Assembly: GCA_029555415.1 (NCBI GenBank)
Contig: JAKPSI010000018.1
Location: forward strand, 248,001-312,000
Source of the DNA: Bacteroidota bacterium
GTDB taxonomy: Bacteria > Bacteroidota > Bacteroidia > Chitinophagales > Chitinophagaceae
Length of the DNA: 64,000 nucleotides
Reading direction: 5' to 3'
A program made the translations under genes and the position numbers. How positions within the stretch are numbered: the stretch's first letter is position 1; every line of letters begins with the position of its first letter. The notes beneath the pieces were generated by a model that was not told the origin of the DNA, made no database searches, and was given only the letters and a program-made list of their open reading frames with translations. Shown here piece by piece: positions 1 through 64,000 of the stretch.

Positions 1-1201
1 CCCGCTCCTTTCCGAACTGTTGCACGAATCCTTCGGTGATCTTGAAGGCCCCACCGTATTCAGCGATGTCCTGTCCCATCAATATGAGATCCGGATGCTG
101 TTCCATCGATTGCTGCAAGCCTTCTTTGATCGCGTCAATCATACGCAGCTCTTTAGAAGGCATGCGGCTGTCGAATCCGGAGCTGGAATTATCCAGCACC
201 GTTACATGGTCATTACCATCACCCGGAGCATACACATCTTCCAGTTCGGTTTCCGTATCTGCCACCACAGGTTTGGTGTTGAAACCAGCGAGCACTTCCG
301 CATCGATCTTTTCCTTGTATTCATGGCGGATCGCATCGATCGCGGCTGTATCCAGTACCCCCTGACCGATCAGATAATTTTCATAATTACTGATCGGGTC
401 CTTCATCTCCCATAATTTGAAAAGGTCCTGCGGCACATATTTCGTACCACTGGCCTCTTCATGTCCGCGCATGCGGAAGGTCATGCATTCAATGAAATAG
501 GGCTTCTGATTTTTGATGCAGTACTCGCGTACCCCTTTGATCGTATCATATACCGTCAGCAGGTTATTGCCATCGATCTGGATACCTTCCATGCCGTAGC
601 CTTTGGCCTTATCGAGCAGGTTGATACAACGGTATTGTTCATTGGTCGGCGTACTCAGTCCGTACCCGTTATTCTCAATGATGAAGATCACGGGCAGGTC
701 CCAAACCGCGGCCGTATTCAGTGCTTCATGGAAATCACCTTCGCTGGTACCGCCATCGCCGCTGAAGGCGAGCGATACCTTATTTTCTTTTCGGAGTTTA
801 TGAGCGAGTGCCACACCATCGGCCAGCGCGAGTTGCGGACCGAGGTGACTGATCATGCCGCAGATATGATGTTCACGATTGCCGAAATGGAAACTTCTTT
901 CGCGGCCTTTGGTATAGCCTTCCTGCGCACCCTGCCATTGCCTGAAGAGCTCGCTGAGCGGCATGTTGCGGGTGGTGAACACACCGAGGTTGCGGTGCAG
1001 GGGCATGATCCATTCATCGGGTTGCAGGGCCAGTGTAGCACCCACTGCAATGGCCTCCTGGCCGATCCCGCTGAACCATTTGGATACCTTTCCCTGGCGT
1101 AGCAATACCAGCATTTTCTCTTCGATCATCCGCGGCCACAGCAGCGAACGATAGAACTGAACAAGCTGATCGTTGGAAAGGTCTTTCCGTTCGAAAATCA
1201 T
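1..1201 (-). CDS. 2-oxoacid (branched-chain-type) dehydrogenase E1, fused alpha/beta, 3' end cut by window
   Basis: This is the thiamine-pyrophosphate-dependent E1 of a 2-oxoacid dehydrogenase complex, which decarboxylates a 2-oxo acid and passes the acyl group to E2 lipoate. I translated it from the ATG at 1201. The alpha half carries the TPP signature: GDG at about residues 148-150, then SEGDFHEA, and IIENNGYG with the NN near 177-178. After about residue 330 the same frame runs into the beta-subunit start (LILMGQDIAEYGGAFKITEG). It is therefore one fused chain, as is common in Bacteroidota, not two genes. Which oxo acid it uses cannot be fixed here; branched-chain is the usual assignment. 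The C-terminal beta part lies beyond base 1. A promoter-like TTCCTTTG (one mismatch to TAnnTTTG) lies at 1233-1240 on the minus strand. Confidence 0.9.
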   Translation of the reverse strand, partial: MIFERKDLSNDQLVQFYRSLLWPRMIEEKMLVLLRQGKVSKWFSGIGQEAIAVGATLALQPDEWIMPLHRNLGVFTTRNMPLSELFRQWQGAQEGYTKGRERSFHFGNREHHICGMISHLGPQLALADGVALAHKLRKENKVSLAFSGDGGTSEGDFHEALNTAAVWDLPVIFIIENNGYGLSTPTNEQYRCINLLDKAKGYGMEGIQIDGNNLLTVYDTIKGVREYCIKNQKPYFIECMTFRMRGHEEASGTKYVPQDLFKLWEMKDPISNYENYLIGQGVLDTAAIDAIRHEYKEKIDAEVLAGFNTKPVVADTETELEDVYAPGDGNDHVTVLDNSSSGFDSRMPSKELRMIDAIKEGLQQSMEQHPDLILMGQDIAEYGGAFKITEGFVQQFGKER

Positions 1202-1278
1202 ATTGCGAATTTCCGGCTTTAATAGTGAAGTTCAAAGGAAGATTTCTGCAGAAGGTTTCCCTCAGAAAAGCTGAAAAA

Positions 1279-1511
1279 TGTCACATAGAAAAGAGGCCAT
1301 GGAGAAATACACACATAGTCAAGTAAGAACAATTGCCACTGTGTGTTCGGGTCTCCATGCCCCGCACGCCGCTGTTGGTGTTATCAACAACAGCACGAAA
1401 AACAGAGGCTTTCGGCTTAAAAAACTTATTCAAAAGTCCCACAAAGGCAAAAAAGGTAAGAACATTGCCTCTATGTATTCAGACCTCTATGGCCTCCATG
1501 CCTATGTGACA
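1279..1511. repeat. Inverted-repeat element A (TGTCACATAG ends)
   Basis: This fills most of the 344-bp gap between the E1 gene and the M16 pair. TGTCACATAG at 1279-1288 is mirrored by CTATGTGACA at 1502-1511. The arms continue imperfectly inward (GGCCATGGAG against CTCCATGCC). Inside, GTAAGAACAATTGCC near 1323 and GTAAGAACATTGCC near 1457 begin two copies of the right half, so the element carries an internal duplication. A 79-codon ORF across it (1278-1517) looks fortuitous. Related elements lie at 62071-62317 and, diverged, at 56020-56134. No transposase is present. It may be a small non-autonomous element or a structured RNA or DNA site. Confidence 0.7.
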
Positions 1512-1545
1512 GTATAATTTTTATATTAGTCCCAAAAGTCAAATT

Positions 1546-2820
1546 CTACACGACAACCAGCTCATAAAAATCCTCTTCCTTAAAGTATTTCCTTGCCAGT
1601 TCCCGCAATTCTTCTGCAGTGATGCTTCTTATCGTTTGAATAGAATCGTAGAAATATTTTTCATCCAGTCCGTTCAGGATGATGTTCTTCCAGCGGCCGA
1701 TGATCTGGAACGGACCATCCAGGTCGCCGAGGATGCTGCCCATCATGTAATTGCGGACCAGCTGCAGTTCTTCTTCATCCACCAGTTCTTCACGCAGGTC
1801 CTTCATCTCTTTATATACTTCAGCTACTGTTGCTTCACTCACATCCTTACCCGCTTCGGTTGCTACCATCCAGCCTGAATGCTGCAAATGATTCATCAGG
1901 TAACTGTGAATGCCGTAGGTGTATCCCTTGTCCTCGCGGATATTACTCATCAGTCGGGATCCAAAGAAACCTCCGAACACACAGTTCAGCACCATCGCTT
2001 TCATGAAATCCGGATGATGACGGTTCGGGAAATCACGTGCGATGCGGATCGATCCCTGCACGCCCTCCGGATCATTCATGATGCGGTATTTCTTTTCAGT
2101 GGCCGGCTGCAGCAACGCTTCAGGCATCGCGCTGGCCTGATTCGGCAGATCGCCGAAAGACGCGTTCAGCAAGGTTTGCAGGTCAGCGGGCAATTTACCG
2201 GCCACAAAAAGCACCAGTTTTCCCTGCTGATAGAATTGCTGATAGAATGCCATCAACGGGTCACGCTGCAGGCTTTCAAAATCTTCCGCCTTACTGTATT
2301 TTCCGTACGGATGTTTTTCTCCGAACAGATAAGTATCGATCAAACGGCCCGCCACAAAATCACTTTTCTTCAAATTCACTTTCAGACGCTGCTGCATGTT
2401 CTGTTTGTAGATCGCCAGTTCTGTTTCCGGCATTACAGAGTCCGTGATCAGTTCCCGCACCACAGGCAGTAATTCCTGTACATGCTTACTGAGACAGTGC
2501 AATGAGATCGTCGCGGTTTCATTGAAACAGGAACGGTTCAGGTAGGCACCGTAATATTCAAAATGTTCATTGATCTGGAATGCGCTCCTGCGGCTGGTTC
2601 CGTTGCGCAGTAAAAAATTGGTGGTGGCCGCGATGAGGTTCCGTTTTTCGTAACTGTTCCCCGCGAAGAACACCCACTCGAATTGCAGCACTTCTTCCGC
2701 GCCCGCATTCACCGCGTATACTTCCACACCATTATCCAGTTGGTACCGGTCACAGGGCTTGAGCTGGAGTTTGAAGTCCACTGCATCTACGATCACCGGG
2801 GCTTGTTTCCTGTTCAGCAT
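1546..2820 (-). CDS. M16 family peptidase-like subunit, degenerate zinc site
   Basis: This is a 424-residue M16B (processing-peptidase/insulinase clan) protein. I chose the ATG at 2820 (MLNRKQAPVI), which begins 19 bp after the stop of the upstream M16 gene and has AAAGGA just before it; the longer reading would overlap that gene. Where active members have HxxEH, this one has ATTNFLLRNG, so it cannot bind zinc in the usual way. It keeps the C-terminal-half motif RLMSNIREDKGYTYG, typical of the substrate-holding half. The family commonly pairs an active and an inactive chain, so this is probably the partner of the gene at 2840-4078, made from the same transcript. The substrate is unknown. Confidence 0.88.
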   Translation of the reverse strand: MLNRKQAPVIVDAVDFKLQLKPCDRYQLDNGVEVYAVNAGAEEVLQFEWVFFAGNSYEKRNLIAATTNFLLRNGTSRRSAFQINEHFEYYGAYLNRSCFNETATISLHCLSKHVQELLPVVRELITDSVMPETELAIYKQNMQQRLKVNLKKSDFVAGRLIDTYLFGEKHPYGKYSKAEDFESLQRDPLMAFYQQFYQQGKLVLFVAGKLPADLQTLLNASFGDLPNQASAMPEALLQPATEKKYRIMNDPEGVQGSIRIARDFPNRHHPDFMKAMVLNCVFGGFFGSRLMSNIREDKGYTYGIHSYLMNHLQHSGWMVATEAGKDVSEATVAEVYKEMKDLREELVDEEELQLVRNYMMGSILGDLDGPFQIIGRWKNIILNGLDEKYFYDSIQTIRSITAEELRELARKYFKEEDFYELVVV

Positions 2821-2839
2821 AAATTTCCTTTCGCTTGCT

Positions 2840-4078
2840 TTAATTTCCGGAACGGTAATAAATAGTATTTGAATTCTCTTCGCGGAAGATGTTCCGGGCT
2901 TCCTGCCGGATGTCATCGATCGTCACTTTCGCGTAATGACCGAGCTCATCATTCATCCATACCGCGTCGCCGAGCAGTTCGTAGTAAGCCAGGCTGGTCG
3001 CACGGTTCATCACACTCATATCCTCGAAAGCGATCATACTTTCTGTTTTGTTCTTCACTTTCTGCAGTTCATTCTCACTCACCAGTTCCTGACGCACTTT
3101 CTCCAGTTCCGCTTCCACGGCCTTTTCCGCGTCTTCCAGTTTCACACCTTTCACCAGCTTGCCTTCGATCGCCAGCAGGCCTTCATCGGTACTGCCGAAA
3201 TGATGGCATTCGATATTACTGAAGAGCTGTTGCTCTTTGACGAGCGACTGATATAATCTGGAAGAACCGCCACCGCTCAGGATATCTGATAACAGATCGA
3301 CGGCATAATAACGTTCATCCATACGTGAATAAATATGCCAGCATTTGTAGAATGCGTCCAGCGGGACATTCGCTGTGATGTCCAGCCTGCGCGCGGCTTC
3401 CTGCTTCGGTTCCTTCGGCAGATCACGGTTGTATTTTTCACCGGAAGGGATATCACCGAACCATTTCTCCGCTAATGCTTTCACTTTTTCGGTGGTCACG
3501 TTGCCGGCCACCACCATGATCGCATTCACGGGACGGTAATATTTGAAGAAGAAATTCTTGACGTCTTCCAGTTTCGCTTCTTCGATATGCGATAACTCTT
3601 TGCCGATCGTCATCCATTTATACGGATGCTTCGTATACGCCAGCTGCCGCATTTTATGCCACACATCACCATAAGGTTTGGTGAGATAATGTTCCTTGAA
3701 TTCCTCACACACCACTTTGCGCTGCACATCCAGACTCTTTTCGCTGAACGCGAGGGAAAGCATGCGGTCACTCTCCAGCCAGAATGCGGTCTCCAGATTC
3801 TCGGCCGGCAACTGGATATAATAATTGGTCAGGTCGTTCGTCGTGTATGCGTTATTCTCTCCGCCCGCCATCTGCAGCGGTTCATCATAATTGGGGATGT
3901 TCACCGAACCGCCGAACATCAGGTGCTCGAACAGGTGGGCGAAACCGGTGCGTACTTCTTCCTCGTCACGCGCGCCAACATCATACATGATATTGAGAAC
4001 GGCCATGGGGGTCGACAAGTCCTGATGGACCAGCACCCGCAGTCCATTGGCCAGGGTAAAACGGTCAAATTGTATCAT
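2840..4078 (-). CDS. M16 family zinc peptidase, catalytic subunit
   Basis: A 412-residue M16B metallopeptidase. The inverted zinc motif HLFEH is at residues 48-52, followed by MFGGS and GGENNAYT. The downstream glutamate cluster VVCEEFKEH lies at about 122-130, the distance expected for the third zinc ligand. The second half has SGGGSSRLYQSL, the usual C-terminal half-barrel signature. There is no signal peptide, so it is probably cytoplasmic, or periplasmic by an unseen route. It is the first gene of a two-gene operon with the degenerate M16 chain, 19 bp downstream. A weak TAATTTTA box lies upstream at 4127-4134. It probably clears peptides or presequence-like fragments; the substrate cannot be read from the sequence. 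Confidence 0.93.
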   Translation of the reverse strand: MIQFDRFTLANGLRVLVHQDLSTPMAVLNIMYDVGARDEEEVRTGFAHLFEHLMFGGSVNIPNYDEPLQMAGGENNAYTTNDLTNYYIQLPAENLETAFWLESDRMLSLAFSEKSLDVQRKVVCEEFKEHYLTKPYGDVWHKMRQLAYTKHPYKWMTIGKELSHIEEAKLEDVKNFFFKYYRPVNAIMVVAGNVTTEKVKALAEKWFGDIPSGEKYNRDLPKEPKQEAARRLDITANVPLDAFYKCWHIYSRMDERYYAVDLLSDILSGGGSSRLYQSLVKEQQLFSNIECHHFGSTDEGLLAIEGKLVKGVKLEDAEKAVEAELEKVRQELVSENELQKVKNKTESMIAFEDMSVMNRATSLAYYELLGDAVWMNDELGHYAKVTIDDIRQEARNIFREENSNTIYYRSGN

Positions 4079-4174
4079 ATGAATTATTCCGGGTTAAACA
4101 CAGCGGCAGGGTTCCGCTGGAAGCGGTAAAATTATTGAAAATAAGGTTGCAGGATTGTCGTTTCCCGGAAACAG

Positions 4175-5371
4175 TTACAGGATGGTCTTGATCTTGAAAT
4201 CATAATCATGCAGCAACCCGTTCCGGCGGATGATGATCTTGATCCTTTCATTGGCCTGTTGCAGGGCGATCTTCATCTGGTTCAGATTCTGATTGAAGTT
4301 CTTGTTGATGGCCACCACGATGTCGCCCTCCAGGATACCCGCAGCTTCGGCGGGAGAGCCCTTGGCCACATCCCCCACCACAATGTATCCGTCTACCATA
4401 TATAATTCGATGCCCGAGTAGGCATAGTCGAACGGTTCGTCAAAATGTGAGTTAGGGGTGATGTAGATCTCATGCTTATCGTAATTCAGGATCACATTGA
4501 ACCGGCGCAACAGGTCATTCCCGATCAGACCGGCCAGATTGGGATATGAAGTGACATTGAAATCATCATCGAAAATATAAACAGGGACCGAATGGAACTT
4601 ATAGGGCCCCAGTTTCACTTCCCGGATCACCGAAATGTACATATCGATCTTGCCACCCACACCTTCGCCTTCCTTGGTCAGCAATTTGCGTTTGCGGCCG
4701 AGCAGGGAGCTGTCCTGCATGAAATCACGGGAGAACATCACACAAACGCCCGCGCCGATATCCATCAGGAAACGGGTGTTGATCGTCACCGCGTCGCGCA
4801 CACGCGCTCCATTGCTGGGAAGCGTATTCAGCGAGGGTTTCAGCAGATAGCCACCACGGGGATAACGGAAGGTTCCACGGGTGAAGAACTGGATCTTCAT
4901 ACTGTCATAATCGATCTTCAGTACATAACGGCTCAAAACAGAATAACCGATGATGCCATCGATCCTTTCACCATACACAGAGGTCAGTATCGCATAGTCA
5001 TTGACGTGAATATCAAGACTGTCGATCGTCAGCCCCGGAAAATGAATCCGCTGGCGATACAGGAAAGGAACGGTATGGATACCCGCGATGCCCCGGATCG
5101 TCTTATTGGTGGCTACGGGTTTCAGTTTGAGAAAATCGGCGGTCGTGGAATCCAGCGAAATACCACTGCTGCCAGTATCGAGGATGAAATTGAGCGTGTC
5201 CGGAAAATCGCCCAGTTTAGCCTGCAGGATGACGATCCCGCCGGTCAGTTGGGTGAAGGGTATTTTAGTAAGGAACTGAGAGGGCGGTTCAATGAACTCC
5301 TCCTGGGCGGAAACCCGCAAACCGCTCGTCAGCAGCAGCACAGCTATGGATATCTGTAAAACTTTCTTCAT
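4175..5371 (-). CDS. Exported retropepsin-like aspartyl protease with PDZ domain
   Basis: A 398-residue exported protein. I chose the ATG at 5371 because it gives a clean signal peptide (MKKVLQISIAVLLLTSG, cleavage near VSAQ); an upstream in-frame reading adds 32 unlikely residues. The first catalytic motif is LDTGSSG (Asp about 65), and a second Asp motif, FLMDIGAG, is near 204, so one chain supplies both halves of an aspartyl active site. The C-terminal 90 residues form a PDZ domain (GSPAEAAGILEGDIVVAIN). This protease-PDZ architecture is common in Bacteroidota and probably acts in the periplasm or at the surface. It is divergent from mqnC, with 166 bp between them. Confidence 0.88.
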   Translation of the reverse strand: MKKVLQISIAVLLLTSGLRVSAQEEFIEPPSQFLTKIPFTQLTGGIVILQAKLGDFPDTLNFILDTGSSGISLDSTTADFLKLKPVATNKTIRGIAGIHTVPFLYRQRIHFPGLTIDSLDIHVNDYAILTSVYGERIDGIIGYSVLSRYVLKIDYDSMKIQFFTRGTFRYPRGGYLLKPSLNTLPSNGARVRDAVTINTRFLMDIGAGVCVMFSRDFMQDSSLLGRKRKLLTKEGEGVGGKIDMYISVIREVKLGPYKFHSVPVYIFDDDFNVTSYPNLAGLIGNDLLRRFNVILNYDKHEIYITPNSHFDEPFDYAYSGIELYMVDGYIVVGDVAKGSPAEAAGILEGDIVVAINKNFNQNLNQMKIALQQANERIKIIIRRNGLLHDYDFKIKTIL

Positions 5372-5524
5372 GCGGAAAAGGTTGGTTAGCAATCGGTCAA
5401 AGGTTAGACAACGCTGCCGGGCGATATGTTGCAGCAGCCCGGCGTTCCTGCCCCCTTTCTTTATCAATTTACCATATATAGTATGCTTTGCAAAACCGTT
5501 CGACCCATTTTAGTGTTACCCTTG

Positions 5525-5532
5525 TACCTTTG
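5525..5532 (+). promoter_or_regulatory. Promoter -7 box TACCTTTG of mqnC
   Basis: TACCTTTG matches the Bacteroidota primary-sigma -7 consensus TAnnTTTG exactly. It ends six bases before the mqnC ATG, so the transcript would have almost no leader. No clear -33 TTTG is seen at normal spacing; the region there reads ATTTTAG. Confidence 0.55.
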
Positions 5533-5537
5533 CAGCT

Positions 5538-6662
5538 ATGCATTTACAAGAATTGTACGATAAAGCAGCCGGTTTCGGATCCCTGAGCGTGGAAGAAGGG
5601 GTTCACCTCTATCACCATGCCCCGCTGGCCGATCTGGTCCTGATCGCGGATGAGCTCCGTAAAAAACAGGTGCCCCACGGAAAAGTGACCTGGCAGATCG
5701 ACCGGAATGTGAACACGACCAACGTGTGTATCGCGAACTGTAAGTTTTGCAATTTCTACCGCATTCCCGGCCACGCCGAAGCCTATATCACGGATATGCC
5801 GGCTTATCGTGTTAAGATCGCGGAAACGCTGAAATACGGTGGCGATCAGTTATTGCTGCAGGGCGGACACCATCCGGACCTCGGACTGAAATTTTATGTC
5901 GATACTTTCCGTCAGATCAAAGAAGAATTCCCGGCCATCAAACTGCATGCACTCGGGCCACCGGAAGTAGCACATATCACTAAACTGGAAAAGTCTACGC
6001 ATAAGGAAGTATTGACCGCATTGAAAGAAGCAGGGCTGGACTCCTTACCCGGCGCGGGTGCGGAGATCCTGATCGACCGCGTTCGCCGTTTGATCAGTAA
6101 AGGAAAATGCGGAGCGCAGGAATGGCTCGACATCATGCATGAAGCGCATAAATTGAACATCACCACTTCGGCAACCATGATGTTCGGTCATGTGGAAACG
6201 ATCGAAGAACGTTTTGAGCATCTGGTGAAGATCCGTGAAGTGCAGAGCCGCAAACCGGAAGACGCGAAAGGATTCCTGGCGTTCATTCCCTGGACCTTCC
6301 AGGATGTGGACACGCTGCTCGCGAAGATCCGTGGCGTACAGAACCTCACAACCCCTGAAGAATATATCCGCATGATCGCGCTGAGCCGCATCATGCTGCC
6401 CAATATCAAGAATATCCAGGCCAGCTGGCTGACCGTGGGTAAACAGACCGCGCAGGTTTGTCTGCACAGCGGCGCGAATGATTTCGGCAGCATCATGATC
6501 GAAGAGAATGTGGTCAGTGCCGCTGGTGCCCCGCACCGGTTCACCTACAAGACCATGCAGGAAGCCATACGCGAAGCGGGTTTCGAGCCGCAGCTGCGTA
6601 ACCAGCAGTATGAATGGAGGGAATTGCCGGCATCTATACAGGAACAGATCATTAACTACTAA
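5538..6662 (+). CDS. mqnC: Cyclic dehypoxanthinylfutalosine synthase, radical SAM
   Basis: MqnC catalyses the radical-SAM cyclisation of dehypoxanthinylfutalosine, a step in the futalosine route to menaquinone. The radical-SAM cluster motif CIANCKFC (CX3CX2C) is at residues 64-71, in the context NTTNVCIANCKFCNFYR. The family signatures QASWLTVG, GANDFGS and EENVVSAAG are all present, which favours MqnC over MqnE. Its 374 residues is full length. The ATG at 5538 follows a TACCTTTG promoter box directly. Its presence means this organism makes menaquinone by the futalosine rather than the classical Men route; the other mqn genes are not in the window. Confidence 0.95.
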   Translation: MHLQELYDKAAGFGSLSVEEGVHLYHHAPLADLVLIADELRKKQVPHGKVTWQIDRNVNTTNVCIANCKFCNFYRIPGHAEAYITDMPAYRVKIAETLKYGGDQLLLQGGHHPDLGLKFYVDTFRQIKEEFPAIKLHALGPPEVAHITKLEKSTHKEVLTALKEAGLDSLPGAGAEILIDRVRRLISKGKCGAQEWLDIMHEAHKLNITTSATMMFGHVETIEERFEHLVKIREVQSRKPEDAKGFLAFIPWTFQDVDTLLAKIRGVQNLTTPEEYIRMIALSRIMLPNIKNIQASWLTVGKQTAQVCLHSGANDFGSIMIEENVVSAAGAPHRFTYKTMQEAIREAGFEPQLRNQQYEWRELPASIQEQIINY

Positions 6663-6664
6663 TG

Positions 6665-6828
6665 TTGAATTCTGAATGCTGAGTTTTGAATGATCGCCTA
6701 TTTATACAGTTTCAATAATTGTATAAATAGCATCAATCGGGATGTATGTACGCAATTCATGCAATAAGTGTGACAACAACTTTAGTGAGCCAACATTCAA
6801 AATTCAAATCTCAAAATTCAAAATTTTT
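6665..6828. repeat. Heptad array pair, inverted (TTGAATT / AATTCAA)
   Basis: Four 7-bp units (TTGAATT, CTGAATG, CTGAGTT, TTGAATG) at 6665-6692 start three bases after the mqnC stop. They are mirrored by CATTCAA, AATTCAA, ATCTCAA, AATTCAA at 6794-6821, just before the next gene. The two halves can pair as a long A/T hairpin with about 100 bp between them. They fill both ends of the mqnC-DUF3817 gap. Confidence 0.8.
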
Positions 6829-6838
6829 TCCCTTTATT

Positions 6839-7144
6839 ATGACGCTTCAAAAAACATTTAGCTGGTTCAGGAAAGTAGCTATTGCCGAAGGCATCTCCTT
6901 CGTTGCACTCGTATTCATTGCAATGCCCCTTAAATATCTTGCGAAGATCCCCATCGCTGTTACCATTGCCGGCTCCATGCACGGCATTCTTTTCATCAGC
7001 TTCATCAAACTCGCCTGGGACCTGAAAGTGGCGGGCGATAAATCCGCCATCTGGTTCGGAAAAGCCTTTCTGGCTTCGGTGCTGCCTTTCGGCACTTTCT
7101 ACATGGATCATAAGGCGTGGAAAAGGGAAGCTGCCAGCTGTTAG
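6839..7144 (+). CDS. DUF3817 family small membrane protein
   Basis: A 101-residue protein with two to three predicted membrane segments (VAIAEGISFVALVFIAMPLKY; VTIAGSMHGILFISFIKLAW; FLASVLPFGTFYMD). The pattern EG-SF...MPLKY...G-HG-LF...LPFGTF matches DUF3817 integral membrane proteins, whose role is unknown. I chose the ATG at 6839 because upstream codons lie in the A/T heptad array. The last codons are read from the heptad array itself: the stop TAG at 7142-7144 is part of an AGCTGTT unit, so the C-terminus may have been set by the array. Confidence 0.8.
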   Translation: MTLQKTFSWFRKVAIAEGISFVALVFIAMPLKYLAKIPIAVTIAGSMHGILFISFIKLAWDLKVAGDKSAIWFGKAFLASVLPFGTFYMDHKAWKREAASC

Positions 7145-7163
7145 CTGTTAGCTGTTAGCGGGC
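7129..7163. repeat. Heptad array AGCTGTT, overlapping a gene 3' end
   Basis: Five contiguous 7-bp units: AGCTGCC, AGCTGTT three times, AGCGGGC. The stop codon of the DUF3817 gene (7142-7144) lies inside it. Confidence 0.85.
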
Positions 7164-7203
7164 GTGATAGTTGAAAATGCAACACATTTACCGGCGCCGA
7201 CTT

Positions 7204-7231
7204 GAAGCTTGCGGCTTGTGGCTTGCAGCTT
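7204..7231. repeat. Heptad array GCRGCTT
   Basis: Four contiguous 7-bp units: GAAGCTT, GCGGCTT, GTGGCTT, GCAGCTT. They lie in the gap before the hydroxylase gene. The unit differs from the neighbouring AGCTGTT array but the period is the same. Confidence 0.8.
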
Positions 7232-7304
7232 CTCATACTACCCTCCAGTTGGTATTTCTCAATCCGATCCGGTTCATTAATTTGTGCTAACATATCCACT
7301 TACA

Positions 7305-8066
7305 ATGAACCTCTGGCTGCCTACCATCTGCACCATCATCGTTACGATCATCTTCCTGATCTGGGAACGCGTATTCCCGGGTCGTGAATTACCCAACAGC
7401 AAAGGCTGGTATGCACGAGTACTGCTCATTAATCTGGCGCAGATCGGCATCACATTCGGCACCAATAAACTCTGGTTCAGCTGGCTCAGCGGGCCATCTC
7501 TTTTTCATTTCGCGGCCTGGAACCGCCCGGTACTGGAGGGTTTCACGGGATGGCTGATCAGTACATTCTTCTTTTACTGGTGGCACCGCATCCGTCATGC
7601 GAACGGATTCTGGGTCATCTTCCATCAGATCCATCATTCGCCCGCCCGCATCGAAGCCCTGACTTCATTCTATAAACATCCTGTCGAGATCCTCTCGGAT
7701 GCGTTCCTGATCGGATTGCTGATGTACCCCTGTCTGGGTGCTTCGCTGGAAGGTGCTTTCTGGCTGAATTTTTTCGCGGCCACCGGTGAGTATTTCTATC
7801 ATTCCAATATCCGCACGCCGCATTGGGTCCGGTATATCATTCAAACCCCCGAACTGCATTCGATCCACCATGAACTGGATGTACATAAATACAACTACTC
7901 CGACCTTCCGTTATGGGACCGCCTCTTTGGTACCTATAAAGACACTACAGAATTCGCCAAACAATGCGGCTTTCCCCGAAACAATGAACGCAAGCTCTGG
8001 AAGATGCTTGCGTTCAAAGATGTTTATAATGATAAAGATGATGCTGAAAAGGGTCAGATGGTTTGA
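7305..8066 (+). CDS. Sterol desaturase / fatty acid hydroxylase family membrane protein
   Basis: A 253-residue membrane di-iron enzyme of the fatty acid hydroxylase superfamily, which hydroxylates or desaturates lipid acyl chains or sterols. The histidine clusters are all present: HRIRH (94-98), HQIHH (107-111), FYKHP (about 125), YFYHS, and HSIHH (185-189). Four hydrophobic segments surround them. The ATG at 7305 is used; a GTG at 7284 would add seven residues. In Bacteroidota such enzymes often act on sphingolipid or ornithine-lipid chains, but the substrate is not evident here. The stop TGA lies in an 8-bp repeat array. Confidence 0.88.
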   Translation: MNLWLPTICTIIVTIIFLIWERVFPGRELPNSKGWYARVLLINLAQIGITFGTNKLWFSWLSGPSLFHFAAWNRPVLEGFTGWLISTFFFYWWHRIRHANGFWVIFHQIHHSPARIEALTSFYKHPVEILSDAFLIGLLMYPCLGASLEGAFWLNFFAATGEYFYHSNIRTPHWVRYIIQTPELHSIHHELDVHKYNYSDLPLWDRLFGTYKDTTEFAKQCGFPRNNERKLWKMLAFKDVYNDKDDAEKGQMV

Positions 8067-8088
8067 TTGTTCGATGGTTTGATGGTTT
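8057..8088. repeat. Octad array GATGGTTT at a gene end
   Basis: Four contiguous 8-bp units (GATGGTTT, GATTGTTC, GATGGTTT, GATGGTTT) run across the hydroxylase stop at 8064-8066. A period of 8 also shifts frame each unit. Confidence 0.75.
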
Positions 8089-8120
8089 AGGTGGTCGTTT
8101 ATACCAATACTTCACTATCT

Positions 8121-8234
8121 ATTACCTATTACCTATTACCTATTACCTTTTACCTCTTACCTCTTACCTCTTACCTCTTACCTCCTACCTTCTCCCTCTA
8201 TTATCAATTATCCATTATCATTTATCCATTACTT
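8121..8234. repeat. Long two-type heptad array (ATTACCT then ATTATCC)
   Basis: At least ten units of the ATTACCT/CTTACCT type run in exact register from 8121 to 8190, with TCTCCCT at 8191-8197. Five ATTATCA/ATTATCC units follow from 8200 to 8234. It lies between two convergent genes. The last unit (ATTACTT) supplies the stop codon of the minus-strand cytochrome gene (8229-8231). Six-frame ORFs reading repeated YLLP across it are artefacts. Confidence 0.92.
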
Positions 8235-9200
8235 CGGGTATTTCTCGATCTTATTCGTCACTGCCGGTATCGTTTTCACCCAGGCATAGATCGCTTTCAG
8301 ATCGCTGTCGGTCATACCGGCCATAGCGGGTAAAGGCATCACGGTATTTTCTTTACCCGGATTGAAATTATAATTCTTCTCTTCACGTAACGGCAGGAAC
8401 TTATTCAGGAAGCGCTCTTCCGTCCATGCACCGATACCTGTTGCTGTATCAGAAGTGATGTTGGAAGCCACTACTTTGAAGGTTCCCAGATCGAACAAGT
8501 GACCACCGGCGAACAACTTGGTCATATCAGGCGCACCCTGTGGTGTGAGCGGCGTATGGCAATCCGTGCAATGTGCCATATTACCAAGGTAAGCGCCATA
8601 AGCTACTTTATTGGTTTCGGCCGGAAGTACATTCGCATCAACAGAAGCCTGTAAGGCCGGTGCAGGATAGGCCATAGCGATCGGGATCATCAGCTGTCTG
8701 GCCGGTATTTTATTTTTGATCGGTTTCAGTGTACGGATATACGCCACAATGGCCAGCAGATCAGATTTCGCCATTTGGTTGTACCGTGCATAAGGCATAA
8801 TGGGGAACAGCGTATCGCCAGCCTTATTGATACCGTGTGTCATGGCACGCAGGATCTCATCATCCGTCCAGGTGCCGATACCGGTCTCAGTATCCGGAGT
8901 GATGTTTTTCGCATACACTTTTCCCGGAACACCCACGCCAGGTCCGAATTCAAAACCTCCCTGACCTTCGGTACCCACGACCACAGGTCCGGCGAACTTG
9001 GTAATATCACGGGTGCTGTGGCAGTCGAGACAGGCCGCCACATGATTGGCCAGATATTCACCGCGATCCAGTATTTTTTTGAGAGAATCCTCTTTGCCTG
9101 AAGCAACAGGCTTGTTGGAAGAACTGTTATTACAAGAGGGGGTTAATAACAAAAGGACAACTACACTGCATAAAGCAGTAAGGGCAAGCAACTTTTTCAT
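8229..9200 (-). CDS. Exported di-heme cytochrome c
   Basis: A 323-residue exported cytochrome with two class-I c-type domains. The heme sites are ACLDCH at residues 57-61 and HCTDCH near 213-217. Axial-methionine candidates lie in PIMPYAR and TVMPLPAMAGM. The start MKKLLALTALCSVVVLLLLTPSC is a lipoprotein-like signal; its lipobox (TPSC) is loose, but the cysteine at 23 is a plausible lipid anchor. The domain order resembles the small diheme cytochromes that accept electrons from periplasmic dehydrogenases. No dehydrogenase partner is adjacent, so the donor is unknown. Confidence 0.88.
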   Translation of the reverse strand: MKKLLALTALCSVVVLLLLTPSCNNSSSNKPVASGKEDSLKKILDRGEYLANHVAACLDCHSTRDITKFAGPVVVGTEGQGGFEFGPGVGVPGKVYAKNITPDTETGIGTWTDDEILRAMTHGINKAGDTLFPIMPYARYNQMAKSDLLAIVAYIRTLKPIKNKIPARQLMIPIAMAYPAPALQASVDANVLPAETNKVAYGAYLGNMAHCTDCHTPLTPQGAPDMTKLFAGGHLFDLGTFKVVASNITSDTATGIGAWTEERFLNKFLPLREEKNYNFNPGKENTVMPLPAMAGMTDSDLKAIYAWVKTIPAVTNKIEKYPK

Positions 9201-9368
9201 GTGTGTGGTTTATTGATGGTTAATGTTTCCGGAGTGTCGGGCGGGTAGGGCTGTCACAGAACGACTCATGCATCCCCCGGTACTGTCCTGCACAAATGAG
9301 TAGGTCCTTTCCGTCAATAAAGATGCTGTTTCTTCCGGTATTTACCAATACCGGAACACGTATATAAA

Positions 9369-10469
9369 CTAATATAATATTTGAAGGACCTTCCGGTCCG
9401 TATTCAGTACGGTGAAAGAAACCCGGTACCCTTTCTCGATCCTTCCCAGTTCATTTTCCTTGCCGATGGCTTTGGCGGGATACAGACTGCACATACGTAA
9501 AGCCTCTTCAAAAGCAATACCGGCATGTTCTTCAAGATTATGGACGGCGGTGATCATATCCAGTGCCGATCCGCTGAGGATCCCTGATGATTCGTATTTA
9601 TCGCCCGCTAACTGATGCGGGTAATGGCCTGTACTGGTTTCCGTGACCGCATCCGTGATCACGAACAACCGGTCGCCCATCACTTTCTTCGCGATGCGCA
9701 ATGCCGCATAGTCCACGTGATGTCCGTCCGGAATGATACTGGCCATCGCTGTTTTGTGATCCAATACCGCGCCGGCCAATCCGGGCGCGCGATGCTGTAA
9801 CGGACTCATCGCATTATATAAATGGGTAACGGTTTCTATACCGTCATTCAGAAAATCGGTCGCTTGCTCATAAGTAGCATTGCTGTGCCCTGCTGAAATG
9901 ATGATCCCTTCATTGCGGATCATCTCCACCAGATCCGGATCGCAGCATTCCGGCGCCAGTGTGATCATTGTGATCACTCCGCTTCCATAGGCCAGTATTT
10001 CTTCCACTTCTTCAAAAGAAGGAGAATGAATGAGCGTTTCGATATGTGCCCCGCGTTTGACCGGATTGATCCAGGGCCCTTCGAGATGCAGGCCCAGCAC
10101 TCCTTGTCCTCCTGCTTCCCAGTAAGCACGTACCGCATCGATACACTGAAAGAAGACTTCTTTTGTATTGGTCGCGACCGTGGGCTGATGCCAGGCCGCC
10201 CCGCCGGCTGTGCAATATTCCTGCAATGCATGAAGAGAATCCGCATCCGGATACACGGCCAGTAAACGTCCGCCGGCCCCATAGATCTGCAGATCGATGA
10301 AAGCCGGTACGATCATCACATTCCCCAGGTCCTGCCTTGTTACAGTATCGGGTACGGATGCCGCGGGAACGACATCAAGGATGAATCCGTCTTCCGTACG
10401 AATGATATGATCACGTAACCAGACCTCGCCTGTGAAGATGCGTGCAGCAGAATAATTGATGATCGCCAT
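9369..10469 (-). CDS. nagA: N-acetylglucosamine-6-phosphate deacetylase
   Basis: A 366-residue amidohydrolase that removes acetate from GlcNAc-6-phosphate in amino-sugar and cell-wall recycling. Family motifs in order: FIDLQIYGAGG (the NagA form of the first metal strand), HLEGPWINPVKRGAH, ISAGHSNATYE, VTHLYNAMSPLQHR, IPDGHHVD and FVITDAV. The metal-binding Glu and His and the catalytic Asp are therefore all visible. AAAGGA sits directly before the ATG at 10469. No nagB or transporter neighbours it, so it probably stands alone. Confidence 0.93.
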   Translation of the reverse strand: MAIINYSAARIFTGEVWLRDHIIRTEDGFILDVVPAASVPDTVTRQDLGNVMIVPAFIDLQIYGAGGRLLAVYPDADSLHALQEYCTAGGAAWHQPTVATNTKEVFFQCIDAVRAYWEAGGQGVLGLHLEGPWINPVKRGAHIETLIHSPSFEEVEEILAYGSGVITMITLAPECCDPDLVEMIRNEGIIISAGHSNATYEQATDFLNDGIETVTHLYNAMSPLQHRAPGLAGAVLDHKTAMASIIPDGHHVDYAALRIAKKVMGDRLFVITDAVTETSTGHYPHQLAGDKYESSGILSGSALDMITAVHNLEEHAGIAFEEALRMCSLYPAKAIGKENELGRIEKGYRVSFTVLNTDRKVLQILY

Positions 10470-10571
10470 TCCTTTATTTCGTTTTGAGTTCAGGTTACAG
10501 ACAGTTCTCCAGGAACCGTGACCTGTCTCAAAACTACAGATTCCGGAAAGAAAAGCGGAAGAGGCCTTGCA

Positions 10572-13091
10572 TTAATTCAATAAGGGAACAACAGCGCTGA
10601 TGGTGGTGCCACTGCCATGCTGGGATTCGATCTTGATATCGCCTTCGATCGCATAGATCCGTTCACGCATGCCCAGCAGGCCATGATGCTGACGGATATC
10701 CACTTTATGGATATCGAAGCCCTTGCCATTATCGGTCACCATCAGTTTGAGGTGCGTATCCGTTTCTGCGATCTCGATCGATACCATGGTGGCTGAAGCG
10801 TGTTTCATGATATTGGTGAGACTCTCCTGAACCAGTCTGAACACTGGCAGTGAAACGCGCAGGTCGATCTGTTCGTTACGCACTTTGGTCTTCAGCGTAA
10901 CAGGGATCTTCGTGGAACGTGAGAATTTATCAGCCAGTGCCTGCACCGCGAGGATGATACCCAGATCGCGCAACAATGAGGTATTGATCGTGCTGAGCAG
11001 TTTACGGAAACCTTCCGTAAGGTACTCCACACTTACATGCAGGTCATGCAATCCTTCTTTCAGTTTTTGTTTATCATCGGCATGCTGCTGCAGTAATTCC
11101 ACATCGATCCGCATCACCGTCAGGATCTGCCCCAGTTCATCATGCAGCTCACGCGCGATATCCGCTTTTTCTTTTTCACTGACCTCCTGTAAGTGTACGG
11201 ATAAACTCCTCAACTCTTCTGTCAGTATTTTCAGCCTCATCTCCGATTCCTTGACCTTGGAGATATCTATCGCCGTCATGGATATATGCATCGGCGCTCC
11301 CAGCCCGTCCTGGTGTTTGACCATCACCTGCATCACAGGTATCCTGGCACCGGTAGGAGTATTGAATTCATGTTCTCCGTTCCACTTTCCCGTACTGGCT
11401 AGGGCGGCTGCGATTTCTGCCGCCATCTTTTCGCCCGGTTGCAAGGCGGAAATATGATAGCGGTCCTTCGTCACATCCCCGATCCCCAGATATTCCCTCG
11501 CCTCCGCATTGGCGTAAGTAAGGACTCCATCCAGATCCGTGGTCAGCACAAAAACCCTGGCATTTTCAAAGATCTCAATGAGCTGTTGACGGGTATCTTC
11601 CAGTTTTTTCTTTTCCGTGATGTCTTCTTTGACCGCCACATAATTGATGATCTCTCCGTTGCTGCCGATCACAGGAGAGATGTTCGCTTTCTCCCAATAC
11701 ACATCCCCGTTCTTTTTCCGGTTCATGAAAACGCCATCCCAGCCCTGCTTTTTGACCAGGTTATCCCATAATCCCTTGTACTCATCCGGGTTGGTGAATC
11801 CGGTCTTCAGGATCCGCGGATTCTGCCCGATCGCTTCTTCCACTGAATAACCGGTGATATTCGTGAATGCGGGATTCACATACTCGATATTGCCCTGAAG
11901 ATCGGTGATCACGATCGAAGCGTGACTTTGCTCAACGGCCTGCGTTACTTTCTTCAATTGTGTTTCCGCTTGTTTCCTGATGATCTCATGGAAATATTTA
12001 GCCACGAACAACCCGATATTTTCAGCCACACGATTCAGTACGTTCAGTTCGTTTTCATTGAACTGATCCTTTTTATTGGAGAACAGTGTGAGAATGGCCA
12101 CCACTTCCCTTTCTTCACAAACAGGCAATGCGATGAATGACCGGTATCCTTTGTTCAGCATCTTTTGAACCCAGCTCCGCTCACCGCTTTCCTGCTCCAG
12201 GTCATTCGCCAAAAAGGTCTTTCCGCCAACGATCACATGATGCATGGGATCTTCACGCCATTGATCCGTTTTATTCGTTACGTGATCCCTGAAAGCTTCC
12301 AGACATTCATCCGTTTTTCCGGATCCCGCCCACGTCAATGGGTACACGGATTCATCCCGGGCATTGACCAGTGAAACGATGGCGTACTGATACCCGCATG
12401 TGTCTACAGCCAGCTTGCAAATACGCTCATAAATGTTATCAGGAGATTCTGCGTGAATGATCAGGTCGTTCGTCTGACTCAGGAACTCATACAGCCTGGC
12501 CGAATGTTTCTCTTTGGCTGCCAGCGCTTCCAGGCGGCTGCTGAACTTAGTATAGATCAGTTTGAACAACTGTAAACTGATCGTCAGCACGAACAACGCG
12601 ATCAGCGTATTGAACATCGCCCTGCTCTGGAAAAAATAAGCAAAACTCAGTTCGCCGTTCACATTGAAACGTATGAATGTGAAACAAATGATCGTGATCA
12701 GCCCATATACGAAGAATTTCCATCCTTCGTCAAAGATCACTGCAGCGCCGATCAGATAGGTCAGCAACATGAATTCATTCCCGTTCCTGTACACCAGTGC
12801 ACCCACAATGATACCCGCTGTTGACATCATCATCATCCAGATCCGGACCTCAGAATAATTTTTATGTGCATGGAGATACAACATGTACGAGCACAGAACG
12901 ATATGCATCAGGTTGATCGCCAGGAGTCCGTTATAACCAAGCTTATAATTGAAGTACAGGAAAATGAGATGTACCGGGATACCTAACAGTGAATAGAAAT
13001 TGAAGATATACGTACGCTGTGTCTCTCTGAATGACAGATCAGGGGTGATCCCCAGCTGAATGACCTTCTTTATTCCGTTTATGACCTGCAT
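10572..13091 (-). CDS. Membrane sensor histidine kinase (GAF-PAS-PAS-HisKA_3)
   Basis: A protein of about 839 residues. An N-terminal block of hydrophobic helices (about residues 20-190) is followed by a GAF domain (about 210-370). A PAS domain (QSHASIVITDLQGNIEYVN ... DITEKK) and a second PAS-like domain follow. The kinase core has the HisKA_3 phosphoacceptor ARELHDELGQ, the N box VQESLTNIMKHA, and DNGKGFD with GLLGMRER. This NarX/DegS-type core normally signals to a LuxR-family response regulator, but none is adjacent, so it may be an orphan. I chose the ATG at 13091; a longer reading from 13139 adds 16 residues without hydrophobic character. Confidence 0.9.
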   Translation of the reverse strand: MQVINGIKKVIQLGITPDLSFRETQRTYIFNFYSLLGIPVHLIFLYFNYKLGYNGLLAINLMHIVLCSYMLYLHAHKNYSEVRIWMMMMSTAGIIVGALVYRNGNEFMLLTYLIGAAVIFDEGWKFFVYGLITIICFTFIRFNVNGELSFAYFFQSRAMFNTLIALFVLTISLQLFKLIYTKFSSRLEALAAKEKHSARLYEFLSQTNDLIIHAESPDNIYERICKLAVDTCGYQYAIVSLVNARDESVYPLTWAGSGKTDECLEAFRDHVTNKTDQWREDPMHHVIVGGKTFLANDLEQESGERSWVQKMLNKGYRSFIALPVCEEREVVAILTLFSNKKDQFNENELNVLNRVAENIGLFVAKYFHEIIRKQAETQLKKVTQAVEQSHASIVITDLQGNIEYVNPAFTNITGYSVEEAIGQNPRILKTGFTNPDEYKGLWDNLVKKQGWDGVFMNRKKNGDVYWEKANISPVIGSNGEIINYVAVKEDITEKKKLEDTRQQLIEIFENARVFVLTTDLDGVLTYANAEAREYLGIGDVTKDRYHISALQPGEKMAAEIAAALASTGKWNGEHEFNTPTGARIPVMQVMVKHQDGLGAPMHISMTAIDISKVKESEMRLKILTEELRSLSVHLQEVSEKEKADIARELHDELGQILTVMRIDVELLQQHADDKQKLKEGLHDLHVSVEYLTEGFRKLLSTINTSLLRDLGIILAVQALADKFSRSTKIPVTLKTKVRNEQIDLRVSLPVFRLVQESLTNIMKHASATMVSIEIAETDTHLKLMVTDNGKGFDIHKVDIRQHHGLLGMRERIYAIEGDIKIESQHGSGTTISAVVPLLN

Positions 13092-13295
13092 GTTAACACA
13101 ATAAGGGATCCGTATCCGCGATAGTGGCGGCGCGGCCAATTTAGGGAAAATACTTATGGCGGATAATGATCCCCGTTATGTCGCCCGCTTCTGACGGTCA
13201 AAGGCAAGGCAACGGAGATTGAAATGAATACGTATATGGAAGAATAACAGGCGGTCATATGACTTTCTGCAATTATTTGTATTTTAGAAATACCT

Positions 13296-14603
13296 ATGCT
13301 TATGCGATCAAAACTAATGGTTGTAATGGCCGGTCTGGCTTTTTACAGCCTGCTGACCCCGGCTGTACAAGCCCAGTCACGCGAAAATACACTGCACGAA
13401 CTCAATACCCTCCTCATCAATACGGTCATGGAGGACCTCTTCACACCACCCGTTGCCAGTCGTGTTTATGTGTATCCCCAGATCGCGTTCTATGAGTGCA
13501 TCCGTCAGGAAGACAGCACCTACAGATCCCTCGCCGGGAAACTGAATGGCCTGAAACCCTTGCCCAAAGCGCCTTCCGGAACCAACTACTTCATCGCTGC
13601 CTGTGTTTCTTTTTCCCGCATGGCGCAAAGCCTCGTCGGCTCTGAATATAAATTCGAGGACTGGCGCATCGCCTTCACCGACTCTCTGGTCAGGATCACC
13701 GACCCCGATACCATGAAGGTGTCCATGGAATATGGGATGCGCATGGCCGATAGTATCCTGTCCTGGAGCAAAAAGGATAACTACCTCGTCTCTAAAAGCA
13801 TGCCCCGCCATACCCTGACCAATAAAGCCGGCACCTGGCTGCCCACACCTAATGAATACGCGCCGGCCCTGGAGCCATACTGGCGCATCCTCCGGCCCAT
13901 GGCCGTCCGCAATGCCGGACAGTTCTCACCCGCTAAAAAGTTGACTTACAACCCTTCACGTCAATCTGAATTCTATAAAAATGTGTTTGAGGTATATAAT
14001 ATAGGTAAGACACTCGACAGCCAGAAGACCGCCATCGCCTGGTACTGGGACGATAACCCGAACGTGTCCGTGCAGGAAGGCCACCTCACTTATTATGTTC
14101 ATAAGGTATCTCCCGGCGGACACTGGATCATGATCGCGAGACAGGCTTGTATGGAAAAAAATGTGCCGCTCGTTAAAGCATCGCTCACCTATGCGCTGAC
14201 ATCCATTTCATTGTTTGACGCGTTCATTTCCTGCTGGAATGAAAAATACAAGACCAATCTCATCCGGCCCGTCACCGTCATCAAACAGAACATGGATGCC
14301 AAATGGGAGCCACTGATCCAAACACCACCCTTTCCTGAATTCACCAGCGGCCATTCCGTGATCTCCAATGCCGCCGCCACCATTCTGACCAGACTGCTGG
14401 GCGAGAACTATTCATTCACTGATAACACGGAGATCCCTTTCAATATTCAGCCCCGCAGTTTCAGATCATTCTATGAAGCCGCTGAAGAAAGCACCTGGAG
14501 CCGTGTCTATGGAGGCATTCACTATCCCGAGACCGCGCGTATCAGTATCAAACAGGGACGTGCCATCGGGAATTTCGTGCTGACGATCTGTAATGTTCAT
14601 TAA
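13296..14603 (+). CDS. Vanadium-dependent haloperoxidase / PAP2-family exported protein
   Basis: A 435-residue exported protein with a signal peptide ending near VQAQS. The C-terminal half has the vanadate/phosphate-binding motifs of the haloperoxidase-PAP2 family: FPEFTSGHS at about 346-354 and YGGIHYPE at about 405-412, with Arg and His ligands. Many Bacteroidota members annotated as haloperoxidases have no proven halogenating activity, so phosphatase chemistry is possible. It ends eight bases before the FG-GAP gene, so the two are an operon. This haloperoxidase plus repeat-protein pairing recurs in the phylum. Confidence 0.85.
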   Translation: MLMRSKLMVVMAGLAFYSLLTPAVQAQSRENTLHELNTLLINTVMEDLFTPPVASRVYVYPQIAFYECIRQEDSTYRSLAGKLNGLKPLPKAPSGTNYFIAACVSFSRMAQSLVGSEYKFEDWRIAFTDSLVRITDPDTMKVSMEYGMRMADSILSWSKKDNYLVSKSMPRHTLTNKAGTWLPTPNEYAPALEPYWRILRPMAVRNAGQFSPAKKLTYNPSRQSEFYKNVFEVYNIGKTLDSQKTAIAWYWDDNPNVSVQEGHLTYYVHKVSPGGHWIMIARQACMEKNVPLVKASLTYALTSISLFDAFISCWNEKYKTNLIRPVTVIKQNMDAKWEPLIQTPPFPEFTSGHSVISNAAATILTRLLGENYSFTDNTEIPFNIQPRSFRSFYEAAEESTWSRVYGGIHYPETARISIKQGRAIGNFVLTICNVH

Positions 14604-14611
14604 AATACTGC

Positions 14612-17600
14612 ATGACCAGACCTATTCATCATATCCTGTTCTGCATCGCCATGCTATGTTCCGGCTTGCTGAACGCGCAGCAACAGAAACTCTTTACCAA
14701 CCTGCCTTCATCGTATTCAGGTGTTAATTTCCGGAATGACATCGCCGAAGATCAGACCATGTATTATTATCTCTACGAATACCTGTACAATGGCGGTGGC
14801 GTGGCAGCGGGCGATATCAATAACGATGGATTGCCAGATCTCTATTTCACTTCCACCCGCGGCAGCAACCAGCTGTTCCTGAATCTGGGAAATTGTAAAT
14901 TCAAAGACATCTCCGCTGATGCGGGCATCGATGGCGGCCCCGGCATCAAGACCGGCGTCAATATGATCGACATCAATAACGACGGCTGGCTCGATATCTA
15001 TGTCTGCCGCTCCGGTCCCTTTGACGCGCAGTACCGGAAGAACATGCTGTACATCAATAACCACAACAACACTTTCACTGAAAGCGCACACGCGTTCGGA
15101 CTGGATGACGACAGCTATTCCACCCAATCCTATTTCTTCGATTACGATCTGGATGGGGATCTTGACCTCTTCCTCACCAATCATACTTCTGATTTCACCA
15201 GCGCCAATCTCGTGAACGGCACTTATGTGAACGGCAAACTCACCATGATCGCAGATACCAACAGAAGGTATGTCAGCAACCGCCTGTATGAGAACCGCAA
15301 GGGGCATTTCTATGATGTATCACCCAAAGCCGGCATCATGAACAATGCCTTCGGACTCAGCGCCTGCATTTATGATTTCAATGAGGACGGATGGCCGGAT
15401 GTATATGTATGCAACGACTTCAACATGCCTGACTTCCTGTACATCAACAACAAGAACGGCACTTTCTCCGAGCACATGAAGGATTACATGGACCACATCT
15501 CCCTTTCCTCCATGGGCTCCGATATCAGTGATATCAATAACGACGGACGTGAGGATCTTTTTGTACTGGACATGGCCATCGAGGATCCGGTCAGACAGAA
15601 ACAACTCTATGTGCAGAATCAGAACTACGACAAGTTCCATCTGATGAACACCCTCGGCATGTATTATCAGTTCCCGCATAATGTGCTGCAGCTGAACATG
15701 GGTGATCAGCATTTCAGTGAGATCGCATATCACGCGGGTGTGGCACAGACGGACTGGAGCTGGTCCGCGCTCATCGGCGATTTTGACAATGATGGCTGGA
15801 AGGATATCTATGTGGCCAATGGCATGAAGCGCGATATCACCGACTGGGATTACAAAGAGTTCGTACTCGACTCCGTCAAGAATGTTTTCGCGAAGGGAAA
15901 GACCGTTGATCTGAATGAATGGTTCAAACAGATCCCGCAGGTGCGTGTGAAGAATTATTTCTACCGGAACAGCCACAGTCTGCACTTTGATAACTACACC
16001 TCTCAATGGACCGATCAGCCCGCATCGTTCTCCAACGGCGCGGCCATGGTGGACCTCGATAATGACGGCGATCTCGATATCGTGGTCAGTAATGTGGACG
16101 ACGAAGCATTCATTATGCGCAATGACCTGGAGAAGATCAACCCGCAGCATTACCTGCGTTTTAAGATCCTTCGCTCCAGGACCGACCCGCAGGAAGTATA
16201 CGGTGCCACTGTAAAACTGAAAGACGAAAAGGATAACATGCAGTTCCAGCGTTATGATCCGCAACGTAGCTTCCTTTCCGGCATGGAGCACGCCTTACAC
16301 TTCGGACTCGGCACTCAAACCTATGCAGCCGGTGCGGAGATCCTCTTTCCGGGTAAGAAATACATCGCCATGAACAATGTTCCGGCTGATCAGGTGATCA
16401 CGCTGTATGAATCAGATGCCAAACCCTATTCAGAACTCAGTATCGGTCACGCTGCATTCAAAGAGGTCACCGCACAGAAAAAATTCAGCTACACACAAAA
16501 GGAGAACGACTTCATCGATTTCAAACGCGAGCCTCTCATACCTTATAAATGCAGCCGCAAAGGCCCATACTACGCGCAGGCAGATGTGAATGCCGATGGC
16601 CGCGCTGATCTTTTCATCGGTGGTGCATCCGGCACAGAAGGCAAACTCTTTATGCAAAATGCCGATGGCTCATTCACAGAAAAGAAACAAGCTGCATTCG
16701 CGGCTGATAAACTCATGGAAGATAACGGCACCGTTTTCTTTGACGCGGATGGCGATGGCGATAAAGACCTCTATGTGGTCAGCGGTGGCGCGGAATGGGA
16801 AGCCGGGAATATCCGCTATCAGGACCGCTTATACCTCAACGACGGGAAAGGAAACTTCACACGTTCACTGAAAGCACTGCCGAAAGAAATGAATAATGGT
16901 TCCAGTGTGACCGCACTTGATTTTGACGGTGATGGTGATGAAGATCTTTTCATCGGCGGTGGCGTCAGGCCAGGTCAGTTCCCCAAACATGATAAAAGCA
17001 TGTTGCTGCAGAATAATAAAGGCGTCTTCACGGATGTGACCGCACAACTCGCGCCGGACCTGGTACACAGCGGGATCGTGAACGCGGCCGCCTGGGGTGA
17101 TATCAATGGCGACGGGAAAAAGGAATTACTGATTGCCGGCGAATGGATGCCCGTGATGGTCCTGTACTGGGATGGCCAAACATTCAGTGAAACCATTGAA
17201 CTGTTCACGGTAAAGAACACCGCGGGTCAGACCATTACCACCAGTAACAGCAACCTCTCCGGTTGGTGGAATGCGATCGGTCTGGCGGATATCGACAAAG
17301 ACGGTGACCTGGACATCCTGCTTGGCAACCGCGGACAGAATTCAAGGATCACTGCCACTTACGATGAGCCCAGCAAAGTGTATGCGAAGGATTTCGATAA
17401 CAATGGAAGTTATGATGCAGTACTCGGTTATTATATCCAGGGAAAATGCTACCCGATGTACCACCGCGATCAGCTGATCGACCAGATGCCGTTCATGCGG
17501 AAAAAATTCTATCGTTACCGGTTGTACGCGGGGAAGACCATGGATGAGATCTTCACGGAAGAACAGAAAAAAGGAATGGATATTTATACCGCCAATTGTT

Positions 17601-17962
17601 TTGAATCCGGCGTCATGATCAATGATGGCAAAGATCATTTTCATTTCGTTCCCTTCCCGGAACTGGCGCAGTTGTCAGCTATCTGCGATATGCAGGTGAC
17701 GGATTACAACAAAGACGGTATCCCCGATCTGATCACAGCAGGTAACAATTCAGATGCCGATGTCAGCACCGGCTTTTATGACGCGATGGCCATTCAATTG
17801 CTGAAAGGCAACGGGGACGGTAGTTTCACGGCAGTGCCGATGAATGAATCAGGCCTGAAAATAAAGGGAGAAGTCCGAAAATTGGTCCCGCTGAATGATG
17901 CGAAGCATTACATGATCCTGCTCCGCAATAACGCGCCGGCAAAGATCTTCGGCCTGTATTGA
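14612..17962 (+). CDS. Large FG-GAP/VCBS-repeat protein with ASPIC/UnbV domain
   Basis: An 1116-residue exported protein with a signal peptide (FCIAMLCSGLLNAQQ). It holds many integrin-alpha-like calcium-loop repeats of the form DINNDGxxDLY, for example GDINNDGLPDLYF, DINNDGWLDIYV, DFDNDGWKDIYV and DGDGDKDLYV. These make one or two beta-propellers. An ASPIC/UnbV-like segment lies near residues 530-620 (YGATVKLK ... SFLSGMEHALHFGLG). It probably sits on the cell surface and binds calcium. Translation is closely linked to the haloperoxidase gene. Its stop touches the stop of the convergent response-regulator gene without a gap. Confidence 0.9.
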   Translation: MTRPIHHILFCIAMLCSGLLNAQQQKLFTNLPSSYSGVNFRNDIAEDQTMYYYLYEYLYNGGGVAAGDINNDGLPDLYFTSTRGSNQLFLNLGNCKFKDISADAGIDGGPGIKTGVNMIDINNDGWLDIYVCRSGPFDAQYRKNMLYINNHNNTFTESAHAFGLDDDSYSTQSYFFDYDLDGDLDLFLTNHTSDFTSANLVNGTYVNGKLTMIADTNRRYVSNRLYENRKGHFYDVSPKAGIMNNAFGLSACIYDFNEDGWPDVYVCNDFNMPDFLYINNKNGTFSEHMKDYMDHISLSSMGSDISDINNDGREDLFVLDMAIEDPVRQKQLYVQNQNYDKFHLMNTLGMYYQFPHNVLQLNMGDQHFSEIAYHAGVAQTDWSWSALIGDFDNDGWKDIYVANGMKRDITDWDYKEFVLDSVKNVFAKGKTVDLNEWFKQIPQVRVKNYFYRNSHSLHFDNYTSQWTDQPASFSNGAAMVDLDNDGDLDIVVSNVDDEAFIMRNDLEKINPQHYLRFKILRSRTDPQEVYGATVKLKDEKDNMQFQRYDPQRSFLSGMEHALHFGLGTQTYAAGAEILFPGKKYIAMNNVPADQVITLYESDAKPYSELSIGHAAFKEVTAQKKFSYTQKENDFIDFKREPLIPYKCSRKGPYYAQADVNADGRADLFIGGASGTEGKLFMQNADGSFTEKKQAAFAADKLMEDNGTVFFDADGDGDKDLYVVSGGAEWEAGNIRYQDRLYLNDGKGNFTRSLKALPKEMNNGSSVTALDFDGDGDEDLFIGGGVRPGQFPKHDKSMLLQNNKGVFTDVTAQLAPDLVHSGIVNAAAWGDINGDGKKELLIAGEWMPVMVLYWDGQTFSETIELFTVKNTAGQTITTSNSNLSGWWNAIGLADIDKDGDLDILLGNRGQNSRITATYDEPSKVYAKDFDNNGSYDAVLGYYIQGKCYPMYHRDQLIDQMPFMRKKFYRYRLYAGKTMDEIFTEEQKKGMDIYTANCFESGVMINDGKDHFHFVPFPELAQLSAICDMQVTDYNKDGIPDLITAGNNSDADVSTGFYDAMAIQLLKGNGDGSFTAVPMNESGLKIKGEVRKLVPLNDAKHYMILLRNNAPAKIFGLY

Positions 17963-18652
17963 TCAGCCCGTTACGAAACGATAGCCGATACCTTTGATGG
18001 TAATGATCTCCAGTGCGGGATCTTCACGCAGGTAACTGCGGAGTTTGGTGATGTATACATCCAGATTGCGGGAGTTGAAGAACGAGTCGTTCCCCCACAA
18101 CAGGTTCAGGATATCCTTCCGGTCGATCACTTTATCCCGGTTCTCGTACAATAGTTTCAGTAATTCGGATTCACGGAAGGAAAGTTTCTTCTCTTCTTTT
18201 CCGTTGGCGAGTACCTGGCGGTTCAGGAAGAATTGCAGTTTACCGATCATGGCCACGCCACCGCTGATCTTCGTATCACCGGCGGGTTTTTCACGCAGGG
18301 CATGCTGAATGCGGACGATCAGCTCTTCCATGCTGAAGGGTTTGCGGATATAATCGTTTCCGCCGAGTTTGAATCCCTTCACCACATCTTCGGTTTGCGT
18401 TTTAGCGGTGAGAAAGATGATGGGTACGTCTTCATTCAGTTCACGGATCTCATCGGCAATGGTGAAACCATCTTTATTGGGCAGCATCACATCCAGCACA
18501 CAGATATCGGGTTTTTCTTTTTTGAATAATGCGGTGGCTTTGCCGCCATCGGTTTCCATGACCACCTGATAGCCGCGGCTTTCCAGACTTTCCTTGACGA
18601 TCTTGCCGAGGAACTGCTCATCTTCTACATATAATACTTTAGTGTTGCTCAT
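17963..18652 (-). CDS. OmpR-family response regulator
   Basis: 229 residues. The receiver domain has the acidic pair E10-D11, the phosphoacceptor D54 (VLDVMLPNKDG), FLTAK and the conserved lysine in RKPFS. The C-terminal winged helix is of OmpR/PhoB type (SFRESELLKLL ... NLDVYITKLRSYL ... GIGYRFV). Its ATG overlaps the histidine kinase stop by four bases (ATGA), so the kinase is its partner. The DNA targets are unknown; the adjacent GLPGLI gene is a candidate. Confidence 0.95.
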   Translation of the reverse strand: MSNTKVLYVEDEQFLGKIVKESLESRGYQVVMETDGGKATALFKKEKPDICVLDVMLPNKDGFTIADEIRELNEDVPIIFLTAKTQTEDVVKGFKLGGNDYIRKPFSMEELIVRIQHALREKPAGDTKISGGVAMIGKLQFFLNRQVLANGKEEKKLSFRESELLKLLYENRDKVIDRKDILNLLWGNDSFFNSRNLDVYITKLRSYLREDPALEIITIKGIGYRFVTG

Positions 18653-20187
18653 GCTTGTTGCCGGGGAATGATCACGGTGAACCGGGTGCCAAGGCCGGGT
18701 TGGCTATCGACCGAAATGATACCGCCGTGTTTTTTTACCACATGGGCTGCATAACTGAGTCCGAGGCCATAGCCTTTCGCATTATGCGTATCGCCGGTGG
18801 GCACACGGAAGAATTTTTCGAAGATCTTTTCCTGGTATTCGGAAGCGATGCCGATACCGTTATCCTTCACGCTCAGCTGCACATCCTTTTCCGTTCCGGT
18901 CAGTTCGATCTGGATGGAAGGCGCTCCGGTACTGTATTTCAGGGCATTGTCGACCAGGTTGAAGATCACACTCAGCAGGTGCAGGCGGTCGCCCTGTATT
19001 GTCGTATCGCCACTATGGGTCAGCGTAAGCTGCGCGTGTTGTTTCTCCAGTTGCAGGCGCATGGAAGCTTCCACTTCTTCAGCCAGTGTGGTCAGGTCCA
19101 GTGTTTCAAGGCGCAGTTCGATCTCTTTTTTCTCGAACATGGAAAGTTTGAGCACTTTATCCACCAGCAGGCTCAGGCGCTGTAATTCATTGGAAGAAAT
19201 ATCGAGGTACTCACGCGTGCGTTGCGGATCCTGAAGCGCATTGAAATTTTTCAGGGCTTCAATGGCCACACCTACGGTGGCAATGGGTGTTTTCAGCTCG
19301 TGAGTAATGTTGCTGATGAATTCATTCTTGAGTTCAGCCAGGCGGCGCTGCTGTTGCATGTTGCGGTACAGCAACGTGAATGACAAAATGGATATGCCGA
19401 GCAGGATGAATGAAAAAATGATGGGCAGGGAAATGCGTTTAAGCAGGAAGGGCATGGTATTACCCAGTTCCAGCTTGTATTTCACGGGGCGGGCGAAACC
19501 AACGGACACTTCATTGAGTTCCGGGTCGCCTCGGCGGTGATCGGGTTTATTGGAATAGTTGACGCTCAGGTTCCCGTTGTTCCCTGAATCCAGTTTGATG
19601 ACCGTGAACGGAACGCTGATATTTTCTCTGGTCAGTGCTTTGGTATAACGCTCAGTTACTTCTTTCACGGAAATGGAATCCTGAAGTGAATCGACACCAT
19701 AGAGCAGGTTGATGATCTGATCACGGGGACCTCTTCCGAACGGGCCCCGGTGCATCATGCGCATCGTATCATGCAATTCCGAAGGCATGGATTCACCATC
19801 TGCATGCATATTACGTGTGTCCAGGGACAAGACCACCCTTGCCTTTCCGGTTGGGCTCTCGTGAAGCGTATCCTTCATTTTATCGCGGATCACATTGATG
19901 GTGCTGAGTACGATATCACGCGGGGGCTGCATTTTCATGTCCGGGTTATTGGGATCATTGCTGACCACCACACGCACATTCCCGGAATCACCAAAGCCCG
20001 AAAGCCGGTCCAGGTGCAGCTTTTCAGCCTGCAGTTCCATGATGCTGTTCCGGAATGCCACCTGCGATTTCACTTCCAGCGTCTTCCTTTCCCGGTCATA
20101 GCTCTGCTTCAGCCAGTAGAACTGGAAGCCGGCGATACCCACAAGTGTGAGGATCATTAATAAACCCAGAAAAGAATGCTTCTTCAT
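18649..20187 (-). CDS. Sensor histidine kinase with Met/His-rich periplasmic domain
   Basis: A 512-residue membrane kinase. Transmembrane helix 1 is at about 7-25 and helix 2 at about 250-275, enclosing a periplasmic domain of about 220 residues. A Met/His/Gly-rich stretch lies at 127-153 (NMHADGESMPSELHD followed by TMRMMHRGPFGRG). The cytoplasmic part has HisKA (SNITHELKTP), the N box FNLVDNALKYS, DNGIGI, and GLGLSYAAHVV. It is transcribed with the response regulator by a four-base overlap. The Met/His content suggests metal sensing, possibly copper, but that is an inference. Confidence 0.93.
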   Translation of the reverse strand: MKKHSFLGLLMILTLVGIAGFQFYWLKQSYDRERKTLEVKSQVAFRNSIMELQAEKLHLDRLSGFGDSGNVRVVVSNDPNNPDMKMQPPRDIVLSTINVIRDKMKDTLHESPTGKARVVLSLDTRNMHADGESMPSELHDTMRMMHRGPFGRGPRDQIINLLYGVDSLQDSISVKEVTERYTKALTRENISVPFTVIKLDSGNNGNLSVNYSNKPDHRRGDPELNEVSVGFARPVKYKLELGNTMPFLLKRISLPIIFSFILLGISILSFTLLYRNMQQQRRLAELKNEFISNITHELKTPIATVGVAIEALKNFNALQDPQRTREYLDISSNELQRLSLLVDKVLKLSMFEKKEIELRLETLDLTTLAEEVEASMRLQLEKQHAQLTLTHSGDTTIQGDRLHLLSVIFNLVDNALKYSTGAPSIQIELTGTEKDVQLSVKDNGIGIASEYQEKIFEKFFRVPTGDTHNAKGYGLGLSYAAHVVKKHGGIISVDSQPGLGTRFTVIIPRQQA

Positions 20188-20202
20188 GTTTTTTAATATA
20201 CA

Positions 20203-20341
20203 GCTGCTGGCTGCTTGTAAATCATTCTATGCTGATCTTCTGACAGGACTTTCAGCATGCGAAAAAAGCCGCTATGATCATATTTTTATACAACTCATGC
20301 TATGTGGTCACCAGCAGCCAATGGCCAGTAGCCAGCAGCCT
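20203..20341. repeat. Heptad array pair, inverted (GCTGCTG / AGCAGCC)
   Basis: This occupies the 285-bp divergent gap between the histidine kinase and GLPGLI genes. GCTGCTG and GCTGCTT at 20203-20216 are mirrored by AGCAGCC, AATGGCC, AGTAGCC, AGCAGCC at 20314-20341. A near-copy of the second half occurs inside a coding sequence at 60342-60376. The gap also holds the TATTTTTA box for GLPGLI. Confidence 0.75.
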
Positions 20342-20450
20342 TCTGATACCCTCAGCTCTTAACATCAAAACTAGCCCAATAAAATTATGTTCTCCACTCC
20401 CTTTAACCTTTATTAACCTAATTCCAAGGTCACTTAACCTCCCCCCTCCC

Positions 20451-20458
20451 TATTTTTA
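20451..20458 (+). promoter_or_regulatory. Promoter -7-like box TATTTTTA of the GLPGLI gene
   Basis: TATTTTTA is one base off TAnnTTTG and lies 15 bases before the ATG. Confidence 0.35.
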
Positions 20459-20472
20459 CCAAAACAAACAAC

Positions 20473-21285
20473 ATGAAAGCAAAACTGCTTGCCCTTACCT
20501 GTCTCTTCCTCGCTGCCGAAGCCGGTGCCCAGGTAAAAGAAGGAAAAGTGATCTACGACCGCACCACCAAACTCCAGATCCGCATCGCGGGGATGAACGA
20601 CCAGATGGCCAATCAGATCCCGCAATCCCGTACTGATAAATTCGAACTGAGTTTCGCCAATAACCAGTCCCTCTGGAAAATGGCCGAGCAGGAAAACAAT
20701 GAACCTGAGGAGGTCCATGGCGGTGGTGGCATGCAGATCCGCATGGTGATGGCGGGCAGTGAGGATGTGCTGTACACTAATATTGAAAATGGGATCAAAT
20801 GTGAAAAGCGCGAGCTCTTCGACAAGCAATTCATTGTGGACGACAGTATTCGTCCGCTGAAATGGAAGCTGACCGGTGAAACCAAGACCATTCTGGGTCA
20901 TCCCTGTCAGGGTGCTACCTCCAGTACCATCAGCAAGCGTACGATGATGAATATGGACAATGGCAAGATGGAAAGAAAGGAGATCAGTGATACTTCCGCG
21001 ATCGTTGCATGGTTCGCGGCCGACATACCCGTATCAGTGGGTCCCGCCGAATACCAGGGCCAGCTCCCCGGCCTTATCCTGGAAATGAATATCGGCGATG
21101 GCCGCCAGCTCTTCCAGGCTACCGCCATTGAACCCAAGGTGGATGTAGCTATCATCAAAGCGCCCACCGGCAAAAAGCATTATACGCCAGAAGAATTCAA
21201 AAAAGAGCGTGACAAGATGCTGGATGAAATGCAGAAGAACCAGGGCGGAGGCGGCCCAGGTAGTAGGACGATCAGGATCAATTGA
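20473..21285 (+). CDS. GLPGLI family exported protein
   Basis: 270 residues with a signal peptide (LLALTCLFLAAEAGAQ). The family-defining segment is present as GQLPGLILEMNIGDG near 195-210, after AWFAADIPVSVGPAEYQG. GLPGLI proteins are of unknown function, are almost confined to Bacteroidota, and often sit beside TonB-dependent receptors or two-component systems. Here it is divergent from a Met/His-rich sensor kinase, whose regulator may control it. The protein is itself Met-rich and has GGGGM and a Gly-rich basic tail (NQGGGGPGSRTIRIN). A strong terminator follows 20 bases after the stop. Confidence 0.88.
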   Translation: MKAKLLALTCLFLAAEAGAQVKEGKVIYDRTTKLQIRIAGMNDQMANQIPQSRTDKFELSFANNQSLWKMAEQENNEPEEVHGGGGMQIRMVMAGSEDVLYTNIENGIKCEKRELFDKQFIVDDSIRPLKWKLTGETKTILGHPCQGATSSTISKRTMMNMDNGKMERKEISDTSAIVAWFAADIPVSVGPAEYQGQLPGLILEMNIGDGRQLFQATAIEPKVDVAIIKAPTGKKHYTPEEFKKERDKMLDEMQKNQGGGGPGSRTIRIN

Positions 21286-21304
21286 TTTTTTAAAATATGA
21301 AGGG

Positions 21305-21332
21305 AACCCCTGCGAGAGCGGGGGTTTTTTTA
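21305..21332 (+). terminator. Intrinsic terminator after the GLPGLI gene, shared with convergent helicase
   Basis: The stem AACCCC/GGGGTT (with TGCGAGAGC in the loop region) is followed by seven or more T. The stop codon of the convergent helicase gene (21330-21332) lies at the end of the T run, so the element may serve both strands. Confidence 0.85.
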
Positions 21333-23306
21333 AACATACTCTATCCCTAATGAGATAAGATAGTCAAATGTTTCATCATAGAATCGCGAATCTCTAGTAG
21401 GATCGCTAACATCTCCATTGGGGACAACTATTATCATCCCCTGTCTAGCCCTAGTTAACAAAACCCTGTAGGCGTTTTTTAAGTATTGCTTCCTTTCGTG
21501 CTTTTTAATGTTTTTCCATTTGCTCCCAGCAAAGGAAAAATGCTGCCAGCTTCCCTTTGAGAGTCTAAAATCTGCATCCCAAACAACACATGTCCAGTCT
21601 AATTCAAGTCCCTGAATTTGAAATTCAGTTGCAACATCCTCTAAGTAATATGAAGATCTTACGTCTTCCTTACCATCAAGAAACCAATTAACAGGGTTCA
21701 TCGGAGACTTTACATCAATTGCATAAGGCTTTAACCTTTGTGCTTGAGAAGACACAACTATTCCGTATCGTTCAGTCCCCCTAGCCATAGCCTTCAACCA
21801 CTCCTTAGCAATTCTAATATCTCTTGTTACTACTAAAGGGTAGTTTTTTTTCAAACTTTCATAATATAGTTTAGCATCTGTAGCCTTGAGATCAAGTATG
21901 CTTTTGATTAATAAAGAAAGGTTTTCAGCACGAAACGACCTAAGGGAAACAGAGAGATGCAATTCGTGTTTTTTTTGAACATATTTGTGTGTTTGAAGAA
22001 TTTCTAAAGCACGCCCTGATGCATATTCATCGTCATCAAGTCGATCAGATATAAAAACTCGCCATTTTGGATAAGATCTATTTATTGATTCTATCCATTC
22101 TCCAATTCCAGCTTCACCTGTATTAATTTCTTGGCCGCCTCCAACCAAGCAAATAATAACAGCCCAGTCTTTGTGTCTATCAAGACAAGAAATAAGAAAT
22201 TCCGGTTCCGAACTTGAAAAACCAGATAACCCCTTCTTCCTTTTCATAAAATTTGAAGTTTGCTCTAAATCCCAAGCTCTTTGAGCTTCGTCAAAGATTG
22301 CAACATGTTCAAGAGGAGCCTCATCTCCTATTCTCAAACAATCGTCCCGAAAATGGTGAACGTTTTGAATAAAAAGTTTTACCTGGCTAAAGACCTCCCC
22401 CTTTGTTATTTTTTCGCCTTGCTCCTTAATCTTTCTTACTCTATCTCTTGTGAGCGCCTCTCTTAGTATTGAAACTAAAGGAGCATTTCCAGACAAGAAA
22501 ACACTTGCAGATTCTTTGTTTTTCTCATAATGTTTGGTAGCGGTTTTTAATCCAACAAGTGTTTTGCCGGCTCCAGGCACTCCAGTAACAAAGCAGATTG
22601 ACTTGCAACTGGTTTTTTTGGAGTATAGAATAATTTCGTCAATCGAATCGCTAGTAATTGATAAGTTAACTGCAGTCGCATCTTTTTTTGCAATCTCCTC
22701 AACAGAATGTCCGTTATATAAAGCCATAGCAGCCTCAATAATTGTTGGAGTTGGCGAGTACCTGCCTTGTTCCCAATTGTCTAAATTTATGTTCCCTGTT
22801 GTTGAAAAATCTAGAATTAAATCAATTGCTTCCTTTAGTGTTTTTTTATTACACCTAATTGGGAATAACAAGTTGTCAACTTTTGCGCTTGTTGAAGGCA
22901 AAATAGCAACATCAGGGGCCTCTGTTGCAACAAGTATTGGAGCAATAAAACAACCTTGACTTGTTTCATGAAAGTTATTTAAATCAAGAGCATAATCCCA
23001 AACTTGCTCCATTGCTGTAGAGAGATAATTTTTCTCGCCAACCTTAAATTCCAATATAAATATTGCACCTTGAATCAGTATAATAACATCTACCCGTCGT
23101 CCCATTCGGGGAATAGAATATTCGAAGTAAATTTTTCCTTGATATTTAGTTAAAACATCTTGTAAAATTTCTACTTGGTTAGCCCAAGCATTAGTTTGAG
23201 TTCTTTCACTTGAAAATTCATTTTCTAATGTAATCTTCCCTATTACTTCATCAATAGAAGCGTTACAAAATGAATCAATCGAATCCGAGTAATAATATCT
23301 TCTCAT
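21330..23306 (-). CDS. Nuclease-helicase: PD-(D/E)XK-like N-terminus plus DUF2075 (Schlafen-g3) helicase
   Basis: 658 residues. The N-terminal domain shows a PD-(D/E)XK-like order: E47, D73 (GRRVDVIIL), then E86-x-K88 (FILEFKVG), which suggests a DNase. The helicase part has Walker A GVPGAGKT (242-249), Walker B FDEAQ (338-342), and a superfamily-1-type motif VI, LLTRARQG, near 616. DUF2075/Schlafen-group-3 helicases occur in anti-phage genes; a single-chain nuclease-helicase resembles the Nhi type of phage defence, but only in outline. The gene and its upstream 350 bp are visibly more A+T-rich than everything around them, suggesting recent transfer. It is a single-gene insertion between terminators. 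Confidence 0.85.
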   Translation of the reverse strand: MRRYYYSDSIDSFCNASIDEVIGKITLENEFSSERTQTNAWANQVEILQDVLTKYQGKIYFEYSIPRMGRRVDVIILIQGAIFILEFKVGEKNYLSTAMEQVWDYALDLNNFHETSQGCFIAPILVATEAPDVAILPSTSAKVDNLLFPIRCNKKTLKEAIDLILDFSTTGNINLDNWEQGRYSPTPTIIEAAMALYNGHSVEEIAKKDATAVNLSITSDSIDEIILYSKKTSCKSICFVTGVPGAGKTLVGLKTATKHYEKNKESASVFLSGNAPLVSILREALTRDRVRKIKEQGEKITKGEVFSQVKLFIQNVHHFRDDCLRIGDEAPLEHVAIFDEAQRAWDLEQTSNFMKRKKGLSGFSSSEPEFLISCLDRHKDWAVIICLVGGGQEINTGEAGIGEWIESINRSYPKWRVFISDRLDDDEYASGRALEILQTHKYVQKKHELHLSVSLRSFRAENLSLLIKSILDLKATDAKLYYESLKKNYPLVVTRDIRIAKEWLKAMARGTERYGIVVSSQAQRLKPYAIDVKSPMNPVNWFLDGKEDVRSSYYLEDVATEFQIQGLELDWTCVVWDADFRLSKGSWQHFSFAGSKWKNIKKHERKQYLKNAYRVLLTRARQGMIIVVPNGDVSDPTRDSRFYDETFDYLISLGIEYV

Positions 23307-23351
23307 AACTTGAAGTAACTTTTAGTCCTAAAACACTAGCGTTAATTCTAA

Positions 23352-23474
23352 AAGTACATTGCTAGATATGGAATTATCCATCTGGCTTTAAAAAATGAAC
23401 TGCTAAAAGAAAGAAATATAGAGTTAAAAGTCATAATTGCGGATGATTTTCATCAAAACTTAATTGGTATATAG
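23352..23474 (+). pseudogene. Possible remnant of a response-regulator receiver domain
   Basis: In the A+T-rich gap upstream of the nuclease-helicase, an open frame without a start codon reads LLKERNIELKVIIADDFHQN and ends in TAG at 23472-23474. KVIIADD is the typical first strand and acidic pair of a LuxR-type response regulator. The frame is too short and lacks a start, so at best it is a decayed fragment; chance is possible. Nothing else was recognised in 23307-23657. Confidence 0.2.
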
Positions 23475-23657
23475 CTGATTATCAGCTTTTTAAATATATA
23501 TCGTACATTTACTACTTGACCAGTAACAATACTCTCTTTACCTTCGTATAACTCCTTTCAACAGAGTCACAAAAGACGTATCCCTCGAAACTCCTACCCG
23601 TCCGTAGCCAATTGAAACTCCGTAAACCTGATTCTCGGACTATTAAAACTTTTGTGC

Positions 23658-23771
23658 ATGAAAAAGCTCAACACAATGATGAAAAATGACAACATTATGG
23701 CTACTGTTGTGATCACTGCAGTATTCCTGATCACTGGTCTCATCACTGCCTATGCGATCTACATCCAGTAA
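23658..23771 (+). CDS. Small single-pass membrane protein, 37 residues
   Basis: The ATG at 23658 gives MKKLNTMMKNDNIMATVVIT and a hydrophobic segment through about residue 34 (VVITAVFLITGLITAYAI), ending YIQ. It is followed within 50 bases by a strong terminator, which supports a real short transcript. One membrane helix with a basic N-terminus suggests an inner-membrane microprotein. It is not recognised. Composition is closer to the host than the neighbouring helicase gene. It could also be a small regulatory peptide. Confidence 0.55.
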   Translation: MKKLNTMMKNDNIMATVVITAVFLITGLITAYAIYIQ

Positions 23772-23816
23772 TCGCTAATGTTCTACTAACCCCCACAATT
23801 TATACAAGCTACCATC

Positions 23817-23846
23817 AGGCTTATGCATACGCATGGGCCTTTTTTT
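23817..23846 (+). terminator. Intrinsic terminator after the 37-residue ORF
   Basis: Stem AGGC-TT-ATGC / GCAT-GG-GCCT with loop ATAC, followed by seven T. Confidence 0.85.
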
Positions 23847-23850
23847 GTGC

Positions 23851-23900
23851 CCGCGGATCAACGCAGATTTGCGCAGATTTGCGCGGATTAGCGCAGATTA
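23851..23900. repeat. 10-bp tandem array GCGCAGATTA
   Basis: Five contiguous 10-bp units: CCGCGGATCA, ACGCAGATTT, GCGCAGATTT, GCGCGGATTA, GCGCAGATTA. The period is one helical turn. The array at 56141-56210 is related in reverse complement. Confidence 0.85.
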
Positions 23901-23910
23901 GGCAGAACTG

Positions 23911-23935
23911 AATTCAAAATTCAAAATTCAAAATT
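23911..23935. repeat. Heptad array AATTCAA
   Basis: Three perfect AATTCAA units plus AATT follow the 10-bp array, upstream of the DsbA-like gene. Confidence 0.75.
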
Positions 23936-23985
23936 AATACAAGCCTCCGGCCGTCGAAGATGTATACTACGTTCAGAGAGTAACT

Positions 23986-23993
23986 TACCTTTA
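23986..23993 (+). promoter_or_regulatory. Promoter -7-like box TACCTTTA of the DsbA-like gene
   Basis: TACCTTTA (one base from TAnnTTTG) ends four bases before the ATG at 23998, implying a nearly leaderless transcript. Confidence 0.4.
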
Positions 23994-23997
23994 TGGT

Positions 23998-24630
23998 ATG
24001 CAAGTTGAAATTTGGTCCGACGTAGTATGCCCCTTCTGTTATATCGGTAAACGCCGCTTTGAAGCCGCACTCGCGGAATTCCCCGGGAGGGATAAGGTAA
24101 CCATCACCTGGCGCAGCTTTCAGCTGGATCCTGAGGCGGAGATCGGCACCGGACTATCGGTGAACGCCTACCTGGCCGAACGTAAAGGGATATCCGAAGA
24201 ACAAGCCCGTGAAATGAACGCCTATGTAACCGAACAAGCCGCGGAACTGGGACTCAAATTTGATTTCGACAAAGCCGTCATCACCAATACACTCGATGCT
24301 CACCGGCTCATCCACCTCGCCAAAGCAAACGGCAAACAAGACGCCGCAGAAGAACTCTTCTTCCGTTCCTACTTCACGGAAGGACTGGACCTCAGCGATC
24401 ACGAAACACTGGTATCTCTGGGGATACAACTGGGAATTGATGAATTACAGGTGCGCGATGTTCTCAACTCCGACCAATACGCCGATGCCGTGGACCACGA
24501 CCAGTACCAGGCCCAGCAACTTGGCTGCAGAGGAGTGCCCTTTTTTGTGTTCAATAATAAATACGGGGTGTCAGGAGCTCAAGCCAAAGAAACGTTTCTC
24601 GAAGTACTCGCCAAAGCTAACGAAGGGTAA
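23998..24630 (+). CDS. DsbA/FrnE family thiol oxidoreductase
   Basis: 210 residues with a thioredoxin fold. The N-terminus EIWSDVVCPFCYIGKRR holds the CPFC redox motif (C11, C14). The helical insert spans about 50-160. The cis-proline loop is GCRGVPFFVFNN, followed by GVSGAQ. These match the FrnE-like DsbA subfamily, which is cytoplasmic (no signal peptide here), unlike true periplasmic DsbA. The role is probably thiol-disulfide exchange or stress protection. It ends directly at a composite repeat. Confidence 0.92.
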   Translation: MQVEIWSDVVCPFCYIGKRRFEAALAEFPGRDKVTITWRSFQLDPEAEIGTGLSVNAYLAERKGISEEQAREMNAYVTEQAAELGLKFDFDKAVITNTLDAHRLIHLAKANGKQDAAEELFFRSYFTEGLDLSDHETLVSLGIQLGIDELQVRDVLNSDQYADAVDHDQYQAQQLGCRGVPFFVFNNKYGVSGAQAKETFLEVLAKANEG

Positions 24631-24864
24631 TTTTGCCCGCCCGGCTGACGCCGTTCGGACGGGAATTCTGAATTTTGAGATTTGAATTAGTCGTGATACC
24701 AGGAATGACATTATAGATCAACAATGTTCAATGAGATTTTTTATACGCCATGCTTTATTTAAGCGCAAGTTCGAATGAAGCGACTCTTGTATAAATTTTG
24801 AATTTTAAATTTTAAATAGGTCAGTTTCCCTGGTGCCAACTCAAAACTCAAAATTCAAAATTTC
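24631..24864. repeat. Composite repeat R1: GC hairpin plus inverted heptads
   Basis: Starting one base after the DsbA stop is TTTTGCCCGCCCGG..., a GC-rich hairpin (CCCGcCCG / CGGaCGGG) repeated identically at 27786-27820. AATTCTG/AATTTTG/AGATTTG heptads follow at 24664-24684. The mirrored AACTCAA, AACTCAA, AATTCAA units are at 24838-24858, next to the 3' end of the TonB receptor gene. R1 fills the whole gap. Confidence 0.8.
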
Positions 24865-24866
24865 AT

Positions 24867-27683
24867 CTACCGTGTTATTACCCGCATAGCACCCCCGCCC
24901 CCGGCCGCATTATTCAATCCCGTTTTGCTCAAACTGTACGTGAACGATAACAGGAAGAATCTCCGCAACGTCAGCACCCGCGCGTCTTCTATGTAGTTCT
25001 GATTGCTGGTGCGGCTGATACCGATATTCTTATTCAGCAGGTCACGCGCGCTGAATTTAAGTTCGCCACGGTTGAATTTCAACACCTGCCTGCTGATGCT
25101 CGCATCCCAGATCGGTAGTTTATTGTTGAAGCCTCCCGCACGCTGACTGTTGATGGTATAATTGAATTCGGTAGAGAAGTAGAATTTCTTCGGCATCTCC
25201 CAATCGATACTCGTACCATATACCTGGGTCAGGTATTTCGTATTCAGCCTTTGCTGGATCGTGTACTTTGTCCGCGTCTGATCCACACTCGCGTTCAATC
25301 CGAATGTGATCTTATCATTCGGTGTGACGTCCAGCCTCACCTCCGGACCCATCGTCCACTGCCGGATCCCGTTGACCTGCGTATTAATGAACTGCTTGCC
25401 GCTGTAATAGGAATTGCCCGCACGTACCTCCAGCGTGGCTTTCAGCGCCCGCACCGGCATACTGTAACTGATATCGCTGTTCAGATTGATCACTCCGTTC
25501 ACATTTACCGGCTTCGTCGTTTTCCTGCCCTGGTAATCCACCACATCATAGTTCACGATCTTGTGCTGCGTCAGCTGCGCGTTGATGAACGCGAACAGAC
25601 TCCTGTTCTTATACGGATTCATCAGATTCAGATGCGCCATCACCGCGTGATTGTATTCCTGCTTCAGATACGGATTACCCTCGCGGATATTCAGCGGATT
25701 GCTGTTATCCGGTACCGGCTGTAACTGACTCATCGTGGGTTGATTCACGGATGTGGTGTAATTCAACTGCAGACTCTTGAACTTCGTAAAATTGTACTGG
25801 AACCGCGCGTTCGGTAACACATTGCGGAAGGTCTTGCTGATGACCGAATCCTTAATGCCGCTCTTGATCGTTCCCTCAAGGTCAGACTGCTGCCAGGCCA
25901 TACCCAGCGCCATACTGACCTTTCTTTTCTGATAACGCCAGCGAATTCCGCTGTTGGTATACGCATAGCTGTTCTCGAACTGATTACTCAGGTATGGATT
26001 GAGGACCTCGTGCTTTCCGCTGATCCTGTTAAAATCATAAACGGCCTTATCTGAAGTACTCCGGCTGTTACTGTGGCCCAGACTGAACTCAAGCAGGGAC
26101 CGTTTACCGATCGGCTCCGTGTACACGCCGCGCAGGTTATAACTTTTCAGATCACCACTGCTGGTATAGATCTGATCGATACTGTCGATCTGCGACAATA
26201 CACCATTATTATAAAAATGGTTGACCGAGTATAAACTGCCATCTCCATCACTCTGGTTCAAACCGTTTTGCAGCGTGAGTGAAAAAGTCCGTCCGCGTTT
26301 GCGGAATTTTTTACGCCAGATCAGGTCGTTACTGAAATTATAACCATGATTGTTCCCGGTATTATCGCTGTATCCGTCATTCGCCAGCATGCCACTGCCG
26401 CCCCTCGTCTGATAATCGGAGCGTGAGCGGGTGCGACTGTCCTGATAACTGAAACTGGGCACCACCCGCAACGTATTGAATGAATCCAGCTGGAACAACA
26501 TGTTCAGGTTCACCCGGTGCGTGTTGTTCAGATTATCGCTGTTGCCGTCCTGCGTATAATAATAAGAAGAGTCGGGTAAAAAGTATTGCCGGCTGGTATG
26601 GCTTTCCGTATATGGGTTATAGCGACTGTAAAAATAATTGCTCTGCAGATCCAGTTTGGTGCCGATGATATTATTATAGTTCAGTCCGCCGCCCCAGGCA
26701 GTGATGATACCGCTGTTGCGGCCGCCGCCCATCATGCCCGCCATCGGATCATCACTGGTCACACTGATATTGACATTACCGCCACCCTGCTGCATTTTGG
26801 CCATGGCACCGGTGAAGTTGAGAATGTCCATGAAGGAGAATCCTTCCGCATTATCATTATTCCCCATGCCAATGGCGGATAATTGCCGCGCGCCTTTGAA
26901 GGAGTTGACATTGAATTTGCCTTCAAAGCGGTCATTGGTGCCACCACCTGCATTCACTTTTCCGAATGCGCCTTTCTTCTTATCCTTCTTCAGTTTGAGG
27001 TTGATCGTTTTTTCATAATTGCCGTCATCAAATCCGGTCAGCTGCGCCTGATCGCTCTGCTTGTCATACACCTGTACCTTATCCACTGCATCAGCCGGCA
27101 GATTCTTCGTCGCTACTTTCGGGTCATTGCCGAAGAATTCTTTGCCATCCACAAGGACCCGCTGCACTTTCTCTCCCTGTGCTTTGATGCTGCCATCCTT
27201 TTCCACTTTCACACCTGGCAGCTTTTTGAGCAGCTGCTCCACACTCGCATTGGGCGCGGTTTTGAAGGACCCGGCATTGTACTGGATCGTATCGGCGATC
27301 ATCGTGATGGGGGGTGCTTCATTCCGTACCACGGCTTCCGTCAGCGTTTTGCTGAGATCCGTCATAGTGATAGTACCCAGCTCGGCTTTCTTCTTGGCAT
27401 CTGAAACAGTGAAGAAGGTATTGCTGTTATGATAATTCACATGGGTAATGAGGAGGCGATATTCTCCATTAGCGATGCCCTTCAGTTCGAATTTACCGTC
27501 AGGTCCTGTCATCGTAAAGGTGACAAGCGAAGAATCCTTTTTGTCGAGGATCGTCACAGTTGCCATCGCCACGGGTTGCTGCGCCGCACTGTCATACGCC
27601 AGGCCGCTCACGCCACCATTCCTTTGTGCTGCAATGGCCAGGCCGATCATGTTGAAGAGGAGGATCGCAAATACTTTTCTCAT
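24867..27683 (-). CDS. TonB-dependent receptor-like outer-membrane beta-barrel protein
   Basis: 938 residues. Signal peptide to about 19 (LFNMIGLAIAAQ); an N-terminal carboxypeptidase-regulatory/beta-sandwich domain (about 25-105, TGPDGKFELKGIANGEYRL); a plug-like domain (about 125-235, [34 protein letters not shown]); then a long beta-barrel. This is the OMP_b-brl type of Bacteroidota, with an ungapped plug and no SusD partner beside it. A Met/Gly-rich loop (DPMAGMMGGGRNSG) and a Gly-rich basic tail are notable. It is paralogous to the gene at 29283-32171. The transported ligand is unknown. Confidence 0.9.
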   Translation of the reverse strand: MRKVFAILLFNMIGLAIAAQRNGGVSGLAYDSAAQQPVAMATVTILDKKDSSLVTFTMTGPDGKFELKGIANGEYRLLITHVNYHNSNTFFTVSDAKKKAELGTITMTDLSKTLTEAVVRNEAPPITMIADTIQYNAGSFKTAPNASVEQLLKKLPGVKVEKDGSIKAQGEKVQRVLVDGKEFFGNDPKVATKNLPADAVDKVQVYDKQSDQAQLTGFDDGNYEKTINLKLKKDKKKGAFGKVNAGGGTNDRFEGKFNVNSFKGARQLSAIGMGNNDNAEGFSFMDILNFTGAMAKMQQGGGNVNISVTSDDPMAGMMGGGRNSGIITAWGGGLNYNNIIGTKLDLQSNYFYSRYNPYTESHTSRQYFLPDSSYYYTQDGNSDNLNNTHRVNLNMLFQLDSFNTLRVVPSFSYQDSRTRSRSDYQTRGGSGMLANDGYSDNTGNNHGYNFSNDLIWRKKFRKRGRTFSLTLQNGLNQSDGDGSLYSVNHFYNNGVLSQIDSIDQIYTSSGDLKSYNLRGVYTEPIGKRSLLEFSLGHSNSRSTSDKAVYDFNRISGKHEVLNPYLSNQFENSYAYTNSGIRWRYQKRKVSMALGMAWQQSDLEGTIKSGIKDSVISKTFRNVLPNARFQYNFTKFKSLQLNYTTSVNQPTMSQLQPVPDNSNPLNIREGNPYLKQEYNHAVMAHLNLMNPYKNRSLFAFINAQLTQHKIVNYDVVDYQGRKTTKPVNVNGVINLNSDISYSMPVRALKATLEVRAGNSYYSGKQFINTQVNGIRQWTMGPEVRLDVTPNDKITFGLNASVDQTRTKYTIQQRLNTKYLTQVYGTSIDWEMPKKFYFSTEFNYTINSQRAGGFNNKLPIWDASISRQVLKFNRGELKFSARDLLNKNIGISRTSNQNYIEDARVLTLRRFFLLSFTYSLSKTGLNNAAGGGGAMRVITR

Positions 27684-27785
27684 AGCTGTTTCCGTTTCGG
27701 CTACGAAAATATTCTTAGTTAACGGGAATGCCGGTTAAATGGGGTGGGAATAAGGTTAAATAAGGTTAATGAGGAAAATGTTGAA

Positions 27786-27917
27786 TTTTGCCCGCCCGGC
27801 TGACGCCGTTCGGACGGGAATGCTGAATTTTAAATGAAAGGCAGGCTGTAACAGACTGAAATGTGTTTCCAACCTGTCACGCCAATTCAAAATTCAAAAC
27901 TCAAAATTCAAAATTTA
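27786..27917. repeat. Composite repeat R2: GC hairpin plus inverted heptads
   Basis: The first 35 bases match R1 exactly, including the CCCG...CGGG hairpin. Four mirrored heptads (AATTCAA, AATTCAA, AACTCAA, AATTCAA) at 27884-27911 lead into the stop codon of the next minus-strand gene (27915-27917). R1 and R2 are in direct orientation and flank the TonB receptor gene. Confidence 0.8.
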
Positions 27918-28496
27918 ATACCTGACACCGTCCGTGTCCTCCCGTTCCTTCTCATACACCAGCACACTCACCTTCCACTCCAGCAGTTCATATTGCAGGG
28001 AGATCTCCACACGGAGTTTTTTGGAGGCTTCGTCGGTGGGGGTTGGCGTGAAAATAACCGATCCGAATTTCATTTCTTCAACGGGAGAGTTGTACTCGCC
28101 TTTTAAATGATAGGTAGCGGCACCATCGAACTGAAAGGCGAGGTTATTGAGTTGATTGAACAGCGAATGGAATTTCTGTTTAGCCTTTTCAAAATCATCT
28201 GTGGTCAGGACCAGGCTCTGCCAGCTGGCGATGGTCTTTTCGGATGATGTATAAACAGTGATGCTGGTACTTTCCGCGCCATTGAGATTGAAACGGCATT
28301 TATAATCGGTCGATTGCGGATTCTGAACGATCATTTCTCCCAACAGTCCGCTGAAATGCCCCCGGTAATCAGCGAGTACACGCTTGATGTCGGGACCAAC
28401 AGGATTCGCAACAGGAAGTTTTAACTGAGCAGAAGCGGAGAGGATACTGAACAGCAGTATCGTAAAAAGTACGGGTGTTTTTACTCGATTTTTCAT
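27915..28496 (-). CDS. Exported hypothetical protein
   Basis: 193 residues with a signal peptide (LFTILLFSILSASAQ). I do not recognise a family. The mature part has mixed alpha/beta character (DYRGHFSGLLGEMI, SITVYTSSEKTIASWQSLVL, DDFEKAKQKFHSLFNQLNNL, RVEISLQYELLEWKVSVLVY). It shows no cysteines beyond one (YKCRF) and no repeats. It ends in EDTDGVRY, with the stop in the R2 heptads. It is probably periplasmic. It could share a transcript with the TonB receptor downstream, but R2 separates them. Confidence 0.75.
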   Translation of the reverse strand: MKNRVKTPVLFTILLFSILSASAQLKLPVANPVGPDIKRVLADYRGHFSGLLGEMIVQNPQSTDYKCRFNLNGAESTSITVYTSSEKTIASWQSLVLTTDDFEKAKQKFHSLFNQLNNLAFQFDGAATYHLKGEYNSPVEEMKFGSVIFTPTPTDEASKKLRVEISLQYELLEWKVSVLVYEKEREDTDGVRY

Positions 28497-28604
28497 GATG
28501 CCGGATTTAACGGGTTGATAACAAGTACTAAAATTATAAAATTTTAATTTTAATATATATATTTATTGTAGCCATTTCCTTAACCCTTTAAAATTTATCC
28601 AACG

Positions 28605-28766
28605 ATGAAAAACAACCATATCGCCCATGCTCACGAAGAAGCAAAGATCTACCAAAGCTATTATCGTCCTTCATTCAATGTGGTCCGCATGCTGCGTTCC
28701 GTACTGAGCGTACTGCTCACAGGTTCATCTCCTGCCGCTACCAGCACGTATATCCGCAGAAAATAA
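28605..28766 (+). CDS. Small hypothetical protein, 53 residues
   Basis: The ATG at 28605 gives MKNNHIAHAHEEAKIYQSYY, then RPSFNVVRMLRSVLSVLLTG and a tail ending YIRRK. A moderately hydrophobic helix (VVRMLRSVLSVLLTG) is flanked by basic residues, and the N-terminus is His-rich. A perfect intrinsic terminator follows 33 bases after the stop, supporting a dedicated short transcript. It is not recognised and has no gene neighbours on its strand. Confidence 0.5.
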   Translation: MKNNHIAHAHEEAKIYQSYYRPSFNVVRMLRSVLSVLLTGSSPAATSTYIRRK

Positions 28767-28799
28767 CACGTACTTACTTACCCGTTCTCATAATGTTTC

Positions 28800-28827
28800 C
28801 CCCGGCGAAAAACGCCGGGGTTTTTTT
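28800..28827 (+). terminator. Intrinsic terminator after the 53-residue ORF
   Basis: Perfect stem CCCCGGCG / CGCCGGGG with an AAAAA loop, then seven T. Confidence 0.92.
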
Positions 28828-28829
28828 AT

Positions 28830-29225
28830 GCCCCACCCAGCCTCCCCGAAGGGGAGGAGTGCATCCGTATCCTTTTATCAATTTTATAGAATTGTGCATT
28901 GCTTCACTTTCATCAAAAGCAGGAAGATCCCTTTGAACGAAAAGCGCGACTTGCAGTCGCGCTTTTGTATTCTATCGCTTGCAGCGATATCCTCAATGAG
29001 CGTCACAATGGTTCTGCGAAGCCTCCTGGCTTCGCAGTAAAGCCCCACCCAACCTCCCCGAAGGGGAGGAGTGAATCACGGAAATGATCAAATACTTTCT
29101 CTTAAGATCATCTCTTACACTCACGCGATATAACATCAAAATACCGGGGCCCCTATATATCGATACTCGAACTTTCACGGGTGTCCTCCCCCTCTCCTTC
29201 GGAGAGGGGGTCGGGGGGTGAGGTC
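28830..29225. repeat. Mosaic of short palindromes and GC-rich repeats
   Basis: This 516-bp gap holds no convincing gene after the 53-residue ORF. Two near-identical 31-base copies of GCCCCACCC...CCTCCCCGAAGGGGAGG lie at 28830-28860 and 29042-29072. A related CCCTCTCCTTCGGAGAGGG segment is at 29189-29225. Perfect hairpins lie between: arms 28940-28951/28955-28966 with loop TGC, arms 28973-28979/28983-28989 with loop TGC, and arms 29014-29023/29028-29037 with loop TCCT. The same classes recur at 37208-37434. Confidence 0.8.
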
Positions 29226-29227
29226 AC

Positions 29228-29256
29228 AAAAAAGCCCCGACGCTGAAGGTCGGGGC
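29228..29256 (-). terminator. Intrinsic terminator of the TonB receptor gene at 29283
   Basis: On the minus strand the stem GCCCCGAC / GTCGGGGC with a 7-base loop is followed by six T. It lies 27 bases after the receptor stop. Confidence 0.92.
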
Positions 29257-29282
29257 CAAGCTTTCATCAGGAATATCTTTCA

Positions 29283-32171
29283 TCAGAACATCCGCACATC
29301 ACGCATACCGCGCTCCATCTGACGGGGCATGCCCTGCATCGGATTACTTCCGCTGTTGCCGCCCATCTTGTTCAGGTTGAACAGGAAGCTCAGCATGAAA
29401 TAACGTTTCAGCACCATGCTGCGGGTATCCTGGAAGTAGTTGTCGCTGCTGGAGCGAACGATACTCTGATTCTGGTTCAGGATATCATTCACAGAAAGTT
29501 TCAGCTCGCCATTCTTTTTCTTGAACAGCTGTTTGCTGAAGCTCGCGTTCCACAATGGAATGCTCTGGTTGTAGCCTGCACCCAGACCGGTATTGATCAG
29601 GTAATTGAAATTAGTGGAGAGTAGGAAGCTCTTCGGGAACGTGTAGGTCACATCACCGGAGTAGGTCTGCGTATAATAATTCAGATCCGCCTGCAGGGGA
29701 TTGCTGTATGATACTTTGTTATAAGCCAGGTTGGCTTTCACGCCGAAGTCGATCTTCGTTTTGTTGATATTCACACCCACACCCTGGTTCACCACAAAAC
29801 TCTTTGAATTGTATTTCACGGAACGCAGCAGGCTTACATCACGTGTGTATGACATGTTGTTCGTGATGTTCACGCTGGATCCTTTCAGTTTGGGGTTCTT
29901 GAAAGGCAGACCCAGTGTAGCGAATGTACGGCCGCTGTAATATCCGTTCAGGTTGGCGTAACGTGTGATCTGGATCGGACCCTGGATCGTGATATCATTT
30001 ACGATCTTGTTCTGGGTCATGTTGAAGTTCACGTTAAAGGCCAGCAGTTTGAACGTAAGCATGTTGAAGCTGTTGTAACCCACGCTGAAGTTATGGTTGA
30101 ACTCCTGTTTCAGGTTCGGGTTACCGATCTTCTGATTCAGGGTATCCGTAACATCCGGTACATTCTGTAACTGGGAAACACTCGGCTGATTGGTACGGCC
30201 ATTATAGTTCAGGCGGAAGTTCTTGCTGCGGGTCGGTGTCAGATTCAGACTAAAGGTCGGGAAGATATTGTTATAAGAGTGACGGATCACGGTATCCTTA
30301 CCGGTGAAGGCCTGATAACTGTCGCTTTCCAGTGTTGAGTGCTGCACACTCACACCGAACTGATAATTGTATTTCTTTTCCTGTACCCTGAAGTTCGCAC
30401 CATAGCGGTGTGCTTCAAAACCATTCTTGAAGATATTGGTCAGGCGCAGGTTCGGCTGATCGTATTTGCCGGAACTCACATCATAGTTATTGGTTTGCTT
30501 GTTGGAAGTGCTCTTATTATTGGTGTACGCGTAGTTCACCTCGATCAGTTTATTCAAACCGACCGGCTCCGTATAAGAAGTGCTCAGCACATTATTATGT
30601 GTGGTCGTTTTCTGATGATTATCCTGGTCCTGCAATTGTGCGCGGTACAAAGATCCGCTGGGCAGGAAGAATTCATTATCAGAATAGGTGAAACCTGTAC
30701 TCTTACTCGTTCCTGTCGTGTTGGTCCAGCCCAGTGTAATGGTACGTCCTGTCTTACCGAATTTGTGACGGAACAGGAAGTTGTTACCCATATTGAAACC
30801 GTCCCGCTCATTCGTATTCCGGCTCTTGGTCGTTACGGCCAGGAACTGTTGGGTCGGTGTGGCGGAATTGCTGTAAGATGTATCGTTGTTCTGATTGTTG
30901 GAATGCTGGAAAGTCACGGAAGGTGTCCACAATAATGAGTTGGCCGAGTCGATCTGGTATTCAAAACGCAGGTTCGCACGGTGGTTCTCATTCTGATTAT
31001 AGGAATTGGTGGTACGGTTCAGCGTGACGATCGAATCACCATAAGTGGTTTGACGCAGGATGTCCTGCAGCTGTGTTGTTCTTGAATTAGAGAAGAAATA
31101 ACTACCGGTCACTTTGATCTTGGGACCCCACTGATCGGTATAGTTCAGACCGGTCGACAATGATTTGATGATACCCGTTGCGCCGCCGCCGCTGAAATTG
31201 CCAAGGGCCGCGATACCTTGCATACCGCCGCCACCACCACCGCCGCCACGCATACCACCACCCATACCACCGCCACCAAAGCCGCTGAAGCCGCCCATGG
31301 AGCTGATGATATCAGAGAAAGAGAATCCCTGCTTGTTGATGTTATTGGCGTTGAACAGCAAAGAAATGCGTTGGTTGCCATTGAATTTATTCATGCTGAA
31401 GTTGGTCTCGTAACGGTTATTGCTGCCTACTGCTGCAAGCGCTTTACCGAAATAACCTTTGTTCTTGTCCTTCTTCAGTTTGATGTTGAGTGTCTTGGTA
31501 CGGCTGCCATCATCGATCTTCGTGAATTTCGCCTGATCGCTCATATCATCGAATACCTGTACGCTTTCGATCATATCAGCGGTGATGTTCTTTGTAGCCA
31601 GTTTGGGATCGGTACCGAAGAATTCCTTTCCGTCCACATATACTTTCTGCACGGTCTCACCCTGTGATTTCACATTACCTTCTTTGTCCACTTCCATTCC
31701 CGGCAGCTTCTTGATCAGGTCCTCTGCAGTCGCATTCGGAACGGTCTTGAAACCACTCGCGTTGAATTGCACGGTATCATTCTTGACCATAATGGGCGAC
31801 TCACTCGTCACCACCACACCGGTCAGTGTTTTATATTCTTTTTCCACGATCAGGTTTCCCAGATCCACCACCTTATTATCTGCCGTGATGCTGAATTTCT
31901 TTTTGAACTCCACATAACCCTGGTGCGTGATCACCAATTTATAATCACCATCGGTCAGTCCCTTGATCTCGAAATTGCCGGTCTTGCCGGAGAGGGTAAA
32001 GTTCTTCAGGGTGGAATCGGTAGCGCCCAGAACGGAAACAGTGGCATCGGTGATCGGTTGTTTGCCCACGGTATCCTGCAAACGACCCTTGATACTGCCA
32101 TCGGCTTTTTGTGCCTGAACAGAGGTTAAAACCGTAAGGATCAGGGACAAAAGCATCAGAATCTTCTTCAT
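29283..32171 (-). CDS. TonB-dependent receptor-like outer-membrane beta-barrel protein (paralogue)
   Basis: 962 residues, same architecture as the gene at 24867-27683. Signal peptide ([17 protein letters not shown]), beta-sandwich regulatory domain ([20 protein letters not shown]), plug ([33 protein letters not shown]) and a barrel ending in a hydrophobic strand ([10 protein letters not shown]). A long Gly/Met-rich loop follows [15 protein letters not shown] near residues 285-320, and the tail ([18 protein letters not shown]) is Met/Arg-rich. Barrel strands in the two receptors share many residues, so they arose by duplication. The ligand is unknown. Confidence 0.9.
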
Positions 32172-32305
32172 AAATAGTTGAATGAGTGTACGAAATTAGA
32201 CGTAAGGCCGAATCTAAACTTTCGCGGCAGTGTTAAAAGGCATGAAATAAGGAAGAACGGAAAATGGGGGCAAAAAAGGTCATTTTGGAGCGATTTTGCC
32301 CAAAA

Positions 32306-34024
32306 TCAGGGCATTTTTAAGCGTTTTTGCCCGTTTTCGGCCAAAAACACCCTTATCGCCTGCCTTACCTTTATTATATATGGACGGGTGCTGTCCGCCA
32401 CAGGCTGCTCCATAATCATCCGGGCCCAGTACCGGGCCGGTACGGTATCGCTCCGTTCCTGATAAAACCGGAAACAGGCAAACCTGCTCCGTAACCGGGA
32501 AGGAAACAGGTAAATGGCCGTCAGATGATCGGCTTCCGCCTGCCTGTCATCCCCTGCCGCATGATGGACCCGGGCTGACAATAACAACAAGTCCGCATCC
32601 GCTCCTTTTCGCTTCGCTTCCCGGATCACATTGACCGCACGTATCGTATCCGCCACATCCCAAAGTGTTTTTGCATATTCAAATAATGTACGACCAGTTG
32701 TGTAGCGATCGGTCTCCAGCTGATGATAAATAAGTAGCGCGGCTTTCTTTTGTCCGCCGGCAGAAAGCAAAAACGCTTTTTTAGCAAGTACACGATTATT
32801 CAGCTGCTGGTAAAAACAAAAGATCGTAAATGAGGCGGCAATGAACAGCAGCAAATATGAAAATAAATTCCTTCGGCCGATCACTGCTGTTTGCCGAAGC
32901 TTTGCGGTTTCAATGACCGCCATGCAGAAAAGTGATTGCAACAAGACCGGAAGAAAATGAAGCGGATAAGAAAACTGAGAAGTCACGATCGTACAGAGCA
33001 AACTAAGTGAAGCGGCCCGCACGACCGTAAGGGATGAGCGGAAACCATACCTCAATAAACCGATCGAATACATCAGCAGCAATGCAAAACACAGCAAACC
33101 CTCTTCCGTCCACCATTGCAGCCATTCATTAAAGGCATACACCGTATTCCCCGCGCGCATAGCTTCGGCGTTATTGATATCATGGCTTGAAAAATAAGTC
33201 GCTTGTGCCTGGTTATAGCTGACTGCAAATTGTCCCGGACCGGTACCTGCGAGATAATGATTACGCAGCATCTGTCCGGATACCTTATAGATCAGCGCCC
33301 TCCCTTCAGTGGAGCCGCGCTTATATCCGATCAGCAAAAAGAAAACGAACAGTAGCGCGATGGCCCCGGTTATGACCACTATTTTTCTTCGCGTAGCGGA
33401 AAGCCGTTGGATAAAATATACAAATAAGCAAAAGATCACCGCAAGCCAGGATGCTCGGCTGTTGAGGGTCACCAATAAAACAGCACCGGATGCGATCAGA
33501 AAATAATGGAAGCGGTGTTTCTTCTTTCCTGCCTGTGATCCTGCATAAAACACAAGCTGCATGGCGAGCGCTTCCGCGTAAATACTGCTGTTCGGCAATG
33601 AGAACTGATTCGCATCTCCCTGTTGCAGGATCATATAAATGATAAAATAAAATACCTGTCCCCCGATCAGTACCGCAAATACGTTCGCAAGGAATGGCGA
33701 AAGCTTTTCAGGATCCGTATTCAATAAAAAATGCCGGCATGCCAGATAAAACAGAAACACGACCAGTGCGCCCGGAAATAAAAGCGATGCTGCGGGCGCC
33801 GAAAATGCGGATCGGAAAATAAATACAGCTAGTAAAAAATAAAGGACCGCCTCCGAACGGGACAGTCCTTTATACCACCTGCCAGCCAGCAATATGATGG
33901 CGGATACTGCGGCGCAGATCATAAAAAGGAACGGTTCCATCACATGATCGAACTCCCGGAGAACAGGAAGATCCAGGTATGCCCATGAACAGACACATAA
34001 CAGTGCTGCTAACCCTCTCCGCAT
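32306..34024 (-). CDS. O-antigen ligase/polymerase-like membrane protein with TPR-like C-terminus
   Basis: 572 residues with about ten to twelve hydrophobic helices up to roughly residue 410. The Wzy_C-type region is present: GYKRGSTEGRALIYKVSGQM, then AGTGPGQFAVSYNQAQ and NTVYAFNEWLQWWTEEGLL in the large external loop. The C-terminal 150 residues are helical-repeat-like (AKKAFLLSAGGQKKAALLIYHQL ... LLLSARVHHAAGDDRQAEADH). Such proteins join glycans to lipid or protein acceptors. No glycosyltransferases adjoin; instead two exported unknown proteins lie upstream (34028-36071), four bases away. They may be substrates or partners. Confidence 0.82.
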   Translation of the reverse strand: MRRGLAALLCVCSWAYLDLPVLREFDHVMEPFLFMICAAVSAIILLAGRWYKGLSRSEAVLYFLLAVFIFRSAFSAPAASLLFPGALVVFLFYLACRHFLLNTDPEKLSPFLANVFAVLIGGQVFYFIIYMILQQGDANQFSLPNSSIYAEALAMQLVFYAGSQAGKKKHRFHYFLIASGAVLLVTLNSRASWLAVIFCLFVYFIQRLSATRRKIVVITGAIALLFVFFLLIGYKRGSTEGRALIYKVSGQMLRNHYLAGTGPGQFAVSYNQAQATYFSSHDINNAEAMRAGNTVYAFNEWLQWWTEEGLLCFALLLMYSIGLLRYGFRSSLTVVRAASLSLLCTIVTSQFSYPLHFLPVLLQSLFCMAVIETAKLRQTAVIGRRNLFSYLLLFIAASFTIFCFYQQLNNRVLAKKAFLLSAGGQKKAALLIYHQLETDRYTTGRTLFEYAKTLWDVADTIRAVNVIREAKRKGADADLLLLSARVHHAAGDDRQAEADHLTAIYLFPSRLRSRFACFRFYQERSDTVPARYWARMIMEQPVADSTRPYIIKVRQAIRVFLAENGQKRLKMP

Positions 34025-34027
34025 ACC

Positions 34028-34801
34028 TTACAGGTTCCCGCTCTCCTTCACGAACCGTTCCTTTATGAGTTGAATTTCTTTTTGTTGATCGACAGCTGCC
34101 CTTTCAAAACGGAATTCGAATTCCCTGCGCGGGATGTTCTTTGTCCGGTTGAAAATGAACAGCGCTTTGTTCATTTTCGCATGGCGCATGGAATCCAGCT
34201 TTGTATTGAAACTGTATTGAAGATCATTCAGACTTCGGTCGTACCACAAACAGATCGAATCAGGGTAAGTTTCATCCGGACGGGTTGCGGGAACATATTT
34301 TTCAAATATCCGCCCTTCAGGCAATGTAGTTGCCGATACAAGCCGGTTGGTTTCCTGATAGAACATACTGCCCTGCACGGAGAACTTCGTCCGGAGCATG
34401 GAATCCACCGGCAGCTTACGCGCCTTATTCCCTGATGCAGGATCATAGAAATTACCGGTTAGACCCTTTTCACGGAAAAAGAAGAACCTGGATCCAACTG
34501 TCTCTCCCAATAGTCTTTGGCGCTTACCGTTTTCATCCACACTTACTTTTTCTCCCGGCACATAATATTGATAGCCCGTAAGATCGCCGGCAGTGAGCTT
34601 CATCAAACTATCATTGATCTTCATCGATCTTCCGGTGGATGCGTCATATACATCCAGCCTGTAATACAATTTTACGATCTGATCATTTGAATTTGATCTG
34701 ATCACGGACTTTTTGCCAATGGCGCTAACAAAGCCAAAAGCAGCCAGGATGATCATACAGATCATCCCGGCTTTGCGTTTTGTTGGGCTCATATCAATCA
34801 T
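34028..34801 (-). CDS. Membrane-anchored or exported hypothetical protein
   Basis: About 257 residues. The ATG at 34801 overlaps the upstream gene's stop (ATGATTGA); an alternative ATG at 34792 starts one base after it. Residues 10-28 form a membrane segment or signal (GMICMIILAAFGFVSAIG). The rest is soluble, with Asp/Lys-rich and aromatic stretches (YYRLDVYDASTGRSMKIND, ETVGSRFFFFREKGLTGNFY). No family is recognised. It is translationally linked to the lipoprotein gene upstream and ends four bases before the O-antigen-ligase-like gene, so the three form an operon. Confidence 0.7.
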   Translation of the reverse strand: MIDMSPTKRKAGMICMIILAAFGFVSAIGKKSVIRSNSNDQIVKLYYRLDVYDASTGRSMKINDSLMKLTAGDLTGYQYYVPGEKVSVDENGKRQRLLGETVGSRFFFFREKGLTGNFYDPASGNKARKLPVDSMLRTKFSVQGSMFYQETNRLVSATTLPEGRIFEKYVPATRPDETYPDSICLWYDRSLNDLQYSFNTKLDSMRHAKMNKALFIFNRTKNIPRREFEFRFERAAVDQQKEIQLIKERFVKESGNL

Positions 34802-36071
34802 TGATATTAAATGTTTTTGAGGAGGTATAATCATCACTCCATGTGATCGGAGATCCAGCACAGATCAATGAAACGAAAATATTATAGTTAAGTGTCATTG
34901 TCGCGAATACCAGACTATGTGATGATTGCGGGGAGTTCAACGTACAGGTGATTGTTCCACCGATCACCGTTCCAACGCGGCTGATGCTTTCATGTGTCAG
35001 TGATTCCCATTTCCAGAAACCATTATCTTTTACATGAACACCTTTTTCGTGACTCACGAATTTCCAGAGACCGAATATTTGCCTATAAAAGGTCCAGTCG
35101 TAGTACTTCACTCTTGAATTCTGGGTTTGTGAATTAAGCGTAATGGCTACGGTCGCATCATCCGTGCTGCCTTCCAGCTGCTGGCGGCGCTGATCACAGT
35201 TCTCTTCTCCACCTGAACCGTCACCACCTTCACACAAGCCATAATACTGGCAAGCGCATTGCGGACTGGCCGGATCTTCACAAGGATCGGCCACTTCACT
35301 TTCGTAGCACCACTGATTGCCGGTCGGATACCATTCACCGCATTCCAGTGTCACCTGATTATCGGAATAGATATGAACCTCACATATGCGTTCGTATTCC
35401 GTAACCAGTACGCCATTACACGCCACTTTTCCGGTTCCTACCGGTGCATTGGCCGCCAGAACGATGTTGCCACGCATACGTTTCTGCACTTTGCCATTCT
35501 TCAGCACCAGGCGTGAATATTCATCTCCCGCCCAGCCATTGATCTGAATGCTGCCGGAAAAATCATTGTCTACATTACCGAAACCATTCTGACTGATATC
35601 ATACTGATGCGCCGCGAGATAATCCGCATCAGGGATATACTCTGATTCACGCACCAGCGTTTTATCGCCTTTTTTAATGAACAGGATCTTTGAAACCGTG
35701 GCCTGTGCGATACGGTTGCGGTCCGCTTCCGTTACCGCGGCATTCTCAGGAATGCCCACTTTCGTTTTTTGCTTGCTCAACGGGAATTCCACCGCATCGA
35801 AATCACCGAGCTTCACGTGGCGTCCGTTCTTCCAGTCGGGCAACTTGCTGCCACCATACTCTTTATCAAATGCCTTGTATTCAGCCGAATTTTTGAAACT
35901 GCCGTAGTACCATTCCTTGGCAGCCGCGGCATCAAAGCCGTTTTTGACAAAGGGTTTATCGGCTGTTTTCTGACAGGCGGCGATGACGAGTACCGTCAGC
36001 GTTAAAAGCGTACAGACCAGAAAGATGTTCCGGCCTGAACGGAGTTGTTGTTGTATGTGTTTAAAATGCAT
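34794..36071 (-). CDS. Cysteine-rich hypothetical lipoprotein
   Basis: 425 residues from the ATG at 36071. The N-terminus RNIFLVCTLLTLTVLVIAAC is a lipoprotein signal with a good lipobox (IAAC); an in-frame extension to 36242 lacks it. The mid-region has many cysteines (CNGVLVTEYERICEVHIY, ECGEWYPTGNQWC, DPCEDPASPQCACQYYGLC) suggesting disulfides, followed by a Gly-rich linker and a beta-rich domain. The function is not recognised. It is first in the three-gene set with the 257-residue protein and the ligase-like protein. It is probably surface- or periplasm-facing. Confidence 0.75.
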   Translation of the reverse strand: MHFKHIQQQLRSGRNIFLVCTLLTLTVLVIAACQKTADKPFVKNGFDAAAAKEWYYGSFKNSAEYKAFDKEYGGSKLPDWKNGRHVKLGDFDAVEFPLSKQKTKVGIPENAAVTEADRNRIAQATVSKILFIKKGDKTLVRESEYIPDADYLAAHQYDISQNGFGNVDNDFSGSIQINGWAGDEYSRLVLKNGKVQKRMRGNIVLAANAPVGTGKVACNGVLVTEYERICEVHIYSDNQVTLECGEWYPTGNQWCYESEVADPCEDPASPQCACQYYGLCEGGDGSGGEENCDQRRQQLEGSTDDATVAITLNSQTQNSRVKYYDWTFYRQIFGLWKFVSHEKGVHVKDNGFWKWESLTHESISRVGTVIGGTITCTLNSPQSSHSLVFATMTLNYNIFVSLICAGSPITWSDDYTSSKTFNIND

Positions 36072-36274
36072 GTTGGTTAAAAGATTAATTGTTGAAAAAA
36101 TTTTGTTTACCAGGAACTCCCGATGGCCGATCATTCGCGCTGCTGGATCCTCATCTGCTTCGGTCTTCCTGTTCTTATTCACGGTTCCGGTAACCAGGGT
36201 GAAAGTACATTCGCGGAGTGCCCTGCTGAACAGTGAAATCACCGGAAATTGAAGTGTTTTTCCGGCGGCGACAG

Positions 36275-36282
36275 TACCTTTA
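36275..36282 (+). promoter_or_regulatory. Promoter -7-like box TACCTTTA of the methyltransferase gene
   Basis: TACCTTTA lies 30 bases before the ATG at 36313. Confidence 0.4.
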
Positions 36283-36312
36283 GTGTATCAGAAACCTTGA
36301 ATCTTACCAGCG

Positions 36313-37086
36313 ATGAATTATTTCAGTCCTGAAACAGCCGCCGCCCGCTATGCCAAAGGCCGGCCCGATTTTCACAGCAATACGATCGGGCATATCCGGG
36401 AAAAACTCGGACTGGAACAAAAGCTCAGCAAGGCGCTTGATGTGGCTTGCGGTACCGGACTCTCCACTAAAGCATTGCTGGAGATCGCGGAAGAAGTTTA
36501 CGGAACTGACACTTCCGAAGCCATGCTGGCACATGCGCCTGAAAAAGACCGCATCCATTACGGTATCGCGCCGGCTGAACAGCAGCCCTTTCCTGATCAC
36601 ATGTTCGATCTCATCACCGTCTGCTCCGGTGTACACTGGTTCCGGATCAACGCCTTCCTTGCTGAATCCGCGCGTATCCTGAAAAGCCGCGGCTGGCTTG
36701 TATTGTACGAGAATCATTTCATCGCTGAAATGGACGGGCATCCGGAATTCAGAAACTGGTTCCATGAACGTTACCTGCAGCAATTCCCTTCCCCGCCCCG
36801 CAATAATGATTATCCCTGGAACAATGAACACCTCAACACTTTAGGATGGGAACTGACCGGAACAGAAACATTCACCAATCCGATCCGGTTCAATAAAGAA
36901 GAACTGATCCTTTATTTCAGCACACAGAGCAATATCATTGCTGCAACGGAACAAGGCCGCGCAACGTATACAGAAGCAGAGGCCTGGTTGAATAATGAAT
37001 TGTCGCCATTCTTTTCAGACAATGAACAGAAACAGCTGATCCATTATGGGAACTGGATAAAATACATTAAGAAAATGGAGAATTGA
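36313..37086 (+). CDS. Class I SAM-dependent methyltransferase
   Basis: 257 residues. Motif I ALDVACGTGLST spans 41-52, followed by VYGTDTSEAML (motif II acidic region), FDLITVCSGVHWF (motif IV) and ILKSRGWLVLYEN. The N-terminus FSPETAAARYAKGRPDFHSN resembles the UbiE/YjhP-like group that starts Y-RPxxP. The substrate is unknown; small molecules are likely. The stop TGA at 37084-37086 is inside a heptad array (AATGGAG/AATTGAT), so the last residues KKMEN are partly array-encoded. Confidence 0.9.
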   Translation: MNYFSPETAAARYAKGRPDFHSNTIGHIREKLGLEQKLSKALDVACGTGLSTKALLEIAEEVYGTDTSEAMLAHAPEKDRIHYGIAPAEQQPFPDHMFDLITVCSGVHWFRINAFLAESARILKSRGWLVLYENHFIAEMDGHPEFRNWFHERYLQQFPSPPRNNDYPWNNEHLNTLGWELTGTETFTNPIRFNKEELILYFSTQSNIIAATEQGRATYTEAEAWLNNELSPFFSDNEQKQLIHYGNWIKYIKKMEN

Positions 37087-37205
37087 TAATGGAGAATGGA
37101 GAACAGGTGAGCAGGTAATAGATAATAGGTGATAGGTAAAAGGTAAGAGAAGAAGAAGAAGAATTGCAAGATGCTTGTAAGAATGTACTTGTGGCTAGCA
37201 GCTAT
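37074..37205. repeat. Composite heptad element (AATGGAG, then AGGTAAT, then CTAGCAGC segment)
   Basis: Units AATGGAG, AATTGAT, AATGGAG, AATGGAG run in exact register from 37074 to 37101. AGGT-starting units follow at 37105, 37113, 37127, 37134 and 37141. A segment TTGCAAGATGCTTGTAAGAA near 37164 and CTAGCAGCT near 37195 complete it. The same order occurs in reverse complement at 63295-63416. It begins inside the methyltransferase gene. Confidence 0.85.
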
Positions 37206-37207
37206 TT

Positions 37208-37434
37208 CCCCTCTCCTTCGGAGCGGGGCCAGGGGGTGAGGTCTGATGTCTAAAGCTTACATTATAATCCCTTCGAAGCCCCAGGCTTCGAAGAACAACG
37301 CTTTCAGTACCTCTCTGATCGCTGCAAGCGATAGAATGGGTTCCCAAAACTTAAAGTTTTGGGATATTATTCTGTCGCCTTTGGCGACTTTGTCAATTTG
37401 CCGGATCCGTTCTTCGAAACCTTTGGTTCCGAAG
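37208..37434. repeat. Cluster of five palindromes with three-base loops, plus GC repeat
   Basis: This covers the rest of the 405-bp gap. CCCTCTCCTTCGGAGCGGGG at about 37208 is a copy of the repeat at 29189. Palindromes follow: 37271-37280/37284-37293 (loop CCA), 37318-37323/37327-37332 (loop GCA), 37343-37351/37355-37363 (loop TAA), 37374-37379/37383-37388 (loop TTT), and 37412-37421/37425-37434 (loop TTT, one mismatch). No gene is seen in it. Confidence 0.85.
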
Positions 37435-37491
37435 TCTCTTTTTAAGTGGTACGGATTATTTTCAATAATTTAAATGCTGTAACAACTTCAA

Positions 37492-37962
37492 ATGCCAGCC
37501 TTATCCCCCATTCAATCACCGGACCCCGACCGGACCAGCAGCACCTCTCGTGTTCTGAAAGCCCCGCGGGAGCTTGTTTTCAGAGCATGGACGGAAGCGG
37601 AACACCTGAAGAACTGGTGGGGACCGAACGGTTTCAGCAACACGTTTTATATTTTCGAGCCAAAACCCGGCGGTCGCTGGGAATTCACCATGCATGGCCC
37701 CGACAATAAGGATTATGCCAATGAATCCATCTTTGTAGTGGTCGATCCCCCATCAAAGATCATCCTCGATCATGTCTGCGCACCATTATTCCAACTGCAG
37801 GCAACATTCGAAGAAGCTGGTGCTAATCAAACCCGCATCACATTCATACAAATATTTGAAAGCGCTGAACTGTTTGAAAAGATCAGAGACTTTATCAAGG
37901 GCAAGAATGAAGAGAACCTGGACAGATTGGAAAACGAATTACTGAAAATGAAATCTGAATGA
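37492..37962 (+). CDS. SRPBCC / AHSA1-like domain protein
   Basis: 156 residues. The core matches the activator-of-Hsp90-ATPase-like START fold: RVLKAPRELVFRAWTEAEHLKNWWGPNGF, GGRWEFTMHGPDN, YANESIFVVVDPPSKIILDH, then a long C-terminal helix. This group has a hydrophobic ligand pocket and unknown ligands. It lies after the palindrome cluster and four bases before the duplicated lipoprotein gene, so those two share a transcript. Confidence 0.88.
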   Translation: MPALSPIQSPDPDRTSSTSRVLKAPRELVFRAWTEAEHLKNWWGPNGFSNTFYIFEPKPGGRWEFTMHGPDNKDYANESIFVVVDPPSKIILDHVCAPLFQLQATFEEAGANQTRITFIQIFESAELFEKIRDFIKGKNEENLDRLENELLKMKSE

Positions 37963-37966
37963 ACAG

Positions 37967-38764
37967 GTGAAGTCGCTGATTAAAATTATATTGATCATTA
38001 TCGTCATCCTGTTCATGTCCGGTTGCCGTTACGGGTCTTCCAAACATCCAGCATCACCCATTGATTCCGGTATCCACGTAAAAGAGCTTGAATCCTATCC
38101 GCAGATCCCCGGTAATGCGCTGAATGGTATAACGGAAACATTGGAACTGGATTATATGGTTTGGGGATGTTCCTGCGCTAACTGGATCAGTCCGGTTGAC
38201 AGGATAAAATACGAGAACGACCATCTTGATCAGCATTGTATTTTCCTTGAACCCGCAGTTGATTCTTTATCTCTTCCTGTTTATTTTCAACCAGAACGCC
38301 ACCGGGTGCGCGTTACCGGTCAATTCTATAAACTGCCCTGCTGGCCTAAGGGTGAACCTAAAACAGAAGAGCAACTTGCGAAAGCGCCGGTATTCCACTA
38401 CACAAGCATTCAGGTTCTTCAATCCCCGGAAGTACTTGAAACAAAAAAAGATACGACCATCAGTGTGTGGTACGGAGGGGTGGCTTGTCATTGCGCACAA
38501 TGGGTACTCTCTGAAACCGGTATAGGTACAGATAATGATAAATACACCTGGCTTGAAAAAGGAAAAGAAGATCTGATTGATGCGGACACTTTATATGATG
38601 GTACCAATTTCCCAATTCATCTTAGACTAAAAGGACATTTTGTGTCAGAGAGTGGACTTCCAACAGGCTACATACTAACCTATAAAGGCGATGACCCCGG
38701 TTTTGTGTTTCGTTATACAAGTATCCGTGTACTGAAACGAGGCGACTCTAAAATCAGTCAATAG
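37967..38764 (+). CDS. Hypothetical lipoprotein with two tandem homologous halves
   Basis: 265 residues from a GTG start, four bases after the SRPBCC stop. Lipoprotein signal LIKIILIIIVILFMSGC with lipobox MSGC. Two similar halves: YMVWGCSCANWISP ... YFQPERHRVRVTGQFYKLP ... FHYTSIQVLQ, and VWYGGVACHCAQWVLSE ... PIHLRLKGHFVSESG ... FRYTSIRVLK. Each half has a C-x-C-A-x-W motif (CSCANW, CHCAQW) that could bind metal or form disulfides. No family is recognised. The stop TAG at 38762-38764 is the first TAG of an AGTCNNT heptad array. Confidence 0.78.
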   Translation: MKSLIKIILIIIVILFMSGCRYGSSKHPASPIDSGIHVKELESYPQIPGNALNGITETLELDYMVWGCSCANWISPVDRIKYENDHLDQHCIFLEPAVDSLSLPVYFQPERHRVRVTGQFYKLPCWPKGEPKTEEQLAKAPVFHYTSIQVLQSPEVLETKKDTTISVWYGGVACHCAQWVLSETGIGTDNDKYTWLEKGKEDLIDADTLYDGTNFPIHLRLKGHFVSESGLPTGYILTYKGDDPGFVFRYTSIRVLKRGDSKISQ

Positions 38765-38790
38765 TCTTTAGTCATTAGTCGGTAGTCAAT
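38756..38790. repeat. Heptad array AGTCNNT at a gene end
   Basis: Five contiguous units: AGTCAAT, AGTCTTT, AGTCATT, AGTCGGT, AGTCAAT. The lipoprotein stop (38762-38764) is inside. A short mirrored part, GACTATC GACTGCT, lies at 38821-38834, so a hairpin is possible. Confidence 0.88.
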
Positions 38791-38839
38791 ACATCTTTCA
38801 TATGGTGCAGTCTGGCTAAAGACTATCGACTGCTTTCCC

Positions 38840-38847
38840 TATCTTTA
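38840..38847 (+). promoter_or_regulatory. Promoter -7-like box TATCTTTA of the amidohydrolase gene
   Basis: TATCTTTA lies 24 bases before the ATG at 38872. Confidence 0.4.
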
Positions 38848-38871
38848 ATTCAAGTCCATTAAACCAACATC

Positions 38872-40866
38872 ATGCTCAGAATATTCCCACTCCTCGCAGG
38901 TATTCTATCCTTCATTTCATTATCTGCCCAAACCGACACCACCTACTATTCCGTTGCCGCCAAAGGCAAGATCAAAGGCGGACAAAAGATCTGGCGAACC
39001 AGCGAAAATGAATTTTATTTCACCTATCAATTTAACGACCGCGGGCGGGGTGATAGTGTTACCGGCCAGATCAGGACAGATAAGAGCGGACTTATCACTT
39101 CCGCGGAAAGTCACGGAGTGGATTACTACAAGAATCCCTGGGCTGAGAATTTTTATCGCAGGGGCGATTCCGTTTATTGGGTGATCAATGGCGACAAAAA
39201 AGCAAAAAAATTCAATGGTGATCTGTATGCTCCCGTTAATCCGCCTGCGGCATTTGAATTGGTCCTGAAATATGCGCTCAGTATGCCTGACAAAAGAGTT
39301 GCGCTGCTTCCGGAAGGTCATCTGCACGCGGAAGAATCCGGCTCATACAATATCAGTCTTAAAGGATCATCCCTGACACTCCGGCTCTTCAGTTTGTATT
39401 TCGAACCTTCTCCTCAACCCGTATTTGTCTGGATGACAAATGATCTGCATTTTTTCGCCTTAGCCAATTCATGGAGTTCAGAGATCGCCAAAGGCTATGA
39501 ATCCTGGGCCGATACACTGATCGTACTGCAGGAAAAAGCCGGCAATGGTTATTACAAAAGAGAAGTGGAAGAACACTCCAAACCCGCTTCAGGACACTAT
39601 TTCCTTGAACACGCTGCCTTGTTCGAATCCGCCACGGCCACCGTTAAAAAAGATATGACCATTGAAATTAAAAATGGTCTTATCACTGCGGTATTCCCAT
39701 CTTCGTCACGCAAACCTTCTAAAGCGGATTCCGTGATCAACTGCAACGGCAAATTCCTCATGCCGGGTTTATGGGACATGCATGGACATTTCAGCAAAGG
39801 AACCGGTTCCAGTTATCTGGCCGGCGGCGTGACCCACTTAAGGGATATGGGTAATGACAAGATCCTGCTCACCTGGAAACAACAGATCAGCAACAATTCA
39901 CTGATGGGACCCGATATCAGTTATTTGTCAGGCTTCATTGATAAGGAAGATCCCTTCCAGGGGCCGACCGGTTCCATCATCACTTCACTTGATGAAGGCT
40001 ATAAAGCCATAGCAGATTTTCATCGTCTCGGATATCAGCAGATCAAACTCTACAGTTCCATCGATCCCGAATGGGTGAAACCCTTGGCTGCCAAAGCCCA
40101 TCAGCTGGGCATGAAGGTTTGCGGACATATCCCCGCTTTTATGACCGCTGAGCAGGCCATCAAAGCCGGCTATGACGAGATCACACACATGAATTTCATC
40201 ATGCTGAATTTCCTGGGCGATTCGATCGATACCCGCACGCCGGCCCGTTTCCGTGTAGTGGGCGACCGGGCAGGAAAAATCGATGTCAACAGCAAAGCCA
40301 TGCTTGATTTCATCAAACTCATGAAAGAGAAAAAAGTGGCACTCGACCCGACCATGAATGTCTGGAAAGGTATGTTCAATGAATTCAAAGGTGATACTGC
40401 CGCATTCCTGAAACCTATAATAAACTGGATACCGGAATCACAACGCTCAGAGATCGCCAACCAGAATCCTTTCGGAAGTGAAGAACAAAAACCCGCTTAC
40501 AAAGCCGCCTGGGCCAATATGCTGAAAACACTGAAGCTGTTATATGATAACGGCATCCTGCTGGTGGCCGGCACCGACGGTGGCTTGCAACTGGCCGTAC
40601 ATCATGAACTGGAGATCTATCAGGAAGCAGGCATACCTGCCAATCAGGTCCTGAAGATCGCGACCTGGAATGCAGCACAGGACTGCAACCTGTTGAAACG
40701 CTTTGGTTCCATTTCACCCGGTAAAGAAGCTGATCTCATCCTGATCGACGGTAATCCTGTTGATAACATCAGCGATATCCGCAGGATCGAACTGGTGATG
40801 AAGAACAAAAGATTTTATTTACCTAAGGTATTATATGCGGCACAGGGCTGGAGCTATTATTACTAG
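38872..40866 (+). CDS. Exported amidohydrolase family protein
   Basis: 664 residues. Signal peptide LLAGILSFISLSAQ. An N-terminal beta-rich domain (about 25-240) precedes the amidohydrolase barrel: WDMHGHFSKG (H304-x-H306), GVTHLRDMGND, KVCGHIPAFM, EITHMNFIML and VAGTDGGLQLAVHHELEI. The composite beta-sandwich pair (ITAVFPSS ... GKEADLILIDGNPVDN) is typical of imidazolonepropionase/prolidase-like members. Its substrate is unknown; exported relatives act on peptides or cyclic imides. The stop TAG at 40864-40866 is provided by the first unit of a heptad array. Confidence 0.9.
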   Translation: MLRIFPLLAGILSFISLSAQTDTTYYSVAAKGKIKGGQKIWRTSENEFYFTYQFNDRGRGDSVTGQIRTDKSGLITSAESHGVDYYKNPWAENFYRRGDSVYWVINGDKKAKKFNGDLYAPVNPPAAFELVLKYALSMPDKRVALLPEGHLHAEESGSYNISLKGSSLTLRLFSLYFEPSPQPVFVWMTNDLHFFALANSWSSEIAKGYESWADTLIVLQEKAGNGYYKREVEEHSKPASGHYFLEHAALFESATATVKKDMTIEIKNGLITAVFPSSSRKPSKADSVINCNGKFLMPGLWDMHGHFSKGTGSSYLAGGVTHLRDMGNDKILLTWKQQISNNSLMGPDISYLSGFIDKEDPFQGPTGSIITSLDEGYKAIADFHRLGYQQIKLYSSIDPEWVKPLAAKAHQLGMKVCGHIPAFMTAEQAIKAGYDEITHMNFIMLNFLGDSIDTRTPARFRVVGDRAGKIDVNSKAMLDFIKLMKEKKVALDPTMNVWKGMFNEFKGDTAAFLKPIINWIPESQRSEIANQNPFGSEEQKPAYKAAWANMLKTLKLLYDNGILLVAGTDGGLQLAVHHELEIYQEAGIPANQVLKIATWNAAQDCNLLKRFGSISPGKEADLILIDGNPVDNISDIRRIELVMKNKRFYLPKVLYAAQGWSYYY

Positions 40867-40942
40867 TCGGTAGTCTTTAGTCGTTAGTCAGTATTGTATT
40901 GACTACAGACTAACGACTATCGACTAATGACTAATGACAATC
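40865..40942. repeat. Inverted heptad array providing stops for two convergent genes
   Basis: Left half: AGTCGGT, AGTCTTT, AGTCGTT, AGTCAGT (40865-40892). Right half: GACTACA, GACTAAC, GACTATC, GACTAAT, GACTAAT, GACAATC (40901-40942). The plus-strand stop (40864-40866) lies at its left edge and the minus-strand stop (40931-40933) in its right half. The halves can pair as a long imperfect hairpin, which may act as a bidirectional terminator. Confidence 0.92.
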
Positions 40943-41911
40943 CAGCCATTTTCTTGCGGCATCCAGTACACGATCCGTTCCGGCAACTGGCTGCACCGGA
41001 AAATCGGGAATAAGTCTGTCCGGAAAAGCATGTCCGTTCCGGTCTTTCATAATGGCGATCGTGATGATCAACATTGCCCCATCACTCAATATGGTATTCG
41101 TATTACCGGTGAGCAATCCGCCGGAACGTCCGCCGAAGGATCTTGCATTCGGATTGGTCAGCAATGCGATCGCCGCCCTTTCGCCGGAACTGCCGGTTGT
41201 ACTGTCCATCAGCACCGCGACCGGCAATTGTTTTTGGCGCAGGTCATGCTGATATTGAGTAGGGAAAGACCACCCGCCGCCTTTTTCATTCCTTTCAAAA
41301 AAATAGCCGCCCCTGCTCCAGGTGCTCCCAACGGGCTTTCCATGTCTTCCATAATTACTCCACAATAATCCTTCCGGGATCAGTGGGATCAGTCCGGCGA
41401 TCATCGGACCCTGTGCACCACCCCAATTGCCCCGCAAATCAATGATCCAGCCTTTGAGTGCATGACGGTCCAGGGTCATTATCTGTGATAAAAGTGAATC
41501 CGCCCATATCATCATCATTTTCTCAGGTGACAGATAGTAAGGCACTTTAATGTATCCGATGGAATCATCAAGTAGTTTTGAGGAAGGATAAATGATCTTC
41601 GTTGTATCGAAACGGATCTGGCTGGAAACTGAAGGCGGCAGGATATGCATATGGATAGCTCCTATGTTCCGTAACATCGCTTCAATGGCGGGATAAATAT
41701 CCTTCGTGGATTCCGCGGAGTCCAGCATTGGCATCACCTGCCTTCTTGCGGCCGGAAGATCGATGCTGTCAATAAAGATGTATTGCTTCTCTATGATCCG
41801 GCACACTTCATCCATATACCGCTTCACGGTCGCCGAAGGCTGCGCCAGTACTGCATTTGCAGCTACACATAAAAATGAGCACAATAAAATTTTCCGGAAA
41901 TAAGGTTTCAT
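40931..41911 (-). CDS. S41 family (tail-specific protease-like) exported peptidase
   Basis: About 326 residues from the ATG at 41911; an ATG at 41926 would add five. Signal peptide KILLCSFLCVAANAVLAQ. The S41 core is DSIGYIKVPYY, WIIDLRGNWGG, then the catalytic-serine region DSTTGSSGERAAIAL and ARSFGGRSGGLLTGN, SDGAMLIITIA, FPDRLIPDF. There is no PDZ domain, so it resembles short periplasmic or surface S41 proteins. It shares its 3' array with the convergent amidohydrolase gene; the stop and last codons WLDCH reach into it. Confidence 0.9.
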   Translation of the reverse strand: MKPYFRKILLCSFLCVAANAVLAQPSATVKRYMDEVCRIIEKQYIFIDSIDLPAARRQVMPMLDSAESTKDIYPAIEAMLRNIGAIHMHILPPSVSSQIRFDTTKIIYPSSKLLDDSIGYIKVPYYLSPEKMMMIWADSLLSQIMTLDRHALKGWIIDLRGNWGGAQGPMIAGLIPLIPEGLLWSNYGRHGKPVGSTWSRGGYFFERNEKGGGWSFPTQYQHDLRQKQLPVAVLMDSTTGSSGERAAIALLTNPNARSFGGRSGGLLTGNTNTILSDGAMLIITIAIMKDRNGHAFPDRLIPDFPVQPVAGTDRVLDAARKWLDCH

Positions 41912-42015
41912 GCCGTGTAACAACATGACTTAAATTAAGTATTCCTTTTGGAAAAAAAGATGAAGATCAGAAAACAGAAAGTTAAAACATCAGATACTTC
42001 TGCTAAGCCCCACCT

Positions 42016-42091
42016 CTTACCTTTAACCTTTTAGTTATCACCTATCAACATTATCCATTCTCCATTATCAATTCTCAACTATTAACTAAAA
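42016..42091. repeat. Two-type heptad array at the end of the SNF2 gene
   Basis: Eleven contiguous 7-bp units in exact register: CTTACCT, TTAACCT, TTTAGTT, ATCACCT, ATCAACA, ATTATCC, ATTCTCC, ATTATCA, ATTCTCA, ACTATTA, ACTAAAA. The SNF2 stop (minus strand, 42082-42084) is inside. The order of the two unit types matches 8121-8234. Confidence 0.9.
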
Positions 42092-45000
42092 AGGTATTCA
42101 ACATCCTCCCGCGTGAGCGTCTTCACAAACCCACTATCATCCGTGATCAGCTCTTTGGCAAGAGCTCTTTTCTTTTCCTGCAGCTGAATGATCTTATCCT
42201 CGATCGTATCCTTACAGATCATGCGGTAGGCGAAGATGTTCTTGGTTTGTCCGATACGGTGCGTCCGGTCGATCGCCTGCTGCTCCACCGCCGGATTCCA
42301 CCAGGGATCCACGATGTACACATAGTCGGCCGCCGTTAAGTTCAGACCCACACCACCCGCTTTCAGTGAAATGAGGAACACGCGTACCGTAGGATCGTTC
42401 TGGAAACTCTGGATCGCTTTTTCACGGTCTGGCGCTGAAGTGCTGCCATCGAAGTATTCATATTTCACACCCAGCTCATCCAGCTTGGCACGCACCAGCG
42501 CCAGCATGCCCAGGAACTGGGAGAACACAAGTGCTTTGTGGTTACTGATGTTTTCCGTGATCTCACGTGCCAGCTCATCCAGCTTGATGGAATGATTCTC
42601 GAATTTCTCTTCTTCATTCAGGATCGCCGGTGAATCACAGATCTGGCGCAGCTTCATCAATCCCTGCAGGATCGTCAGCTGCGATTTCTGGATGCCCTGC
42701 TCCTGGATCGTGCCCATGATCTTGTCGCGGAAGTCATTGCGGTACGCGTCATAGATCTTACGCTGCTCATCTTCCATTTCACACCACAACACCATTTCCA
42801 GTTTTTCCGGAAGATCCCGCGCCACCTGCTCTTTGGTACGACGCAATATGAAGGGATATAATATTTTCTTGAGATGTTCTTTCCTGTCCTGTTCACCGAA
42901 TTTATCGATCGGCATCGCGAATTCCTGACGGAAGAACTCCATCGTACCCAGCATGCCCGGGTTCAGGAAATTCATCTGCGCGAAGATGTCGAATGTATTG
43001 TTCTGCAGCGGGGTACCACTCATGCACAAACGATTTTTGGCATTGAGCAGACATGCCGCCTTCGTCACCTTACTGGAAGGATTCTTGATCGCCTGACTTT
43101 CATCCAGCAACACATAATCGAACTCCACACTCATCAGTAATTTGATATCACTCCGCAATGTTCCATAAGTGGTGATGGTCACATCATGGTCCACCAGTTC
43201 ATCCTTGATCCGCGTACGCTGTCCGCCGTGGTGTATCCTGTAAGTCACGCTGGGCGTGAATTTCCGGATCTCATTCTCCCAGTTGTAGATCAGCGTCGTG
43301 GGACAAACCACCAGCGCCTTCAGTTTGCCGTGTGTGGTCTTGAAGTATTCCAGGAACGACAGGGCCTGAACGGTCTTACCAAGACCCATGTCATCAGCCA
43401 GGATGCCGCCCCATTTGATATCGGTCAGATAATTCAGCCACTGATAACCTGCCACCTGATACGGACGCAATACATGCTCCAGATGGTCCGGCGGCGGTAT
43501 CTCTTTTATTTTATTGAACTCACGCAGTTTCTCGTATTTCTCTTCCAGCTGCACCACCAGTTCTTCTTCATTGCGTGTTTCATATAATTCATCCACCACA
43601 CTCAGGTGATAACGGGATAATTTGAGTGAATTCGTTTTGCCTTCCCCGACACGGAACAGCAATGAATATTTCTTCAGCCATTCTTCCGGCAGAATACCCA
43701 GTGTACCGTCATTCAACTGCACGAACTGCTGCTTGTTGGCCAGCGCACGCTTCACTTCCGCCACCGTCACCTGCTGATCACCGAATACGATGTCCACGCG
43801 GGCATCGAACCAATCGGTATTGCTGCTGATGAAGATCTTCGTTTGCGGCTTGGCCGTATTGAAACGGAAATTTTTCAGTGCTTCAAATCCGAACACCGGT
43901 GTCTTCATATCCTTCATCGCGTCCACGAACAGGAAGAACCAGTTGTTCTTCAGCACATCGGTGCCTTTCAGCGCCAGCGTGCCCGCCTCCTCGTTATTCA
44001 CGAAATTGGAATGCAGGTTCTGTAACTGCTGCATGAACATGTTCTCTTTATCACGGTTGCGGTGCACGATCACCACTTTATCGCCCTGCGGCACCACCAG
44101 TTCATCGCGGTCACGCGTCTTGGTCTCATATCCTTTATAAGAGAATGAAGGCTGGAACACCAGATAATCCCCCTTCTCCACCAGGAACAGATTCACATCA
44201 GGATCGCCTTCCTTGATCTCATGGACCAGCGATTTATCAAAATCCACTTTATAATCACGGGTCAGTGGCAGAATGAATTGTGTAAGGCTTTTGGTCCATT
44301 CATCAGACTGGACCTGCATTTTACCGGATGGCAGGAATTTCTCCACCAGGTGGATCACTTCGCTGTTCTTCCATAAATGGATCTGGTTATTGTACAGGAA
44401 GAATAACGGACTCGCGCTTTCATTATCGCCTAATTCATATTCCATTCCGCCTGCCTGCACACGGCAAAGCACGGAGTAATGGGAATTCTTCTTCACGAAG
44501 AAATGTGGTCTCGCCTCATCCGCGATCAGTTGCAGCGGCTCGAGGTTATTGGTCTTGAATGCTTTTTTATCAGGCAACAGGAACACCAGCGCGTTCGGCG
44601 CGTATTCAATGAACAACTTGCGCAGCTTCGGCAGCATATATTCCGCCATCAGTTCCTTCGTCTCATCCGGCAGATCATCCTCTTCCTGATGGATGATGTT
44701 TTCCCAGATCCCGCTGAACGGAGAGTTCCGGCTGATGTATTTATTGATCTCCGTCTCCTGCAGTTTGCGCAGTGCGGTCAGCAATTGCTTGTCATCTTCC
44801 GGCAAGGGATCCGCGTTCACATAACGGCTGATATCCACCTTTTCCACTTTACCCACGAATTCACGTCCGGCTTCATCCGCTTCACCCATCACTACATCAA
44901 TGGTGAAATGCGGATAGCTTTTTTTATTGAAGTTGAACACCACACCCAGTCTGTGCGTTGTTTTAGCGGGTTCTTTGATCTCTTCTTTCTCCGGCTCCAT

Positions 45001-45840
45001 CGTCTGCAACGGCAACAATACCTGTTTCGGCATCACCGATGGAGTAACGATCACGCGCTTGATGGTCGAATCCAAAACACGCAGGAAAGGTTTACCTTCT
45101 TTATACGCGAATTCGAATTTTCCTTTCAGGTCGTCGGACAGCGAATAACCGTATGCTTCCAATAGTTTATTCTTTTCTTTATCCCAGTTACGGATACTGT
45201 CAAAGTAACCGGCACCGGACTGATGCAGTAACTGCAGGAACACGATCACTTTTGGCAAACAGAGCGGATGTTCCTTATCCTCGAACTCGCAACTGGTATC
45301 AAAATTCCTTTCTTCATTCTTCCGGATGATCACTTTCCAGGGCTTGCCTTCCAGTGTCACCGTGGCTTTCACCATTTCATCCTGCGCAAAATCGATCGTG
45401 GCTTTATGTGTACGCAGGAATTTTTCCGCATCATTGAAAATATCAGGAGAGGAAAGCAGTCGGAGTGATTTCAGGTCGATCTGCTTCATCTTGGCAGTAG
45501 TATGTCGCTGATCGTATTCGGCTTCTTCGGTCTTCAGTTGCCCTTTATCGATCATCTCCTGCAACTGAAAGAGCGACGCTGCTTCATGCCTGCAGATATC
45601 ACCCAGGTTGTACGGACAGGTACAACGCAGGGAAAGACCCTTGGGGTCCCTGATCTTCTGGATGTATACTTTGTAAAAGGTGGAATAGCTGTCGTCTTTT
45701 ACACGGAACGAAGCGGATCCGAACAGATTGTCATACTCGACCAGTTCTGAAAAACCGATCGCATGGATCTTCTTTCCCCTGCGGATCACTTCATCAGTTC
45801 CATGGGTATAGACGTACTTGAGCAAGTGCGGTAAAGCCAT
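42082..45840 (-). CDS. SNF2-family helicase/translocase with SWIM zinc finger
   Basis: 1252 residues. SWIM finger near the N-terminus: CTCPYNLGDICRH (C73, C75, C83, H85). A long central region (about 200-780) is of bacterial SNF2-associated type. The ATPase core includes ADDMGLGKTVQAL (motif I), YVLLDESQAIKN (motif II, DESQ), CMSGTPLQNN (motif III), VFLISLKAGGVGLNL and WWNPAVEQQAIDRTHRIGQT (motifs V and VI). It is a double-stranded DNA translocase probably used in chromatin or repair transactions. It is a long single gene without partners. The stop falls within a heptad array. Confidence 0.95.
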   Translation of the reverse strand: MALPHLLKYVYTHGTDEVIRRGKKIHAIGFSELVEYDNLFGSASFRVKDDSYSTFYKVYIQKIRDPKGLSLRCTCPYNLGDICRHEAASLFQLQEMIDKGQLKTEEAEYDQRHTTAKMKQIDLKSLRLLSSPDIFNDAEKFLRTHKATIDFAQDEMVKATVTLEGKPWKVIIRKNEERNFDTSCEFEDKEHPLCLPKVIVFLQLLHQSGAGYFDSIRNWDKEKNKLLEAYGYSLSDDLKGKFEFAYKEGKPFLRVLDSTIKRVIVTPSVMPKQVLLPLQTMEPEKEEIKEPAKTTHRLGVVFNFNKKSYPHFTIDVVMGEADEAGREFVGKVEKVDISRYVNADPLPEDDKQLLTALRKLQETEINKYISRNSPFSGIWENIIHQEEDDLPDETKELMAEYMLPKLRKLFIEYAPNALVFLLPDKKAFKTNNLEPLQLIADEARPHFFVKKNSHYSVLCRVQAGGMEYELGDNESASPLFFLYNNQIHLWKNSEVIHLVEKFLPSGKMQVQSDEWTKSLTQFILPLTRDYKVDFDKSLVHEIKEGDPDVNLFLVEKGDYLVFQPSFSYKGYETKTRDRDELVVPQGDKVVIVHRNRDKENMFMQQLQNLHSNFVNNEEAGTLALKGTDVLKNNWFFLFVDAMKDMKTPVFGFEALKNFRFNTAKPQTKIFISSNTDWFDARVDIVFGDQQVTVAEVKRALANKQQFVQLNDGTLGILPEEWLKKYSLLFRVGEGKTNSLKLSRYHLSVVDELYETRNEEELVVQLEEKYEKLREFNKIKEIPPPDHLEHVLRPYQVAGYQWLNYLTDIKWGGILADDMGLGKTVQALSFLEYFKTTHGKLKALVVCPTTLIYNWENEIRKFTPSVTYRIHHGGQRTRIKDELVDHDVTITTYGTLRSDIKLLMSVEFDYVLLDESQAIKNPSSKVTKAACLLNAKNRLCMSGTPLQNNTFDIFAQMNFLNPGMLGTMEFFRQEFAMPIDKFGEQDRKEHLKKILYPFILRRTKEQVARDLPEKLEMVLWCEMEDEQRKIYDAYRNDFRDKIMGTIQEQGIQKSQLTILQGLMKLRQICDSPAILNEEEKFENHSIKLDELAREITENISNHKALVFSQFLGMLALVRAKLDELGVKYEYFDGSTSAPDREKAIQSFQNDPTVRVFLISLKAGGVGLNLTAADYVYIVDPWWNPAVEQQAIDRTHRIGQTKNIFAYRMICKDTIEDKIIQLQEKKRALAKELITDDSGFVKTLTREDVEYLFS

Positions 45841-46009
45841 TCAGTCATTCATTAATTGACCCGTCCGTTCGTAATTTGAGCAGCAGCAACAGACGGTTGA
45901 AAAAAGAGTAATCGGCAAATGTAAAAGAATGTGCAGCGGATTTCCTTGTAAATCAGGGGAAATAAAATATAAATTTTATTTGGGAAAGATGCCGTGAAAA
46001 TGGAGTATC

Positions 46010-46744
46010 TTAGAAGGTTGGTCCCGCCACTAATTTACCATCCTGGTACAATGGCAATACCGGCGCCACATCAGGTGTCAGACAGTATTTGATGTCTTCA
46101 ATCAGACCGAATCTTTTTACGAGACGATGATAATGCGTCATGTTCGGCGCAAAGCCAGCGAGATCATTTTTATGCTGCTCATACATGTGTTCCGCCATCA
46201 GTGAACTGTCGCAATGGATCGTGAAATGTTCTTTCACTTTATGGATGACCGCACCGGCGAATAATGTATCCTCGAGATTGAAACGATCCTTCCACCCCGC
46301 GCAACCGAGCACTACATTCTTTTTTTGACTCACTATGAAACCGCACACAGCGCTCAGATTCGGGAACGAACCGGAGATGATCGTGCCCGCACCCTTGTCC
46401 AGCGCCATTTGCAGCAATCTCGTTCCATTCGTGGTAGTGAGAACCAGTGTCTTGCCGGCAATGAAATCCGGACTGTACTCCAGCGGCGAATTGCCATGCT
46501 GCAATCCTTCCGCGATCTGCCCGTCACGCTCTCCGGCCGCGATCGCGCCGATCCGCCTGCCGATCTCAATGGCTTTGGGGACCGAATCCACCGGAATGAT
46601 GCACTTCGCGCCGTTATGCAATGCGGAAGCAATGGTGGATGTAGCACGGAACACATCAATGATCACGACCACACTGTTGCTGAGGTCATACAAATGAAGC
46701 AGGGCGGGTGAAAGCGATGTATGGAGCTGGGGTTTGTCGTTCAT
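46010..46744 (-). CDS. comB: 2-phosphosulfolactate phosphatase
   Basis: 244 residues of the ComB family, which hydrolyses (R)-2-phospho-3-sulfolactate to sulfolactate. Conserved blocks are present in order: VVVIIDVFRATSTI, AGERDG, GNSPLEY, LTTTNGTRLL, GCAGWKDRFNLEDTLFAGAV and LTPDVAPVLPLY. In archaea this is part of coenzyme M synthesis; in Bacteroidota it probably belongs to sulfonate metabolism, possibly sulfonolipid precursors. No comA or comC is nearby. A TATTTTTG box (46755-46762, minus strand) lies only 10 bases before the ATG. Confidence 0.9.
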   Translation of the reverse strand: MNDKPQLHTSLSPALLHLYDLSNSVVVIIDVFRATSTIASALHNGAKCIIPVDSVPKAIEIGRRIGAIAAGERDGQIAEGLQHGNSPLEYSPDFIAGKTLVLTTTNGTRLLQMALDKGAGTIISGSFPNLSAVCGFIVSQKKNVVLGCAGWKDRFNLEDTLFAGAVIHKVKEHFTIHCDSSLMAEHMYEQHKNDLAGFAPNMTHYHRLVKRFGLIEDIKYCLTPDVAPVLPLYQDGKLVAGPTF

Positions 46745-46754
46745 ATGCGTAACG

Positions 46755-46762
46755 CAAAAATA
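46755..46762 (-). promoter_or_regulatory. Promoter -7 box TATTTTTG of comB
   Basis: Exact TAnnTTTG match, 10 bases upstream of the comB ATG. Confidence 0.5.
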
Positions 46763-46783
46763 AATGAAAGCGGTGAATACGTT

Positions 46784-47260
46784 TTACTTCATCAGCAGCG
46801 GCTTCCACTGGTCCGATTCCGCCGTCTTTTTGATGAATTCATTCCTTCGTTGCAGCAGTCTTGTCATATAACCATGCAAATAGATCCGGTCGAACAAACG
46901 GCCGAAAAAACCATACGGCACTTCATAAGTGAAAAGATCGATCATGATCGTTCCGTTCTCGCAGGGCTTGAAATGGTGCTCATGCTGCATGCTTTTGAAA
47001 TCACCCTGCATCTGCATATCACTGAAGGAATCCGGCCGCTTCATATCCGTGATCTTCACCCGTAATAAGCGGTTCTTGAAAAGATGCCGTGCCCGCCACG
47101 TAACGGTCTCATCCTTTTCGATCAGGCCAAAACGCGTGCCTGCAACGGCTTCCTCGTGATGCCCCTGCATGGACTGCTGATGCAGACCGATATGCCTAGC
47201 CAGGTCAAAAACCCGGTCGTGCGGCGCCGCAATAAATGAAGTAAGATGTATGACAGGCAT
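46784..47260 (-). CDS. SRPBCC-fold protein
   Basis: 158 residues. It starts HLTSFIAAPHDRVFDLARHI, the usual strand-helix of START-like proteins. It continues EAVAGTRFGLIEKDETVTWRARH, HEHHFKPCENGTIMIDLFTYEVPYGFFGRLFDR and a long C-terminal helix ending RNEFIKK. This matches the SRPBCC group seen beside oxidoreductases and cell-division-inhibitor-like proteins. The ligand is unknown. It is 39 bases upstream of comB and 55 bases downstream of gcvT on the same strand, but comB has its own promoter box, so linkage is uncertain. Confidence 0.82.
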   Translation of the reverse strand: MPVIHLTSFIAAPHDRVFDLARHIGLHQQSMQGHHEEAVAGTRFGLIEKDETVTWRARHLFKNRLLRVKITDMKRPDSFSDMQMQGDFKSMQHEHHFKPCENGTIMIDLFTYEVPYGFFGRLFDRIYLHGYMTRLLQRRNEFIKKTAESDQWKPLLMK

Positions 47261-47315
47261 GCTGATATGGATTCAGTGATGCGCTATGTATGCAAATTCA
47301 AAGCCACATTGCCGT

Positions 47316-48401
47316 TTAAGCAAAAGGGATCTTTACTACTTTGGCCTGCAGGGATTTATCACGCACCTTGATGAAGATCTCCGTTCCCGCTGTTGCATAC
47401 ACACCCTGCACATAACCCATACCGATCGCTTTACCGAGACTGGGAGCCTGTGTTCCGGAAGTTACCACGCCAATGCTGGTGCCGGTCGCGTCCAGGATCT
47501 CATAACCATGACGGGGGATCCCTTTATCAACCATTTCAAACCCGACCAGTTTGCGGGTAACACCTGTTGCTTTTTGCGCTTCCAGTAAAGTACGCGCGGT
47601 GAAGTCTTTTGTGAATTTGGTGATCCAGCCCAGGCCCGCTTCCAGCGGTGATGTTGTATCATCGATGTCATTGCCATAAAGACAATAACCCATTTCAAGT
47701 CTTAAGGTATCACGCGCACCGAGACCAACAGGTTTCAGCCCCTGCGGACCACCTGCCGCGAAGATCGCGTCCCAGATGATGTTGGCGGCATCATTCGAAT
47801 CTTCAAAATAGATCTCCACACCACCTGCACCGGTATAGCCGGTCGCACTGATCAGCACATTATCCACGCCCGCGAATTTTCCCTTCGCGAATGTGTAATA
47901 TTTCATGTTGAGAATATCGATATCGGTCAATGCCTGCAGGATCTTCGTCGCGTTCGGTCCCTGAATGGCCAGCAGACAGGTTTTGTCGGAAATATTGTGC
48001 ATCTCCGCTCCCGCTGTATTGTGACTGCTGATCCAATTCCAGTCCTTTTCAATATTGGATGCATTCACTACCAGCATGTATACTTTATTCTCTTCGATGC
48101 AATATACCAGCAGGTCATCCACGATACCGGATTCATTATTCGGCAAACAACTGTACTGCGCCTGGCCCGCTTTCAGTTTTGATGCGTCATTACTGGTCAC
48201 ACGCTGGATCAGGTCCAGTGCATGCTCACCTTTCAGGATGAACTCACCCATATGACTCACATCAAAGATGCCCGCGTTCTTGCGTACCGCCGCATGTTCA
48301 TCATTGATACCAGTATAACTGATGGGCATGTTGTAACCGGCGAACTCCGCCATTTTAGCGCCCAGTGCAATGTGTTTGGAAGTAAAAGGAGTATTCTTCA
48401 T
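47316..48401 (-). CDS. gcvT: Glycine cleavage system T protein (aminomethyltransferase)
   Basis: 361 residues. GcvT transfers the aminomethyl carbon from lipoylated H protein to tetrahydrofolate, releasing ammonia. Sequence landmarks: [31 protein letters not shown] (folate-site Asp region), [35 protein letters not shown] and [19 protein letters not shown]. It is full length. The other gcv genes are not adjacent. A TACATTTG promoter box sits 18 bases before the ATG. Confidence 0.95.
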
Positions 48402-48418
48402 GGAAGCAGAATTGTTCG

Positions 48419-48426
48419 CAAATGTA
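48419..48426 (-). promoter_or_regulatory. Promoter -7 box TACATTTG of gcvT
   Basis: Exact TAnnTTTG match 18 bases before the gcvT ATG. Confidence 0.55.
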
Positions 48427-48463
48427 GATGAATTTCAGGGGAGTTGCCGCCATTGGTAACGGC

Positions 48464-48495
48464 AAAAAAATCCCCCGACTAAAAAAGCCGGGGGA
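48464..48495 (-). terminator. Intrinsic terminator of the PadR-PspC operon
   Basis: On the minus strand the stem TCCCCCG / CGGGGGA is followed by seven T. A second hairpin (ACCGCC-ACAA-GGCGGT, 48503-48518) lies between it and the pspC stop. Confidence 0.9.
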
Positions 48496-48530
48496 ATGAA
48501 CCACCGCCACAAGGCGGTCTTCAACCATCT

Positions 48531-50771
48531 TTATGGCATCCACTGCACCAGTGAGAATACGGGTGAGGGACTTCCGCCACCGGTTTCGCTGTCTTCATCA
48601 TCCATACTTTCGCGGTTCAGGGTATGTGATTGCTGTATCTTCTTTTCTTTCAGCTCTTTCAACTCACGTTCTTTTTGCTCAATGGTACGCTGCAACTCAA
48701 TACTGTCGGTATTTACGGCTTTTCCGCCGTTGTAACGGTAATCGGTATTGCCGCTATTGTTGTTCTTGTCCTGAGGTGTGCTGTCGGAATTTTTATCATT
48801 ATAGGATTCACCACCTTTCAGGTAACCATCAACGCCCATCGTATAATCAACACCGGAACGGAATCGGAATGAATTATCATCTTCGATGTTTACATTGAAT
48901 CCGCGGCGGTTACGGAAATTGCGACGTACACGGAAATGAGTGGGGTTGAGTTTATCATTCACGGATTCATCAAAACGGATCTGTTTACCCACCGGTACCT
49001 GGATCTCGATCTCCACCTGCTGTCCGCGGAATTTGCTGGTGCGGTCAACCGTATAACCCGGTGCCAGGTCCAGAATACTGTCTCTGGAAGAAATGGAGTA
49101 CTGGATCTTATCGGCACGGCTCAGCGCGTCATCAGCGGTCCTTCCGTAACTGTATCTTTTCATCGTTACATGGTACATGGAGTCAGCACTGGCTTTCACA
49201 TTGAAACGCACGGTCGACAATTTCAGGGTATCGGTACTGAGGTCCCATCCTTCTCCCCCGTCATTGATCCAGTCGAAGCTGCCGGTATATTCCAGCTGCG
49301 GCTGCGACACGGCCACCACCATTTTCCCTTTCAGGTTCTGTGCCAGCACCACCGGTGAATCGATGTGTTCATATTCATTGAAGTCTTTCGACAAACTGGA
49401 CGCGAACAGTGTAAGGGCCACCCAGCCTACCAGCCAGAGGAATCCGAATGTCCATCCCAGATAACTGTTACGGGAACGCACACCCAGGATCCGGCGGATC
49501 ACCCAGGTAATGAAAGCGATCAGCGGTACACAGAAGAAGAAGATCACAGTGCCCCAGGCATAAGCCTGTTGCCAGTTGCTCGTCCACATGAAGTGATTCA
49601 CCGGCCACCAGGCAATACCTCCGAACACCAGTGCCAGGATGGAAACGAACAGCGCGAACGCGATCGTTCCGGCGATGAACAGGAAGAAGGCTTTGAAAAC
49701 AACAGCGATCGCATGACCGATGCCATTCCCGCCGCGGCGAATATTCTGTCGCATCTCCTGTGCAGCGGGACGAACCGTTGAAGAACCGAAATCTTTCGCG
49801 CGTTCACTAAAACGCTGCGCGGATTCGTTCACTTCTTTGGTCCAGCCTTTCACACGTTCATTCACATTATCCATTGTCACTTTCACATTCTGCCGGATAC
49901 TGTTCACGTCCACCTTCTCACCACGCATTTCCATTTTTTCATAAGGACTGCGGGCTTCCGGTAATACGATCCACAGGATGATATAGGCCAGTGTGAACGT
50001 ACCGGTCAGTGAACCGAAGAACACATTGGGGAAGATGTCAAAATCATGATGCCATGTGAATCCGCGGATCACACCCAGCAACGCGCTCAGGATAAAGGGA
50101 GCAGCGAAGATCAGGCGGATCGTTGAAACACTGCGGTCGAAGTAAGCAGCCAGACCACCGGCCACACCACCGATCACGCGTTCATCAGGATTACGATAGA
50201 GGCGTTTGCCTGAATAACCTTCCTGATCACTCGCGGGCAGCACGATCCATAATATAATGTAGGCGAGGAAGCCAATACCGCCACCAAAGCTGATGATCGC
50301 GAATAATAAACGTACGATCGAAGGATCAACGTCCAGGTAATTGGCGATACCACTGCACACACCACCCAGGATCCTGTCGTTCGGATCACGGTACAAACGA
50401 CCGCGTGCGCGGCGGGGCTGATCGCCCGTCCAGGTGAAGTTCTGCTGTGTCTGTGTGCTGCCACCGGCTGCGGCTGAAGCGGTACGCGCTTCTTCATTTT
50501 CTTTATCGGCCGCTTCAAAATCTTCTACGCGTCCCATTGAAGTGATGATCGCTTTCACATCTTCATCCGTAACCGCGTCAGCTCCCTTGCGGATCTTGTC
50601 ACTCATCAGTTCCGCGATACGGCTTTCAATGTCGTTAATGATCTCATCACGTCCCTCTTCATTGGCGAAGTAGCGGCGCAGGCTTTCTATATAGGCCTGC
50701 AGACTTTCATAAGCCGAATCCTCGATCGGTATGACCCGTCCGCTGAGGTTGATGTTAATGATCTTTTTCAT
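48531..50771 (-). CDS. PspC domain-containing membrane protein
   Basis: 746 residues. An N-terminal regulatory region (about 1-90, SRIAELMSDKIRKGADAVTDEDV) is followed by two PspC domains: RLYRDPNDRILGGVCSGIANYL with GFLAYIILWIVLPAS, and RLYRNPDERVIGGVAGGLAAYF. A coiled region, further membrane helices (about 360-460), a beta-rich domain (about 480-670) and a coiled-coil tail (LQRTIEQKERELKELKEKK) complete it. PspC proteins act in membrane-stress responses. It lies 32 bases after padR, so PadR probably represses it. The regulatory logic is inferred from this common pairing. Confidence 0.92.
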   Translation of the reverse strand: MKKIININLSGRVIPIEDSAYESLQAYIESLRRYFANEEGRDEIINDIESRIAELMSDKIRKGADAVTDEDVKAIITSMGRVEDFEAADKENEEARTASAAAGGSTQTQQNFTWTGDQPRRARGRLYRDPNDRILGGVCSGIANYLDVDPSIVRLLFAIISFGGGIGFLAYIILWIVLPASDQEGYSGKRLYRNPDERVIGGVAGGLAAYFDRSVSTIRLIFAAPFILSALLGVIRGFTWHHDFDIFPNVFFGSLTGTFTLAYIILWIVLPEARSPYEKMEMRGEKVDVNSIRQNVKVTMDNVNERVKGWTKEVNESAQRFSERAKDFGSSTVRPAAQEMRQNIRRGGNGIGHAIAVVFKAFFLFIAGTIAFALFVSILALVFGGIAWWPVNHFMWTSNWQQAYAWGTVIFFFCVPLIAFITWVIRRILGVRSRNSYLGWTFGFLWLVGWVALTLFASSLSKDFNEYEHIDSPVVLAQNLKGKMVVAVSQPQLEYTGSFDWINDGGEGWDLSTDTLKLSTVRFNVKASADSMYHVTMKRYSYGRTADDALSRADKIQYSISSRDSILDLAPGYTVDRTSKFRGQQVEIEIQVPVGKQIRFDESVNDKLNPTHFRVRRNFRNRRGFNVNIEDDNSFRFRSGVDYTMGVDGYLKGGESYNDKNSDSTPQDKNNNSGNTDYRYNGGKAVNTDSIELQRTIEQKERELKELKEKKIQQSHTLNRESMDDEDSETGGGSPSPVFSLVQWMP

Positions 50772-50803
50772 GTTGAAATATTTTTGGTTGAAGTCGTAAT
50801 GGT

Positions 50804-51148
50804 TCAGTTGGTTTCCCCGGGTTGTTTATTGGCCAGCGCATTCACGCCGTTCCTCAATTCTTCCCAGGTCTGTTCTAATTCCTTATAAAAATTTTCGCCT
50901 TTTTCCGTCAGCGAAAAGTACTTGCGCGGAGGACCGGAATTGCTTTCCACCCAGCGATAGGTCAGCATGTCTGCATTTTTCAATCGCGTGAGCAACGGGT
51001 ACAATGTGCCTTCCAGAATATTCAGGTTGGCCGCCCGCATCTCTTCCACAATATCACTGGGGTAGGCCTCACCCCGGCGAATGATGGAGAGAATGCAGAA
51101 TTCCAGTATCCCTTTCCGCATCTGGCTCTGTGTGTTTTCAATGTTCAT
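50804..51148 (-). CDS. PadR family transcriptional regulator
   Basis: 114 residues. Winged helix typical of PadR: RKGILEFCILSIIRRGEAYPSDIVEEM, ILEGTLYPLLTRLKNADMLTYRW, GPPRKYFSLTEKGENFY, then a C-terminal dimerisation helix. The first gene of the operon with the PspC protein. A TATCTTTG box lies upstream at 51174-51181, and an AGTACT-containing segment at about 51191-51216 could be its operator. The effector is unknown; PadR members sense phenolics, drugs or membrane stress. Confidence 0.93.
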   Translation of the reverse strand: MNIENTQSQMRKGILEFCILSIIRRGEAYPSDIVEEMRAANLNILEGTLYPLLTRLKNADMLTYRWVESNSGPPRKYFSLTEKGENFYKELEQTWEELRNGVNALANKQPGETN

Positions 51149-51173
51149 AGCGCTTATTTTATCAATGACAAGA

Positions 51174-51181
51174 CAAAGATA
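51174..51181 (-). promoter_or_regulatory. Promoter -7 box TATCTTTG of padR-pspC
   Basis: Exact TAnnTTTG match, 25 bases before the ATG, with a TTG about 20 bases upstream of it. The segment between holds AGTACT at 51192-51197 and a further AGTAC at 51210-51214, a candidate autoregulatory site. Confidence 0.55.
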
Positions 51182-51406
51182 AGGGAGAATTTAGTACTAT
51201 GCAACACAAAGTACCAACTATTTTAAGGTAATGGCTAAAGAACAGGAGAGGAAAATAAGGGTCATTTCGGCCGAAACCCAATACTGTAGAGGATTTCATA
51301 AAAATTCAAGCAAGCCCCGGTTTTAAAATTTTTCCTATAAGTGGTTATTTTTAATTATAAACGGCGTTGTCCGGAGGCTCTAATACTTCCCTGAAGCTTT
51401 AAACGG

Positions 51407-51433
51407 TTGTCCGGAGTCTCAGACTCCGGACAA
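51407..51433. repeat. Perfect 13-bp palindrome, TTGTCCGGAGTCT arms
   Basis: TTGTCCGGAGTCT and its exact reverse complement flank a single C at 51420. A half-copy, TTGTCCGGAGGCTC, lies at about 51368. This sits in the 368-bp divergent gap (51149-51516), where no other gene is seen. Confidence 0.85.
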
Positions 51434-51516
51434 GTTCGTTACTTAATAAGCACTTCTCTGCCTTTAAAGCATTTCGTTCATTTTCGCCCAAAATCCCCTA
51501 TTTTTAGCTAAAAATC

Positions 51517-52548
51517 ATGCGTTTTTGGACGATTTTGACCCTTTTTAGCCTGTTTTTGGCTTCCTGCTCGGATAAATACCAGGCCTTCCGCTCTCAATAT
51601 CAGTTCAAAAGCCCGAACGGTGCCCCCGATTACGCCAACCTTGACTACTGGGCCGCCCATCCCCGGAAACACGATCCTTCCGACAGCATCCCCCGTCCCC
51701 TGCTGGGCGAAAGCCGGGATACACTGGTTGATGTCTTCTTCCTCTACCCTACCAGCTTTACCATGAAAGACCATGGGAATAAAATGACAGCCGATATTGA
51801 CGACGACTACCTCAATGCGAAGACCGACTACTCCTCCATATTATACCAGGCCAGCGTATTCAACCAGCACGCGCGCGTCTTCGCCCCGCGTTACCGTCAG
51901 GTACACCTCAGTACATTCTATATAGAACAGAATGCATTCACGGATTCATTATATGATATCGCTTACGCAGATATCAAAAATGCATTTCAATATTATCTCG
52001 ATCATTGGAATAACGGGAGGCCTTTCATCATCGCGGGACATAGCCAGGGAAGTAAAATGGCGGAAAGATTATTGAAGGAGATGGTAGAAGGAAAACCATT
52101 ACAGGAAAAACTGATCGCTGCATACGTTCCGGGATGGTCCGTTCCTAAAGAATTGTTTTCATCATTGAAGATCTGTTCCGGTCCATCTGCAACCGGATGT
52201 GTCTGCAGCTGGCGTACATTCAAGAATGGGTACCTGCCCTCCTGGCTGGAAAAAGAGAATGGTAATTCTTACGCGACCAATCCGCTGAACTGGACATCCG
52301 GCGCGGATTACGCGCCACGCAGTGCCAACAAGGGCGCGATCCTGCTCAAGTTCAACAAGATCTACAAACACAGCACCGACGGTAAGATCGAGAATGGTAT
52401 CCTGTATGTGAAGAAACCGAAATTCCCCTGGAGCTTTTTATACCGCACGAAGAATTATCATCCCGGAGATATCAATCTGTACTATATGAACGTAAGGGAA
52501 AATGTGGCGCAGCGCATCCAGGCATGGTTCGCCGCACACACACATTGA
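51517..52548 (+). CDS. DUF3089 alpha/beta-hydrolase-like lipoprotein
   Basis: 343 residues. Lipoprotein signal FWTILTLFSLFLASC (lipobox LASC). The core is DUF3089: DVFFLYPTSF, YASVFNQ-like QASVFNQHARVFAPRYR, and the nucleophile-elbow motif FIIAGHSQGSKMAERLL. The segment CSGPSATGCVCSW has closely spaced cysteines. DUF3089 proteins are predicted serine hydrolases of unknown substrate. The start codon lies in a run of A/T tracts spaced about 10 bp (51481-51556). It meets the convergent exbD gene with no gap. Confidence 0.88.
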   Translation: MRFWTILTLFSLFLASCSDKYQAFRSQYQFKSPNGAPDYANLDYWAAHPRKHDPSDSIPRPLLGESRDTLVDVFFLYPTSFTMKDHGNKMTADIDDDYLNAKTDYSSILYQASVFNQHARVFAPRYRQVHLSTFYIEQNAFTDSLYDIAYADIKNAFQYYLDHWNNGRPFIIAGHSQGSKMAERLLKEMVEGKPLQEKLIAAYVPGWSVPKELFSSLKICSGPSATGCVCSWRTFKNGYLPSWLEKENGNSYATNPLNWTSGADYAPRSANKGAILLKFNKIYKHSTDGKIENGILYVKKPKFPWSFLYRTKNYHPGDINLYYMNVRENVAQRIQAWFAAHTH

Positions 52549-53091
52549 TCATTGCTGTTGTGATAACCAACCGGTTTCCGTTTTTTCAGGGCCTACGATC
52601 GCGTATCTCTTTACCCGGTGTATGATCGCTTCGTCCATCATCTTCACTACGTTTTCATAGTGTGCCTCCGGTCCCGCTTTGATCATCAGCATGAGCATGT
52701 CCCGATTGAAATTTCCACCCGCTTCATCCATTCTTCTTTGCTTCTCCATGATCACGTGCCCGATGCTGTTGTCACCTCCGAATGGAACTTTCCGTATCGC
52801 GTTTTGCGCCAGGGCCTGATCGTACTGGCCTTCATAATAATACACCTGATCATCCTTTCCCAGTAAAACCGTCAGCGCGGTGGATTCGCCGGTTGGCATA
52901 GGCTTGCCGTCCTTAGGCATATATAATGGAGTGGTATAGGGCTGACTCAGCTGTGTGGTGATCACAAAGAAGGTGATGAGAAGGAATCCCAGGTCGACCA
53001 TCGGGGTCATATCCGTTCTGGGGTGATGGCGTTTAAGTCCCTTCACGCCTGCCTTGCGGCCTTCATTGATACCCGTGGTAATGGTTGCCAT
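52549..53091 (-). CDS. ExbD/TolR family biopolymer transport protein
   Basis: About 180 residues from the ATG at 53091 (MATITTGINEG); in-frame upstream codons overlap the divergent uspA region. One N-terminal membrane helix follows the conserved motif DMTPMVDLGFLLITFFVITT, with the functional Asp in MVD. The periplasmic domain follows (YYYEGQYDQALAQNAIRKV, MIKAGPEAHYENVVKMMDEA). It would normally work with ExbB and TonB to energise outer-membrane receptors. No exbB, tonB or second exbD is adjacent, so the complex is assembled from elsewhere in the genome. Confidence 0.88.
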   Translation of the reverse strand: MATITTGINEGRKAGVKGLKRHHPRTDMTPMVDLGFLLITFFVITTQLSQPYTTPLYMPKDGKPMPTGESTALTVLLGKDDQVYYYEGQYDQALAQNAIRKVPFGGDNSIGHVIMEKQRRMDEAGGNFNRDMLMLMIKAGPEAHYENVVKMMDEAIIHRVKRYAIVGPEKTETGWLSQQQ

Positions 53092-53185
53092 ATGCATTTT
53101 TTCAATAAGACACCCACAGCGGCGCATTCCACAATAATCAGGTTTATCAATGATACGGGTCATCCGGAACGGCTGGGTCCTGAAG

Positions 53186-53193
53186 TAACTTTA
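53186..53193 (+). promoter_or_regulatory. Promoter -7-like box TAACTTTA of uspA
   Basis: TAACTTTA lies 19 bases before the ATG at 53212. Confidence 0.4.
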
Positions 53194-53211
53194 GAGAGTA
53201 AATCAATTGAT

Positions 53212-54039
53212 ATGAAAACGGTCATCATTCCCATCGACTTTTCACCGGTCTCCCTCAATGCCATGCATTACGGGATCGATATGGCAATGTCAGTCAACGC
53301 CAGTATCATGCTGCTCCATATGTACCATGTGCCAGTCAGCCTAACGGATGTTCCCGTCGTACTGATCTCGGTGGATGAACTGAAAGAACAAGCGGAAACG
53401 AAGATCGCGCAGATACGTGAACAGGTGGAGCATATAGTAGCCGGAAAAGTGAAAGTATATGCGGAAGCAAGACTGGGTGATGTGGAAGATGAATTGAAAA
53501 GTGTTTGCGAAAAGATTCAACCCTTTGCAGTGGTGATGGGTACAAAAGGTGCTTCTTCATTTGAACATATCCTCTTTGGCAGCAACACGCTTCACGCGAT
53601 CAGGAATCTGACCTGGCCCGTGATCACCATTCCTCCGGGCAAAACATTCGGTGCCGGGATCAGGAAGATCGGATTCGCCTGCGACTTCCGTGATATGGTG
53701 GAAAATACCCCGTCTGATAAGATCCATGAACTGGTAAAGGCATTCAACGCTGAATTCCATGTATTGAATGTTGACTATAAGGACAAACGTTTTCACGCGG
53801 ATACACCTGAACAATCCGCCCTGGTTCATACCTTATTCGAAGATCTGAGTCCCGTCTATGATTTCATCGGTAGTCCTGAGATCGATAACGGGATCAATGA
53901 GTTCGCCGAAAAGAATAATCTGGACCTGATCATCGCCATTCCTAAAAAACATAAGTTACTGGAGGGGTTGTTCCATAAATCGGCCACCAAACAGCTGGTA
54001 TTCCACTCACATATTCCGGTGGCCTGTATACATGAATAA
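53212..54039 (+). CDS. Universal stress protein (tandem UspA domains)
   Basis: 276 residues. Two UspA domains: the first (about 1-140) starts MKTVIIPIDFSPVSLNAMHY and has GTKGASSFEHILFGSNT, the ATP-loop-like GxKGxxxxxxxxxGS/T pattern. The second (about 150-276, KIGFACDFRDMVENTP) is degenerate at that loop (IPKKHKLLEGLFHKS). The ATG at 53212 is preferred because the promoter-like TAACTTTA lies just upstream; a longer frame to 53023 is antisense to exbD. It probably has a role in starvation or redox stress. Confidence 0.9.
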   Translation: MKTVIIPIDFSPVSLNAMHYGIDMAMSVNASIMLLHMYHVPVSLTDVPVVLISVDELKEQAETKIAQIREQVEHIVAGKVKVYAEARLGDVEDELKSVCEKIQPFAVVMGTKGASSFEHILFGSNTLHAIRNLTWPVITIPPGKTFGAGIRKIGFACDFRDMVENTPSDKIHELVKAFNAEFHVLNVDYKDKRFHADTPEQSALVHTLFEDLSPVYDFIGSPEIDNGINEFAEKNNLDLIIAIPKKHKLLEGLFHKSATKQLVFHSHIPVACIHE

Positions 54040-54095
54040 TAGCAAGGGGGTATCAGGAACTTTTAGTACCTTATACGACCACCAAAACTGCGCTT

Positions 54096-54506
54096 ATGTC
54101 TTTCCCGCGTTATGCGGCAATACTGCTGCTGCCTGTCATTTTTCTAAGCGTGCATTGCGCGCCAGATAAAAATAAAAAAGGAGAGGGGAGTAGCGTAGCC
54201 GCTGAATCAGTGATCAGACAGGCACCGATCCCGCCCGGTATTATTCCTGTCATTGATTCCGCTGCACTGAATAATGAGGCCGACATCCTGTATGCGATGC
54301 AGATGATCGTTGATGCAAGACTGGCTGATGATAAAAAGAAGAATGAAGATCCGGCCTACGAAGGCCATTATCTTGAACTTTCCCGGATCTATACCATGGT
54401 ACTGAACGCGGCCACGCATTACAGCAAATCACTCGGAGATCCCGCAAGCTCACTTGAATTTGACAAAAAAGTCAGTACGATCCAGGATAAAATGGACCGT
54501 AACTGA
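54096..54506 (+). CDS. Small hypothetical lipoprotein-like protein
   Basis: 136 residues. N-terminus YAAILLLPVIFLSVHCAPD is a hydrophobic signal with a cysteine at 22 in a loose lipobox (SVHC). The mature part is Ala/Asp-rich and helical (DILYAMQMIVDARLADDKKKNEDP, SRIYTMVLNAATHYSKSLGDP). No family is recognised. It lies 57 bases after uspA on the same strand and 19 bases from the convergent asnS end. Confidence 0.65.
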   Translation: MSFPRYAAILLLPVIFLSVHCAPDKNKKGEGSSVAAESVIRQAPIPPGIIPVIDSAALNNEADILYAMQMIVDARLADDKKKNEDPAYEGHYLELSRIYTMVLNAATHYSKSLGDPASSLEFDKKVSTIQDKMDRN

Positions 54507-54524
54507 CCTTTGAATGTTGTTGAA

Positions 54525-55964
54525 TTAAAACTCGGCGCTCTTTGGTGTACGCGGGAAGGCGATCACGTCGCGGATATTCGTCATACCCGTTACGAATTGT
54601 ACCATACGCTCAAAGCCCAGCCCGAAACCCGCGTGGGGTACGGTTCCGAAGCGACGCGTATCCAGGTACCACCAGAGTTCTTCAGTGGGAATATGCATTT
54701 CTTTCATGCGTGCCTCCAACCGGTCCTGTCTTTCTTCTCTTTGTGATCCGCCCACGATCTCACCGATACCCGGTGCCAGGATATCCATCGCGGCTACCGT
54801 CTTACCATCCTCATTCTGACGCATATAAAATGCCTTGATCTCTTTGGGATAATTGGTCAGGATCACCGGCTTCTTGAAATGTTTTTCTACCAGGTAGCGT
54901 TCGTGTTCACTCTGCAGGTCCATGCCCCAGCCCGTGATCGGGTACTGGAATTTCTTTTTCTTATTATGATTACTCTCACGCAGGATCTCGATCGCTTCTG
55001 TGTAAGTGAGTCTTTCGAATTTATTGCTGACAACGAATTCCAGTTTCTCCAGCAATCCCATCTCACTCCGTTTATCCTGGGGCAATGCTTTTTCTTCTTC
55101 CGCTAAACGCTGCGCGAGGAACTCCAGGTCTTCTCGGTTGTGCTCCATCGCGTAACGGATGAGGTACTGGATGAATTCTTCAGCGAGATTCATATTGTCT
55201 TCCAGATCACAGAAAGCCATCTCCGGTTCGATCATCCAGAATTCCGCCAGGTGACGGGCCGTATTGCTGTTCTCCGCGCGGAACGTGGGTCCGAAGGTAT
55301 AGATATCTCCGAATGCGGTCGCGCCCAGCTCACCTTCCAGCTGACCACTCACGGTCAGATTGGTGGAACGGCCGAAGAAATCTTCTTTGAAGTTGATGCT
55401 GTTATCTTCATTGCGCGGCGGGTTATCGAACGGCAGGGTAGTGACCCTGAACATTTCACCGGCACCTTCGGCATCACTGGCGGTGATCACCGGTGTATGC
55501 ATGTACACGAATCCTTTTTCATTGAAGAATTGATGGATCGCGAACGCGAGCGCGTGACGGATGCGGAATACCGATCCGAATGTATTGGTACGGAAACGCA
55601 GATGCGCTTTCTCGCGTAAGAATTCAAGACTGTGTTTTTTCGGCTGCAGCGGATATGCTTCCGCATCACTGTCGCCCAGCACTTCGATCGAAGTTGCTTT
55701 CAGTTCCAGTGTTTGTCCCTTTCCTTGTGACGCCACAACAGTACCGGTCACTTTCAGTGAAGCCGATGTAGTGAAACGTTTCAGCAACGCCTCATCGAAT
55801 TTGCCAAGCTCCACAACTACCTGCAGATTATTATTGGTACTGCCGTCATTGAGCGCAATGAACTGGTTATTGCGGAAGGTGCGCACCCATCCCATCACCG
55901 TTACTTCCTGTCCCTGCGGCTCCTGTGCCAGCAAGGCTTTGATCCTGATCCTGTTGTTGAACAT
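54525..55964 (-). CDS. asnS: Asparaginyl-tRNA synthetase
   Basis: 479 residues, class IIb. The N-terminal OB-fold anticodon domain ([22 protein letters not shown]) is followed by the catalytic core: motif 1 region [16 protein letters not shown], then [13 protein letters not shown], motif 2 [21 protein letters not shown] and motif 3 [15 protein letters not shown]. The order [13 protein letters not shown] and the absence of AspRS-type features support AsnRS. I use the ATG at 55964, not 55985, because a TATCTTTG box at 55983-55990 overlaps the longer start. Confidence 0.95.
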
Positions 55965-55982
55965 AAAACTGTTTGAAGGCTG

Positions 55983-55990
55983 CAAAGATA
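55983..55990 (-). promoter_or_regulatory. Promoter -7 box TATCTTTG of asnS
   Basis: Exact TAnnTTTG match 19 bases before the chosen asnS ATG. Confidence 0.55.
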
Positions 55991-56019
55991 ATGATGATGT
56001 GCCTTAGAATGTTTTGTTT

Positions 56020-56134
56020 TGACACACAGGTCTGCCTGACGGCGGATAGTCATGGAACCATAGCGTTAATACACACATATATCAATTGTAACGCTATGTG
56101 CTCAGGCTCCCACGCTCCCGTATCTGTGTGACAA
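56020..56134. repeat. Inverted-repeat element C (diverged relative of A and B)
   Basis: Outer arms TTTGACACACAGG and CTGTGTGACAAA, inner arms TAGCGTTA and TAACGCTA, with ATACACACATAT in the centre. The right half CTATGTGCTCAGG matches the right-half start of elements A and B (CTATGTATTCAG, CTATGTGTTCAGG). Confidence 0.6.
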
Positions 56135-56140
56135 ATCCTG

Positions 56141-56210
56141 AATGATCAGTGTAATCTGTGCTGATCTGTGTCAATCCGTGTGAGTCCGCGTTAATCCGTG
56201 TTAATCCGTG
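56141..56210. repeat. 10-bp tandem array TTAATCCGTG
   Basis: Seven contiguous 10-bp units from AATGATCAGT through GTAATCTGTG, CTGATCTGTG, TCAATCCGTG, TGAGTCCGCG to TTAATCCGTG twice. It is related in reverse complement to the array at 23851-23900. It lies in the 446-bp asnS-rho divergent gap. Confidence 0.88.
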
Positions 56211-56305
56211 TTTCCCAACTCCCTGACTATCAACACCCACCACCCAAAAAAACATTGCATAATTTTTGTTTTTACAAAATTCAGCGTATCATTGCAACGG
56301 AAACG

Positions 56306-56347
56306 GCTGATAAGTACCCTCTCTCTCACAGCTTACCGGCTTTTTTT
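56306..56347 (+). promoter_or_regulatory. Terminator-like hairpin in the rho leader (candidate attenuator)
   Basis: GCTGATAAG (56306-56314) pairs with CTTACCGGC (56332-56340) with one mismatch and a G-U, and seven T follow at 56341-56347. It lies 90 bases upstream of the rho start. Premature termination could let Rho control its own synthesis; whether transcription starts upstream of it is not shown. Confidence 0.45.
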
Positions 56348-56436
56348 ATCGGTTCCTTTCAATATAAATTCAAATTTTTTTTACTGACGCTTTCAAAGGG
56401 TAAACCCCGCTCCGTGTTCAACTCAAGATTTTTTGT

Positions 56437-58089
56437 ATGTATGACATTTTGCAACTGAACGACATGCTCGTTCCCGAACTGCTGGATATTGCTGAGCAGC
56501 TCAAGATCCCCAACGCAAAGAAATTAGATAAACAGGGTCTCGTCTATAAGATCCTCGACAGCCAGGCTATTGCCGGCTCCAAAGGCGCGACCAGCTCCGA
56601 TGATAAAGGCAAACGAAAACGCATCATCAAAACCACCACCGGTAACGTAACAGAAGAAGCGGAAGTGGAAGAAAGTGATGACGATAAGAAACCCACTAAA
56701 AAACCCATTATGCCTCCCAAGAAAGATGAAAAACCCATTCTGAAAAAAGGTCCGCGCAAAAAGCCGGATGAAAAAGAAGCACCTGTTCAGGCTGAAGCCC
56801 CTGATGCCGCTAACACACAGGCCCCGCCGGTTCAAAGAGAAGCCAGGACCGAAAACCCCAACCAGCACACAGAACCGGAGCAGACCTCTGACAACAATAA
56901 TAACGGCAACAACGGTAACAATGGCGCCAATAAAGTTTACCCCCAGCGCCGCGAACAACAGTTCAATATCGAATTCGATGGTGTGATCCTCTCCGAAGGC
57001 GTACTTGAAATGATGCCCGACGGTTATGGCTTCCTCCGTTCTTCCGACTACAATTATTTGTCATCACCTGATGACGTATACGTTTCCCCTTCACAGATCA
57101 AACTGTTCGGCCTCAAGACCGGCGACACCGTACATGGTGCCGTACGTCCTCCGAAAGAAGGTGAAAAATATTTCGCACTGCTGAAAGTGGATACCATCAA
57201 CGGTAAGAGTCCCGAAGAGGTCCGCGACCGCGTTCCCTTCGATTACCTCACACCATTGTTCCCATTCGAAAAACTGAATCTCTTTACTACACCGAGTGAT
57301 TATTCATGCCGCATCATGGATCTGTTCACACCGATCGGTAAAGGACAACGTGGTCTCATCGTTGCCCAGCCGAAAACCGGTAAGACCATGCTGCTGAAAG
57401 CCGTGGCCAACGCCATTGCGGAGAATCACCCCGAATGTTACCTGATGGTCGTGCTCGTGGATGAGCGCCCTGAAGAGGTGACCGATATGGAAAGAAGTGT
57501 AAAAGCCGAAGTGATCGCTTCTACCTTTGATGAGCCCGCTGAAAAACACGTGAAAGTCTCTACCGTCGCGCTGCAAAAAGCAAAACGCCTGGTGGAATGC
57601 GGACACGATGTGGTCATCCTGCTCGACTCCATTACCCGTCTCGCCCGCGCGCACAATACCGTAGCGCCTTCCAGCGGTAAGGTATTATCCGGTGGTGTGG
57701 AAGCGAACGCGATGCAGAAACCCAAACAATTCTTCGGTGCCGCCCGTAAGATCGAGAACGGTGGTTCACTCACCATCCTGGCTACTGCCCTGATCGATAC
57801 CGGCAGTAAGATGGATGAGGTGATCTTCGAGGAGTTCAAAGGAACCGGTAACATGGAATTGCAGCTGGACCGCCGTCTGGCCAACCGCCGCATATATCCC
57901 GCGATCGACCTGACCGCATCTTCTACACGTCGTGATGACCTGCTGCTCGAGCGTGATGTACTGCAACGTATGAACCTGCTGCGTGTATATCTCACCGACA
58001 TGAACACAGAAGAAGCGATGAACGAACTGCTCCGCCGCATGCGCGGTACCAAGAGCAACGAAGAGTTCCTCGCCAGTATGAACGGATAA
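56437..58089 (+). CDS. rho: Transcription termination factor Rho with long disordered insert
   Basis: 550 residues, longer than the usual 420. N-terminal SAP-like Rho_N ([17 protein letters not shown] type, about 1-48). A low-complexity insert (about 50-170) is first Lys/Asp/Pro-rich, then Asn-rich ([14 protein letters not shown]). The RNA-binding cold-shock domain follows ([21 protein letters not shown]). The ATPase core has Walker [26 protein letters not shown], Walker [15 protein letters not shown], and the Q/R loops. A disordered insert is known in Bacteroidota Rho and has been linked to condensate formation in Bacteroides. A terminator follows. Confidence 0.97.
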
Positions 58090-58114
58090 TTGAATTCATC
58101 ATATAATGATAGTG

Positions 58115-58142
58115 ACCCCGGTCTTCATCGCCGGGGTTTTTA
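58115..58142 (+). terminator. Intrinsic terminator of rho
   Basis: Stem ACCCCGG / CCGGGGT with a 9-base loop, followed by T5. It lies 26 bases after the rho stop and 7 bases before the mnmH promoter box. Confidence 0.9.
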
Positions 58143-58148
58143 TTTCAA

Positions 58149-58156
58149 TACCTTTG
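58149..58156 (+). promoter_or_regulatory. Promoter -7 box TACCTTTG of mnmH
   Basis: Exact TAnnTTTG match five bases before the ATG at 58162, directly after the rho terminator. Confidence 0.6.
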
Positions 58157-58161
58157 AAGTC

Positions 58162-59241
58162 ATGGCCGCGGAAAGAGTTACCATAGAGCGATTCATCGAA
58201 CTGGCGAAAGCCCATCCTGTACTGGATGTGCGCAGCCCCGGTGAATACAAACACGCGCATTATCCCGGCGCGCATAGCCTCTGCCTCTTCACGGATGAAG
58301 AAAGAAAAGTGGTCGGTACCGCTTACAAACAGGAGAGCAGGGAACAAGCCATCAAGATCGGTCTTGATTATTTCGGCGTAAAGATGCGCAGCATGGTTGA
58401 AGCCGTGGAAGCGATCGTTGCGACAAGACCGGACCCTTCAGACAAAACCGTACTGGTATATTGCTGGCGCGGTGGCATGCGCAGCGCCGGTGTTTCCTGG
58501 TTGCTGGACCTGTACGGTTTCAAAGTGTACACACTCGTTGGTGGCTATAAAAAATTCAGGAATAAAGTCCTTGAAGTATTCGCACTCCCATTTCGTTTCA
58601 ACATCCTCGGCGGCTATACCGGATCAGGAAAAACGGAGACGCTGAAGATCATGCAGGAAAAGGGTGAGAAGTTTGTGGATCTGGAAGGGATCGCTGTTCA
58701 CAAAGGTTCCGCCTTCGGCGCCATTGGTCTGCCGCCACAACCAGGACAGGAAATGTTCGAGAACCTGCTGGCGCTTGACCTGCTCCGATTTGAAAAAGAC
58801 CTTTCAAACCCTGATGCGGACCCCATCTGGTTGGAAGACGAGTCGCAAAGGATCGGACTGGTCAACATTCCTGGCGCCCTTTGGGCCAGGATGCGGCAAT
58901 CTCCTGTTTATTTTGCCGACATCCCGTTTGAAGAGCGTTTGAAACATGTGGTAGAGGAATACGGAGTGCTGGAGCGTCAGAAACTGATCGATGCCACAGG
59001 GAGAATACAGGATAAACTGGGGGGATTGAACGCTAAAACAGTGACAATGTACCTGTTAGAAGATAATATCACAGAGGCATTCCGGATCCTGCTCGCCTAT
59101 TATGACCGCTTTTATACCAAGGCCTTACACAATCGGGAAGCCCTTCATGCGTTATTGTATACAGTTAACTGTAAATCCATAACCGCTGAAAATGCCGACG
59201 AGATCATCCGTGTTGCACACAACAGGTCAGAAAAAGTATAG
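58162..59241 (+). CDS. mnmH: tRNA 2-selenouridine synthase
   Basis: 359 residues. It replaces sulfur of 2-thiouridine in tRNA wobble positions with selenium, via a geranylated intermediate, using selenophosphate. Rhodanese domain (about 1-135) with active Cys101 in VYCWRGGMRSAG; P-loop domain with GGYTGSGKTE near 150-159 and a C-terminal helical part. The start at 58162 is chosen because a longer frame to 58090 runs through the rho terminator and the promoter box. Its 3' end overlaps the next gene by 50 bases, and selD follows, so the three are probably one selenium operon. Confidence 0.95.
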   Translation: MAAERVTIERFIELAKAHPVLDVRSPGEYKHAHYPGAHSLCLFTDEERKVVGTAYKQESREQAIKIGLDYFGVKMRSMVEAVEAIVATRPDPSDKTVLVYCWRGGMRSAGVSWLLDLYGFKVYTLVGGYKKFRNKVLEVFALPFRFNILGGYTGSGKTETLKIMQEKGEKFVDLEGIAVHKGSAFGAIGLPPQPGQEMFENLLALDLLRFEKDLSNPDADPIWLEDESQRIGLVNIPGALWARMRQSPVYFADIPFEERLKHVVEEYGVLERQKLIDATGRIQDKLGGLNAKTVTMYLLEDNITEAFRILLAYYDRFYTKALHNREALHALLYTVNCKSITAENADEIIRVAHNRSEKV

Positions 59242-60901
59242 CCTGACCCTTTCCTTCCTGCTTTTCCCGTTATTGTTCTGGGGACAATCGCTCAGTGGAC
59301 TGTGGACCGGTGTGATCACCAACGACAGCACTTCCATCCGCAAAGACCAGTCATTCGAGATCGCATTAACGGAATACAAAGGCAAAGTATATGGATACTC
59401 CCGCAGCGAATTCATCGTCAACGATACGCTCTACTATATCGTCAAACGTGTGAAAGGGATCATCAATGGTGACATGTGTGAAGTGAAGGATGACGAGATC
59501 ATTTCCTGCAATTTTCAAAAAAGACTCAACAAGGGTGTAAAGGTCGTCAGCACATTTTACCGGAACAAACAGGACAGCACCTGGTATCTCGCCGGTAAAT
59601 GGAAAACCACGCAAACAAAGAATTATTATTCCATCACCGGAAAAGTGGCGCTGGCTGAAGAAAAGGACCTGAGTAAGTCAAAGATCTTCCCGCACCTGGA
59701 AGAGTTGAACCTTGCCAATGATGTTGCTTTTTATAAAGAAAGAAAGACCGATGCTTCCGTTGTGAAGAACGCGGTGCCTGAAAGCAAACATTTCGCGTCC
59801 CTGATCAAAACGGAAGAGCTTTCCACGCTCGCGATCAACAATGATCAACCACTGCCCGAAACCGGAAAAGTGGAAGTGAACACGGTCGCCATTGAGAACA
59901 AACAGACCATTCGCACCGAAGCGCAACCCGTGAAAGCCCCATCAGCAGTGATCCCTGTGAGTACCGGGCTTACAAAAGCTGAGCCAAAAGAAGAAGCGGA
60001 ACGCCTCAAAACGAATATCCATACCATTGAACAGAATACGATCCCGAACGATGCAGGATCAGCGGCACCGGATACAAAATCCGTGGCTGTGAATACTGTG
60101 AACGTGAAAACAGAAACGCCATTGGGTGCGAAAGCGGACATCGTGAAACCCGTCAATACAGGTGTACCGGTAAAGACCAATACAACAATTGCGAAAGCTG
60201 AGCCCATTGCGATCACCGGAAAAGAACAGCAGGCCATCAATCGCAATGATCCCAATTACATTGACCCGAATGAAGATCCCGATAACCTGCCGCGTAACCT
60301 GAATACCAAACAGAATACGATGCCGGTCGTTTCCGGGAATAAGCCAGCAGCCAGTGGCCAGCAGCCATTAGTCAATACAAAAAATAATCCCATAATTGAG
60401 AATAAACAACCCATTCTCACCAGTACACAAGTAATGAAGGCCAACGGCTCCGGTCCCGTAACAGATACGAAACTGGCATCCGCCACGCCGGCGAATGCTG
60501 GAACGAATCCCGAGATCACACATGATCGTTTATCTGAACTGAAAGCATTGCCTGCAGTGGGTGGACGAACATCTGCTTTTTCACAGGTCATCAATTTCAG
60601 TTCCGATAGTCTGGAGATCGCATTGTATGATAATGGTGAGATCGATGGTGACACCGTGAGTGTATTCATGAACGGGGACCCGATCCTCTCGCACCAGGGA
60701 CTCAAAGCTTCCGCCATTAAAACAACGATCCACTTAACACCGGGTATTCCGGAATTCAATATTGTCCTCTTCGCTGACAACCTCGGCAAATACCCGCCCA
60801 ATACGGGTTTGCTGGTCGTGCATGACGGAGATGACGTGTACAACATCCGCTTCAGCGCCGACCTGCAGAAGAATGCCGGCGTGATATTCCGGAGAAAGTA
60901 A
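59192..60901 (+). CDS. Exported protein with long disordered middle, between mnmH and selD
   Basis: 569 residues. The start region overlaps mnmH by 50 bases; GTG or TTG a few codons later are alternatives. Signal peptide KKYSLTLSFLLFPLLFWGQ. N-terminal beta-rich domain (about 30-160, GLWTGVITNDSTSIRKDQSF, KVYGYSRSEFIVNDT). A long Thr/Pro/Lys/Asn-rich linker (about 200-440) and a conserved C-terminal beta domain (about 455-569, NFSSDSLEIALYDNGEIDGD, TVSVFMNGDPIL, LLVVHDGDDVYNIRFSADL) complete it. No known link to selenium. The linker contains a heptad repeat that is intergenic elsewhere (60342-60376). Confidence 0.8.
   Translation: MPTRSSVLHTTGQKKYSLTLSFLLFPLLFWGQSLSGLWTGVITNDSTSIRKDQSFEIALTEYKGKVYGYSRSEFIVNDTLYYIVKRVKGIINGDMCEVKDDEIISCNFQKRLNKGVKVVSTFYRNKQDSTWYLAGKWKTTQTKNYYSITGKVALAEEKDLSKSKIFPHLEELNLANDVAFYKERKTDASVVKNAVPESKHFASLIKTEELSTLAINNDQPLPETGKVEVNTVAIENKQTIRTEAQPVKAPSAVIPVSTGLTKAEPKEEAERLKTNIHTIEQNTIPNDAGSAAPDTKSVAVNTVNVKTETPLGAKADIVKPVNTGVPVKTNTTIAKAEPIAITGKEQQAINRNDPNYIDPNEDPDNLPRNLNTKQNTMPVVSGNKPAASGQQPLVNTKNNPIIENKQPILTSTQVMKANGSGPVTDTKLASATPANAGTNPEITHDRLSELKALPAVGGRTSAFSQVINFSSDSLEIALYDNGEIDGDTVSVFMNGDPILSHQGLKASAIKTTIHLTPGIPEFNIVLFADNLGKYPPNTGLLVVHDGDDVYNIRFSADLQKNAGVIFRRK
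60342..60376. repeat. Heptad array embedded in a coding region
   Basis: Five contiguous units AGCCAGC, AGCCAGT, GGCCAGC, AGCCATT, AGTCAAT lie inside the linker of the exported protein and encode KPAASGQQPLVN. The same AGCAGCC-type array is intergenic at 20314-20341, and the last unit matches the AGTCAAT arrays at 38756. Confidence 0.85.
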
Positions 60902-60903
60902 TG

Positions 60904-60968
60904 TTGAATTTTGAATGCTGAAATTTGAATTGAGAACAGTAATTCAACACTCAAAATTCAAAATTCAA
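60904..60968. repeat. Inverted heptad array (TTGAATT / AATTCAA), selD leader
   Basis: TTGAATT, TTGAATG, CTGAAAT, TTGAATT (60904-60931) and AATTCAA, CACTCAA, AATTCAA, AATTCAA (60941-60968) are separated by only nine bases, so a hairpin of about 28 bp can form. It starts two bases after the upstream stop and ends 28 bases before selD. Confidence 0.88.
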
Positions 60969-60984
60969 AATTTCCGGAGTTCCC

Positions 60985-60992
60985 GACCTTTG
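60985..60992 (+). promoter_or_regulatory. Promoter -7-like box GACCTTTG of selD
   Basis: One mismatch to TAnnTTTG, four bases before the ATG at 60997. selD might be transcribed separately from mnmH. Confidence 0.35.
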
Positions 60993-60996
60993 GGCA

Positions 60997-62067
60997 ATGG
61001 AACAAACCTCCCCTGATCAACCCGTTCGCCTCACCCAATATTCACATGGTGGTGGCTGTGGCTGTAAGATATCTCCGAAAGTCCTGGATGAAATTTTAAA
61101 GAGTTCGCTCGTTATGCCTGATAACGACAAATTACTTGTCGGCAATCACAGTAAGGACGATGCGGCTGTATACGATCTTGGTAATGGCACCGCGCTCATC
61201 TCCACAACTGATTTCTTCATGCCCATCGTGGATGATCCGTTCACATTCGGTCGCGTAGCCGCGGCCAACAGCATCTCCGATGTGTATGCCATGGGCGGTA
61301 AGCCCCTGCTCGCGATCGCGATCCTGGGCTGGCCCGTTGAGAAATTGCCGGCAGCCATTGCGCAACAGGTAGTGGAAGGCGGACGCAGTATTTGTCAGGA
61401 AGCAGGCATCCCGTTAGCGGGAGGTCACAGTATCGATTCACCCGAACCCATATTTGGTCTTGCGGTAACTGGCATTGTTCCCATCGAAAACCTGAAACAG
61501 AATAATACCGCGAAAGCTGGTGACTATCTCTTCATCACCAAGCCACTCGGTGTCGGCATCATGACCACCTCACAGAAAAGAGGGAAGCTGAGTGCGGAGC
61601 ATGCGGAGCTGCTGATCAAACAACTCACAACGATCAACAAAGCAGGAGAGGAGCTTGGTAAAATAAAAGGTGTGAATGCCATGACCGATGTAACAGGTTT
61701 TGGGTTGCTGGGTCATCTTGTTGAAATGACCGGTGGCAGCGGCCTCAGCGCGGAAATTTCATACGCTAAATTGCCGGTGGTGAATGGTGTACGGGATTAT
61801 ATCGCGCAGAAGATCCAACCTGATGCGACCACGCGCAACTGGCAGAGTTACGGCGATAAGATCAAATTTGAAAAAGGCGTGAATGTCATGGAAGCCTTTA
61901 CCCTGCTGCCCGATCCGCAAACCAATGGCGGCCTGCTCATCAGCGTTGCCGAAAACGCGGTGGAAGAAGTGCAGGCGTTTTTCAAGAGCGCTAGCCTCAG
62001 TGATTTCATTGAACCGATCGGGAGAATGGTGGCGCAGGGGGAAAAACTGGTGATCGTGAATCCCTGA
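60997..62067 (+). CDS. selD: Selenide, water dikinase (selenophosphate synthetase), cysteine form
   Basis: 356 residues. It makes selenophosphate from selenide and ATP. The active-site loop HGGGCGCKISP has Cys at 21 and 23 where selenoprotein forms carry Sec at the first. Metal and nucleotide sites are visible in VGNHSKDDAAVYDLGNG, STTDFFMPIVDDPFTFGRVAAANSISDVYAMGG, GGHSIDSPEP and MTDVTGFGLLGHL. Only mnmH neighbours it, so the evident use is tRNA selenouridine. A TGTCACATAG-ended element starts three bases after its stop. Confidence 0.96.
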   Translation: MEQTSPDQPVRLTQYSHGGGCGCKISPKVLDEILKSSLVMPDNDKLLVGNHSKDDAAVYDLGNGTALISTTDFFMPIVDDPFTFGRVAAANSISDVYAMGGKPLLAIAILGWPVEKLPAAIAQQVVEGGRSICQEAGIPLAGGHSIDSPEPIFGLAVTGIVPIENLKQNNTAKAGDYLFITKPLGVGIMTTSQKRGKLSAEHAELLIKQLTTINKAGEELGKIKGVNAMTDVTGFGLLGHLVEMTGGSGLSAEISYAKLPVVNGVRDYIAQKIQPDATTRNWQSYGDKIKFEKGVNVMEAFTLLPDPQTNGGLLISVAENAVEEVQAFFKSASLSDFIEPIGRMVAQGEKLVIVNP

Positions 62068-62070
62068 GTG

Positions 62071-62317
62071 TGTCACATAGGCACATGGGGCACATAGAAA
62101 TACACACATAGTTTTATGCTTGCCAATATGCTGAAGCCGGTGTAAATACCGGCCTCCGTCTTCAGTAAATATTTTATTCGTTCGCTTGGTGGAAAAGCCG
62201 CCTATGCCGGTATGCAGTCATCAGCCGCGGCATGCTTCTTTCGGGTGTACTTTTATAAAGAGAGAAGACCCGATTCCTATGTGTTCAGGTCTATGTGCCC
62301 CATGTGCCTATGTGACA
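62071..62317. repeat. Inverted-repeat element B (28-bp perfect arms)
   Basis: This fills most of the 302-bp gap after selD. The first 28 bases (TGTCACATAGGCACATGGGG and eight more) are the exact reverse complement of the last 28, ending CTATGTGACA at 62308-62317. Inner parts are AATACACACATAG on the left and CTATGTGTTCAGG on the right, shared with elements A and C. No gene is seen inside. Confidence 0.88.
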
Positions 62318-62344
62318 ACAAATCCAACTCCTCCGGTAATCACC

Positions 62345-62352
62345 TAACTTTA
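62345..62352 (+). promoter_or_regulatory. Promoter -7-like box TAACTTTA of the SDR gene
   Basis: TAACTTTA lies 17 bases before the ATG at 62370. Confidence 0.35.
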
Positions 62353-62369
62353 ATGCAACCAACGAACCA

Positions 62370-63113
62370 ATGAATTTTCAAAACAAAGTCGCCATCATCA
62401 CCGGTGCCTCCACCGGTATCGGTAAAGCCACCCGCGAATACCTGTTGCAACAGGGTTCCATCGTTTATAATCTGGAAATTCATGCACCGGTCAGCGATGA
62501 CCCCTATTTCATACCTTGCGATGTAGCGAAGAAAGAAGATATCTATGCTGCGGTGGATCATGTGTTTGCCCGGGAAAAGAAGATCGATCATTTATTCGCG
62601 AATGCGGGTGTCCATCTTTTCGCGAATCTGGAAGAAACCAGCGATGAACAATTCCAGCGCATCACAGCCACCAACATCGGTGGTGTTTTCTATTGCCTGA
62701 AAGCCATCATCCCCATCATGAAAAAGCAGGGCCATGGCAGCATCGTCATCATGGGTTCGGACCAGGCATTCATTGGCAAAGGAAGCAGTGCGGTATATGG
62801 TCTCACCAAAGGCGCAGTTTCCCAACTCACCAAAAGTACCGCGATCGATTACGCTCCATTTAATATCCGCGTCAATTGCATCTGTCCCGGCACCATTGAT
62901 ACACCTTTGCTGGACCGCGCCGTGGATCAGTTCTCCGCCAAAAGCGGTCTCGCGAAAGATGATGTATTTAAAAGTCTCGATACCGCCCAGCCCCTCGGCC
63001 GCATCGGCAAGCCGGAAGAGATCGCGAAGACCGTCGCCTTCCTCTTATCGGATGATAGTTCTTTCACGACAGGTGCGTTGTTTGCGGTGGATGGGGGGTA
63101 TGTTGCTCAGTAG
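62370..63113 (+). CDS. Short-chain dehydrogenase/reductase
   Basis: 247 residues, classical SDR. Cofactor loop ITGASTGIGKA (about 10-20), NAG motif FANAGVH, catalytic Ser in VIMGSDQAF, YGLTK (Tyr and Lys), then CPGTIDTPL and the family C-terminus FTTGALFAVDGGYV. Substrate unknown; sugar or 3-oxoacyl compounds are usual for this length. The stop TAG is one base before an array of GCTNTTA heptads. Confidence 0.92.
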   Translation: MNFQNKVAIITGASTGIGKATREYLLQQGSIVYNLEIHAPVSDDPYFIPCDVAKKEDIYAAVDHVFAREKKIDHLFANAGVHLFANLEETSDEQFQRITATNIGGVFYCLKAIIPIMKKQGHGSIVIMGSDQAFIGKGSSAVYGLTKGAVSQLTKSTAIDYAPFNIRVNCICPGTIDTPLLDRAVDQFSAKSGLAKDDVFKSLDTAQPLGRIGKPEEIAKTVAFLLSDDSSFTTGALFAVDGGYVAQ

Positions 63114-63114
63114 A

Positions 63115-63142
63115 GCTTCTGGCTATTAGCTGTTAGCTGCTA
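63115..63142. repeat. Heptad array GCTGTTA, copy 1
   Basis: Units GCTTCTG, GCTATTA, GCTGTTA, GCTGCTA begin two bases after the SDR stop. A near-identical copy lies at 63295-63322. Both are in the 386-bp gap before the TonB gene. Confidence 0.85.
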
Positions 63143-63294
63143 GTGCATTCTAAGAACATTTATTGTTATCATTTATCATTTCGCCATTTTCCGCTATCCT
63201 GCGCCCCGCGCAGGCCGTGACCTCAAAACTGCTTTGATAAACTTTCTGCTTTTCTCAAAACTCATTTCTCCGTGTCTCTGTGGTTATTTAAAAA

Positions 63295-63416
63295 GCTGCT
63301 GGCTATTAGCTGTTGGCTGCTAGTGCCTTCTTACAGGCATCTTGCAAAGCTTCTTCACCTATAACCTATTCTCCATTATCCACTATCCATTATTATTTAT
63401 CATCTATCCATTACTC
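63295..63416. repeat. Composite heptad element upstream of TonB receptor
   Basis: GCTGCTG, GCTATTA, GCTGTTG, GCTGCTA (63295-63322), then CTTCTTACAGGCATCTTGCA, then nine contiguous heptads from TTCACCT and ATAACCT through ATTCTCC, ATTATCC, ACTATCC, ATTATTA, TTTATCA, TCTATCC to ATTACTC (63354-63416). In reverse complement it has the same order as 37074-37205. Confidence 0.87.
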
Positions 63417-63499
63417 CTGATCTTCATCATAGTCTAAAGCCGCGTTTCCACTGAACTTTACAGCTTCTGCTTTGTTATCATGCAAGCTGAATTTTATCT

Positions 63500-64000
63500 A
63501 TGAAACGTACACTCGCTCTGCTCGTCGCCTTCTGTATCAGTTTTGTTGTTTTTGGACAAAAAACCGGCTCACTTTCCGGTACCGTACTGGATGCGGTGAC
63601 CAAGCGCCCGCTGGCCGGCGCGAATATTACTGTTACGGAACTGAAAAAGACAGTGACCACGGATACGTCGGGACGTTATCGTTTCAATGCGATCCCCGTC
63701 GGGGCTTATTCCGTTTCCGTGACCTATGTGGGTTTTACCGCCGATGTGAAATACAATATACCGGTCAGCTCCGGAAATGAACATGAATTGTCCTTCGAAT
63801 TACAACCGTCTTATACCTCGGGCACTGAAGTGGTACTTCGCTCCAACCGCCGTACGGCACGTGCCGCCACCCTTGAAACACCTTTGAGTGTACAGCGACT
63901 CACCGCTGAAGAGATCCGGTCCAACCCCGGCGGCAACTTCGATATCAGCCGCGTAGTGAATGCTTTGCCCGGTATCGGTGGTTCTTCGGGAAGTGTAGGA
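63500..64000 (+). CDS. TonB-dependent receptor, N-terminal part (cut by window end)
   Basis: The first 167 codons are in the window. Signal peptide MKRTLALLVAFCISFVVFGQ; carboxypeptidase-regulatory-like domain (GSLSGTVLDAVTKRPLAGAN ... GRYRFNAIPVGAYSVSVTYVGF); then the start of the plug (ETPLSVQRLTAEEIRSNPGG, ISRVVNALPGIGGSSG). This plug type, with LPGI and an Arg-rich lead, is a canonical outer-membrane TonB receptor, not close to the two paralogues at 24.9-32.2 kb. Ligand unknown. The rest lies beyond base 64000. Confidence 0.92.
   Translation, partial: MKRTLALLVAFCISFVVFGQKTGSLSGTVLDAVTKRPLAGANITVTELKKTVTTDTSGRYRFNAIPVGAYSVSVTYVGFTADVKYNIPVSSGNEHELSFELQPSYTSGTEVVLRSNRRTARAATLETPLSVQRLTAEEIRSNPGGNFDISRVVNALPGIGGSSGSVG

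What the first reader, a model, noticed from the sequence alone, without database searches (positions are those of the whole stretch)
40864..40942. Stop codons of two convergent genes lie inside one inverted heptad array
The plus-strand stop TAG (40864-40866) and minus-strand stop TAG (40931-40933) both come from AGTCNNT units that face each other across an 8-base spacer. Since 7 is 1 mod 3, three units put TAG in all frames, so such an array is an all-frame, two-strand translation stop that can also fold as a hairpin. I know of heptanucleotide tandem repeats (STRR) in cyanobacteria, but not of a described link to stop codons.
Basis: partly seen in the sequence, partly recalled or inferred. 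Interest (0 to 1): 0.8.

Follow-up and report, generated by a model that had tools for sequence, protein, structure and literature searches.

The report
Seven-base repeats at gene ends
Two neighbouring bacterial genes end inside face-to-face runs of a seven-base repeat; this is one case of a wider pattern in which such repeats, with different letters in different bacteria, start at the stop codons of genes, for a reason still unknown.

Summary
The letters are as reported: TAGTCNN x4 (plus) and x5 (minus) supply the stop codons of two convergent genes. It is neither chance nor local: TAGTCNNTAGTCNNTAGTC has 139 matches in the genome, its backwards control 0. In 452 kb of own genome, 25 of 186 post-stop stretches hold a period-7 array; shuffles 0, divergent starts 0 of 86, mid-gap 3 of 58. 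Four genera show stop enrichment with different units. Stop position is ancestral within three residues in 4 of 4 genes checked.

All-frame stops are not the invariant: arrays follow 3 of 7 tRNAs, and G-rich polarity beats stop polarity 9 to 1 in conflicts. Hairpin pairing is not general in this genome. The TAGTC core is 97% conserved, phase exactly 7, the two spacer bases free: unlike ordinary slippage.

Best reading: a lineage-specific sense-strand 3'-end tract, probably repeated binding sites acting in 3'-end formation; the mechanism is inferred. New variant of a known kind.

The parts
38872..40866 (+). amidohydrolase gene whose TAG stop is the first repeat unit
   Evidence: ORF; Pfam Amidohydro_1 3.2e-15; ends at the same residue as the G037 relative
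40864..40889 (+). sense array of the plus gene, four TAGTC cores at 7-base spacing
40890..40900 (.). spacer between the two arrays (11 bases between cores)
40901..40938 (-). sense array of the minus gene, five TAGTC cores (GACTA on plus)
40864..40926 (.). predicted hairpin made by the two facing arrays
   Evidence: -35.6 kcal/mol, z -6.4
40931..41926 (-). Peptidase_S41 gene whose TAG stop lies in the minus array
   Evidence: ORF; Pfam 9.1e-19
38756..38787 (+). TAGTC array overlapping the stop of gene 37967-38764
   Evidence: TAG offset 0
42049..42088 (-). heptad array of another family (TGGATAAT-like on the minus strand) overlapping the stop of the SNF2 helicase gene 42082-45840
37071..37146 (+). 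two heptad arrays (GGAGAAT, then AGGTAAT) at the stop of gene 36313-37086
7129..7159 (+). heptad array (AGCTGTT) overlapping a gene end at 7144
8116..8226 (-). two heptad arrays (TTACCTC, then ATTATCA on plus) in a convergent gap; 8110-8235 does not fold

Best explanation
Each arm is the 3'-end heptad tract of its own gene; the inverted pair arises because two genes converge. The tract is a fixed 5-base core (TAGTC) repeated at exactly 7 bases with two free bases, on the sense strand, starting at the stop codon or a few bases after a tRNA. Shown: position at ancestral stops, sense polarity, absence from divergent gaps in this genome, strict phase, conserved core with free spacer, other letters but the same period and place in relatives. 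Inferred: the tract is a row of sites for a factor (an RNA-binding or termination factor) acting in 3'-end formation, often where a hairpin with a T-run would stand. The stop codon is the first unit that falls in frame; stops in all frames follow from stop-bearing cores.
For: Arrays within 20 nt of stops exceed random placement in the same gaps in four genera (29 vs 16.7, 18 vs 9.1, 13 vs 5.8, 15 vs 6.1). Gaps with an array in this genome: convergent 9 of 22, tandem 31 of 170, divergent 0 of 44. G-rich strand outward at stops in 68 of 71. Stop position ancestral within three residues in 4 of 4 genes. Core differs at 18 of 550 bases, spacers at 168 of 220; same-strand TAGTC pairs 153 at distance 7, none at 5, 6, 8-13. 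Arrays start 5-6 nt after 3 of 7 tRNAs; the other 4 have a hairpin with T-run there, judged by eye. Terminator-like hairpins at 5 of 67 array ends, 28 of 191 others (P 0.14).
Against: No RNA data and no candidate factor. The terminator contrast is not significant. At the two adjacent tRNA copies the array is followed, by eye, by an inverted arm and a T-run, so there a plain hairpin terminator would do. Tracts near starts point outward too (14 of 17) and 10 of 47 TAGTC arrays are antisense to the nearest gene end, which an RNA-level signal does not explain. Arrays come and go between G000 and G003 in conserved gene pairs (1 shared, 2 own only, 3 G003 only, of 23). Heptads were seen in only 5 of 20 relatives' stretches.
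Confidence: 0.4

Rival explanations
1. Mutation-driven heptad microsatellites (a period-7 slippage bias) that survive only where DNA may vary freely, just after stop codons, and are purged from promoters and coding sequence.
For: Period 7 dominates (61 arrays against 0-7 at periods 5, 6, 8-11, 13). Absent from divergent gaps and CDS ends. Lineage-specific letters and rapid turnover. G077 and most of ten named loci looked at have near-perfect units; in G144 identical neighbours exceed shuffles (25 of 78 vs 12.4). Rehm 2015 cites a polymerase-slippage idea.
Against: Outward polarity 68 of 71. In this genome core 97% conserved with free spacers and exact phase, and identical neighbours rarer than chance (4 of 94 vs 12).
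Confidence: 0.25
2. One reading: the array is kept as a translation stop in all frames.
For: Arrays within 10 nt of a stop have stops in all three frames on the gene strand in 24 of 29, on the other strand in 4 of 29 (partly because they contain the stop). Arrays strictly after the stop: 31 to 7, ties 6. 8 of 16 array-borne stops are TAG.
Against: tRNA flanks; G077 arrays at stops: 7 of 15 against 6 of 15; conflicts 9 to 1 for G polarity; start-side arrays keep stops on the useless strand (8 of 8 near starts in the larger own sample, against 2 of 8 on the gene strand).
Confidence: 0.14
3. Arms of hairpin terminators or 3'-end hairpins.
For: The target folds at z -6.4. TAGTC convergent ends have median z -2.44 against -1.79 without arrays. 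Inverted arms match within the gap in G077 (P 0.0002) and marginally in G000 (P 0.05). Two adjacent tRNA copies have heptad stem plus T-run by eye.
Against: TAGTC tandem ends median z -0.67, other families -0.46 and -0.59, array-less ends -1.35 and -1.79. Array-to-gap duplexes no better in the own gap than across gaps for TAGTC (P 0.91), other G000 (0.27), G003 (0.78), G144 (0.22); G077 0.048. T-runs after the partner arm 3 of 57, below background 7.9%. An array at 8110-8235 does not fold.
Confidence: 0.12
4. Scars of DNA-end extension: repeats added outward to broken ends at gene borders, telomere-like, then joined.
For: The G-rich strand points away from genes at both stop (68 of 71) and start edges (14 of 17), as Rehm 2015 also describes. 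A small comparison had arrays in 0 of 8 conserved gene adjacencies and 11 of 33 others (P 0.08).
Against: A second comparison gave 3 of 21 conserved, 0 of 3 broken, 6 of 33 one-sided; it is weak because only part of G003 was fetched and just 3 adjacencies were truly broken. Start edges are not enriched. Rehm 2015 found stable gene order at repeats.
Confidence: 0.05

Closest known systems
GGGAATC / GGGGA(C/T)T heptad repeats of Xanthomonas and Nostoc (Rehm et al. 2015, PMC4692102; passages and sections 13, 15, 16 read)
   Same: Period 7, intergenic, within 0-50 bp of or overlapping stop codons on the coding strand, outward also upstream of genes on the non-coding strand, rare between divergent genes, sometimes inverted pairs; variable positions in the unit (GGGANTN).
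   Different: Unit is G-quadruplex forming; here TAGTCNN is not. No tRNA flanks or comparison of stop with G polarity in the sections I read.
TAACTGA heptads of Beggiatoaceae, cyanobacteria and five Bacteroidetes (MacGregor 2015, PMC4679880; abstract, passages and section 12 read)
   Same: Period 7, intergenic, stops in all three frames in forward orientation, some overlap ORF ends, lineage-sporadic.
   Different: Mostly upstream of start codons in BOGUAY; fixed unit.
STRR sequences of cyanobacteria (recalled; seen here only as a term in a search listing and in a passage of Rehm 2015 on Calothrix)
   Same: Heptanucleotide tandem repeats.
   Different: Details not read.
REP palindromes with GTAG tags (PMC3733652, search listing only)
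   Same: Dispersed, extragenic; transcription termination proposed (abstract start).
   Different: Single 20-40 bp palindromes, not phased direct repeats.

Membership tests
Intergenic heptanucleotide tandem repeats (general kind of Rehm 2015 and MacGregor 2015) | period 7 in excess of other periods, intergenic | tested here: met
   61 arrays at period 7 against 0, 7, 1, 4, 5, 0, 0 at 5, 6, 8, 9, 10, 11, 13 in 452 kb; 0 of 186 CDS ends
Intergenic heptanucleotide tandem repeats (general kind of Rehm 2015 and MacGregor 2015) | close to stop codons on the coding strand, rare in divergent gaps | tested here: met
   stop enrichment in four genera; divergent gaps with an array 0 of 44, 3 of 43, 1 of 15, 1 of 11
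GGGAATC quadruplex heptads | unit with runs of three or more G | tested here: not met
   TAGTCNN spacers are at most GG
TAACTGA heptads | unit TAACTGA | tested here: not met
   target unit is TAGTCNN
Slippage microsatellite | neighbouring units alike at all positions | tested here: not met
   spacer differs at 168 of 220, core at 18 of 550; identical neighbours 4 of 94. Met or exceeded in G144
Intrinsic (hairpin plus T-run) terminator | stem followed by T-run | tested here: inconclusive
   target has the stem but no T-run on either side; generally not met; two tRNA copies look as if met
REP element with Y1 transposase | cognate Y1 (RAYT) transposase in the genome | not tested
Curated RNA family (Rfam 15) | match at gathering score | tested here: not met
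   0 matches in the window

The most novel reading that the evidence does not exclude
Some bacteria mark the 3' ends of transcription units with a lineage-specific heptad code: a row of sites at exact 7-base register, read on the sense strand by a factor whose recognition letters change between lineages while period, place and polarity stay, serving as a termination or 3'-end system beside hairpin terminators and Rho. In this genome it has a clean 5-base core plus two free bases and is used after tRNAs too.
Probability: 0.22. Interest if true: 0.87.

Novelty: new variant of a known kind. Interest (0 to 1): 0.55.

Why it matters
Heptad repeats by stop codons have been noted in Xanthomonas, Nostoc and Beggiatoaceae without a function. 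This genome separates the parts: strict phase, a conserved core with free spacers, arrays at ancestral stop positions, and arrays after tRNAs. That makes the old question testable by changing core, spacer, phase or stops one at a time, and argues that the stop codons are not the main point. If it is a 3'-end signal, some gene ends without a recognised terminator would have an explanation.

Tried and rejected
All-frame stop as main function: weakened by tRNA flanks, G077 and the conflict cases, though the strand bias of stops outside the stop codon is real. Hairpin as general function: not supported in G000, G003, G144; open in G077, where inverted arms match within gaps. Rearrangement scar: a small comparison leaned for it, a second did not but was weak. 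Simple slippage for TAGTCNN in this genome: no. Copying of whole arrays between sites: spacer bigrams recur a little more than shuffled (89 vs 70.8, P 0.03), 1 of 47 trigrams recurs: little sign. A border after the array (TTCTAAG in 9 of 59, plus near variants) and a left border CAGTC (15 of 59), and a spacer of about 40 bases with inverted ends between arrays (9 regex matches, not all real), were seen and not resolved. In the family 57 of 394 genomes, own included, have a three-unit match, but only G144 (126+105) is as rich; its two congeners in the list have none. Paper searches; none of the listed titles or abstract starts describes the core/spacer design or tRNA flanks, and apart from the two papers named none was opened; the library lacks most subscription papers.

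Limits: own simple gene caller. The own sample and the G144 and G077 stretches were picked because they hold arrays; the main counts rest on C22:1-312000, C7:1-120000, C53:1-20000 and on G003. C7 and C53 were picked from contigs that the pattern search had listed, so this set is not strictly random. C-termini: of the 16 own stops overlapped by TAGTC arrays three were tested, the fourth gene is from G144.

Full report
WHAT IS THERE. The window is G000:C22:248001-312000 of an unnamed 3.97-Mb draft genome in 139 contigs; no call names the organism. An amidohydrolase gene (38872-40866, +) and a Peptidase_S41 gene (40931-41926, -) converge. The plus gene ends on the first TAG of TAGTCGG TAGTCTT TAGTCGT TAGTCAG; after 11 bases between cores follow five GACTA units, the last of which holds the TAG stop of the minus gene. 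40864-40926 folds to -35.6 kcal/mol within the folded stretch (z -6.4).

CHANCE. The three-unit pattern has 64+75 matches in the genome, its backwards control none. In 452 kb of own genome there are 61 period-7 arrays at my threshold, against 0, 7, 1, 4, 5, 0, 0 at periods 5, 6, 8, 9, 10, 11, 13. Heptads are not universal in the family: 5 of 20 relatives' stretches had any.

POSITION AND POLARITY. Against random placement in the same gaps, arrays within 20 nt of a stop number 29 vs 16.7 (G000), 18 vs 9.1 (G003), 13 vs 5.8 (G144), 15 vs 6.1 (G077), none of 1000 placements as high; starts are not enriched in any. Gaps of 40 or more bases with an array: G000 convergent 9 of 22, tandem 31 of 170, divergent 0 of 44; divergent in G003 3 of 43, G144 1 of 15, G077 1 of 11. 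In the larger, partly array-selected own sample, 71 of 74 arrays within 40 nt of a stop begin between -18 and +17 of its end. Of 47 TAGTC arrays of three or more units, 37 have a same-strand gene end upstream (31 of them within 28 nt), 10 are antisense, none lies between two starts. Among arrays of two or more units the first TAG is the stop codon in 11, the second in 2, the third in 3. The G-richer strand runs outward at stops in 68 of 71 scored arrays and at starts in 14 of 17. Rehm et al. describe the same rule in Xanthomonas and Nostoc.

THE STOP POSITION IS OLD. The amidohydrolase ends GWSYYY* here and GWSYFY* in G037, same residue, there with TAA and no array. A G144 gene ends GHEILK* in its array and GHNILK* in congener G024, which has TAA and then, by eye, a hairpin with a T-run; in G213 it is two residues longer. 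MTHFR ends VVRSL* here and VVREL* in G003 and G004, same length, so the array reaches into the last codons; some other relatives are one residue longer. The esterase is three residues longer than in G008, and other relatives vary by a few. In G008 the MTHFR stop carries its own, different heptad array. Arrays were thus put at existing gene ends, in different lineages with different letters.

NOT ORDINARY SLIPPAGE HERE. Between two TAGTC cores 14 apart, the middle core differs at 18 of 550 bases, the spacers at 168 of 220; same-strand TAGTC pairs number 153 at distance 7 and none at 5, 6 or 8-13. The middle unit was not required to match, so the count is fair to it. Internal spacers never begin with C (0 of 153), and neighbours are identical in 4 of 94 where shuffles give 12 (P 0.004). 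G144, with 126+105 pattern matches, allows C and has more identical neighbours than shuffles (25 of 78 vs 12.4; 14 of 67 vs 11.2 without one uniform array). G077 and most of ten named loci looked at have near-perfect units. The 5+2 design is cleanest in this genome.

WHAT IT IS NOT, OR NOT MAINLY. Translation stop: of 7 tRNA genes found in the own sample, 3 have CAGTC/TAGTC arrays starting 5-6 nt downstream in sense; the other 4 have, by eye, a hairpin with a T-run there. Two of the three are adjacent near-copies, so two cases are independent. In G077, 5 of 13 arrays at stops carry more stops on the wrong strand; pooled over four genera (114 arrays) G polarity wins conflicts 9 to 1, and both polarities are reversed in 9. 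On the other side, arrays strictly after the stop favour stops on the gene strand 31 to 7 with 6 ties, so a secondary role is not excluded. Array-less post-stop DNA in G000 has no G excess (-0.017). Hairpin: median z of array ends is -2.44 (TAGTC, convergent), -0.67 (TAGTC, tandem), -0.59 and -0.46 (other families), against -1.79 and -1.35 without arrays; duplexes with the own gap are no better than with foreign gaps for TAGTC (P 0.91), other G000 (0.27), G003 (0.78) and G144 (0.22), marginal for all G000 together (0.05) and G077 (0.048). In G077 inverted arms do match within gaps (P 0.0002), and at the two tRNA copies an inverted arm and T-run follow, so hairpins may matter at some sites. Rearrangement scars: 0 of 8 conserved adjacencies against 11 of 33 (P 0.08), then 3 of 21 conserved, 0 of 3 broken, 6 of 33 one-sided, 21 of 173 without ortholog in the fetched part of G003: not supported, but weakly tested.

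BEST READING. A sense-strand 3'-end tract made of repeated sites at a 7-base register. Shown: place, polarity, phase, core/spacer contrast, old stop positions, recurrence with other letters. Inferred: recognition by a factor and action in 3'-end formation. Terminator-like hairpins are somewhat rarer at array ends (5 of 67 vs 28 of 191; P 0.14), which agrees but proves nothing. A neutral period-7 process with tolerance at gene ends is the strongest rival; it fails on polarity and on the core/spacer contrast.

KNOWN OR NEW. The kind is known: Rehm et al. 2015 (PMC4692102) describe heptads next to or overlapping stops and looked at transcript ends; MacGregor 2015 (PMC4679880) describes TAACTGA heptads with stops in all frames, some overlapping gene ends, in five Bacteroidetes among others. 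Both leave function open. Not found in the listings of six paper searches: the conserved core with free spacers, the tRNA flanks, the test of old stop positions, and the comparison of stop with G polarity. I file it as a new variant of a known kind.

Noticed in passing
L020:6638-6714 and 6783-6856 (G000 C22 about 226.6-226.9 kb): Two adjacent tRNA copies with the same array start; ARAGORN gives one an undetermined identity with a four-base anticodon (ctta).
   Followed up: no
C22 about 236.4 kb, L048:7838, L049:10681 (minus), L051:6246 (minus): A spacer of about 40 bases with inverted ends (NNTTCTAAG ... CTTAGNAC) separates heptad arrays of different families.
   Followed up: partly
C22 minus strand 236281, L044 minus 7900, L054, L042: GC-rich palindromes (GCCTGCCTGCCGGCAGGCAGG; CCCGTCCGAACGG..CCGGGCGGGC) sit inside or beside heptad arrays.
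   Followed up: no
G003:C4, 648-base gap matching a 39-base gap of C22: Eight heptad arrays, in several near-copies of a longer repeat, fill a gap that is 39 bases in G000.
   Followed up: no
G077:C1: 165 matches to CTGATNN x3, nearly all perfect CTGATAG or CTGATAC units: a heptad-rich relative with the slippage-like look that this genome lacks.
   Followed up: partly
window 23862-23906 and 56143-56212: Period-10 arrays (CGCAGATTAG; TAATCCGTGT) in intergenic DNA, a second repeat kind.
   Followed up: no
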